From: Verrucomicrobiales bacterium
GTDB taxonomy: Bacteria > Verrucomicrobiota > Verrucomicrobiia > Limisphaerales > Palsa-1400
NCBI GenBank assembly: GCA_003140095.1
Contig: PLIU01000443.1
Coordinates: forward strand, 1-43,323
Reading direction: 5' to 3'
Length of the DNA: 43,323 nucleotides
A program made the position numbers and the translations under genes. The notes beneath the pieces are model-generated. The model was not told the origin of the DNA, made no database searches, and was given only the letters and a program-made list of their open reading frames with translations. The stretch's first letter is position 1; every line of letters begins with the position of its first letter. Below are positions 1 to 43,323 of this stretch, piece after piece.

Positions 1-583
1 CAAAATCTTCCTGCAAATAAATCGAGCCGCGGAAATCGCCCCAGACAAACGTCTGGCCCAAACCACGAATCAAACACAACTTGGGCCGATGTTGGATGCC
101 CACTGTTTTGGCCATGTCCAGGAATTCGCATTCCAATTCCATGTCCGGCCAGGTGCGCGCGCGTTTCAATCCGACCTGGATGCGCCAGGCCTTGGCCATC
201 GCCACTGTCAAATAGCCAAGGCCGCCGGCGGCCCATCCCAGCACAAGGCAAAGCCGCCAATCCCATCGTTCCCAAAACGGCCCGCGCGCAAGATGATCCG
301 CCGGCGAGACGACAGGTTGGGGCGCGGCCAGTGCGGCAGACTGAGCGGCTGGCATGGCGGCGTTCCGTTTTGAAAAAATCTGATCCAGGCTCTTCGTCAG
401 ACCGGGCAAAGCGACCGGCATCACGGGCGGCACGAGACATTTTACCAACACCACCAGCCACAGTAGGTAGCGCCAGTGCGCGCTAGCCCGGCGCAAAAAC
501 AGACAAGCCAGTCCGACCAGGGCAAACAGAACGGCCACCTGCCAGCTCTGCACCCAAAGAAGTTCAAGGAGACGGCTCGCCAT
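1..583 (-). CDS. M56 family metallopeptidase / BlaR1-like sensor, N-terminal part (runs off window start)
   Basis: Reverse-strand translation from ATG at 583: MASRLLELLWVQSWQVAVLFALVGLACLFLRRASAHWRYLLWLVVLVKCLVPPVMPVALP..., a typical BlaR1/M56 N-terminal membrane region. It lies directly downstream of blaI. Confidence 0.8.
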   Translation of the reverse strand, partial: MASRLLELLWVQSWQVAVLFALVGLACLFLRRASAHWRYLLWLVVLVKCLVPPVMPVALPGLTKSLDQIFSKRNAAMPAAQSAALAAPQPVVSPADHLARGPFWERWDWRLCLVLGWAAGGLGYLTVAMAKAWRIQVGLKRARTWPDMELECEFLDMAKTVGIQHRPKLCLIRGLGQTFVWGDFRGSIYLQEDF

Positions 584-590
584 ACCGGAA

Positions 591-983
591 TTATTTTTCT
601 CCTTTCGGCGGATTGTTCTTCAAGAGATGCTGCAGCCGTTTGAGGTCCTCCTTGTCGATGCTACGGCTTTTAGCCAGATGCAAGACCAGCGGCACCGCGT
701 CGCCGCCAAAAAACCGGCCGACGAGGTCCCCCACGGTTTTGGAAATGACCCGCTCGCGCTGGATGGCCGGGGAAAAGACATGAGCCTTGCCCGCCACGCG
801 GCTTTTGACGTAACCCTTGTCCCGCAGCCGCCGCAGCATGGTTTGCACGGTGGCGCTGGCAATGGGCCGGTCTGGCGGCAGCTTTTCCCAGATCTGCTGC
901 ACGGTCGCCTCCTTAAGCTCCCAGACGATGTTCAGCACTTCGGATTCCGCCGCGCCGAGAGCGGCCAGTTCGTGCTCACTCAT
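591..983 (-). CDS. blaI: BlaI/MecI/CopY family transcriptional repressor
   Basis: MSEHELAALGAAESEVLNIVWELKEATVQQIWEKLPPDRPIASATVQTMLRRLRDKGYV: BlaI winged helix. Adjacent to the M56 gene. Confidence 0.9.
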   Translation of the reverse strand: MSEHELAALGAAESEVLNIVWELKEATVQQIWEKLPPDRPIASATVQTMLRRLRDKGYVKSRVAGKAHVFSPAIQRERVISKTVGDLVGRFFGGDAVPLVLHLAKSRSIDKEDLKRLQHLLKNNPPKGEK

Positions 984-1034
984 GATTCAACTCCAAAAAA
1001 TAGACAACTTTGGTCCTCACAACCCCCATGCTCT

Positions 1035-1044
1035 TACAATTGTA
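1035..1044. promoter_or_regulatory. Candidate BlaI operator (TACAATTGTA palindrome)
   Basis: Perfect palindrome TACA-AT-TGTA, 51 bp upstream of the blaI start, with a TTGACA hexamer just beyond it on the minus strand. Confidence 0.55.
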
Positions 1045-1137
1045 CGAGGATGTCAACAGCGAACTTTGCTTTTTTTTTGGAATGCGCAAGCCGACACCCT
1101 TGCGCAACATGGCTCGAAGGTGATAAGATGCCGCACT

Positions 1138-2406
1138 ATGCATGCCGGTCTGAAAATGGCGCGATGCCAGTTCTCGTTCATGGTGGTGGCGGCGCTGATG
1201 GCTGCTGTGTTCTCCGGCCAGACGGCGGAGTTGCAGTGGCAGCATCTTTCCAGCGTTAAGGGAGACTTGCCCGCGCCCGGCCGCTCCACGCAACAAACCG
1301 GCGCCGTCGTGGCCGATCTGGCTGGCGACGGCACCAACGGGTTTGTGTTGAGCTTTCGGCAGACCGCGCCCGCTTTGGTCTGGTATCGCCGCGTGGCTCA
1401 CGGTTGGGACCGCTACGTCATCGAATCCAATTTCCTGACCGTCGAGGCCGGCGGGGCGGTCTGCGATGTCGATGGCGACGGCCATCCGGATCTTATTTTC
1501 GGCGGCGATTGGCAGAGTGATGAGGTGTGGTGGTGGGAAAATCCGTACCCGAACTTTGATCCCAAAGTTTCTTGGAAGCGGCACTTGATCAAGAAAGGCG
1601 GCGCCACGCAACATCATGATCAGGCCGTTGGAGATTTCCTGGGCACGGGCAAGCCGCAGGTTGCCTTCTGGAACCAAGGCGCCAAAGCGATCTTCCTGGC
1701 CGAGATTCCCCCTGACCCGCGGCACGCGGAGGCGTGGCGGCTGACCCAAATCTTTTCCGGCGAAGCCGGGGAATCGAGCAACACCGCCTTCCACTACGCC
1801 GAAGGGATGGCCGTTTGCGATATCGACGGGGATGGGAAGGTGGATCTGCTGGCGGGCAACTTGTGGTTCAAGCATCGCGGCGGGAAAAAGTTCGACGCCA
1901 TCCAAATCGGCTCCATCGGAGGCCGTATTGCGGCCGGAAAATTCAAGCCCGGCAAATACCCACAGGTCGTCATCGCGCCCGGCGACGGCACTGGCCCGCT
2001 CCGCTTTTACGAATGCGTGGGCAACCCGGAGAACAGCCGTGATTGGGTGGGGCGCAACTTGCTGGAACGCGACATGATTCACGGCCACAGCCTGCAAGTG
2101 GCGGACATCGACGGAGACGGGCATCTGGACATTTTTGCGGCAGAGATGGCCAAATGGACCGAGGAGAGGAAGGACCCGGACAATCCGAAAGCCACCGCGT
2201 GGATTTTGTTTGGCGATGAAAAGGGAAATTTCCGCGAGACGGTCTTTTCCACCGGAGTGGATTTCCATGAGGCCCGGGTCGCCGATCTCAATGGCGACGG
2301 CTGGCTGGACATCCTGGACAAACCATACAACTGGGAAACTCCGCGAGTGGATGTGTGGCTGCAAATCCCGCCTGCTCAAAAAACTCCTGCCGCTTCCCGG
2401 CCATAG
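1138..2406 (+). CDS. FG-GAP/VCBS repeat-containing secreted protein
   Basis: Repeated D-x-D-G-D-G motifs (CDVDGDGHPDLIFGG, CDIDGDGKVDLLAGN, ADIDGDGHLDIFAAE, ADLNGDGWLDIL) and an N-terminal signal-like helix. The ORF is longer upstream, but 1138 is a more plausible start. Confidence 0.85.
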   Translation: MHAGLKMARCQFSFMVVAALMAAVFSGQTAELQWQHLSSVKGDLPAPGRSTQQTGAVVADLAGDGTNGFVLSFRQTAPALVWYRRVAHGWDRYVIESNFLTVEAGGAVCDVDGDGHPDLIFGGDWQSDEVWWWENPYPNFDPKVSWKRHLIKKGGATQHHDQAVGDFLGTGKPQVAFWNQGAKAIFLAEIPPDPRHAEAWRLTQIFSGEAGESSNTAFHYAEGMAVCDIDGDGKVDLLAGNLWFKHRGGKKFDAIQIGSIGGRIAAGKFKPGKYPQVVIAPGDGTGPLRFYECVGNPENSRDWVGRNLLERDMIHGHSLQVADIDGDGHLDIFAAEMAKWTEERKDPDNPKATAWILFGDEKGNFRETVFSTGVDFHEARVADLNGDGWLDILDKPYNWETPRVDVWLQIPPAQKTPAASRP

Positions 2407-2416
2407 AATTTCAACG

Positions 2417-3319
2417 TTATGGGATCGTCGAGTTTGTCTGTCTTAAGTTACGGTGAAACGCTTTCGGCAAACCAACGACAAGTCCAGCTACGATGACCAG
2501 GCTGCCCCAGAGTTGTCCCCAATACAGCGACTCACCCAGCCACGCCACGGCCACCGCGGCGCCCACCACGGGCTGAATGAAAATCGTCAGCGCGGCCACG
2601 TTGACTTCCGCCTCGCGGATAACCGCGAACCAGAGTGAGTAACCCGCCACAGTGCAGATCAGGCTCAGATAGACCAGCACCAGCCAGACTCGCGGAGGCA
2701 TGGCCGCCGCAGCCTGAATGGTCGTCCGTCCGTCCACCCATAAATTCACGACCGTGCCGGCCAGGAGGGCAAGGGCCAGGATTTTGAACAGCCCGGCCCG
2801 CTCCAGCATGGGCTTGCCCATCAACGAGTAGGCGGCTTCGCAAAAGAATGACAAAAGTATCCATACATTCGCGGTCAAGGCCGGCAGGCGAAAACCCGGC
2901 CGCCACACTTCGGCCATCAGCACCGCGCCCGCCAAGCCGAGCAAGAACCCCATCCACCGTCGTGGCCTGATAGGTTCGCGCAAAAAAATCGCCGCGCCCA
3001 CGGACGTGACCAACGGGTCCAGAGCCATCAGCACCGAGGCGTCGGTGGCTCGGCCCAATTGCACTCCCGCGACTTGCAAACGAGGCGCGAAGACGAAGAC
3101 GATGACACCCATAACCACGCTGCGAACCAGGTCGCGGCCACGCGGCGCCAGACCCGGCAGCCACGGCCAGCACAGCAGCAGGAACGCGCCCGCCAGGCCA
3201 AAGCGCAGCGTGGCTACGCCGCCCGCATGGAGCCAGGGAGACAAGGCCTTGAAGGCCGAGTAGGACACCGCCCAGAGGCAGTTCATCACGATGAGCATCA
3301 TCAGATGCAACGGTTTCAT
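2417..3319 (-). CDS. EamA/DMT superfamily transporter
   Basis: About 10 hydrophobic helices; MNCLWAVSYSAFKALSPW... and ...TIFIQPVVGAAVAVAWLGESLYWGQLWGSLVIVAGL, typical of EamA. Confidence 0.85.
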   Translation of the reverse strand: MKPLHLMMLIVMNCLWAVSYSAFKALSPWLHAGGVATLRFGLAGAFLLLCWPWLPGLAPRGRDLVRSVVMGVIVFVFAPRLQVAGVQLGRATDASVLMALDPLVTSVGAAIFLREPIRPRRWMGFLLGLAGAVLMAEVWRPGFRLPALTANVWILLSFFCEAAYSLMGKPMLERAGLFKILALALLAGTVVNLWVDGRTTIQAAAAMPPRVWLVLVYLSLICTVAGYSLWFAVIREAEVNVAALTIFIQPVVGAAVAVAWLGESLYWGQLWGSLVIVAGLVVGLPKAFHRNLRQTNSTIP

Positions 3320-3420
3320 GGACTTGAATCGTGCCGCCAGCGCCGCTTCGACCGCGAATTAAATCATCGTAAATCCCGATTGGCTTTGGGCGGATTTAAC
3401 ATATCCTTTGGGCCGACTCT

Positions 3421-6315
3421 ATGAACGGAGAATCATCCGCCGCCAACCAAAAAAGGTTCAACGGCAGTTTCCTTCTTTTGCTTTTGCTCTTGGGAGGGAC
3501 GCTGGCCGTGCTCTGCCGCCAAGGGTTCAGCCCTTATCAGGTTATCTGGGGCAACGACATTACTTTGGGAGCATTCATGGAAAGTTCTTCCCGCGTCCCC
3601 GGCGCCATCTTTGCCTGCTGGGCCGATTATTTCTGGCTCGGCGGACCGAGCGTTGCGTATCCGCCCAATTTGTCCAATTTCAGCATGGCACTGCTGTCGC
3701 CGGAAATTCACCTCAAGTTTTACGCCCCTTTGAGCATGCTGTTCCTGGGATTTGGCGCGTGGTTTTTCTTCCGCCAACTGCGCTTCGCCCCCAGAGTCTG
3801 TGTCTTGGGCGGGCTGGGTGCGGGTCTGAACATGCATTTCTTCTCCAATGCCTGTTGGGGATTGCCCCAATGGAATGTCTGCGCCGCCATGATCTTCATC
3901 GCCTTGGGCATCCTGGTCAGTTCGGCCATCCGGCCGCTTTGGCTCAAAGGCGTCCTGGCCGGCCTGTCCACCGGCATGGCGGTCATGGAGGGATTCGACG
4001 TGGGGGCCATTCTGAGCATTTATGTGGGCCTTTTTCTCGCGTTCACATTCTTGACAGAAGAAGAGAACGAGCCGTCCTTGCGCGCCGCAAAGACGCTGCT
4101 GGTGGGCGGGTTGGTGGTGCTTTCCGCCGTCCTGATCTCGCTCAGCACGATTTACATTCTGGTGGCCACACAAATCAACGGAACAGCCGACGCCGGCCAA
4201 AGCGAGAGCGACAAAGCGGCGCGCTGGGGCTTCATCACGCAATGGAGCATTCCGAAATTGGAATCGGTTCGCGTGGTCATTCCGGGCGTCTTCGGCTATC
4301 GCATGCAGGAATTTACCACTTCCACCAACAAAGCCGGCTCCTACTGGGGCAAGATCGCCGAAGACCCACACGTGCAGGATCTGGAGAGCGGCGATCCGCA
4401 GGTGCGGACCAACGCCGCCGCGTCGCTGGGCATTCCGCCGCAAATTCAAGCCATCTTTGCCGGCAACGACATGGAAGCGCGTGAAGGCTTCCTGGACAAC
4501 GTCAAGGGCCAGTTGCAACGGCGGCACACGGGCAATGGCGAATACGCCGGCCTCCTGGTGTGTTTGCTGGCGGCCTTTGGGTTGGCCAACGCGGTGCGTA
4601 AGGCCGCTTCGCCTTACTCCGCCGCAGAGCGGCGGGCGGTTTGGTTTTGGAGCGGCGCGGCGCTCTTTTCCCTGCTGGCGGCCTGGGGGCGGTATGGCTT
4701 TGTCTATGGCTTGATCTATGACCTGCCCTTCTTGACGAATATTCGAAGCCCGATGAAATTCATGCATCCTCTGAATATCAGCCTGATCATTCTCTCGGGT
4801 TACGGTTTGGAGGCGCTTTATCGCCGCTCCCTCTCCCAACCCTCCCAGCGCTCTGGCTCTCTATTCCGGCACTGGTCGAATTGGTGGGAAACAGCCTCCG
4901 GCTTTGAAACCAAATGGGTCATCGGGTCGGGCATTGCCTTGATTGTGGCCGCGGCAGGTTTTTTCATCGTGCAGTCATCCAAGCCGGACATCACGCATTA
5001 CCTGCTGCACAACGGCTTCGACGCGGACCTGGCCGGGCAGATCGCCAGTTTCTGCAGCGGCGAAGTGGGCTTGTTCGTCATCTATTTGGCCCTCTCAGCT
5101 GCGATCCTGGTCTTCATTCTCACCGGGGCGTGGCCCGGACAGCGTGCCATCTGGGCCTGGGTTTTCCTGGGCGCCATCATGATTTGCGATCTCTACCGCG
5201 CCGATGTCCCGTGGATCCGGTATTACAACTACAAGGAAAAGCTGAGCATGAATCCTGTGGTCGAGATTCTCCGGCAAAAACCGTGGGAGCACCGGGTCGT
5301 TTCCCGTTTTTCGCCCGTAGGCCCGTACGATCTAGGAGGAGCGGACCCCAATTTCGGCGGCCTTAGCCATTGGTGGCTTGAGAATGACTTTCCGTTTAAC
5401 GATATCGAATCGCTGGAAATTGACCAGGCCCCGCGCCTGCCGTTGTTGGACAGCAGTTATCTGGGCAATTTCACGTTGCACTCCGCCAACGACCTCTCAC
5501 CCGCGGCCCTCCAATGGGCCTCCACCAACCCTCGCGATCACCCCCTCGCATATTGGGTAACGCAATCAGGCCCTGCTGCCCGTCTCTGGCGGTTGACTAA
5601 CACGCGCTACATATTTGCCGACGCCCACCTGGCCGAGGTGCTGAACCGATTCACATTGCCGACTAACAGCTTCCGCACGGTCCTGCGCCTGGACATGATC
5701 CAGAAACCCGGCGTTTCCCAGGTTGAGGATGCGGGCGACATGACGGTCAAGACCAACAGCCAGGGTCCGATGGCGTTGTTGGAGTACACTCGCGCCTTGC
5801 CCAGGGCCAAGCTCTTTGCCAACTGGCAGGTCATGGAGGATCCAGCCGCATTGCAAACGTTGGCCTCGCCACAATTCGACCCGGAAAAGACCGTGCTGGT
5901 GGCCAAGGACACGCCGTTGGCCCAGGCGCCGGAGCATCCGAACGCCGACCCTGGCACGGTCGAAATCACTCAATACGAATCCAAAGACTTGATCTTAGAG
6001 GCCGACGCCAAGACCCCGGCGGTCTTGCTCCTCAATGACCACACGGGCGATTACTGGAACGTCTGGATCGACCAAAAACCCGGCACGGTTTTGCGGTGCA
6101 ATGACATCATGCAAGGCGTTTTTGTCCCGGCTGGACGGCACACGATTGAATTCCGGTTTCAGCCGCCGCAGAAAGTACTTTACACCAGCTTGACGGCCTT
6201 CGCGTTGGGCATCCTGCTGGGAGGATATGCCTTCGTCGCTCACTTCGTGCGCCAGCCGACGGTGCCTTCGCCCGGGGCAGGCCGCGCGAGACAACCACAA
6301 CGCAAGGCCGCATGA
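3421..6315 (+). CDS. Large polytopic membrane protein, YfhO-like
   Basis: 964 aa with many TM helices, then a C-terminal extracytoplasmic region ending in ...DYWNVWIDQKPGTVLRCNDIMQGVFVPAGRHTIEFRFQPP, resembling YfhO-family C-termini. Confidence 0.65.
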   Translation: MNGESSAANQKRFNGSFLLLLLLLGGTLAVLCRQGFSPYQVIWGNDITLGAFMESSSRVPGAIFACWADYFWLGGPSVAYPPNLSNFSMALLSPEIHLKFYAPLSMLFLGFGAWFFFRQLRFAPRVCVLGGLGAGLNMHFFSNACWGLPQWNVCAAMIFIALGILVSSAIRPLWLKGVLAGLSTGMAVMEGFDVGAILSIYVGLFLAFTFLTEEENEPSLRAAKTLLVGGLVVLSAVLISLSTIYILVATQINGTADAGQSESDKAARWGFITQWSIPKLESVRVVIPGVFGYRMQEFTTSTNKAGSYWGKIAEDPHVQDLESGDPQVRTNAAASLGIPPQIQAIFAGNDMEAREGFLDNVKGQLQRRHTGNGEYAGLLVCLLAAFGLANAVRKAASPYSAAERRAVWFWSGAALFSLLAAWGRYGFVYGLIYDLPFLTNIRSPMKFMHPLNISLIILSGYGLEALYRRSLSQPSQRSGSLFRHWSNWWETASGFETKWVIGSGIALIVAAAGFFIVQSSKPDITHYLLHNGFDADLAGQIASFCSGEVGLFVIYLALSAAILVFILTGAWPGQRAIWAWVFLGAIMICDLYRADVPWIRYYNYKEKLSMNPVVEILRQKPWEHRVVSRFSPVGPYDLGGADPNFGGLSHWWLENDFPFNDIESLEIDQAPRLPLLDSSYLGNFTLHSANDLSPAALQWASTNPRDHPLAYWVTQSGPAARLWRLTNTRYIFADAHLAEVLNRFTLPTNSFRTVLRLDMIQKPGVSQVEDAGDMTVKTNSQGPMALLEYTRALPRAKLFANWQVMEDPAALQTLASPQFDPEKTVLVAKDTPLAQAPEHPNADPGTVEITQYESKDLILEADAKTPAVLLLNDHTGDYWNVWIDQKPGTVLRCNDIMQGVFVPAGRHTIEFRFQPPQKVLYTSLTAFALGILLGGYAFVAHFVRQPTVPSPGAGRARQPQRKAA

Positions 6316-6344
6316 TGTTCCTTGCGATGTCCCGGCGGCTCGGC

Positions 6345-6686
6345 TCAAGCGGCTTTGGCAGTCGCGCGCGACTTGGCCCGCGTCAACCGCCCCCGGCTGG
6401 CTTGAGGGCCGCGGCGCCTGGAGTGGCTCTGCTTCTCCAGGACGTAACTGGCCGAATTGCGCAGCCGGCGGCGGTACTTCAGTTTCCGGCGCATCCTTTC
6501 GCGCGCCGCGATGGTGTGTTTAAGACAATACACGCCAATGGCGGGCGCACCACAAGTCAAACACAGGCCGCGCGCCTTTTTGCGCAGCATGTGAATCTGC
6601 TGGCGGGACATCGGCGTTCCGTCGGCCTTCAATGTCCCCGTGAATGTGTCAACAATCTTTTTTCTGCTCCATTTTTTCGCTTTCAT
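6345..6686 (-). CDS. Small basic Cys-motif (zinc-ribbon-like) hypothetical protein
   Basis: MKAKKWSRKKIVDTFTGTLKADGTPMSRQQIHMLRKKARGLCLTCGAPAIGVYCLKHTIAARERMRRKLKYRRRLRN: CxxC...CxxH and an Arg-rich tail. Confidence 0.55.
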   Translation of the reverse strand: MKAKKWSRKKIVDTFTGTLKADGTPMSRQQIHMLRKKARGLCLTCGAPAIGVYCLKHTIAARERMRRKLKYRRRLRNSASYVLEKQSHSRRRGPQASRGRLTRAKSRATAKAA

Positions 6687-6831
6687 ATCATCAATTCTCC
6701 CAATCTTGTATTTATTATACACCAATAATCAAATTCCGCGAGCGCTGGAGTCAATTGTTTTTGCAAGTTTTTTATCGAGCCGGTTCAACCGCGGCCAGAC
6801 CGTTCCTGGACTCCTCTCCTGGCTCCGCGGC

Positions 6832-7701
6832 TCACGTCGCGGGAATGTATCGCTGGAGCAGAAGCGCCAGCGCGAACCACGCGGCGAAGCACCCGATCCA
6901 CGGCTCGCCGCTGCTGGCGACCGCCAGCACATCCACCAACACTATCCCTGCCAGCAACCGCGACACTGTGTAGCCCACGTTGGGCTCCGACTGCCCAAGG
7001 CTCCGGCTCAACGCCCACAAGGACCAACCCACCAAAACCAGAGCATAGACCACCGCCGGCATCCAGGAGAAGTCGTTGTCAATCAATCCGGCAAAAAAAA
7101 CCGGCGTCAACAGCAACAGGCTGGGCCAGTAATTGATCCGCACCCGGCTGCTCTCTTTGCGAGCCAGAAAGCTCAAACCCACGATGTAAGCCCCCAAGGC
7201 CACGCCTTTCCAAATTACTTCCCCGCTCACTCCCCGTTGCGCCGCTGAGGCCGCTAATAAATAGACGCATAATCGGCACAGGCCCATCAATACAGGCGCC
7301 AGGGGCGTCCATTTGTGGACGGCGTTGTAGAGTAAAATGCACGCGCACAGGGCGGCCGCCCATATCGCCACCGCCAGGCCCAGCCCAGCCACAGCCGCGA
7401 GCCCAAGCGCCAGCCAGACGAATCCCCATTGCCACACCTCCCGCTCGCTGATCGCGCCCGAGGGAATGGGCCGGATGCGCCGATGGTGGTGATCGAACTC
7501 GGCGTCAAAGGCGTCGTTCAAAAACATGCCGCCCTCGTAGAGAAAGCTGGCCGCCAGCGCCACGCAGGCCAGTGCCGCCACGCTGCCATGGCCTCCCAGG
7601 CACCAGCCTGCCAGGCAATCGGACCAGACGGTGGGAAGATTGGACACCCGTCCCAGAACCAGGAGGGTGCGCAGCTTGGATGGACGCCTCAAAAAATTCA
7701 A
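6832..7701 (-). CDS. eboC: UbiA-like prenyltransferase, EboC-type
   Basis: LRTLLVLGRVSNLPTVWSDCLAGWCLGG...LYEGGMFLNDAFDAEFDHHHRRIRPIPSG: UbiA NDxxDxxxD motif. Lies next to eboE/eboB/eboA. Confidence 0.8.
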   Translation of the reverse strand: MNFLRRPSKLRTLLVLGRVSNLPTVWSDCLAGWCLGGHGSVAALACVALAASFLYEGGMFLNDAFDAEFDHHHRRIRPIPSGAISEREVWQWGFVWLALGLAAVAGLGLAVAIWAAALCACILLYNAVHKWTPLAPVLMGLCRLCVYLLAASAAQRGVSGEVIWKGVALGAYIVGLSFLARKESSRVRINYWPSLLLLTPVFFAGLIDNDFSWMPAVVYALVLVGWSLWALSRSLGQSEPNVGYTVSRLLAGIVLVDVLAVASSGEPWIGCFAAWFALALLLQRYIPAT

Positions 7702-7760
7702 CGTTCGCCTCAGTTTAGGCGGCGGCCGATGACGCGCAAACTTTTAACATGCGGCCGTTC

Positions 7761-8921
7761 CTAACCAGTACCCAACCCTCTGGCGCCCAGGCGCTCCAGG
7801 CACCACGCGTATTCCGCCGCCAATTGATCGACGACGCTGCGGCTCTTCAATGACGCTGGCATTACTTCCCAGGTGTACGTCTCCATTTCAAGGTGCCCGC
7901 AAAGTCCAGGCTCCTCTTTCAATACGTCCAGCACCCCCAGCAAATGATCCGTCGTCGGCTCGAACCACTCCGTCGCGGGGCAATGCAGCGGGATGTGAAA
8001 ATGAACCCGCCATTCCTCCGCCGGCGCCGCCGCAATCAAGGCCTCGTCGAGGTCCCGATAGCGAACCAGTTTGCCCGCCCCTTCGCGCGCCACGACTTGA
8101 TGCAAGTAAACGTTGTCCGCAAACCCCGCCAAAGCCGTCCGCGCCGCCGCCGTGGCCCGCGCCTTCAAAGCCGAACTGAGATGCAGCTTGCTGACCTTGA
8201 TCTGGTGACGCTTTAACTGGGCCAGCGCCTCACTTGGATTCTCATACTCCACCGCCAGGTGGCAGGTGTCGTAATTGACGCCCAGGCATTTCAGCAGGCG
8301 CGGGTCATTCGGGTGTTCGTCCCGTAAACGCCCAAAGAACTCCACCGTCTCCGCTGTCGTTTCCAAAAAGCCCAGCGGCTCCGGCTCCAGCCCCAGGTGC
8401 AGAGTCCGCCCGCTCTGCCGGCTCCGCCGGTCAATGTGCTCGACGCATTGAAACAGGTTGTCGCGCATCGCCTGCCGTTGCTGGTCCGTCTTGATGAACT
8501 CCTTGAACGATCCCGGCACGGTGCTCACGCTTCCTTCCACGCCCGGCGGCGCCAATTGGGCCAGCAGGTCGAAAAGCCTGTTGGTGTAGTCCAGCCGTTC
8601 GGGCGAGGTCCAATCCGGGAGGTACACCTGCTCCTTGACCCGCTGCCCGTGAAAGCGTCCGTAGGGGAAGCCGTTGATGGTGAAAACGTAACAATCGTGC
8701 CGCTCCAACCAGGCTTGGAACTGCGCCAGCGCCCGCCCCTGCGCCAGTTCCCGCGCCGCCTGGGCGCTCAAGCGCAGCCCGATGGCATAGGGCCGCGACG
8801 GGCAGACCATTTGCTTGACAGCCAGGGTGTAGGTTTCCAGCGCACCCAGGGTTTCCGCCCACGTCTCCCCCCGGTGGATGTTGGCGCAGTAAGCCAGATG
8901 ATGACCTTGGGCCAGGCGCAT
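7761..8921 (-). CDS. eboE: Metabolite traffic protein EboE (TIM-barrel, xylose-isomerase-like)
   Basis: [36 protein letters not shown]...: EboE-like start. TGATG overlap with the eboB stop at 8921. The longer ORF start at 9143 is not needed. Confidence 0.8.
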   Translation of the reverse strand: MRLAQGHHLAYCANIHRGETWAETLGALETYTLAVKQMVCPSRPYAIGLRLSAQAARELAQGRALAQFQAWLERHDCYVFTINGFPYGRFHGQRVKEQVYLPDWTSPERLDYTNRLFDLLAQLAPPGVEGSVSTVPGSFKEFIKTDQQRQAMRDNLFQCVEHIDRRSRQSGRTLHLGLEPEPLGFLETTAETVEFFGRLRDEHPNDPRLLKCLGVNYDTCHLAVEYENPSEALAQLKRHQIKVSKLHLSSALKARATAAARTALAGFADNVYLHQVVAREGAGKLVRYRDLDEALIAAAPAEEWRVHFHIPLHCPATEWFEPTTDHLLGVLDVLKEEPGLCGHLEMETYTWEVMPASLKSRSVVDQLAAEYAWCLERLGARGLGTG

Positions 8922-9727
8922 CAGAGCTTTTCCGCGAAGTTTTTTGATTGACTCAAGAAACGCGCCGGGTTGCCGTAAATCAGGGCGTCCACCGCCTTTG
9001 CGCTGTGGCCGCGCAGGCGCATTTCCAGCGCCGCCCGCGGCACCGCCAGCGGCACGCTCACGCCCCAATCGCACGCGCTGTTCATCCACAGCCGATCGCT
9101 TCCGTACATCTCCACCATGTCCGCCGCCCGCGCCGCCGTGCATTTGGACTCCGGGTAAAGCGTCATGCCCGCCCAGAAACCCGCCTCCAGCACCAGTTGA
9201 ATTGTGTGTTCTTCGACGTGGTCGATGATGACGCGCCCGGGCGCGACCCGTCCGTCGGCCTTCAAGGCGTCAATAATAAGGCGCGTGCCCTTGAGCTTGT
9301 CCTCCAAGTGCGGAGTATGGATCAGGATCAACTGGCCGTGCCGCGCCGCCAGATCGACGTGCTTCTCGAAAACCGCCAATTCATTGCGGCTGTTCTTGTT
9401 CAGCCCAATTTCCCCGATCCCCAGCACCGACGGCCGATCCAGGAATTTGGGGATAATGCCGATGACTTCCTCCGCCAGTTTGACATCCTCGGCCTCCTTG
9501 GGATTCAGGCACAGCCAGCAATAATGCGTCAAGCCGAATTTCGCCGCGCGTTTCGGTTCGTAATCCGTCAACTGCCGAAAGTAATCGTAAAAGCCATCGA
9601 CCGAGCTGCGGTCGAACCCCGCCCAAAACGCCGGTTCGCAGACCGCCTGGCAGCCGGCCATGGCCATGGCCAGGTAATCATCCGTTGTCCGGCTGACCAT
9701 GTGCCCGTGAGGTTCGATGAAACGCAT
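8921..9727 (-). CDS. eboB: TatD family hydrolase EboB
   Basis: [41 protein letters not shown]...: TatD-like metal-binding motifs in ebo context. Confidence 0.8.
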
Positions 9728-9739
9728 GGCGTCGGCGCA

Positions 9740-10024
9740 TCAATTTGCGATTGGCGGGAGCGCGGCACCCGGCCACGCTCCGGCGGCCGCTTTGGTGGTG
9801 GCGGCCGGCAATGGTTCGGTGGTCGGATCGCTCAAACTGAGCAAGACGCGTTTGGCCCGATCCGGCTTGCCGCCGGGCAATTCCTGCAGGGCGTGGCGAA
9901 ATGCGGCCATCCGAAAATCGTCCGTTCCCGGCACCCGGTCCACCCTGTCCAGGAAAGCCGCCAGATCGATCAACTTGGCGCGCGCCTCCATGAAATAAAG
10001 GTCAACAACTTGCTCGCGTTTCAT
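9740..10024 (-). CDS. eboA: EboA-like short protein
   Basis: MKREQVVDLYFMEARAKLIDLAAFLDRVDRVPGTDDFRMAAFRHALQELPGGKPDRAKRVLLSLSDPTTEPLP. It heads the eboB/eboE/eboC run. Confidence 0.65.
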   Translation of the reverse strand: MKREQVVDLYFMEARAKLIDLAAFLDRVDRVPGTDDFRMAAFRHALQELPGGKPDRAKRVLLSLSDPTTEPLPAATTKAAAGAWPGAALPPIAN

Positions 10025-10049
10025 ACATTCCGCTTTTCTGTCTCACTTC

Positions 10050-10098
10050 CTAATCCTACTCATAATCCTAACCACGTAAGACGTGGTTAATCTTAATC
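10050..10098. repeat. NTAATC hexamer array interrupted by a hairpin
   Basis: CTAATC CTACTC ATAATC CTAACC [ACGTAAGACGTGG] TTAATC TTAATC; perfect 9-bp inverted repeat TAACCACGT-AAG-ACGTGGTTA at 10069-10089. Confidence 0.7.
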
Positions 10099-10195
10099 CC
10101 CTTTCTTCTGCCGGAAAGAAGAAAATCTGGTCCAAGGGTTCGACCAACGACCCCTCGCTTAGGATTGGTTTTTTTGTGCTTAAACCTCCATTTCC

Positions 10196-10225
10196 GGTTT
10201 GACTAGGTTTGACTGGGTTTGACTG
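10196..10225. repeat. Decamer array GGTTTGACTR x3
   Basis: GGTTTGACTA GGTTTGACTG GGTTTGACTG read directly. Confidence 0.85.
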
Positions 10226-10325
10226 CGCGGCTGTAACACCGCCTGATTTGCCTCTTCTTCCTTCCTCGTTCTGCCTTTGGTTTCGCCACCTGCACGCTCA
10301 TATTCGGCCTCCGCTCCATTCCGCA

Positions 10326-10395
10326 GGTTTGATTTGGTTTGATTTGGTTTGATTTGGTTTGATTCACCTTGATGAGCCTTGATCCAGCTTGATTG
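10326..10395. repeat. Decamer array, 7 phased units with TTGAT core
   Basis: GGTTTGATTT x3, GGTTTGATTC, ACCTTGATGA, GCCTTGATCC, AGCTTGATTG: TTGAT is at the same phase every 10 bp. Confidence 0.85.
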
Positions 10396-10576
10396 TCGCC
10401 TGGTAACGGCACAGCCGCGAAAGCGCGTCTAGGTCGGACAACCACAAGAACTTCTGCGCTTTCTGCTTGCCCCGCCATAGCCTGGCGACGGCCGGCGCCA
10501 TTTCGCGGCTGTTTCACTGCTGCCCACCCCGTCCTCCCGCAGGTTCTCATTTTATTTCATGCTGTGTCATTTTGTC

Positions 10577-10738
10577 TCAGTCTCGTTTTTGGTTGTCGCC
10601 GCCAGCACCGCCTACGCTCCGGGCAGGCCCCTTGAGCCATTGCACCAATTCCTTTCCCTGCGGTCCCTTGGCCAGGTGGACATTTAAGTCCTCGCGCATC
10701 TTGCGCGGCAACCGGGCTCTTTTTCTCAGCCAGGTCAT
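10577..10738 (-). CDS. Small basic protein, family shared with the ORF at 43292
   Basis: MTWLRKRARLPRKMREDLNVHLAKGPQGKELVQWLKGPARSVGGAGGDNQKRD, preceded by AGGAGG 5 nt before the ATG. 40-nt leader and first codons align without gaps to 43252-43323. Confidence 0.65.
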   Translation of the reverse strand: MTWLRKRARLPRKMREDLNVHLAKGPQGKELVQWLKGPARSVGGAGGDNQKRD

Positions 10739-10962
10739 CGGAACCTCCTGATAATATGTCTCATGGCCACAACGTATCACAAATGCGGAGGCGTGGCTAG
10801 GGGCGCGGCGGCACCGATTGGCGAAGCGCGCCTGCCGCGTCGTCATCACCCCGCGACAATCGCCATCCTTGTGGTTCCTTTGATGACATTCCCTAATCGA
10901 GAGAGGGCTGTTCGGGGAATGGAACAGCATTCAGCATGAGCTTTCCTTGCATTTTTTTGCGA

Positions 10963-11002
10963 GATTATCCCTTGTGCCGTCAAGGGATAATCCCGTTTTT
11001 TT
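10963..11002 (+). terminator. Hairpin plus T-run (rho-independent terminator-like)
   Basis: GATTATCCCTTG-TGCCGT-CAAGGGATAATC perfect 12-bp stem, then CCGTTTTTTT. Confidence 0.55.
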
Positions 11003-11145
11003 GGCTATGGTGCGTCCCGCGTAAGGATGGTCGTGGATTAACAAAAAGCACCCGCCCAAAGGATGATTAACCTCGATTGGAGGCATCGCAATGGGCTGAC
11101 AGGCCAGTTATGGCCGAGGTTTTTTGATGAAACTAGCGCAAAATA

Positions 11146-11179
11146 TTGACAATGTCCGGTTTAGTGTGTATATACACAC
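11146..11179 (+). promoter_or_regulatory. Promoter with embedded palindromic operator upstream of marR-like gene
   Basis: TTGACA (11146-11151), 17-bp spacer, TATATA (11169-11174) inside the 16-bp palindrome GTGTGTATATACACAC (11164-11179). Confidence 0.7.
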
Positions 11180-11180
11180 C

Positions 11181-11621
11181 ATGAAGATGCAATTGGATAT
11201 GACGTCGGTGGAAAACTGCACGTGTTTTAATGTGCGCCGCATATCACGGGCCATCACGCAGTTCTTTGACGCGGAGGTGCGCCGACACGGCCTTCGCCCC
11301 ACGCAAACGCCTATCCTGGGGGCATTGCAGGCCAAAAACGGATGGGCCATGGCCGAATTGAGTCAGTGGCTCGGCATGGAGCGCACGACGCTGTTGCGCA
11401 ATCTTCGCCCTTTGCAGCGGGACGGCTTGGTGGGGGCAAAAGGCGGCGGACGGGGCGGTCGCGTGGAACTTGAGATTACCCAAAAGGGGCGCGCGGCTTT
11501 GGCCAAATTGCTTCCGGCGTGGCGCTCCGCCCAGGACAAAGTGGTCGCGATCCTGGGCCAGAAACGATGGTCATCCATTATCAGGGATTTGGAAGACGTC
11601 GCGACGAAATTGAAAGAGTAA
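11181..11621 (+). CDS. MarR family transcriptional regulator
   Basis: ...CTCFNVRRISRAITQFFDAEVRRHGLRPTQTPILGALQAKNGWAMAELSQWLGMERTTLLRNLRPLQRDGLVGAKGGGRGGRVELEITQKG: MarR wHTH. The start could be 11181, 11187 or 11199, because the ORF start at 11124 lies upstream of the promoter. Confidence 0.85.
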   Translation: MKMQLDMTSVENCTCFNVRRISRAITQFFDAEVRRHGLRPTQTPILGALQAKNGWAMAELSQWLGMERTTLLRNLRPLQRDGLVGAKGGGRGGRVELEITQKGRAALAKLLPAWRSAQDKVVAILGQKRWSSIIRDLEDVATKLKE

Positions 11622-11660
11622 TTCCTGCAAGAATGAAAAGAACCTTTTGGCAGCCGAAAA

Positions 11661-11672
11661 GTGTATATACAC
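11661..11672. promoter_or_regulatory. Second copy of the MarR-type palindrome
   Basis: GTGTATATACAC matches the core of 11164-11179; lies between marR and the next gene. Confidence 0.55.
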
Positions 11673-11762
11673 ACATCTGATTAAAACTTTGACGGTGTGA
11701 CCGTGGAAACGGGAGCAGACCGTACATAAAAAGCAACAATCCAAGAATGAAAGAAAAAGCAT

Positions 11763-12524
11763 ATGAACACGAAAGATGAAAGCAACGCAAGCGTCAAAAG
11801 CGTCAAAGAAAACAGCATCCATGAAAACGTGGCTTCGGAACTTAATGACCACCATTCGAGCGTGAGGCCGGTCGTGACCGTGGCATTGGCACTCTGGCTT
11901 GGGCTCGTTTTTCTCCTTGGCGCCCAAGGCCGATTCGTCCGGCCCACGAATTCACCGCCAATGCCGATTTTCTTCGGCTTCGCCATTCCATTGGTGGTGT
12001 TTTTCGCGGCCTATTTCCGATGGAGCGCATTCCGGGCTTTCGTCCTCGGCGCCGACCTCCGGCTCGCGGCAGCGGTTCAGGCGCGGCGGTTTGCCGGCTT
12101 GGGCTTCCTCTCGCTCTATGCACATGGTGTTCTGCCTGGACTGTTCGCTTTCCCGGCTGGACTCGGCGACATCGCGATTGCCGTCAGCGCCCCTTGGATT
12201 GTGCTCGGACTTATTCGCCACCCGTCGTTCGCGACGAGTCGTCGGTATGTGATTTGGAATATCATGGGCATCATTGACCTCGTTGTCGCCGTGTCCATGG
12301 GGACAATATGTTCGGGCTTTCTCCACAGACTCACTGGGAACGTCACAACGAGCCCGATGTCACAATTACCCCTGGTGCTCATCCCGGCCTACTTCGTCCC
12401 CCTCTTTATTATGCTGCACTTCACCGCTCTTTCCCAGGCCCGACGATTAGCCGTCTCCGGGAAATCCGCGCCCTGCCGCCCCTCCCGGCGACCCACGGAC
12501 ACTGTGCTCCAACCGGTTCGGTAA
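11763..12524 (+). CDS. Polytopic membrane protein of unknown function
   Basis: About 6-7 hydrophobic segments (VTVALALWLGLVFLLGAQG..., FGFAIPLVVFFAAYFRW..., LPLVLIPAYFVPLFIMLHFTAL). Confidence 0.65.
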   Translation: MNTKDESNASVKSVKENSIHENVASELNDHHSSVRPVVTVALALWLGLVFLLGAQGRFVRPTNSPPMPIFFGFAIPLVVFFAAYFRWSAFRAFVLGADLRLAAAVQARRFAGLGFLSLYAHGVLPGLFAFPAGLGDIAIAVSAPWIVLGLIRHPSFATSRRYVIWNIMGIIDLVVAVSMGTICSGFLHRLTGNVTTSPMSQLPLVLIPAYFVPLFIMLHFTALSQARRLAVSGKSAPCRPSRRPTDTVLQPVR

Positions 12525-12787
12525 TGCCATTTAGGGATAAATCAGCATACTAAGTTGTGCTGTGTGGACGGCGAAAGGGTAGTTTATAGTATGAAGACCA
12601 ACGAATTGCTATGGCTCGTGCGACACTGGGCGGCCTCTTTTTCTTGCTCTCCGGGAAGCGGGGCGTTATCCTCAGCCCGAATCTGCTGGTTCTACTTCGC
12701 TGCTTACGGATTTCACGAAAAAGGCCTGTTACCTTTGGCGCGGCTTCCTTCTGTAAGAGGTGAAAGAGAGCAAAGAAAGACTGAAAT

Positions 12788-14641
12788 ATGGATACACATC
12801 GAATTTGTAATCAATGCCGGCAGCCTTTGCCCGAGAACGCCGCGGAAGAGCTTTGCCCCGCTTGCCTGGCCAAAGTTGCGCTGGCCAGCGAACCCACGGT
12901 CCCGGGCGCCACCATCAACGTCAACCCGCTGGCCGAGGCCGCGCCAACAACCCGTGTTCCGCCTGACCCGGCTCAACTGGCGGCACAATTTCCGCAATTG
13001 GAAATTATTGAATTACTCGGCATGGGCGGCATGGCCATGGTCTATAAAGCCCGCCAACCTCGAGTGGACCGGCTGGTGGCGCTGAAAATCCTGCCGGTTG
13101 CATCGAGGCATGGCCCTTCCTTCGCGGAACGATTCCAACGGGAAGCCAAAGCCCTCGCCAAGCTCAATCATCCCGGCATTGTCGCCTTCTACGATTTCGG
13201 CCAGACCAGCGAGTATTACTACTTCGTTATGGAATATGTGGATGGGATGAACCTGCGCCATCTGCTCCAAACCCAAACCCTTGGGCCGCGCCAAGCCCTG
13301 GAATTGGTCGTCCAGATTTGCACCGCCCTCCAATACGCGCACGACGAAGGAGTCGTCCATCGCGACATCAAGCCGGAGAACATCCTCCTCAACAAGAAAG
13401 GCCACGTGAAGATCGCCGATTTCGGCCTGGCCAAATTGCTGGGCAACGCGCAGGACCCGGCGTTGACCATGTCCCAGGCGGCGATGGGCACGATGAACTA
13501 TATGGCGCCCGAACAGCGCCAAAACGCCCAAGGCGTGGACCATCGGGCGGATATTTATTCCCTGGGCGTGGTGTTCTACGAGATGCTTACCGGCGAAGTG
13601 CCGATGGGCCGCTTCGAACCGCCCTCGAAAAGGGTGCAAGTCGATGTGCGATTGGACGAAGTTGTCCTGCGCGCTTTGGAACGCGAACCGGCGCGTCGCT
13701 ATCAGCAAGTCAGCGAAGTCAAAAGCAACGTGGAAACCATCACCACAACAACGACGCCGGCTGCGGCAACTCCGCCCGCGCCCAAAGCTCCGACGCCTGC
13801 CCCTCCGCCCACGGCGCCTCGCGCGGAGAGACCCGCGCCGCCATCCAAACGGAATCCAGCTCTGGCCGCCGGAAGCGTGGTGGTGGTGTTGATCATTGCG
13901 TTGCTCGTGTGGCGCTATGAACAGGCACAAGCCGACCGGAGACACGGACTTTACAGCAAAGACATGGATGATGCGAGAAGCGCGTTGGCGGCAAGTGCAT
14001 CTGACCCCACCAACATTATCGCAGCGGTGCGGATGGTGCAGGATGCCTTGCGCTGGCTGCCCTCCGACTCAAATGCAGCCCAACTCAAGACGGAAGTGGA
14101 ACTCAAGCGGGACAGCCTCTTCGGCAAATCATTCAGCGAAGCCACGAACGATCTGGCCTCAGGTAATTACGTGGCGTCGGTGGCGCAATTGCAAATCGCA
14201 ACCACGCTCAAACCTGATAATGCGGACGCCAGGCTCTTGCGCGACAAGGCTCGAGCGAACCTGGCAGCGATCAACAAGATCCTCCAGAGCGAGGCCGCTT
14301 ACCAAGTGGCCATGATGCATGGGCAAGCGTTGCTTGCGCGAGGTGATTACACAGGCACGTTGGCGCAGGCCGTAAAGGCGCTCTTACTCAAAGCTGGTGA
14401 CGCGGCCGCACAAAAATTGCGTGAGGACGCTCAAAAAAAACTGAGAGCGATCAATATAGTCAGCCAGATAGAAGCCGATTACCAAGCGGCCATGAAAAAT
14501 GGACTCGCGGCGCTGGCACGCGGCGACTATGCGGAAGCATCGGCTCGGGCCGATCAGGCGCTGTTACTCAAACCAAATGACGCGGCCGCGCAACATTTGC
14601 GCGACGACGCTCGAACGAAACAGAACGCGGCCAAACCCTAA
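12788..14641 (+). CDS. Serine/threonine protein kinase with N-terminal Cys motif, TM segment and C-terminal helical repeats
   Basis: CNQCRQPLPENAAEELCPACL; kinase motifs LGMGGMAMVYKARQ, HRDIKPENILLN, DFGLAK, APEQ; TM VVVVLIIALLVWRY; three units of about 60 aa at the C-terminus. Confidence 0.95.
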   Translation: MDTHRICNQCRQPLPENAAEELCPACLAKVALASEPTVPGATINVNPLAEAAPTTRVPPDPAQLAAQFPQLEIIELLGMGGMAMVYKARQPRVDRLVALKILPVASRHGPSFAERFQREAKALAKLNHPGIVAFYDFGQTSEYYYFVMEYVDGMNLRHLLQTQTLGPRQALELVVQICTALQYAHDEGVVHRDIKPENILLNKKGHVKIADFGLAKLLGNAQDPALTMSQAAMGTMNYMAPEQRQNAQGVDHRADIYSLGVVFYEMLTGEVPMGRFEPPSKRVQVDVRLDEVVLRALEREPARRYQQVSEVKSNVETITTTTTPAAATPPAPKAPTPAPPPTAPRAERPAPPSKRNPALAAGSVVVVLIIALLVWRYEQAQADRRHGLYSKDMDDARSALAASASDPTNIIAAVRMVQDALRWLPSDSNAAQLKTEVELKRDSLFGKSFSEATNDLASGNYVASVAQLQIATTLKPDNADARLLRDKARANLAAINKILQSEAAYQVAMMHGQALLARGDYTGTLAQAVKALLLKAGDAAAQKLREDAQKKLRAINIVSQIEADYQAAMKNGLAALARGDYAEASARADQALLLKPNDAAAQHLRDDARTKQNAAKP

Positions 14642-14672
14642 AGAGAAAGAAAGGATGCGGCTAAGTCTTTGC

Positions 14673-14906
14673 TTACCGCCACTCCTTCTCCATGGAGATG
14701 AGTCTCAGGTCCAGCCACGCTTTGAGATCGCGCGCCGCAGTGGCGGTAAAAATCTTGGAGGCCTGGATGCTGTTGTGACTGTCCCCGTCGCTGGTCTGAC
14801 AATTAAAATATACCTTACACGTCAATCCCTGCGGCGTGGTTTCAAAATCGGCGTGGGTGATGTTTTCCAGGTTCAGGTAGCAATCGCCGATTTTAACGAG
14901 TTTCAT
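14673..14906 (-). CDS. Hypothetical protein, 77 aa
   Basis: MKLVKIGDCYLNLENITHADFETTPQGLTCKVYFNCQTSDGDSHNS...; tight spacing to purE. Confidence 0.6.
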   Translation of the reverse strand: MKLVKIGDCYLNLENITHADFETTPQGLTCKVYFNCQTSDGDSHNSIQASKIFTATAARDLKAWLDLRLISMEKEWR

Positions 14907-14915
14907 GGGCGGGGT

Positions 14916-15416
14916 TCAGGGGATGTTGCGCTGCGCCAGGCCGCGCTCGGTTTGCTTGTGGCGGAATTGCTCGTAGGCCCGGCGAATGTGCGCATGTTTG
15001 TTGCCCAGGATCGCGGCGGCCAGCAGGGCGGCGTTGACCGCGCCCGGCTCGCCGATGGCCAGGGTTCCCACCGGCACGCCTTTGGGCATCTGCACCATGG
15101 ATAACAACGAGTCCATACCGTGCAAAGCTTTGGATTCCATCGGCACCCCCAGCACGGGCAGGCAGGTCTTGGCGGCGGTCACCCCGGCCAAGTGCGCCGC
15201 GCCGCCCGCGGCCGCGATGATGACTTCCAAGCCGCGCGCCGCGGCGGAAGAAGCCCACTCGAATAATAGGTCCGGGGTGCGGTGAGCGGAAATGACCTGG
15301 ACTTCATGCGGGATTTGCAACTCGGCCAGTTGCCGCGCCGCATGCTGCATCGTAGCCCAATCGGACTGGCTGCCCATGATGACACCGACCAACGGTTGAA
15401 TCTGTGTTTCCGCCAT
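14916..15416 (-). CDS. purE: 5-(carboxyamino)imidazole ribonucleotide mutase
   Basis: [14 protein letters not shown]...VISAHRTPD...[28 protein letters not shown]...[12 protein letters not shown]. Confidence 0.96.
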
Positions 15417-15467
15417 GAGGGTGAGATTAGAGACGAATTTCGAAAATTCAATTTCGAAATTTCACTC

Positions 15468-17585
15468 TCATTCCGCCGCCTGTTTCAGGGCCTTCAGGAC
15501 GATGGACGGCGTTAAAAGCGGGGGCAACACAATCGGCGGTTTGGCGGCATCCTTGGGATAGACCAGGACCAAAGGCACGCCCGACCTTTCATAGTGGCGC
15601 AATACCTGTCCGATGGCCGGGTCTTCACGAGTGTAATCGCCCAGAAAGGCCACGGCGCCGATTTGCCGAAGCTCTTCCCGCGTGGAATTGATCTCCAGGC
15701 TGGTGGCTTTATTTATTTGACAGGTCAGGCAACTCTTGGCCGTGTAATCGACCAGAGCCGGATGGCCCGCTTGTTGCGCCTCTTGCACGGCTTGCGCACT
15801 CCACGGCTGCCAGAGAATCTTCGAGGAGTGGCCGCGCAGAACGCAGGTATAATCCAAAACCAGCAGCACCAGGCACAGCGCCGCCGCCAGGCCCTTGCGG
15901 CGAAGGGCGCGTTGCACAAATTCGCCCCACATCCACGCCGCCAGCGCCAGCACCACCAGAAAAAGCCCCAGCCACAGCACCGAGCTTTCGTCATTGGCCG
16001 AGAGCCACATCAGCCAGAAGGCGGTGGCCAGCATCGGAAAGCCCATGGCGATTTTGAACCTCTCCATCCACGCCCCCGGTTTGGGCAGCCATCCCATCCA
16101 GCGCGGCTGCGCGCACAACAGGACAAAAGGAAAAGCGAACCCGATGCCCGCCGTCAAAAAAAACAGCAGAATGACCATGGCCGATTGCGCCAGCGCAAAC
16201 GCCAGCGCCACGCCCAGGAATGGCGCCGTGCAGGGCGTGGCCAGGACCGTCGCCAGCACGCCATTGAAAAACGCGCCGGAAAACCCCTGGCGCGATGCCA
16301 GATCACTGGCTGCCCCGGTGGCGCGTGAACTCAAGGTAATCTCGAACACCCCAAAGAGATTCAACGCAATTAGCGTCACCAGCACCGTCAGCGCCACTTG
16401 CACCTTGGGGTGGCGAAAGAGGTCGCCCCAGTTGGCCAGGCCTCCGGCCGCTTGAACGCCGATAGCCAGCGCGGCCAGGAGCAAAAACGAAACCAGGACT
16501 CCCAAGCCATAGACCAGCCCCAAATTCCGCACCCGCCCAGCCTTCTCCCCCGATTGTTTGACAAAGCTCAGAATCTTCAGCGCAATGATGGGCAAAACAC
16601 ACGGCATGACGTTCAATATCAGCCCGCCCAAAAAGGCGAAACAAAGCATCGTCACCAGGGCGCCGCCGGAGATCGGGGCCGCGTCGGTTCGTGGCCCCGC
16701 CGGTGGCGGCTGGATGGCCAGCGCGCCCTCCACCGCCTGCGCCTGCGGCGAATTTGCGCCGCCCACCAGGATGCCCGCCAGGTGGTCCGGCCAGCCGTTG
16801 GTTTCGTTCTTGGTGACCATTTTGCGCAACCGGATCGCCCCGCCGCCGCCTGGCAGCGTCTCCGTCGTTCCGTCCACGGAAAATTGGGGGCTGCCGTACG
16901 GATAGAAATCGGCCGGCGTCGCGCTGCTTTTCCACTCGATAATGACCGGGCGCGAATTGCTCGCGGTCTGGCTGCTTTGCCAATACGCCGTGGCCGTGTC
17001 TGCCTGGGCGGGTGGCGGAATCCTTTTGCGCCATTGCTCGATCAACGCCGCATCCGCCGACGGTTTGGTTTCCGCCCCGATGTTCAGCGTCGCTGCGTCC
17101 GTCCCCTCAGCCAGGACGCATCCCCCCTCCATTGAGCATTCCATCCAATGCGCCGCGGCTTTGAGCGTAAGCGGCCCGGCGCGCAAGCCGTCCGGCAGCT
17201 TGATTGGTGTCAATAATACAACTTGACGGGTGTAAATGTAAGTGATCAGCGCGATGTCCCCGGCCTTGTCCACCTCCTTCTCGGGAAGGGGCCAATCGAT
17301 CGGCCCGGCGGAAACGCCGTCCGGAAGGGTCCAGTCGATTTTGACCGGGATGCCCGCGTCGCCGCCGTAGCGCCAATAAACATGCCAGGCGGGAGGCACG
17401 TCCATTACCATGCCCGCCCATACGGTATCGCCCGCCCGCGCCGTCTCGGCCGAAAGAACCAAGTGGATGCGAGTTTTAGGCGCCCCCAAGGCGGGCCAAG
17501 CCAGGCCGACCGCGAACAGCAGGGCGATCCGCCACCAACGCTTTGCCACAGAGGCAGTCAGCATAAAAACATTCGTCTGACGCAC
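15468..17585 (-). CDS. DsbD-like thiol:disulfide interchange protein
   Basis: N-terminal periplasmic domain, TM core GGLILNVMPCVLPIIALKILSFV...TPCTAPFLGVALAFAL, C-terminal thioredoxin-like KSCLTCQINK. Confidence 0.92.
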   Translation of the reverse strand: MRQTNVFMLTASVAKRWWRIALLFAVGLAWPALGAPKTRIHLVLSAETARAGDTVWAGMVMDVPPAWHVYWRYGGDAGIPVKIDWTLPDGVSAGPIDWPLPEKEVDKAGDIALITYIYTRQVVLLTPIKLPDGLRAGPLTLKAAAHWMECSMEGGCVLAEGTDAATLNIGAETKPSADAALIEQWRKRIPPPAQADTATAYWQSSQTASNSRPVIIEWKSSATPADFYPYGSPQFSVDGTTETLPGGGGAIRLRKMVTKNETNGWPDHLAGILVGGANSPQAQAVEGALAIQPPPAGPRTDAAPISGGALVTMLCFAFLGGLILNVMPCVLPIIALKILSFVKQSGEKAGRVRNLGLVYGLGVLVSFLLLAALAIGVQAAGGLANWGDLFRHPKVQVALTVLVTLIALNLFGVFEITLSSRATGAASDLASRQGFSGAFFNGVLATVLATPCTAPFLGVALAFALAQSAMVILLFFLTAGIGFAFPFVLLCAQPRWMGWLPKPGAWMERFKIAMGFPMLATAFWLMWLSANDESSVLWLGLFLVVLALAAWMWGEFVQRALRRKGLAAALCLVLLVLDYTCVLRGHSSKILWQPWSAQAVQEAQQAGHPALVDYTAKSCLTCQINKATSLEINSTREELRQIGAVAFLGDYTREDPAIGQVLRHYERSGVPLVLVYPKDAAKPPIVLPPLLTPSIVLKALKQAAE

Positions 17586-17627
17586 ACCGACAATATGCCC
17601 CCTCCCGCGAAATCCGCAAACCGCCGG

Positions 17628-18005
17628 TTATTTGGCCGCTACGGGCGCCACGCGGCCTTCCTTCTCCTTAACCAGAGTCGCTCCCTTGCCGATGCGCTGG
17701 CGCAGATAAGTCAGCTTGGCCCGGCGCACCGAGCCTCTGCGTTCGATTTCCACCTTGTCAATGCGAGGGGAATGGACGGGGAAAATGCGCTCCACGCCTT
17801 CGCCGTAACTGATGCGCCGGACGGTAAAGGTGGAATTAAGCCCGTGTCCACGCCGGCCAATGACCACGCCGGCAAAAATCTGAATGCGCTCCTTGTCGCC
17901 TTCGATCACCTTGGTGTGGACACGCACAGTGTCGCCGACGCCGAACTCGGTGGCGCCCTTGCGATACTGCTCTGATTCAATTTTGTCTAACAATGCCTGG
18001 TTCAT
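17628..18005 (-). CDS. rplS: 50S ribosomal protein L19
   Basis: [55 protein letters not shown]... Confidence 0.97.
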
Positions 18006-18015
18006 AAATTCTCTT

Positions 18016-18696
18016 TCATTGCGTCTTCTTCTTCCACAGATCGGGCCGGCGCGATTGCGTCCGCAGGGCCGCTTGTTGGCGGCGCCATTTCTCGATCTCC
18101 GCATGGTTGCCCGAGAGCAGCACCGGGGGGACTTTCAGTCCCCGGAATTCAGCCGGCCGCGTGTAATGCGGATACTCCAGCAACCCCTGGCTGAACGATT
18201 CGTCCAGCGCGCTTTGGTCGTCCCCCAGCGCTCCCGGCAACAGCCGCGTCAGGGCATCGATGATCACCATCGCCGCCAGCGAGCCGTTGGTCAGCACGAA
18301 ATCGCCGATGGACAGTTCATCATCGGCCAACTCCGTACGTACCCGTTCGTCCACTCCTTCGTAAGCGCCGCCAATGAGCAGCAGCCTCGGCTCGGTGGCC
18401 AACTGCCGGGCCGCCTCTTGGTCGAACAACCGGCCGGCCGGCGTGAGCAAAATCACTTTCGTGCTGGCGTCGGCCAGGGCCTCAACGGCCTCGAAAATCG
18501 GTTCCGGCTTCAAGACCATGCCTGGCCCGCCCCCGAAGGGCCGGTCATCGACCGTTTTGTAATGGTCGTGCGTGTAATCGCGCAGGTTATGCACCCGCAG
18601 ATCCAACAAGCCGCCTTTGCGGGCGCGCTGGATAATACTCACATCAATCGGTCCCGTGAACATCTCCGGGAACAGGGTGAGCACATCAATTCTCAC
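18016..18696 (-). CDS. trmD: tRNA (guanine37-N1)-methyltransferase
   Basis: (GTG)[65 protein letters not shown]. Confidence 0.95.
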
Positions 18697-18943
18697 GCGG
18701 TTGGTCCGGCGCATCCTCCACAATTTCCAGCGTGCAGCGGAGCGCCTTCCTGGCGCTGCCAGCCAGCAGCAGGGAACGCAGGGCATTGATGGTCATCCCC
18801 TGCCGTCCTATGATTTTGCCCACGTCCTCCGGGTGCATCCGCAGTTCATAAATCGTCAGCGCGTCCTTGACCACCGGCGTGACCGTCACGGCTTCCGGAT
18901 GGTTGACCAACCCCTTGACCACATACTCCAAGAAGGCTTGCAT
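18686..18943 (-). CDS. khpA: KH-domain RNA-binding protein (KhpA/YlqC-type)
   Basis: [19 protein letters not shown]...[27 protein letters not shown]: GxxG KH motif between rpsP and trmD. Confidence 0.9.
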
Positions 18944-18962
18944 ACGCCGAAACAACAATACC

Positions 18963-19217
18963 TCAGACCGCCACAGGCGCTTTACTCAGTTTCTTGATAA
19001 AGCTGGCCACGGTGTCGCTGGGCTGCGCGCCATGGCTGACCCAATACTTGGCGCGATCCAGGTTCATCTTGCAATTATCGCCCTTTTTCATGGGCTGATA
19101 ACTGCCGATCTCCTCGATGAATCTTCCATCCCGCGGACTGCGGGCATCGGCCACGACAATGCGGTAATATGGGGCATTTTTGGCCCCGACCCGTTTTAAA
19201 CGAATTCTCACTGACAT
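18963..19217 (-). CDS. rpsP: 30S ribosomal protein S16
   Basis: [42 protein letters not shown]. Confidence 0.97.
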
Positions 19218-19466
19218 AATTAATCTGTTCTGTGGCGGCGGCGCGCCACGACAACATCAACCGCCCGCCGCTTCCGCAGCGTCCAAAAAGGTTGGCCAGC
19301 CTAATCTTGACCCGTCCCGTTGGCAAGCCCTCTTTTTTGGATTCTTCAGACCGGGTGCCGGACGAGCTGTGGAGTTTCTCCCGGAACTCTCCAGGCCAGT
19401 CCGCCGTGCCTGCCGGGACCGGCCCGCATTACCGCTTTGCCGGGCCGCCGTTGGACCGCTTTCCCT

Positions 19467-21032
19467 TCACTGCTCCTGGAGCCGGAAGAAGGCGGCCTGA
19501 TTGCTCGCTGCGCTGGTGAAGACACTTTGGCTCCCGGCGGTGGTAATCCCGCTGGTAATATCGCTCCAACCTCCTGCGGCAAGGTTGGTCGTGGTCTGCA
19601 ACACGTAGCTCGAAGCCGAGGCCGGCCAGGAGATGACAACTTGATTGCCCGACGAGACGATGGCCAGCGACGGCGGCGCAGGCAGAACCAGCGTGTACAT
19701 CGTGCCATCGCCATGGCTGCCCCCGATCGCCGCGGTCCCATAGAGGGTATTTCCCGATAAAATTAACGACGCCACCGGCAAAGCTCCCCCGCTGTTGGTG
19801 AAATGATTTGAAGCATTCGTTTGACCAAGTGAGAAACTGTATAAATTGGTAAAACCCGAGCCATCGATGTTGAGGCTGAAAACCGTGCCAAGATCCGCGC
19901 TGCCACCATCTTGTGCCGTCCCGTACAGTGTGCTGCCCGACAAAATCAAAGCGGTCACCGGAAAGAATCCGTCGGTGTTGGTGTAGTCTCCCTGTGTCTC
20001 GTTGTAGTTGGGAGAACTGAAACTGAACAAAGTCGTAAAAACCAAGTCATTCGTTTGGAGGCTGAACACCGTACCGGTGCCCGCGCTGCCGCCATTTTGC
20101 GCCGTCCCATACAATGTGTTGCCCAGTAAAACCAAACCGGAAACCGGATTGGCTCCGTCGCTGTTCTCATATAATGCCAGGACCGGTTCGTAGGTAGCTT
20201 CACTGAAACTATACAGGTTTGTAAAATCCGAGCCATCGATGTTGACGCCGAACACGGCGCCGCTGGCCCCGGTGCCGCCATACTCCGCCGTGCCAAAGAG
20301 TGTGTTACCCGATAAAATTAATGTGGACGCCGGAATGGCTCCGTCGCTGTTGGTGTATTTATCATAGACATCAATGGTGGATCCCACCGCGAAACTATGC
20401 ACAATGGAGAAATCCGAGCCATCAGTGTTGATGCCGAACACCGTGCCATTGCCTGCGTTGCCGCCACTTTGCGCCGTCCCATACAATGTATTGCCCGCTA
20501 AAACCAATCCGGCAAAAGGATTGGCTCCGTCGCTATTGGCATACAAGGGTGAACCGGAGGTGGCCGTAAAACTATGCAGGTTGGTAAAACCCGAGCCGTC
20601 GGCGTTGACCCTGAACACCGTGCCACTGCCCCCGCTGCCGCCATTCGCTGTCGTTCCATACAGCATGTTGCTCGATAAAATCAAACCGGCAAACGGATCG
20701 GCTCCGTCGCTGTTGGTATAATTGCCCAAATCATTAGCGCCACCCGCCGAGAAATTATGCAAATTCGTAAAACCCGAGCCATTGGTGTTGATGCTGAATA
20801 TCGTGCCATTGCCCGCATTGCCGCCATTGATCGCCGTCCCATACAGTGTGGCGCCCGATAAAAGCAAAGGCGATTCGGGAAAGGCTCCGTCCATGTTGTT
20901 CGAATCAGCGCCGGAGGTGGCCGTGAAGTTATACAGCGTGTCGAAGACCGGGGATTGCGCTCGGACTGGCGAGAGTGCGCCCAAGGCCAACAGCGCCGCG
21001 CCGCATAACAAAATCATTCCGCGCTTCATCAT
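19467..21032 (-). CDS. Secreted tandem-repeat protein, GloVer-type (choice-of-anchor tandem repeat)
   Basis: About 8 repeats of GANPFAGLVLAGNTLYGTAQSGGNAGNGTVFGINTDGSxFTNLHSF; signal peptide; C-terminal VLQTTTNLAAGGWSDIT...FFRLQEQ. Confidence 0.9.
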   Translation of the reverse strand: MMKRGMILLCGAALLALGALSPVRAQSPVFDTLYNFTATSGADSNNMDGAFPESPLLLSGATLYGTAINGGNAGNGTIFSINTNGSGFTNLHNFSAGGANDLGNYTNSDGADPFAGLILSSNMLYGTTANGGSGGSGTVFRVNADGSGFTNLHSFTATSGSPLYANSDGANPFAGLVLAGNTLYGTAQSGGNAGNGTVFGINTDGSDFSIVHSFAVGSTIDVYDKYTNSDGAIPASTLILSGNTLFGTAEYGGTGASGAVFGVNIDGSDFTNLYSFSEATYEPVLALYENSDGANPVSGLVLLGNTLYGTAQNGGSAGTGTVFSLQTNDLVFTTLFSFSSPNYNETQGDYTNTDGFFPVTALILSGSTLYGTAQDGGSADLGTVFSLNIDGSGFTNLYSFSLGQTNASNHFTNSGGALPVASLILSGNTLYGTAAIGGSHGDGTMYTLVLPAPPSLAIVSSGNQVVISWPASASSYVLQTTTNLAAGGWSDITSGITTAGSQSVFTSAASNQAAFFRLQEQ

Positions 21033-21247
21033 CTTTCAGGCTGATTCGGGACCTCATGGCAGGCCTGTTTCGCAAAAAACGCCGCGTGTTCTTTGGACAA
21101 AGCAGCCCTCATACAGCCATTCTTACGCGGGCTTGGCCCATGCGTCAAGGGTTCGATTCAGGCCGGGCGCCGGCCAGTCCCGGAAAAGCATTGAAAATGT
21201 AGGCCCGTCACGGCTACCTCTGCTTGGGGCGGGAACACACGCCTTGG

Positions 21248-22777
21248 ATGGAATTGATCGTTTTTGAAGATGAGCACCTGCTGGTGGTCAATAAGCCGGC
21301 CGGCTGGAATACGCACGCGCCCGCGCCTTTCGCCGGCGAGGGCCTCTACGAGTGGCTCCGGCATCGCCACCCGCGCTGGAGCACTCTCTCCCTTCTCCAC
21401 CGTCTGGATAAGGAAACGTCCGGGTTGATGGTCTTTGGCAAAACCGCCGCCGCCAACCGCTCGCTCACGTTGCAATTCGACCAACGGCGCGTGGAAAAAA
21501 AATATATCCTCTTGACGGATCGCCCACCCGCCTTCCGCGTCTGCCGCGCGCGCTCCGCGCTGGTGCGCACCGGCGCCAAGTACGCCAGCCGGCCGCCCCA
21601 CGCCGGCGCGCCGCTGGCGGAGACTCTCTTTTCGACCGCCGGCGCGGCCATTGAGGCCGTTCCGTTGACAGGCCGGACGCATCAAATCCGTGTCCACGCG
21701 GCCGAGCACGGTTTTCCCATTCTTGGAGACACTCTTTACGGTGGCGCTCCCGCCGCCCGCCTCTGCCTGCACGCCGCGGAATTGCGCTTCGAGCATCCCG
21801 TCACCGGCCAGCCGCTCTCCTTTTCCGTGCCGCCGGATTTTGCGGAAGATTCCCGGCTGGCGTTGCGCTCGGCGATTATCGATCCCTCGCTCACTGACGC
21901 CTTTCGCCTGGTGCATGGGGCGGCGGATGGCTGGCCGGGGTTTTATCTCGACCGCCTGGGTGAAGATCTAATGGCGCAAACTGCCTCCGCGCTGACGGTC
22001 CCGCAGCGCCAACTCATGGAGCGGATCGGGGCGCGCGCCGTTTATCATCAACTTCTGCAACGGCAGGGGCGCACTCCGCCGCGATGGCTCTGGGGCGCGC
22101 CAGCCGCAAATGAAATTCTGGTGCGCGAAAATGGATTACGCTTCCTGCTGCGACTGGAAGAAGGCGGCTCCATCGGGCTTTTCCTGGATCAACGGGAAAA
22201 CCGCCGCCGGGTGTGGCAACGTTACGTCGCGCCGGGATTTGAGCTTCCGCCCGCCCCGGCTGTGCTCAACGCCTTTGCCTACACCTGCGGTTTCTCCGTT
22301 GCCGCGGCGTCCGGCGGCGGCCGTGTCACCAGCCTGGACCTGTCAAAAAATTACTTGGCGTGGGGCCGGCGCAACTTCGAGCTAAACGGGTTAGACCCGT
22401 CCCCGCACGAATTCCTATTCGGCGACGCCTTCGCCTGGTTCCGGCGTCTTGTCAAGAAGAAGCGGCTTTTTGACCTCCTCATCCTCGATCCTCCGACTTT
22501 CTCCCGCTCGCGCGAGAGCGGCGTGTTTCAAGCGGAGAAGAATTATGGCGCTTTGGTGGCCGCCGTGTTGCCTTTGCTCAAACCCGGCGGCACGCTATTG
22601 GCCTCGACCAACGCGGCGGCCTTCGCGCCGGAGGATTTCATCGAAGCCGCCACCGGATCGATTCGGCGGGCGGGCCGGAGCGTGGTGCGCCGCCACTATG
22701 CGCCGCAACCGCCTGATTTCCCCATCGAGCGCGCCGAGCCGGCCTATTTGAAGACCATCTGGCTGCAGGTGGATTGA
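21248..22777 (+). CDS. Fusion: RluA-type pseudouridine synthase plus RlmI-like SAM-dependent rRNA methyltransferase
   Basis: N-term VFEDEHLLVVNKPAGWNTHAP...LLHRLDKETSGLMVFGKT...PLTGRTHQIRVHAAEHGFPILGDTLYGG; C-term GSIGLFLDQRENRRRV...VLNAFAYTCGFSVAAASGGGRVTSLDLSKNYLAWGRRN...DLLILDPPTFSRS. Confidence 0.9.
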   Translation: MELIVFEDEHLLVVNKPAGWNTHAPAPFAGEGLYEWLRHRHPRWSTLSLLHRLDKETSGLMVFGKTAAANRSLTLQFDQRRVEKKYILLTDRPPAFRVCRARSALVRTGAKYASRPPHAGAPLAETLFSTAGAAIEAVPLTGRTHQIRVHAAEHGFPILGDTLYGGAPAARLCLHAAELRFEHPVTGQPLSFSVPPDFAEDSRLALRSAIIDPSLTDAFRLVHGAADGWPGFYLDRLGEDLMAQTASALTVPQRQLMERIGARAVYHQLLQRQGRTPPRWLWGAPAANEILVRENGLRFLLRLEEGGSIGLFLDQRENRRRVWQRYVAPGFELPPAPAVLNAFAYTCGFSVAAASGGGRVTSLDLSKNYLAWGRRNFELNGLDPSPHEFLFGDAFAWFRRLVKKKRLFDLLILDPPTFSRSRESGVFQAEKNYGALVAAVLPLLKPGGTLLASTNAAAFAPEDFIEAATGSIRRAGRSVVRRHYAPQPPDFPIERAEPAYLKTIWLQVD

Positions 22778-22888
22778 CGGGCTGGAGGCCTTCCCGAATC
22801 ATGATCGATTATCTCGAAAGCGCATCCGTCCCCTGTCGCGAACATTAGACTATCTTATTTTAAACCACGGGTCAAACCTCCTTGTATG

Positions 22889-23004
22889 GTCTGACTGGGT
22901 TTGACCGGGCGCGTTCCGCCGCCCCCTTTTCCTCATCGGATTGTCCAATTTCAGGACACGGCAACCGCCCCGCAGGTTTGATTTGGTTTGACTGGGTTTG
23001 ACTA
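22889..23004. repeat. Second locus of GGTTTGAYTK decamer arrays
   Basis: GGTCTGACTG GGTTTGACCG (22889-22908) and GGTTTGATTT GGTTTGACTG GGTTTGACTA (22975-23004), the latter preceded by CCGCA as at 10321-10325. Confidence 0.8.
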
Positions 23005-23540
23005 GCCGGGTCATTCGGGCCTGTTATGCGTGAAAACCACGCAATTCGCAACCCCTCCCCAACTATCTAAAGCCAAGGTGCGTGGATGAACAAACTTCGC
23101 CAACACATAAGCAATCCTAATCCACTTACATGCAGGCCAATCGTCCGGTACCCGCTCCTGCGGTTATCCTTGTCGAGGCCGCATTCGCGACTGCGAACTT
23201 TCAAAGAACAGGCGCGTGAGCGCCACACACACAGAACAATACTATGTTATGAAGGAAACGCAAAATGCGTTTTTGGACGGGCTTGATCCAGGCCGCAAAT
23301 GAGATTCTGAACCGCACTATTTTTGGACCCGACGCCCGGCGCACAAATCGAAATCTTGAAACCTGTGAACCTTGAATGGCATACGACTTCTCCTATCCGG
23401 CGCGCGCCACGAAAATGGCGAGCACAATCCTTTTCGGCGCCAATTTTTTCATGAGTCGATCATTCGTGCAGGAATTGCTTGAAAAACTCGGTTGCTCTCA
23501 ACCACTTTGCGCGGTATCATAATTCCAGAAAGATTCGTTT

Positions 23541-23768
23541 ATGTCAGACCAAGAGAAGAACATCGAACTACTGGAGAATCAGTTTCCGGCCATCTCCGGG
23601 TCGGCTTTTGCGGCGGCCCGCGAGCGAGTTCTCGCTTCTGGACAAAGTGTGCTGCAATCCGAGCATGGAAATATTTACGAGGTATTTCCCGATGGCCGCC
23701 GTAATCTGGTGAAAACGATCGAACCTCCCACATTTGTCGTACCCGGTCGCAGAATCACCATCCGGTGA
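23541..23768 (+). CDS. Small protein, candidate antitoxin partner of the downstream zeta-like protein
   Basis: MSDQEKNIELLENQFPAISGSAFAAARERVLASGQSVLQSEHGNIYEVFPDGRRNLVKTIEPP; its stop abuts or overlaps the next start. Confidence 0.65.
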   Translation: MSDQEKNIELLENQFPAISGSAFAAARERVLASGQSVLQSEHGNIYEVFPDGRRNLVKTIEPPTFVVPGRRITIR

Positions 23769-23770
23769 GC

Positions 23771-24523
23771 ATGAGCGTGCCACGCCTCCGGATGTTCGCC
23801 GGGCCGAACGGTTCGGGCAAAAGCACATTGAAGTCCTGCCTTCCCAAGGAATTGTTGGGCGTGTATTTGAATCCCGATGAGATCGAGCAGGAAATCCGCC
23901 GGCAGCTTTTTCTGGATTTTGCAGCCTATGGAGTGACGACGACGGTTGACGAGGTGTTGGCGTTCTTCAAAGGATCTTCGTTGTTGATTACCGCCGGGTT
24001 TGGCGAGGCCACCAAACAGCTTGGATTTGCGAATGACCGGCTGGATTTTAGGAAAGTGGACGTGAATTCTTATTTCGCATCCGTGGCGGGGGATTTTCTC
24101 CGGCAAAAGCTGCTGGACCAAAAGCTTTCGTTCACTTTTGAAACGGTGATGTCTCATCCGAGCAAAGTGGATCTGCTGGCCAGTGCGCAGCAAGCGGGCT
24201 ATCGGACTTATTTGTATTTCGTCGCCACAGATGATCCGGACATCAATATTTCGCGGGTGCGCAGCAGGGTGAAATTGGGCGGGCACGCCGTGCCGGAAGA
24301 CCGGATCGTGAAGCGTTACCACCGCTCTCTGGACTTGTTGATGCAAGCCATACAGCACACGAACCGCGCTTATGTGTTCGACAACTCTGGTGACAACAAG
24401 GACAAGAAGCACACTTGGCTCGCGGAAATTACTGATGGCGCGGTACTGGACCTAAAATCAGACCAGGTGCCCGCCTGGTTCAAGCGATCAGTCTTGGACA
24501 AAATCAACTCGCAACCGGCATGA
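23771..24523 (+). CDS. Zeta toxin-like P-loop protein
   Basis: MSVPRLRMFAGPNGSGKSTLKSCLPKELLGVYLNPDEIEQEIRR...LSFTFETVMSHPSKVDLL: Walker A and zeta-type motifs. Alternative GTG start at 23765. Confidence 0.8.
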   Translation: MSVPRLRMFAGPNGSGKSTLKSCLPKELLGVYLNPDEIEQEIRRQLFLDFAAYGVTTTVDEVLAFFKGSSLLITAGFGEATKQLGFANDRLDFRKVDVNSYFASVAGDFLRQKLLDQKLSFTFETVMSHPSKVDLLASAQQAGYRTYLYFVATDDPDINISRVRSRVKLGGHAVPEDRIVKRYHRSLDLLMQAIQHTNRAYVFDNSGDNKDKKHTWLAEITDGAVLDLKSDQVPAWFKRSVLDKINSQPA

Positions 24524-24785
24524 TCGTCGGCAGCCAGAATGAGTAATTACATCGCTTGGCGCCCAGCGAGAGAATAGACCAGCGCCCAAAATTAAGCCAC
24601 GCCAGAAATGAATCCACATGAATCCAAGAGTGATGAGCACCCAAAATTTAATCGTCTCTTTTCATACCAGCGTGTGGACATGTCCAAACCATACCCACTC
24701 TTCGTGTAAAAAACAAGCGTGGAACCGTTGGGCGTGGAACCATTGGACTCGAGCCCAGAGTCCACCCGGAACCGGCTCCAGTGAT

Positions 24786-25163
24786 TCATTCGGCCGCTGG
24801 GGCATCGCTCTCCGCCACACTCTGTAATATATCATCGACTTCAAGCCGCTCGTCTTCTGCGAATGATGCCGCGCACGAATAATTCACTACAATAGTCCGA
24901 CTGCCGCAAAACAACCACCAAAAACGATGAAAGGCGCCACTCCCTGTGCTTGTCGTGGCGATGCCCTGCAGCTTGCCAGAAAACTGCTTATGGAAGGCAG
25001 GGTTGAACTTGGGGCGCTCCGATTCCGGCCGGCAGACCATCACGAAGATCTGCCCAATGCCATCCGGTTTGAAAAACGTTGCACCATCGAAAAGAAGCTC
25101 CCTCACTTTCCATCCTTCGGGAAGGCGGGCCTGCCAGATTTTCGTTTGATAAAGATGCGGCAT
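24786..25163 (-). CDS. Hypothetical protein
   Basis: 125-aa ORF MPHLYQTKIWQARLPEGWKVRELLFDGATFFKPDGIGQIFVMVCRPESERP..., protein-like composition. Confidence 0.5.
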   Translation of the reverse strand: MPHLYQTKIWQARLPEGWKVRELLFDGATFFKPDGIGQIFVMVCRPESERPKFNPAFHKQFSGKLQGIATTSTGSGAFHRFWWLFCGSRTIVVNYSCAASFAEDERLEVDDILQSVAESDAPAAE

Positions 25164-25188
25164 AATTCCCCGATCGGCCTAACAATTA

Positions 25189-26073
25189 TCAAACCACAAA
25201 GCGCGGTTCAAACACAGGTCCCAAGCCGTGCTTGCGCAATAACTCGATGAAACGCGCGATGCCGCGCCGTTCCTCCGCGCCTAAATGATAGTGGATGTGC
25301 CAGCCCAAGTAGTCCTTGCGAAAGTCGTGATCGAATTCCGTCCGGCTGGAAATGATGTAGTCCAGCGTGTCCAGGCCGAAGTTCCGGGCCTCGCGCAAAC
25401 CGCGGCGCAAGGCTTCGTTGGGAATGCGCCGCAACGCCCACACCGCATAGACAAACGGCAAACCTGTCAAGTCGAACCACGCCGCGCCTAAATCCCACAT
25501 CGCATGCGGCGGCGAGGAGCGGGCGAACTCCAGCGCCTGGTCCCCGATCAAAAGCACGTTTTCCAGCGAGCGCGCGGCCGCGTAATCGGGCAGCGGGCGC
25601 AGCTCCGGCCGCCAGCCGTTCTCGGCCAGCAGCACCTTGAGCAAATGCAAACTCGACAGCGAAGCGGTGTCGCAATAAATCTCCCGCATCTCCGCCAGCG
25701 GCTGCCGATGGGCCAGAAAGACGCTCTGGACTTCCCCCAGCGAGGCCACGGCAATGCCGTCAAGTATATCGTAGCGGTCGTGCAGCAGCACTTCCGTCAG
25801 GCTCACCAGCGCCGCGTCCAACTCATCGCGCTGCAACAGCCGCGCCAATTCCGATGGCGGCGCGAAGAGGATTTGCTCCTCCAGCCCGCGCGTCAGCGGC
25901 ACCGCGTTGAGATAAGGCACGGAGCCGATCTTGAAGCCGGCCAGGGAATTCTCCATTTGCGCTTCCTGCTGGAGCAAACCGGGCCGCGTTTCGCGCTCGA
26001 AGCGCCGGGCCAATTCTTCCGGCGTCTCGGGGGGAGCCAGGCGCAGCTTGGGCGTTTCTTCAGGGGTGGGCAT
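25189..26073 (-). CDS. mqnA: Menaquinone biosynthesis protein MqnA (chorismate dehydratase)-like
   Basis: FKIGSVPYLNAVPLTRGLEEQ...ARLLQRDELDAALVSLTEVL...; adjacent to mqnE/mqnP. Start may instead be ATG at 25956. Confidence 0.85.
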   Translation of the reverse strand: MPTPEETPKLRLAPPETPEELARRFERETRPGLLQQEAQMENSLAGFKIGSVPYLNAVPLTRGLEEQILFAPPSELARLLQRDELDAALVSLTEVLLHDRYDILDGIAVASLGEVQSVFLAHRQPLAEMREIYCDTASLSSLHLLKVLLAENGWRPELRPLPDYAAARSLENVLLIGDQALEFARSSPPHAMWDLGAAWFDLTGLPFVYAVWALRRIPNEALRRGLREARNFGLDTLDYIISSRTEFDHDFRKDYLGWHIHYHLGAEERRGIARFIELLRKHGLGPVFEPRFVV

Positions 26074-26079
26074 GGAAGC

Positions 26080-27246
26080 TCAAGCGGAGGCCAGATTGCT
26101 CTCCAAAACCTGGGATACGCCCGCCGCCGTCGCGTCCTCCCCCGGCGGGGCGTTCCAAATTTTAACCGGCTGATAAAAAGTGTCGCGCTGCACGGGCGTG
26201 CGTCCGGTCTCGCGGATGGCTTTGACCATTTCCGCCTCGGTTTGTAGTTGCGGTGTGGTGGCGCCGGCCATGTGAAAAATATGCTCTTCCAGGATCGTGC
26301 CGTGCAAATCATCCGCCCCGTAATTCAGCGCCACTTGTGCCAGCTTCAAGCTCAGTCCGACCCAGTAGGCTGTGATGTGGTCGAAGTTGTCCAGGTAGAT
26401 TCGGCTCACGGCGATAGTGCGCAAAGAATCAAAACCGGTCGGCGGAACACGCACCGGAATATCGTTGTTCTCCGGTTGGTAAGGCAGCGGCACGAAACCG
26501 GTGAAGCCGCGCGTCTCGTCCTGCAAATCGCGGAGCTGGCGCAAGTGATCGACCCGGTCGGCCAGCGATTCCACGTGCCCGTAGAGCATCGTGCAAGTGC
26601 TCCGTCCACCCATCTTGTGCCAGGTGCGGTGAACGTCCAGGTATTCCTCGGCCGATTCCTTCCCGCGGGCGATGCGCGAGCGGATCTCCGGGCGGAAAAT
26701 TTCCGCGCCGCCGCCCGTCAACGAATCCAGGCCGGCCTCGCGCAATTCGCGCAACGTATCGGCGACCGATTTCCGGGCCATCCACGCCAGGTGCAAAATC
26801 TCGATGGCCGTGAAGCATTTCAATTGCAGGCGCGCGTCCACCGCTTTGAGCGCCCGCAGCATCTCGGTGTAATAACTGAAGGGCAAAGAGGGATGCAGCC
26901 CGCCGACGATGTGCAATTCAGTCACGCCCACGGCCAGGGCGGCGCGCGCTTTGCTCGCGATCTCCTCGACGGTGAATTGCATGCCGTCGGCATCGCGCTT
27001 CTTGCGGGCGAAGGCGCAGAACTGGCAGCTCAGGATGCAGTAATTGGAATAATTGATGTAGCAGTTGACGATAAAGCTGGCGCGGGCGCCGTTTTTCCGT
27101 CGGCAAACCAGGCTGGCCATGGCGCCGAGGGCGTTGAGGTCTTTGCTCTCAAAGAGCCGCAGCGCCTCCTTTTCGGAAAACCGTTCGCCCGCCGCGGCCT
27201 TTTCGTAAAGGCCGCGCCATTCCCCCTGTTGCAAAAAAGAATTCAT
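26080..27246 (-). CDS. mqnE: Aminofutalosine synthase MqnE (radical SAM)
   Basis: NCYINYSNYCILSCQFCAFARKKRDADG (CxxxCxxC), GVTELHIVGGLHPSLPFSYYTEMLRALK, LTGGGAEIF. ATGA overlap with the mqnP stop. Confidence 0.92.
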   Translation of the reverse strand: MNSFLQQGEWRGLYEKAAAGERFSEKEALRLFESKDLNALGAMASLVCRRKNGARASFIVNCYINYSNYCILSCQFCAFARKKRDADGMQFTVEEIASKARAALAVGVTELHIVGGLHPSLPFSYYTEMLRALKAVDARLQLKCFTAIEILHLAWMARKSVADTLRELREAGLDSLTGGGAEIFRPEIRSRIARGKESAEEYLDVHRTWHKMGGRSTCTMLYGHVESLADRVDHLRQLRDLQDETRGFTGFVPLPYQPENNDIPVRVPPTGFDSLRTIAVSRIYLDNFDHITAYWVGLSLKLAQVALNYGADDLHGTILEEHIFHMAGATTPQLQTEAEMVKAIRETGRTPVQRDTFYQPVKIWNAPPGEDATAAGVSQVLESNLASA

Positions 27247-28253
27247 CTTTTGAACCGAATCCATGGAAACACAATTTCGGTCAGAGTCACGACCAGAAAC
27301 ACCACCCCGATGAGGGCGTTGAGGCGGAAGAAGGCCACTTGAATCCAATCCAAGCCGCGCCGCCGCGCCAGCCCATGTTCCAGCAGCAAACAGCCCAAAA
27401 TGAAAATCAGGCCCGCGCCGTAAGCCAGGCTCAATCCCGCCAGCAAGCCGAAGACGGCCAGCAGCAGCCACATCGCCAGATGGCACAGGAACGAGGCGGA
27501 GAGCGCATTGGCCACGCCCCATCGCACCACCAGCGAGTGCAAGCCGTGCCTTCGGTCAAACTCGTGATCTTGCACCGCATAGATAATGTCAAAGCCCACC
27601 AGCCAAAACATCACCGCCGCCGCCAGCAACAAGGGCAGCGCCGCGCTGTATTGCAAGACCCGCGCTCCGTGTCCCGGTGGCCAGAAATCAAAACTGCCCT
27701 TCACCGCCAGCCACGCGCCCACCGGCGCCAGCGCCAGCGCCAGCCCCAAAAAAACGTGCGTGAAATCCGTGAACCGTTTCGTCAGCGAATAAAAGCAAAT
27801 CACCAGCAGCGCCATAGGCGAAAGGTAAAAGCAGACCGGGTTGAGGAAGTAGGCGGCGGCGATCAATCCCGCCCCGCTCGCCAGGCACAATGTCCAGGCG
27901 CCCGCCAGCGAAATCTCCCCGCGCGGCAAATGGCGCCCGGCCGTGCGCGGATTGGCGCGATCGAATTCGCGGTCAGCGATGCGATTGAACGACATCGCGC
28001 ACGTCCGCGCGCAGGTCATGGCAGCCAGGATGAGCAGGAAGACTCTGGCCCCCGGCCAGCCCCGTTGGTCGCGCGCCGCCACGGCCATCGAGGCCAGGGC
28101 GAAGGGCAGGGCGAAGACAGTATGGGAGAACTTGACAAAGCCGCCCCAGCGGCGAAGGGCCGCCAAAATGGCACCATCGCGCCTGGCCGCAGACGGCGGG
28201 GGCGCATGGTCAAGGTGTTGCCCGTGGCTGCCAGGCTGGCCTTGCGGTTCCAT
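27243..28253 (-). CDS. mqnP: UbiA family prenyltransferase (MqnP-like)
   Basis: FVKFSHTVFALPFALASMAVA...NRIADREFDRANPRTAGRHLP...YAVQDHEFDRRHGLHS: two Asp-rich UbiA motifs, overlapping mqnE. Confidence 0.88.
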   Translation of the reverse strand: MEPQGQPGSHGQHLDHAPPPSAARRDGAILAALRRWGGFVKFSHTVFALPFALASMAVAARDQRGWPGARVFLLILAAMTCARTCAMSFNRIADREFDRANPRTAGRHLPRGEISLAGAWTLCLASGAGLIAAAYFLNPVCFYLSPMALLVICFYSLTKRFTDFTHVFLGLALALAPVGAWLAVKGSFDFWPPGHGARVLQYSAALPLLLAAAVMFWLVGFDIIYAVQDHEFDRRHGLHSLVVRWGVANALSASFLCHLAMWLLLAVFGLLAGLSLAYGAGLIFILGCLLLEHGLARRRGLDWIQVAFFRLNALIGVVFLVVTLTEIVFPWIRFKR

Positions 28254-28259
28254 ATTGCC

Positions 28260-28481
28260 CTAGGGCATGACGCCCAAAGCTGGTTTGTCGAACTTCACGC
28301 CCTTGCGGACGGCGTGATCATACATTTCGGCCACGTAGCGGCGGCGTTCTTTGAGCGGCAGAAAGTTCACGCGCGCCATTTCCTCCCCAAACGCGCGCAC
28401 GTGAAAGTCGTAGATCGCGCGACGCAGTTTTCGGCGAACCGCCGGCGGCCAGACGATTTTGCGCTGTTTTGTCCTTTTCAT
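28260..28481 (-). CDS. Small hypothetical protein coupled to upstream gene
   Basis: MKRTKQRKIVWPPAVRRKLRRAIYDFHVRAFGEEMARVNFLPLKERRRYVAEMYDHAVRKGVKFDKPALGVMP; 4-nt overlap with 28478-29395. Confidence 0.6.
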   Translation of the reverse strand: MKRTKQRKIVWPPAVRRKLRRAIYDFHVRAFGEEMARVNFLPLKERRRYVAEMYDHAVRKGVKFDKPALGVMP

Positions 28482-29395
28482 TCCGAGTAAAGTTTAAAGT
28501 GTCCTCGGACATCTGGCAACCACGCCGCGGCAGAAGGATGGACCATTTGAGCCAGCGCCTCACGCGCCTCGGCCATGAGCCGATCTACACCATAGTCACG
28601 CAACGGATCGACCGGCAGGTGGTTTTCGGCGCACCGAACCCGTATGGCATGTTGCACTGCCAGTGGGGTCCCGGACGGCAGGCGAGACTTCCGCAACGCC
28701 GTCCAGTAAGGTCGCACGGCCCTTTCGTAGATGTGCAATCGAATGCGATCGAGTTCGTGCCAGAATTGAATCTCCGCGTGCAGGGCTGGACGAAGCCGGG
28801 AATCCTTGGCCAGTTCAAGGATGGGCCGCCTCTTCAACAAATCCTCAGGCGCGTGGGCCGCGCCGTCGAAGGCGCGGAGAAGAGTCTCATCGTAGATGTG
28901 CAACCAGCCGCGCGGGTCCCCGGCCGCCAGCATCCGTGCGCCTATGGCGGTCACAAACGGCCAGTCCTTGGCGCGATTGGTCCGTTTCATCTCGGCGACG
29001 GTGTGCGGACCAGCGTAAAAGCCCCGAATTTCCGCCTCCCACGGCGAACTTCCCCGCGGGGCAAGTCCGAATATGTCCAGATACGCTTCCGATCCCAATC
29101 TTTCCCAAGCGAAGTGGCTGGTCCAACCACCACGAAACCACCGCGCATCCAGGGGAGGAGTCATGCGGCCTCTGTAGTCGGGCGGATGGCCCTCCAATTT
29201 CGTTTCGCTCAGCAAGTCCAAAAGTTTTCCGGTCGAATCTGGCGCGCACAGCAGATCACAGTCTTGCGTGGATTGGGCCACACCAAAGGCCACACAGGCC
29301 ATGCCACTGGTGATGGCGCACACGACGCCCCGCGAGCGCGCGCGAGCAACCAAGTCCTCGTAGAAACGCTCCAGTTCGGCGTAGGTTAAAGACAT
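28478..29395 (-). CDS. Hypothetical protein with nucleotidyltransferase-like N-terminus
   Basis: VCAITSGMACVAFGVAQSTQDCDLLCAPDS resembles the NTase hG[GS]...DxD pattern; 305 aa. Confidence 0.6.
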   Translation of the reverse strand: MSLTYAELERFYEDLVARARSRGVVCAITSGMACVAFGVAQSTQDCDLLCAPDSTGKLLDLLSETKLEGHPPDYRGRMTPPLDARWFRGGWTSHFAWERLGSEAYLDIFGLAPRGSSPWEAEIRGFYAGPHTVAEMKRTNRAKDWPFVTAIGARMLAAGDPRGWLHIYDETLLRAFDGAAHAPEDLLKRRPILELAKDSRLRPALHAEIQFWHELDRIRLHIYERAVRPYWTALRKSRLPSGTPLAVQHAIRVRCAENHLPVDPLRDYGVDRLMAEAREALAQMVHPSAAAWLPDVRGHFKLYSE

Positions 29396-29658
29396 GGCCT
29401 TTCTTTACCGTTACCGGCCCGCCGCGTCGAGAGGCAAAGCCGAGGGAATGTTATTACCATTCATGTTAGAATGTTAGAATGAATAACGTCGAAATGAGGC
29501 TTGACCGCCCGCAGGATGGTTCTGGATATTGTGTCTTAAGCGGAAGTGAATTGTGAACAAGCTCTGGAATAAATAGTGCATAAGCTGGCAGCAGTGTCGT
29601 GGTAAGTTTTTCTTGCGCCTACTTGACCGTTTTGGCCGAAAATGAAAAAATTTTTCAG

Positions 29659-30345
29659 ATGAATCGAACACTTCATTTGCCAGGGTTCCTCATTGCAATG
29701 GAGGGTATCGACGGCTGTGGCAAATCAACCCAGGCGCAGTTTGTCCAGGAGCGTTTGCAGGCCAGGAAGTTTTGCGTCATCAGAACAAAAGAGCCGACGG
29801 CGGGGCAGTGGGGCCAAATGCTTCGAGATTCCGCCTTGACCGGACGCCTGTCTCTGGAAGAAGAGGTGGAGGCGTTCATCAAGGACAGAAAGGAGCACGT
29901 CGAGACCGTCATCAACCCAGCCTTGCGTGAAGGCCATATCGTGATCGTTGATCGTTATTACTTTTCCACGATGGCGTATCAAGGGGCGCGTGGCATGGAT
30001 CCGGAGGAGTTGATGAGGCGCAATGAGTTGTTTGCTCCAGAGCCGGATTTGCTGGTGGTTTTCGATATTGACCGAAAATTGGCGAAGGAACGAATCAAAA
30101 CGCGAGGGGACAAGGCCAATCACTTCGAAAGAATCGGAAGCCTGATAAAGGCGCGCGCGATATTCAATAGCATCAAGAAACCGTACTTGTATCGATTGGA
30201 TGCGGCACAAGGGCCGGAAATTCTGCGCGACCTGGTCGTGCGTCAATTTTCCGCAATGTATGCGGAGCGCATTGCCCAGTCAAATAATACCCCAAGGGCA
30301 AAACTGAATATGATTTTAAATCTTTTTGGTGGCGACTCGGTCTAA
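29659..30345 (+). CDS. tmk: Thymidylate kinase
   Basis: GFLIAMEGIDGCGKSTQAQFVQERL...IVDRYYFSTMAYQGARGMD. Confidence 0.93.
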   Translation: MNRTLHLPGFLIAMEGIDGCGKSTQAQFVQERLQARKFCVIRTKEPTAGQWGQMLRDSALTGRLSLEEEVEAFIKDRKEHVETVINPALREGHIVIVDRYYFSTMAYQGARGMDPEELMRRNELFAPEPDLLVVFDIDRKLAKERIKTRGDKANHFERIGSLIKARAIFNSIKKPYLYRLDAAQGPEILRDLVVRQFSAMYAERIAQSNNTPRAKLNMILNLFGGDSV

Positions 30346-30446
30346 TCCGCAGTCCAAATCGGCAAACGCAGCACCTCCACCAGTTTCCGGGCCATCATCC
30401 TGCGGCGCACGCTGGTAACGCTGCCTTTCGGCTCTTGGAATTGTTC

Positions 30447-30612
30447 CTATTCGAGATTCTTGGGACGGCGGATAACCGAGGATTTTGCCAGCCGGTTCTC
30501 TTCCTGCATTTCCTCCGCAGTGTAGCAGTGGGCAAAATAACCGGGGGGTCGAAGCGGAATGGGATCGATTTCGGGAACTTCCTGAAGCACAAAACGCCGG
30601 CGCCCCTTTTCA
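30447..30612 (-). pseudogene. Possible 5'-truncated small gene remnant
   Basis: Minus-strand frame RDEKGRRRFVLQEVPEIDPIPLRPPGYFAHCYTAEEMQEENRLAKSSVIRRPKNLE* is protein-like but has no credible start; its upstream end runs into tam in another frame. Confidence 0.35.
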
Positions 30613-31410
30613 TCACGTAAGGGACAAAGGCTGCTGATACGCGATCAAGAATAATCGACGGAAGGGAAAGATCACGCGGCCATCCCTGCGAACGGGATAA
30701 GCCCGCCGAATACCCTCAAGATATTGTGCGGTGAAGCCGGACCTCTGCTGGTCATTGGCCAGCGCATCCAGAAAGGGCCGCAAACCGGTCCCCTTGTACC
30801 ACTCGACGATGGCGGCGGCGTCTTCCATGATGTGCAGGTATTCCGTCTGCCAGAAATCCACCTTGGCGGCGACCGGGGCAAGGATGTCGCAGTAAGTCGC
30901 CAGATCATGAACGTGCCATTCGCGGATGCCATCCGCCGGGAAATAATCGCGCCAATCCTCTGATGCCGCCAGCTCCCTCATAATGCGATGTGCGGGGGCG
31001 TCGTAGTTGGCGGGCATCTGGATGGCCAGTGCGCCTCCCGCAACAACGTGCGTCAAGAGCTTGGGAAACAGCGTCGCATGATCGTCCACCCACTGCAACG
31101 CGGCGTTGCTGAATACAATATCGTAAGTTTGGTGGTTTTTATTGGCCCAAGCAGCTATGTCGCCCACGAGCCAAGTCAGATGCGTGTGTGTTTGACGGGC
31201 GGCGGCGATCATCTCTGGCGAGCTGTCCAGCCCTGTCAACTCAGTCTTGGACCAGCGTTCAGCCAGAACGGAAGTACTGTTCCCAGGCCCGCAGCCCAGG
31301 TCAATTACACGGTCGGGAACCGCGATGGCGATGCGAGCCGCCAGTTCCCGGCAGGGCCGCGTGCGCTCGTCATTGAAGCGAAGATATTGTTCGGCATCCC
31401 ATGTGGGCAT
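30613..31410 (-). CDS. tam: Trans-aconitate 2-methyltransferase
   Basis: MPTWDAEQYLRFNDERTRPCRELAARI...VIDLGCGPGNSTSVLAERW... Confidence 0.93.
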   Translation of the reverse strand: MPTWDAEQYLRFNDERTRPCRELAARIAIAVPDRVIDLGCGPGNSTSVLAERWSKTELTGLDSSPEMIAAARQTHTHLTWLVGDIAAWANKNHQTYDIVFSNAALQWVDDHATLFPKLLTHVVAGGALAIQMPANYDAPAHRIMRELAASEDWRDYFPADGIREWHVHDLATYCDILAPVAAKVDFWQTEYLHIMEDAAAIVEWYKGTGLRPFLDALANDQQRSGFTAQYLEGIRRAYPVRRDGRVIFPFRRLFLIAYQQPLSLT

Positions 31411-31468
31411 GACAACGAATTGTATCTTATTATTTTTTGACAGCTAGACTTTTCGCTTCTGGCAGCCT

Positions 31469-32923
31469 TCATCCTTTGCCGGGGCGGCGCTTGCGGACTG
31501 GCTCAATGGTTTTTTCGCGGGCGCGCGTCACCAGGACGATCGCGCATCCCTCGTAACCAAAAGCGCGCCGCATTTCTTGCGTGAGATACTTCCGGTACTG
31601 GTCGGACAACAAATCGGTCCGGTTCACGAACAGCAGAAACGTCGGCGGCGCCTGCCGGACTTGGGTGGCGTAGAAAAATTTCAGCCGGTGCCCGGACGCG
31701 CTGACGGGCTGCCGCCGCTCGATGGCATCGTTCAATGCGCGATTCAAGATCGCCGTCGGCACCTTCTGCCGCAGTTGCGAGGCGACGTAGCGGATCGATT
31801 CCAGCAAACGGTCCAAATGGAAGCCCGAGGTGGCGGAGGTGAAAATCACGGGCGCATAATCCAGAAAGAACAGGCGCTCGCGCACCCATTGTCCAAACTC
31901 CGCCAGGGAGGCCAGCGGTTTGTCCTGGCCTTCGCGCCGTTTTTCCCGGCTGGCGGCGCGCAGGTCCCGGCGGCCGGCCTCCAGGCCCGGCACGGCCAGG
32001 TCCCACTTGTTGACTACCAGTATGCACGCCCTCCGCGCCTCTATGATCTTGTCGGCCACTTTTTTGTCCTGCATCAGGATGCCGGCCTCGGCGTCCAGCA
32101 CGAAAACAACGATGTCGCAACGGTCGATCGACTCTTCCGTTCGCTTGACACTGAAGAATTCGACCGAGTTGTCCACGCGCCGCTCCCGCCGCACGCCGGC
32201 GGTGTCGATCAGGATATATTTCTGCCGCACACCTTCGGTTTCCACTTCAAAGGGAACATCGACCGCGTCGCGCGTCGTGCCGGGAGTGGGCGAGACAATG
32301 ACCCGCTCTGAGTGCGTCAGCGCGTTGATCAGGGACGATTTGCCGACGTTGGGCCGTCCCACCACGGCCAGCTTGAGCGCCGGTTCGGCGGCGGCGTCCG
32401 CGTTGGCGGCGGCGGCGGCGGGAAGGGCCGCCAGCGCGGCGTCCATCAAGCCGTCGATCCCCCGCTGGTGGATGGCGCTGACAGGGAAAATCTTGGCAAA
32501 ACCCAGCTCGGAAAACTCGGCGGCTCCGATTTCGTCCCGGTCATTGTCCGCTTTATTCACGGCCACCAGCGTCGTCTTGCCCGCGCGGCGCAACTTGGCG
32601 GCGACTTCCTTGTCCAGCGGCACGACCCCGTCGCGCACGTTGACGACCAGGATGACGACCAGGGCGGCCTCGATGGCCAATTCCACCTGCTCGAACGCGG
32701 CGCGGGCGATGACGTCGCGCGCCTTTTCCCCATGCACCAGGCCGATGCCGCCCGTATCGACCAGCGTGAAGGGCCGCCCGTGCCATTCGACCTCGGCCAT
32801 GACGCGGTCGCGCGTCACGCCCGGTTCGTCGTGAACGATCGCGATGCGGCGTCCGGCGATGCGGTTAAAAAGGGCCGACTTCCCGACGTTGGGCCGGCCC
32901 ACGATGGCGATTAGATCTGACAT
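31469..32923 (-). CDS. der: Ribosome biogenesis GTPase Der (EngA)
   Basis: MSDLIAIVGRPNVGKSALFNRIAGRRIAIVHDEPGVTRD...LAVVGRPNVGKSSLINAL: two G domains. The 1133-aa ORF start at 34870 is antisense read-through over aspS. Confidence 0.96.
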   Translation of the reverse strand: MSDLIAIVGRPNVGKSALFNRIAGRRIAIVHDEPGVTRDRVMAEVEWHGRPFTLVDTGGIGLVHGEKARDVIARAAFEQVELAIEAALVVILVVNVRDGVVPLDKEVAAKLRRAGKTTLVAVNKADNDRDEIGAAEFSELGFAKIFPVSAIHQRGIDGLMDAALAALPAAAAANADAAAEPALKLAVVGRPNVGKSSLINALTHSERVIVSPTPGTTRDAVDVPFEVETEGVRQKYILIDTAGVRRERRVDNSVEFFSVKRTEESIDRCDIVVFVLDAEAGILMQDKKVADKIIEARRACILVVNKWDLAVPGLEAGRRDLRAASREKRREGQDKPLASLAEFGQWVRERLFFLDYAPVIFTSATSGFHLDRLLESIRYVASQLRQKVPTAILNRALNDAIERRQPVSASGHRLKFFYATQVRQAPPTFLLFVNRTDLLSDQYRKYLTQEMRRAFGYEGCAIVLVTRAREKTIEPVRKRRPGKG

Positions 32924-33019
32924 GCTTTGCCACCATACCCCGGAATCCGTCTGGCCACAAAGCTTCTTAAAAGTGAGGATTATACTTGAGCCAAGGGCAA
33001 AAAAAACTACTGTTAGCGC

Positions 33020-33322
33020 ATGTCTAAGGTAAAACACATTGTCCTTTTGAAGTTCAAAGAGGGAACGACCGAGGAACAAATCACGAAGTTCTTCGAGGAT
33101 GTCCTGGATTTGTCGGAGACGGTGCCAGGCATCGACGATTACGTTTCCGGCACCAACTGCAGTCAGGAAGGCCTCCATCAGGGCCTGACTCATGGCTTCA
33201 TCATGACCTTCTCTGACGTCGCCGCCCGCGACTCCTACTTGGTCCATCCCGAGCACGAGCGGTTCAAAACCACGGCCTTCCCCTTGGTGGAAAACTCTCT
33301 GATCTTCGATTTTGAGGTCTAA
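33020..33322 (+). CDS. Dabb (stress-responsive A/B barrel) family protein
   Basis: MSKVKHIVLLKFKEGTTEEQITKFFEDVLDLSETVPGIDDYVSGTNCSQEGLHQGLTHGFIMTF. Confidence 0.92.
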   Translation: MSKVKHIVLLKFKEGTTEEQITKFFEDVLDLSETVPGIDDYVSGTNCSQEGLHQGLTHGFIMTFSDVAARDSYLVHPEHERFKTTAFPLVENSLIFDFEV

Positions 33323-33370
33323 GGTCCGCCGAGGCGTTGCCAACGGGGGGAACGTCTCTCCGCCGTTCAC

Positions 33371-35170
33371 ATGAAACGCACCCATCATTGTAATGAGTTG
33401 CGCCCGGCCCACATTGGCCGGAACGCGACGCTTTCCGGCTGGGTTCATTCCCGGCGCGATCTCGGCGGCCTGATCTTCATCGACATCCGCGACCGTGAGG
33501 GCCGCACGCAAACGGTCTTTGACCCGTCGGATTTGCCCAAGGAACTCTTCGACCGCGCCGCCGCCCTGCGCAGCGAATGCGTCGTCAGCGTCTCCGGCCC
33601 GGTCCGCACCCGCCCGCCCGGCAGCAACAATCCGAAAATCCCCACCGGCGAAATCGAGATCGCCGCCACCTCGCTGGAAGTGCTGAACATGGCCGCCGTG
33701 CTCCCCTTTCCCGTCGATGACCCGGAAGTGGCCAAGACCGTTAACGAGGAGTTGCGTCTGCAATACCGCTACTTGGATTTGCGCCGCCCGGAAATGGTCC
33801 GCAATCTGCGCCTCCGCAGCAAAGTCGCCACCGCCTCGCGCGTCTATTTCGACGCCCAGGGCTTTTTGGACGTGGAAACGCCCACCTTGTTCAAATCGAC
33901 GCCCGAAGGGGCGCGCGAGTTCCTGGTGCCCAGCCGGATGCATCCGGGGAAATTCTACGCCCTGCCGCAATCCCCGCAGCAATTCAAACAAATCCTCATG
34001 GTCGGCGGCGTCGAGAAGTATTTTCAGATGGCCCGCTGCTACCGCGACGAGGATTTGCGCGCCGACCGGCAGCCGGAGTTCACGCAGATCGACTTGGAAA
34101 TGTCCTTCATCGAGCGCGAGGACATTTACACGCTCATCGAGGGCCTGCTGAAGCAGATTTGGAAAACGGCGCTCGACCGCGACATCCCGACCCCCTTCCC
34201 ACGCCTCTCCTTCCAGGAGGCGCTCAATCGTTACGGCATCGACAAACCGGACACGCGTTACGGATTGGAACTGGCCGATTTCACCGGGGAATTTCGCGCC
34301 AGCGCCTTCAAAATTTTCAGCGGCGCGATTGCCGCCGGCGGCGTGATCAAAGTCCTCAACGCCAAGGGCCTGGCCGACGCCACCCAGGGCCAGATCGAGA
34401 CGATGACCGAATACGCTAAAAGCCTCGGCGCCAAAGGCCTGGCTTACATCAAAGTGGAAAAAGGCGAATGGAAATCGCCCATCGTCCGGTTTTTCAGCGA
34501 GGCGGAAAAAGCCGCCTTGGCGCAAAGACTCAAAATCGAGGAAGGCGACCTGATCCTCTTCGCCGCCGACCAATGGCTCACGGCCTGCGAAATCCTGGGC
34601 AAGATCCGCGGCTATTGCGCCGACGTTTTGAAATCCAGCGGCAAACTGATCATCGATCCGAACCGTTTTGATTTTCTGTGGGTGGTGGATTTCCCGTTGC
34701 TGGCGTTGGACAAGGAACAGAACCGCTGGTATTCCAGCCATCATCCATTCACCGCGCCGGTGGCCGAGGACATCCCGCTGCTGTCCACGGACCCCAAGAA
34801 AGTGCGCGGGCAGCATTACGACATCGTCGTCAACGGCGTCGAATTGGGCGGCGGCTCCATCCGCATCCACCAGCCCGAACTACAAAAGCTGGTCTTCGAG
34901 CAAGTGCTGCAAATTCCGCCCGAGATGGTCCAGGCGCGGTTCGGCTACCTGCTGGAGGCCTTCCGCTACGGCGCTCCGCCACATGGGGGGATAGCCTTGG
35001 GCTTCGACCGTTTGATCGCCATTTTGTGCGGCGCCCCCAGCATCCGCGACGTCATCGCCTTCCCCAAAACCGCCAAAGGCGCCGACCTGATGACCGATTC
35101 CCCCGCCGGCGTCGAAGCCCGCCAACTCCGCGATCTGTATTTGGAAGTCAAAGTGGCGAAAAAGGATTAG
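33371..35170 (+). CDS. aspS: Aspartate--tRNA ligase
   Basis: GWVHSRRDLGGLIFIDIRDREGRTQTVFD...YRYLDLRRPEMVRNLRLRSKV...FDRLIAILCGAPSIRDVIAFPK. Confidence 0.97.
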   Translation: MKRTHHCNELRPAHIGRNATLSGWVHSRRDLGGLIFIDIRDREGRTQTVFDPSDLPKELFDRAAALRSECVVSVSGPVRTRPPGSNNPKIPTGEIEIAATSLEVLNMAAVLPFPVDDPEVAKTVNEELRLQYRYLDLRRPEMVRNLRLRSKVATASRVYFDAQGFLDVETPTLFKSTPEGAREFLVPSRMHPGKFYALPQSPQQFKQILMVGGVEKYFQMARCYRDEDLRADRQPEFTQIDLEMSFIEREDIYTLIEGLLKQIWKTALDRDIPTPFPRLSFQEALNRYGIDKPDTRYGLELADFTGEFRASAFKIFSGAIAAGGVIKVLNAKGLADATQGQIETMTEYAKSLGAKGLAYIKVEKGEWKSPIVRFFSEAEKAALAQRLKIEEGDLILFAADQWLTACEILGKIRGYCADVLKSSGKLIIDPNRFDFLWVVDFPLLALDKEQNRWYSSHHPFTAPVAEDIPLLSTDPKKVRGQHYDIVVNGVELGGGSIRIHQPELQKLVFEQVLQIPPEMVQARFGYLLEAFRYGAPPHGGIALGFDRLIAILCGAPSIRDVIAFPKTAKGADLMTDSPAGVEARQLRDLYLEVKVAKKD

Positions 35171-35235
35171 AGATCCCGGCAAGTCAGTCGAGCCGTAACT
35201 CGATCGAAAGTGCCCCGCCATTTTTTTGCCGAGTC

Positions 35236-35435
35236 CTCGAAATTCCTCGAAAATTTTGGAATACCCAAAAATCTCGAAATTCCTCGAACATCCTAAAATT
35301 GGAAAACCCGGAAATAAGCGAAAATACCCATCCATTCCGCTATGTCGGCATATCATGGCAAATTCCTGTCCTTCCTCCGTCCTTAATAAATGAGATAAGT
35401 CATTCATAATCATAATTATAATCTTAATCATAATC
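35236..35435. repeat. Intergenic periodic tract: CTCGAAATTCCTCGAA x2 and ATAATC-type hexamers
   Basis: CTCGAAATTCCTCGAA at 35236-35251 and 35273-35288; ATAATC ATAATT ATAATC TTAATC ATAATC at 35406-35435. Confidence 0.7.
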
Positions 35436-35663
35436 TTCACCACATTCCACGCGGCTAAATCCCCGCCGAACCACATTCCGCTCCCGTGCAACTCCAAGAG
35501 TTGCCGGCAGGCGACTTTCCATTCTTTTCTTGCTTTCACTTTTTTCTTTCCTTCGTTACTCATATTTAATTTCAACTTTCGCGCCCAGTATGCGCCGCCA
35601 CCTTGGACATTGGCTGTCCAAGTGAATAACTTTCCGCGGGAAACCCACTTTTTTTACGTACGC

Positions 35664-35796
35664 AACAGGTGGTAGTGAGCTGCGCAGCAAGCACAATATA
35701 ATGTGCCAAAAATAGAATTCTGCACTCCCAACTCTGGCTTCTGCATTTGGGAAACAGGTGGCAGCGGCGCTTGGCAGGCACAATACAATGTGCCAA
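35664..35796. repeat. Two imperfect copies (89 bp apart) of AACAGGTGGYAG...GCACAATAYAATGTGCCAA
   Basis: Copies at 35664-35709 and 35753-35796, each with a GCACA...TGTGC inverted repeat. Confidence 0.65.
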
Positions 35797-35846
35797 GTGA
35801 GAAAAACACCCCATCGCCGGACTATCGTTGGGCACTGGTCCCTCAA

Positions 35847-35989
35847 TCCTGAAGGGATTAAATCATTCAGCCCAAGGTTGCGAGGCTCGCCCCGTGAGAC
35901 GCCGAAGGCTGTCTCATGGGGCATGAGCTACCCTGGGGGAGGGGGGACCAACCAACAATCCACCAACCCTGAATGGGTTGGATCAATCC
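35847..35989. repeat. Structured intergenic element: long nested hairpin between imperfect direct repeats
   Basis: Direct repeats TCCTGAAGGGATTAAATCA (35847-35865) and CCCTGAATGGGTTGGATCA (35967-35985); nested stems over 35871-35937. Confidence 0.65.
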
Positions 35990-36004
35990 CAAACATACCG
36001 TTCG

Positions 36005-36150
36005 TCAAATTCTATTTCGTAACGATCCCACATTGAATATTTCGCCCCGGCCGCGGGGCAGTTTTGCAGGCGCTCCAGCGCCTCGACCGTGTCCTGGACG
36101 GCGCAAAAGCAGCGCGTCTGGCGGCCATCTCCGTAAACCCGCAAAGCCAT
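36005..36150 (-). pseudogene. Remnant of NAD-dependent epimerase/dehydratase
   Basis: Minus strand MALRVYGDGRQTRCFCAVQDTVEALERLQNCPAA, then after one missing nt RGEIFNVGSLRNRI*: the conserved VYGDGxQTRCFxxVxDTVxAL and GEIFNVGS blocks of extended SDR epimerases. Confidence 0.8.
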
Positions 36151-36226
36151 GTGGCGATTAGAGTTGTAAGTATTAATTAAGGGAAATTCGTGCCGAGTCG
36201 CAAGTGGCGTGCCGCCGACGATTTAG

Positions 36227-38293
36227 TCACTGATATTCGTAATATGGTTTGTGAGATCGGAAGAGTTTTTGCAGGGCCATTGATTGATCGGCAATGTTTG
36301 TTTGGCCGTGAGCCAGCGCGACGGTTGTGGCTGTTTGGGCCCATTTGACGGCTTGGCCGAAGTCCCCGGCAGACGCAAAGGCAGTTGCCAGGGTCTCAAT
36401 CTTGACCGGGTCGTTGGTTTGGGTCAGGATGCAGGCCCGTTTTGCAAGGAGGACGGCCTCGGGACCGTCGCGAATGTTTGGGTCGGGGCTAGTCGAGAGA
36501 AGCCAAGCGAGGTTGTTCAAGGCGTTTGGCAAGTCTGGTTGAAGGCGCAAGGCGGCTCGGTAGTGGACGATGGCGTCCGGCATCTTGTGTTGGGCGGCCA
36601 GGTTCAGAGCCCATTGGAAATGTCCGGCTGGGTCGCTGGGGTCCAAGCGGATGCCCGCGGCGAATTGCTCGTCGGCACCGCTGTGGTTGCCTTGGCGAGC
36701 CAGCTCATAGCCAAGATAAAGATGTAATTGGGCGTCATCTGGATCGAGTTTCAGTCCCTCTTGCAGCTCCGCCTCGGCATCTTGATAGAGATTCCGGGCA
36801 AAGAGCAGCTTCGCCAGTTCGCAGCGCGCGTCCGGAAAATCGGGACGGACTTTGAGGCCGGCTTGCAAAACGGAGATCGCCTGGTCTGATCTACTTTCCA
36901 TCTCGAGGATGCCGGCCAGGTAGATGTAGCCCATCACATAATTAGGAGCGACTTCCAGAGAGCGTCGGCATTGGGCCTCGGCGGGTTCGAGTTGACCGAG
37001 ATCGCGGAGGTAACAGCCGTAGGAGCAATGTGCGAGGAAGTTATCCGGATTGAGAGCCAAGGCGTGCTGAAAGAGCGTGCCGCTGTTGCGCCAGTACTTG
37101 AGCTGATGGGCCGTCTGAAGCACACAAGCGGCCAAAATGACTCCGGCAAGTCCCGACAGAAAAACAGGCCGATCATTCCATTCACGAGTGAGATCGTTGA
37201 CCATCCAGCATGTCAGAATAAAAAAACCAATGGAAGGGACATAGGTAAAACGATCCGCGATCGATTGTCCACCCGCCTGCATCAGGCCCATAACAGGGAA
37301 CAGAATTCCCAAAAACCAGAGCCATCCAACTAAGATATATGGACGGGTAGATCGCAGGCGGACGGCTGCAATCGTTACGGCCGCGAGAAGTACGGCTGCC
37401 AGGCAGATTTCGAGGGTTGGCAATTGGGAAGCGAGTGGATAGATGACACTAAGCCTTGTGGGCCATAACAACTTGCCTAAATAAGAAGGGTAGCCAACCA
37501 GGGCCGTTTCGATGCGAGTGCTCAGTCGTACGAACCGAGTGGAGGCCAAAGCGCCGCCTTTGTCGGCGGCGATGGTCGTCATGACGGCGGAGCCAGCAGC
37601 GAGGGCAAAGAAAGGCACTTTTTCAAGAATCAGACGATGCCAGTCCCGGCTCGTGGCGAGCTGAAAGCGTGCCAACGGCCAGTAGTCCAGGAGGACCAGC
37701 GCGCAAGGCAAGGTGAGGATCATCGGTTTGGACAGCAATCCAAGCACAAACGATACGAGTGCGAGTGCATAAAACTTGTGGCGGACTGTGGCGGTGGCCT
37801 TGAGTGCCTCGACGTAGCCGACATACGCCCACAGTGACAACATCCAGAAAAAAGTGCTCAGCACGTCTTTTCGCTCGGCGACCCAGGCAACCGATTCGAC
37901 TCGCAACGGATGCCAGGCGAAAAGTGCGGCGACTAAGGCGCTAAGCCAGAAGGCCTTCGTTGTCCGTTTCAGGACTAGAAAGAGCAACGTGGCATTTGCC
38001 GCGTGGAAGAATACATTTTCCAAATGAATGGCCCCCGCTCTGAGGCCAAACAATTGGCAGTCCACCATGTAGGACATCCAAGTCAACGGCTGCCAGTAAC
38101 CCGCGTAGCCGACTTGAAAACACCACGCGAAGGCGCGCCCGGAGAATCCGCCGTTGATAAAGGAATTGCGGTAAACGTAAATGTCATCATCGAAATTGAT
38201 GAAGTCGAATCCCGCGACAGGCCAGTAGATAACCACTGTCCCCAAGGCGAGGAGCGTGACAATCAAATAAAATGGCTTTTTGTCCGTATTCAA
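36227..38293 (-). CDS. TMTC-like membrane protein: glycosyltransferase-type N-terminus plus C-terminal TPRs
   Basis: FINFDDDIYVYRNSFINGG...WHPLRVESVAWVAERKDVLSTFFWMLSLWAY, then TPR units (NPDNFLAHCSYGCYLRDLGQLEPAEAQCRRSLEVAPNYV...). Confidence 0.88.
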   Translation of the reverse strand: MNTDKKPFYLIVTLLALGTVVIYWPVAGFDFINFDDDIYVYRNSFINGGFSGRAFAWCFQVGYAGYWQPLTWMSYMVDCQLFGLRAGAIHLENVFFHAANATLLFLVLKRTTKAFWLSALVAALFAWHPLRVESVAWVAERKDVLSTFFWMLSLWAYVGYVEALKATATVRHKFYALALVSFVLGLLSKPMILTLPCALVLLDYWPLARFQLATSRDWHRLILEKVPFFALAAGSAVMTTIAADKGGALASTRFVRLSTRIETALVGYPSYLGKLLWPTRLSVIYPLASQLPTLEICLAAVLLAAVTIAAVRLRSTRPYILVGWLWFLGILFPVMGLMQAGGQSIADRFTYVPSIGFFILTCWMVNDLTREWNDRPVFLSGLAGVILAACVLQTAHQLKYWRNSGTLFQHALALNPDNFLAHCSYGCYLRDLGQLEPAEAQCRRSLEVAPNYVMGYIYLAGILEMESRSDQAISVLQAGLKVRPDFPDARCELAKLLFARNLYQDAEAELQEGLKLDPDDAQLHLYLGYELARQGNHSGADEQFAAGIRLDPSDPAGHFQWALNLAAQHKMPDAIVHYRAALRLQPDLPNALNNLAWLLSTSPDPNIRDGPEAVLLAKRACILTQTNDPVKIETLATAFASAGDFGQAVKWAQTATTVALAHGQTNIADQSMALQKLFRSHKPYYEYQ

Positions 38294-38646
38294 TGACGTG
38301 GTTTCGTGGTCGCAGGCTCTGACCAGCTTGTTTGAGACTTCAATTTGGATTCTTGGGCAGCGGACGCAGGAAAAACAAGCTCCAGCAGATCATTACGCAG
38401 TCGAGCCAGGGCGCCGCGACAGCGGCCCAGAAATTTGCGCACCGCCAAAATGGGGAAGCTGTGAGTCGGCACCTTTCCAAGCATTTCCGGTTTAAGTTCG
38501 GTCTCCAAATACGCTGCAACGTTGGCGCCGGCCAAGAATAGCGGGATCAACCATCCTGCTGACAAACCTGCGACAATGTAAGCGTTGGCGTTCTTCATGC
38601 TCTCAGAGACGCTCGGAAGTCTGCTGCAACGGGGATTGATGGACAA
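38290..38646 (-). CDS. Hypothetical small membrane-associated protein
   Basis: 4-nt overlap with the downstream TMTC-like gene; MKNANAYIVAGLSAGWLIPLFLAGANVAAYLETELKPEMLGKVPTHSFPILAVRKFLGRCRG. Confidence 0.5.
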   Translation of the reverse strand: MSINPRCSRLPSVSESMKNANAYIVAGLSAGWLIPLFLAGANVAAYLETELKPEMLGKVPTHSFPILAVRKFLGRCRGALARLRNDLLELVFPASAAQESKLKSQTSWSEPATTKPRH

Positions 38647-38727
38647 GCACCGGCTACGGCGGTGCTCAATACCCCACGACTGCCTCGTGAGCGCTCGCAG
38701 TTCCGTCGTTAAATCGCTTGAAGTGGC

Positions 38728-38880
38728 GCTTGCCTACAACTTGAGCGGCAACAGCAACGTGGCCATCGGCGCCTATGCGCTTGAGTTCAACACAAGCGGC
38801 AGCAATAACACGGCCAGCGGCACCGCCGATACAGATATCATTCGCATCGGCACTAATCAGACTTCCGCTGAAAACCCCCT
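38728..38880 (+). pseudogene. Remnant of tail-fibre/YadA-head-like repeat protein
   Basis: AYNLSGNSNVAIGAYALEFNTSGSNNTASGTADTDIIRIGTNQTSAENP: NTSGSNNTAxG repeats abruptly joined to an IIRIGTNQT-type block, no proper N-terminus or remainder. Confidence 0.65.
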
Positions 38881-39027
38881 ATTTTTGAAAGCGCGCAAAA
38901 AAACTACAAAAGCTGTCAATCATATAATGCGCCAGGATCGCTTATGGACGACTTTTCCCACCTAGCCGCCTTCGCATGCATGATCGGCGCCGCCTGCTTC
39001 GTCTTTTTGCCTAAAAGTAGAGTTTGT

Positions 39028-39795
39028 TTAATCTTTCCTCCGCTTGGACTCCAAATCCGCGTCCTCGGCGGAAATCAACAAATCCAGCATCCGCTCGTGG
39101 CGGTTGAGGAAATCGCGCGTCACCTGGTAATGCTCGGTATCCGTGTAGGCGATTTCGGAAATGCCGCGTTCGGAGAACTCGTAAATTCGCGCGTTCGGGT
39201 AGGCCAGCAAGATGGGCGAGTGCGTGGCGATGATGAGCTGCGATTGATGGTAAACCAGCCGGTGCAAGAGAGTGAGCACGCTCAACTGGCGTTGCGGCGA
39301 GAGCGCCGCTTCCGGCTCGTCCAGAAGATAGACGCCATCGCCTTGGAAACGGTGCTGCAACAGTGACAGAAAAGCCTCGCCGTGCGATTGCCCGTGCAAC
39401 GACCGCCCGCCGTAAGCCCGTTCGACGCCCAGTTGGTCGATGTAGGTGGCGACATTGTAGAAGCTTTCCGCGCGCAGAAAAAAGCCGTCGCTCGGATGCA
39501 GAACGCCGCGTTCGAGGGTGATGTAATCGTGCAGTTCGGAGTGTGTTTCCTGGGTGGAGAAATTGAAGTTTTTGCTCCCGCCCTCCGCGTTATAGCCGTA
39601 GCGGGTGGCGATGGCTTCCATCAGCGTGGATTTGCCCGAACCATTTTCGCCGATGAAAAATGTGACCGCCGGGCTAAAGGCCAGCCTTTCCAGATGCCGC
39701 ACGGCTGGAATGCAAAACGGGTAGCGGTCAAAGCTGGCGATTTTGTCGCGCTCCAGCCGCACAGCCTGGAGAAAAGTTTTCGGGATGATCGGCAT
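39028..39795 (-). CDS. AAA family ATPase (SMC/ABC-like, single ORF)
   Basis: VTFFIGENGSGKSTLMEAIATRYGYNAEGGS...SHGEAFLSLLQHRF...VYLLDEPEAALSPQRQLSVL...QLIIATHSPILLAYP. Start at MPIIPKTF. Confidence 0.92.
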   Translation of the reverse strand: MPIIPKTFLQAVRLERDKIASFDRYPFCIPAVRHLERLAFSPAVTFFIGENGSGKSTLMEAIATRYGYNAEGGSKNFNFSTQETHSELHDYITLERGVLHPSDGFFLRAESFYNVATYIDQLGVERAYGGRSLHGQSHGEAFLSLLQHRFQGDGVYLLDEPEAALSPQRQLSVLTLLHRLVYHQSQLIIATHSPILLAYPNARIYEFSERGISEIAYTDTEHYQVTRDFLNRHERMLDLLISAEDADLESKRRKD

Positions 39796-39850
39796 TTCTT
39801 CGCATAACGTGCGGTGCCGGGCGGATGAGGTCAATGCCGGCCGGTCAAGG

Positions 39851-39900
39851 TAAAGGCTGAAGGCTAAAAATTCTGCCCGTAAAGGACGCAATTCAAGGCA
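39851..39900. repeat. Dispersed repeat copy 1 (TAAAGGCTGAAGGCTAAAAATTCTGCC + TAAAGGACGCAATTCAAGGC)
   Basis: Matches 43014-43040 (26/27) and 43161-43180. Confidence 0.8.
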
Positions 39901-40013
39901 AAGCAGACAGGCTCGCGGACGCTCGCCCCTGCCGACCCTCGTTCGATTCAGGAGGGAAGGATTGGGTTTGATATTGGAGAGAATCAGTGGGCCTCGCGGC
40001 TGCGGTTCGTAGT

Positions 40014-40889
40014 TCAAACCACGGTCACCGTGTTTTGCAGCAGGCCGATGCCCGTGATCTCAATCCGGACCACATCTCCTGCTTCCAGGGTGAACGCGGC
40101 CGGTGGGACAATGCCGGTGCCTGTCAATAAAACTACGCCATGGGGAAATTTCTGGCTGCGACAGAGGAAGCCGGCCAGTTCGTTGAAGCGGCGTTTGATA
40201 TTGTCCACCGACGTTTCGCCGCAGAACACGTTCTCTCCGGCGCGCCGGATTTCGATGCTAATCTTCCATTGTCGAGCCTCCTGCTCGGTCGCGCCGACCG
40301 TGATCCATGGTCCCAGAGCGCAGGAACGGTGGTAGATTTTGGCCTGCGGCAGATAGAGCAGATTCTCTCCTTCGATGTCCCGCGAACTCATGTCGTTGCC
40401 GATGGTGTAACCGATGATCGTGCCGGAAGAATTGAGGACAAGGGCCAGTTCCGGCTCCGGCACATTCCAGCGGGCGTCGTGGCGGATGCCAACGGATTCG
40501 CCGCTGGCGGCCACTTTCTGGGCCAAGGATTTGAAAAAGATTTCCGGGCGTTCCGCCGCATAGACTTTGTCGTAAGCGGTGGCGCTGAAATCGGATTCCT
40601 CCATGCGCGCGTCCTTGCTGCGCAGGTAGGTAACGCCGGCGGCCCAAACCTCCTGCTGCTCCACCGGCGCACACCATTGCACTTCAGCCAGGGCCGGGAT
40701 GGGGAGACCCAATGGCGCCAGTTGTCGCAGGTGCGCCGCCGGATCGTCGGTTTCCAGCAAGGGTTGCAGCCGGGTGACACCGGCAGGTGTCAAGTCGAGC
40801 AGCTCCAAGCTGCTGGTCGCACAACCGACTTTGATCTCTCCGTCTTTGTCTTTGAACCGGCAGATTTTCATTAATGATGTCGCAGCCAT
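40014..40889 (-). CDS. Fumarylacetoacetate hydrolase family protein
   Basis: AAGVTYLRSKDARMEES...RPEIFFKSLAQKVAASGESVGIRHDARWNVPEPELALVLNSSGTIIGYTIGNDMSSRDIEGENLLYLPQAKIYHRSCALGPWI. Confidence 0.93.
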   Translation of the reverse strand: MAATSLMKICRFKDKDGEIKVGCATSSLELLDLTPAGVTRLQPLLETDDPAAHLRQLAPLGLPIPALAEVQWCAPVEQQEVWAAGVTYLRSKDARMEESDFSATAYDKVYAAERPEIFFKSLAQKVAASGESVGIRHDARWNVPEPELALVLNSSGTIIGYTIGNDMSSRDIEGENLLYLPQAKIYHRSCALGPWITVGATEQEARQWKISIEIRRAGENVFCGETSVDNIKRRFNELAGFLCRSQKFPHGVVLLTGTGIVPPAAFTLEAGDVVRIEITGIGLLQNTVTVV

Positions 40890-40977
40890 GAAACAGAAAG
40901 ATACAATCAAGCCGGCATCAGGCAAGCTGGACGTCCGGCCGCCCACATGGCCATTTTATTCCAGTGAGCCAAGTTTC

Positions 40978-41000
40978 CCGCGCGGCCAGGCGCGGTTTTT
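40978..41000 (+). terminator. Terminator-like hairpin in the leader of the IlvD/Edd-family gene
   Basis: CCGCGC-GGCCAG-GCGCGG followed by TTTTTCTTT, 37 bp upstream of the predicted ATG at 41037. Confidence 0.5.
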
Positions 41001-41036
41001 CTTTGTCCAGTTGATCATTGATGCTTCAATGGCTTG

Positions 41037-43016
41037 ATGAATTCCAGTGACGAAGTTTTCGATTCCGATTTGGCGGAGATTTGCCAAATTCAAACCCAAG
41101 CGCGCGGACCGGCGGGGAAATTGCCGCTGACGGAGGAGATGCTGCTGCACCGGCCCAGTGGAGATCTTTTTGGATTGACCCTCAATGTGGGCATGGGCTG
41201 GAACCCAGCGAAAGCGGACGGCAAGCAGTTCCTGATTCTGAGCACACAAGGGGGGCTGCGGGCGCCCGACGGCAAACCGGTGGCGTTGGGCTATCATACC
41301 GGACATTGGGAAATCGGGCTGCTCGTCCAGGCGGCGGCGGAGGAATTTGCCCGATTGCAGACCATTCCTTTCGCAGGGTTTTGTTCCGATCCCTGCGACG
41401 GGCGGACGCAAGGCACAGTGGGTATGTTTGACAGCTTGCCATACCGGAACGACGCGGCGGTGATTTTCCGCCGCCTGGCGCGCTCGCTGCCCTTGCGCGC
41501 CGGAGTGCTGGGGGTGGCGACGTGCGACAAAGGATTGCCCGCCATGATGATGGCCCTGGCGGGATTGCGGGACTTGCCGTGCGTGGTGGTCCCCGGCGGC
41601 GTGACCCTGCCCGCCATCGGAGGCGAGGACGCGGGGACGGTGCAGAGTCTCGGAGTGCGTTATGCCCGCGGGCTGATTTCGCTGCCGGAGGCGGCCGAGC
41701 TGGGATGTCGCGCCTGCGGGACGCCCGGAGGGGGCTGCCAGTTTCTCGGCACCGCGGCTACTTCGCAAGTTGTGAGCGAAGCGTTGGGGCTTTCACTACC
41801 GCACGCGGCCCTGGCGCCATCCGGCCAGCCGGTGTGGCTTGACGCGGCCCGACGCTCGGCCCGCGCCTTGGTTGGATTGGAAAAACGCGGGCTGGCCATG
41901 CGGGACGTGCTGACGGCGCGGAGCATCGAAAATGCCATGACCCTTCACGCGGCGTTTGGGGGTTCGACTAACTTACTCCTGCACATTCCCGCCATTGCCC
42001 ACGCCGCCGGGTTGAAACCACCGGTCGTGCAGGACTGGATTTCGGTCAACCGGCGAACGCCCCGTTTGGTCAGCGTGCTGCCCAACGGCCCCGTCCACCA
42101 TCCAACCGTGCGCGTGTTTCTGGCCGGGGGAGTGCCGGAGGTGATGTTGCACTTGCGGCAATTGGGCTTGCTTCATTTGGATGCGCTCACTGTTTCTGGA
42201 TCAACCCTGGGTGAAAACCTCAGGTGGTGGGAAGCTTCCGAACGCCGCCGTCGTTTTAAGGATGCGTTGCGCCAGCAGGACGGAGTGGACGCGGAGGAGG
42301 TGATTTTTTCGCCGGAGCGGGCGCGGGCCAGGGGCCTGACCAGCACGATGGTTTTCCCGAGTGGCAATCTGGCCCCGGAAGGGTCCGTGGTCAAAAGCAC
42401 GGCCCTTGACCCGGCGGTGGTGGATGCCGACGGTGTCTATCGCAAAGAAGGGCCGGCGCGGGTGTTTGTCAATGAGAAGGATGCCATGGCGGCCATCAAA
42501 CAAGGACGCATCCAAGCGGGCGATGTCATGGTCCTGACGGGTATCGGTCCGCAGGGAACCGGCATGGAAGAAACCTATCAGGTGACGGCCTCTCTCAAAC
42601 ATCTGCCCTTCGGCAAACATGTTGCGCTTTTGACGGATGCGCGTTTTTCTGGCGTTTCCACTGGCGCATGCATCGGCCACATCGGCCCGGAAGGCTTGGC
42701 GGGCGGCCCCATCGGCAAAGTGGTGGACGGCGATATCATCAGAATTCAGATTGACTGCCGCGGCCTTGAAGGAACGGTTGATCTGGTGGGAGAAGAAGAC
42801 GGCCGTTTCACGCCGGAGGCAGGGGACCGTATTCTGGCGGGCCGAACCCCGCGCCCGGACCTGGCGCCCCATGCCGCTCTGCCGGAAGACACGCGGCTTT
42901 GGGCCGCGTTGCAATCCGCCAGCGGCGGGACTTGGGCCGGATGCGTTTATGATGCGGACCGAATCATCGCCGCCCTGGAAGCCGGACGGGCATTCAAGGA
43001 AAAGGCTGAAGAATAA
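41037..43016 (+). CDS. IlvD/Edd family dehydratase, YjhG/YagF (sugar-acid dehydratase) type
   Basis: [48 protein letters not shown]...[17 protein letters not shown]...[28 protein letters not shown]...[20 protein letters not shown]. Confidence 0.92.
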
Positions 43017-43180
43017 AGGCTGAAGGATAAAAATTCTGCCGCCTCCGTTTTGGAATCTTTGGCATGAAGTCAGGACTTGGGTCTCGCAGGCGCTCGCCCC
43101 TTTCGAAATTGTGCCGCTCCCGTTTTGGAATCATAGCAAAACAATGGGACGCGCGGGACGTAAAGGACGCAAGTCAAGGC
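43014..43180. repeat. Dispersed repeat copy 2, split by an insertion of about 120 bp
   Basis: TAAAGGCTGAAGGATAAAAATTCTGCC at 43014-43040 and TAAAGGACGCAAGTCAAGGC at 43161-43180; the insert holds two copies of GCCGCYYCCGTTTTGGAATC. Confidence 0.75.
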
Positions 43181-43291
43181 GTTGCCGCGTGCTGAGTTGC
43201 GGCCTCATTCGATTGGTGGCGCCGCAGGTCTAGACGAACCACTGCTTTGGAGATACAATGTATCCATGAAAAGTATCCTAAGGGGGTCTGT

Positions 43292-43323
43292 ATGACCCGA
43301 CTGGGAAAGATAGCCAGGTTGCC
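43292..43323 (+). CDS. Start of small-protein family member (truncated by window end)
   Basis: MTRLGKIARL..., preceded by an AGGGGG SD-like sequence; leader and codons align with 10738 (minus). Confidence 0.6.
   Translation, partial: MTRLGKIARL

Follow-up and report, generated by a model that had tools for sequence, protein, structure and literature searches.

In the REP/RAYT systems, a gene family is flanked by short repeats that its product presumably handles, and many gene-less repeats are found elsewhere in the genome. In MITEs, internal deletions preserve the ends, and the gene-less copies exceed the coding ones. As for the small subunit of the terminase (TerS), phage satellites of the PICI/SaPI type carry one of their own, and satellite-encoded TerS proteins redirect packaging by the large subunit (TerL) of a phage. 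TerS proteins display their HTH motifs in a ring, and in SPP1 the direct repeats of pac span the terS promoter and the start of the gene (PMC4737164). For the DNA-binding domain of the SF6 phage TerS, the sequence specificity towards pac repeats was found to be low (PMC4737164), so that repeats near a terS gene need not be specific sites.

The window analyzed here, that is, the whole stretch of 43,323 nucleotides from a Verrucomicrobiales bacterium (genome G000, 7.8 Mb in 515 contigs, 89% complete), contains two copies of a gene start that an earlier note had described as a small-protein gene family with a conserved leader of equal length. Indeed, positions 10778-10707 of the minus strand and 43252-43323 of the plus strand align, as the note had stated, without gaps through the leader into the coding start; 51 of 72 nt are identical. 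Both parts align, but the leader is conserved less in this pair (25/40, counted by hand) than the coding start (26/32). It seems probable that these sequences derive from exapted phage TerS genes, which would have been dispersed in a MITE-like manner together with the cognate, helically phased arrays that their products presumably bind, and that what the window holds is a dead, truncated copy.

The first copy lies on the minus strand. Its 40-nt leader (10739-10778) comprises GATACG as a -10-like element, a 5'UTR and an AGGAGG Shine-Dalgarno (SD) sequence, and it precedes an ORF of 53 codons (10738 to 10580, the stop codon extending to 10577). The ORF had been taken for a complete copy; only codons 1 to ~38 (10738 to ~10625) correspond to the start of the TerS-like gene, and the homology to other copies ends after ...ELVQWLKG, the remainder being unrelated. 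Compared with the copy on contig C382, with which it shares 63% identity across residues 1-40, it gave a dN/dS of ~0.75 (dN 0.233, dS 0.309; few sites), versus 0.24 for the intact copies within G000. Judged by its homologs, the ORF is a truncated and decayed stump, apparently in near-neutral evolution, and the window contains no intact family copy. A repeat-associated small-protein family with a 53-aa product, as originally proposed, would agree with the open frame and its SD-like site, but homologs continue in frame beyond codon 38, the rest of the 53 residues is non-homologous and dN/dS is near neutral, so that this proposal has practically no chance of being right. The small-protein product was rejected because all other copies with enough sequence stay in frame far past codon 38, and full members of the family are TerS-like proteins of ~200-340 aa. 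Selection on the 53-aa frame was likewise unsupported, given the near-neutral value obtained against C382; the purifying selection that the note had named as support applies to the intact family members, not to this frame. The note had named, as a refutation, homology to nothing more than a decayed mobile element; this describes the present copy but not the family.

Downstream of the ORF, and on the same strand, array 1 (10326-10395) consists of seven phased 10-bp units, four of them AATCAAACCA and then three degenerate ones (AATCAAGCTG-like), and array 2 (10196-10225) consists of three units of AGTCAAACCN. They are followed by a 3' tail, GGAAATGGAGGTTTAAGCACAAAAAAACCAATCCTAAGCGAG (10152-10195), which is common, by eye, to the C382 and C450 copies. 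The repeat arrays reported downstream of this copy were thus borne out by a lag-10 self-match of 29/30 at 10325-10326, the maximum in 100 Markov shuffles being 21/30 over the whole window.

The second copy, on the plus strand, starts with a promoter-like TAGACG-17-TACAAT (43231-43259; 9/12 consensus matches, mean of 0.1 in shuffles) and its leader (together 43231-43291), followed by the first 11 TerS-like codons (43292-43323). The gene is interrupted there by a scaffold gap of three N and resumes beyond the window at C61:43328-43480, on the contig to which the window belongs, with residues ~64-114 of the same protein; the break is therefore a scaffold gap and not a biological one. Both leaders contain promoter-like and ribosome-binding-site-like sequences, and other copies present TTGACA-17-TAAACT (C45) or TTGACG-17-GATAAT, after which come an SD-like site and the ATG. 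In the first copy the -35 is degraded, and its -35 and -10 were assigned by homology to other copies, the promoter scan having called another pair there. The idea of a regulatory leader of its own holds insofar as a promoter and leader are present, but the leader is ordinary, consisting of the promoter, the 5'UTR and the SD-like site that belong to a duplicated gene, with no specially conserved element, and the equal length is explained by common descent.

That the unit is multi-copy, as had been suggested, was confirmed within G000, where 351 bp of the window copy, used as query in a nucleotide search, hit 18 places, ten of them with E ≤1.5e-15 (query locus included). Family matches in this genome number about 20 and are mostly fragments. 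The copies on C45, C107, C507 and C382 read MTRLGKIARLPRKLREELNVRLQNGE.GTELVEWLNGLAAVQKVLKARFEGRPISEQNLSEWKQGGYEDW... and reach the contig end or at least 143 codons. Damage takes several forms: a frameshift (C382), an in-frame TAG (C468), internal deletions that fuse the leader to late codons (C125, C248 and C450), and a gene cut short (C457 and C313). Many copies lie at contig ends, as expected of a repeat that breaks assemblies, and six contigs (C45, C61, C107, C289, C345 and C507) terminate within the TerS-like gene; therefore, the copy number is probably underestimated. In G000, the unit includes neither a transposase nor a terminase nuclease. A group II intron (RF02005) is located at L017:2594-2822, ~400 bp upstream of the C382 copy; it was the sole match in an Rfam search of leader and arrays, which returned no known RNA for them.

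On the basis of profile comparisons, the window genes belong to a family that is similar to the small subunit of terminases (phrog_426 and, weakly, Phage_Mu_Gp27). Full-length members in relatives have ~200-340 residues, and an alignment of 16 of them presents an N-terminal block reading GKIARLP..R..N...DG...I...L......NLS.WK.GGY.DW. The PHROGs profile phrog_426 (terminase small subunit) was matched by 13 of the 16 at E ≤0.01 (best 8.8e-9), and by the own-genome member with E 0.0016 across residues 1-141. The Pfam family PF11985 (Phage_Mu_Gp27) was matched by 8/16 at E ≤0.1 (best 5.7e-7), although every protein tested singly missed its gathering cut-off of 28 bits (best 27.0; L053 17.4) and the full-length sequence from G000 scored too low to be listed. 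A sequence search of the PDB gave nothing convincing, and tblastn against a phage collection yielded no match for either a solitary or a TerL-linked member. The family was detected in 47 of 292 genomes of the order (E ≤1e-6), several of which carry at least 11 copies; outside the order, a 390-genome sample of the phylum added only 12 other genomes, with one match each. Paralogs within a genome showed dN/dS values of 0.08-0.40 (NG86), indicating purifying selection on the intact members.

The 10-bp periodicity found beside the first copy turned out to be a property of the family. Around 87 distinct genes, self-matches were scored at lags 5-21 over a stretch that began 500 bp before the gene and ended 700 bp after it, and lag 10 stood out, with a mean best score of 20.4/30 versus 15.1, scores of at least 24 in 17 genes versus none, and scores of at least 20/30 in 56/87 genes versus 1/160, relative to 160 control regions that came from the same loci and were unmatched for intergenic position. 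Apart from the multiples 20 and 21, no other period was prominent. TerL-linked genes provide a fairer control, and here an array accompanied 58 of the 75 genes without TerL, as against 5 of the 19 linked to it (Fisher p 5.7e-5). The same was observed outside the order, where arrays accompany both genes that have no obvious TerL (L174 and L182, from another class of the phylum) and none of the ten TerL-linked genes. The 10-bp array is, therefore, a regular companion of the TerS-like genes that lack a large terminase; in G220 and G237 it consists of 2-7 units placed directly after the stop codon. The units themselves vary (AATCAAACCA, AATCCGACCT, ATTACGGCTA, AATATCACCA, AATTAAACCA and CTTTCCGCGG, among others), and they differ even between paralogs of one genome (G005 and G013). 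Similar proteins tend to have similar units (Mantel r 0.57, p 0.0002; 28 genomes, one gene each), a covariation that linked inheritance alone may produce and that does not prove a co-evolving specificity.

These data bear on the notion of passive hitchhikers, in which a decayed MITE- or retroelement-like repeat would be moved by an unrelated trans-acting enzyme and the arrays would be roleless products of replication slippage. The internal deletions that keep leader and array (C125, C248, C450, C457 and C313), a unit number that varies at the right end and the group II intron near the C382 copy all fit such a scenario. Yet the 10-bp period is strict despite unrelated units and lineages, even in another class (L174 and L182), and the gene is under purifying selection, which makes the scenario very unlikely.

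Solitary and TerL-adjacent members are co-linear, the C-terminus included, and one of the TerL partners passed the PF03237/Terminase_6N cut-off. No TerL lies beside the window copies, and a search of G000 for the L134-type TerL and for Terminase_6N found neither, so that neither these copies nor this genome offer the adjacent or co-encoded TerL that defines a functional phage terminase. TerL was present at only 19 of the family loci examined, and over 60 loci it was the only recurrent phage-type neighbor (five loci, once followed by a portal-like ORF). At L138, TerS and TerL are accompanied by a portal-like ORF, and L134 and L149 are isolated TerS-TerL pairs with 10-bp arrays amid cellular genes, without other evident phage genes.

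The cassettes could in principle be minimal packaging parasites or transduction cassettes, in which an infecting phage would have its TerL redirected by the solitary TerS, so that host DNA would be packaged from the array, acting as pac. The co-linearity of the C-terminal segment with that of TerL-linked TerS, the overlap of the SPP1 pac direct repeats with the terS promoter and gene start (PMC4737164), and the isolated pairs with arrays at L134 and L149 point in this direction. However, the Terminase_6N TerL was not detected in five genomes (G000, G144, G126, G077 and G055), although the controls were positive, and the TerL-adjacent TerS genes are mostly devoid of arrays; both facts weaken the packaging version, which also leaves the spread inside one chromosome unexplained. 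We consider it unlikely.

Arrays are by no means confined to the vicinity of genes. Allowing one mismatch, AATCAAACCAAATCAAACC has 429 matches in G000 and its reversed control none, while the exact 19-mer AATCAAACC occurs in 5/196 genomes of the order, all five of them carrying the gene family. At the same tolerance, the array motif was matched 69 times in G220 and 39 times in G237, and not at all or a few times in most other family-bearing genomes, whose arrays are made of other units. At 20 sampled array loci of G000, the array was preceded either by the gene leader with the gene in decay or by a non-coding leader of a second conserved kind, GTGTGCGGCGCTCAGGCGCCTGTTCTTTGAAAATTTGCAG. Derivatives that are gene-less or decayed and keep leader and array outnumber the gene-bearing copies, and most of the 429 matches lie in such derivatives. 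In G220 and G237, the homology of most copy pairs ends at the last unit, which gives these copies a sharp right end, and the left end is variable.

Two further elements of this sort are found in the window, both on the minus strand. The one at 22870-23240 bears an array at 22975-23003 (GGTTTGATTTGGTTTGACTGGGTTTGACT) and a class-B non-coding leader at ~23190-23235, with a hairpin GGCGCTC..GCGCC and GTTCTTTGAAAnTTnGCAG, that is common to at least five other G000 loci. The one at 35380-35625 has a palindromic promoter, CTTGGACAGCCAATGTCCAAG (35602-35622), and remnants in common with other G000 copies; the palindrome is followed by a conserved decayed sequence, TTGGAGTTGCACGGGAGCGGAATG... (~35380-35600), also present in at least five other places of this genome, while the palindrome in its exact form was found in only 4 of 196 genomes of the order, all with the TerS-like family. 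In G005 and G003, the palindromic promoter CTTGGACAGCC..TGTCCAAG stands before genes of the family or before arrays without a gene, and the units vary between them; here, too, the exact palindrome is limited to 4/196 genomes of the order, all family-bearing.

A dispersal of this extent could also be read as the domestication, in the manner of RAYT/REP, of an exapted regulator or chromosome organizer, the protein being a DNA-binding factor that acts globally or regulates its own expression, with the dispersed arrays as its operators. Purifying selection on the gene, the palindromic promoter before several members (in those four family-bearing genomes only) and the hundreds of arrays in G000 would be in keeping with this. 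Nevertheless, the family is missing from most genomes of the order, the units differ among paralogs of one genome, and the many decayed copies are expected of parasites and not of regulators, so that a regulatory role appears improbable.

The observations can be integrated by returning to the reading of exapted TerS genes with cognate arrays. The cassette has the order promoter and leader, gene for a TerS-like (Mu Gp27-type) putative DNA-binding protein, and array of direct repeats with a 10-bp period. If ring-forming TerS is taken as the model, the solitary protein would bind and wrap its own array with HTH domains placed one helical turn apart, and repeats one helical turn apart would suit a ring or wrapped HTH assembly. 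The array would act as a pac-like or iteron-like binding site, and the cassette and its gene-less derivatives may persist as a selfish MITE-like family, self-regulating or self-propagating through the protein-array pair. The left ends of the cassettes are not sharply defined, and neither target-site duplications nor empty sites were found that would prove a transposition. A bolder version, which we consider less likely than not, holds that an orphan TerS has co-evolved with a helically phased 10-bp binding array, with a repeat code of its own in each gene lineage, and that it multiplies within a single bacterial order, both as autonomous cassettes and as MITE-like derivatives, in a function other than packaging, thereby representing a new class of chromosomal element.

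If the favored reading is right, a viral genome-recognition protein has repeatedly become a chromosomal repeat-binding protein with matching arrays, and dozens of natural pairs of protein and 10-bp box would be available for studying the disputed question of how phased DNA is read by TerS rings. It would also add a possible new selfish repeat system to REP/RAYT, and the cassette would account for the repeat that breaks the assemblies of G000. The protein family is already known; the architecture of the cassette and the way it has proliferated seem not to have been described before, since the literature searched (with incomplete coverage) does not report a combination of solitary TerS genes and phased arrays.

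When compared with the known systems, the family shares with REP/RAYT the gene with flanking repeats and the many gene-less repeats in the genome, but the gene is TerS-like, without a Y1/HUH transposase, and the repeats are tandem, phased direct 10-mers instead of hairpin REPs. As in MITEs, deletions keep the ends of the cassette and gene-less copies are more numerous than coding ones, although neither terminal inverted repeats nor target-site duplications nor a cognate transposase were identified for it. With PICI/SaPI it has in common a TerS separated from TerL and, possibly, a recognition site of its own; unlike them, the unit lacks integrase, replication or capsid-redirecting genes and exists in many copies per genome. 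In the protein itself, the likeness is to phage TerS (phrog_426; PF11985), with a co-linear N-terminal HTH-like region, helical middle and C-terminal motif, whereas most of the family members stand alone, lacking TerL and other phage genes, and the family is multi-copy and under the Pfam cut-off. Finally, the proximity of direct repeats to the gene recalls SPP1 pac (PMC4737164), but the repeats of this family follow a strict 10-bp period, are built of lineage-specific units and are dispersed by the hundreds in one genome.
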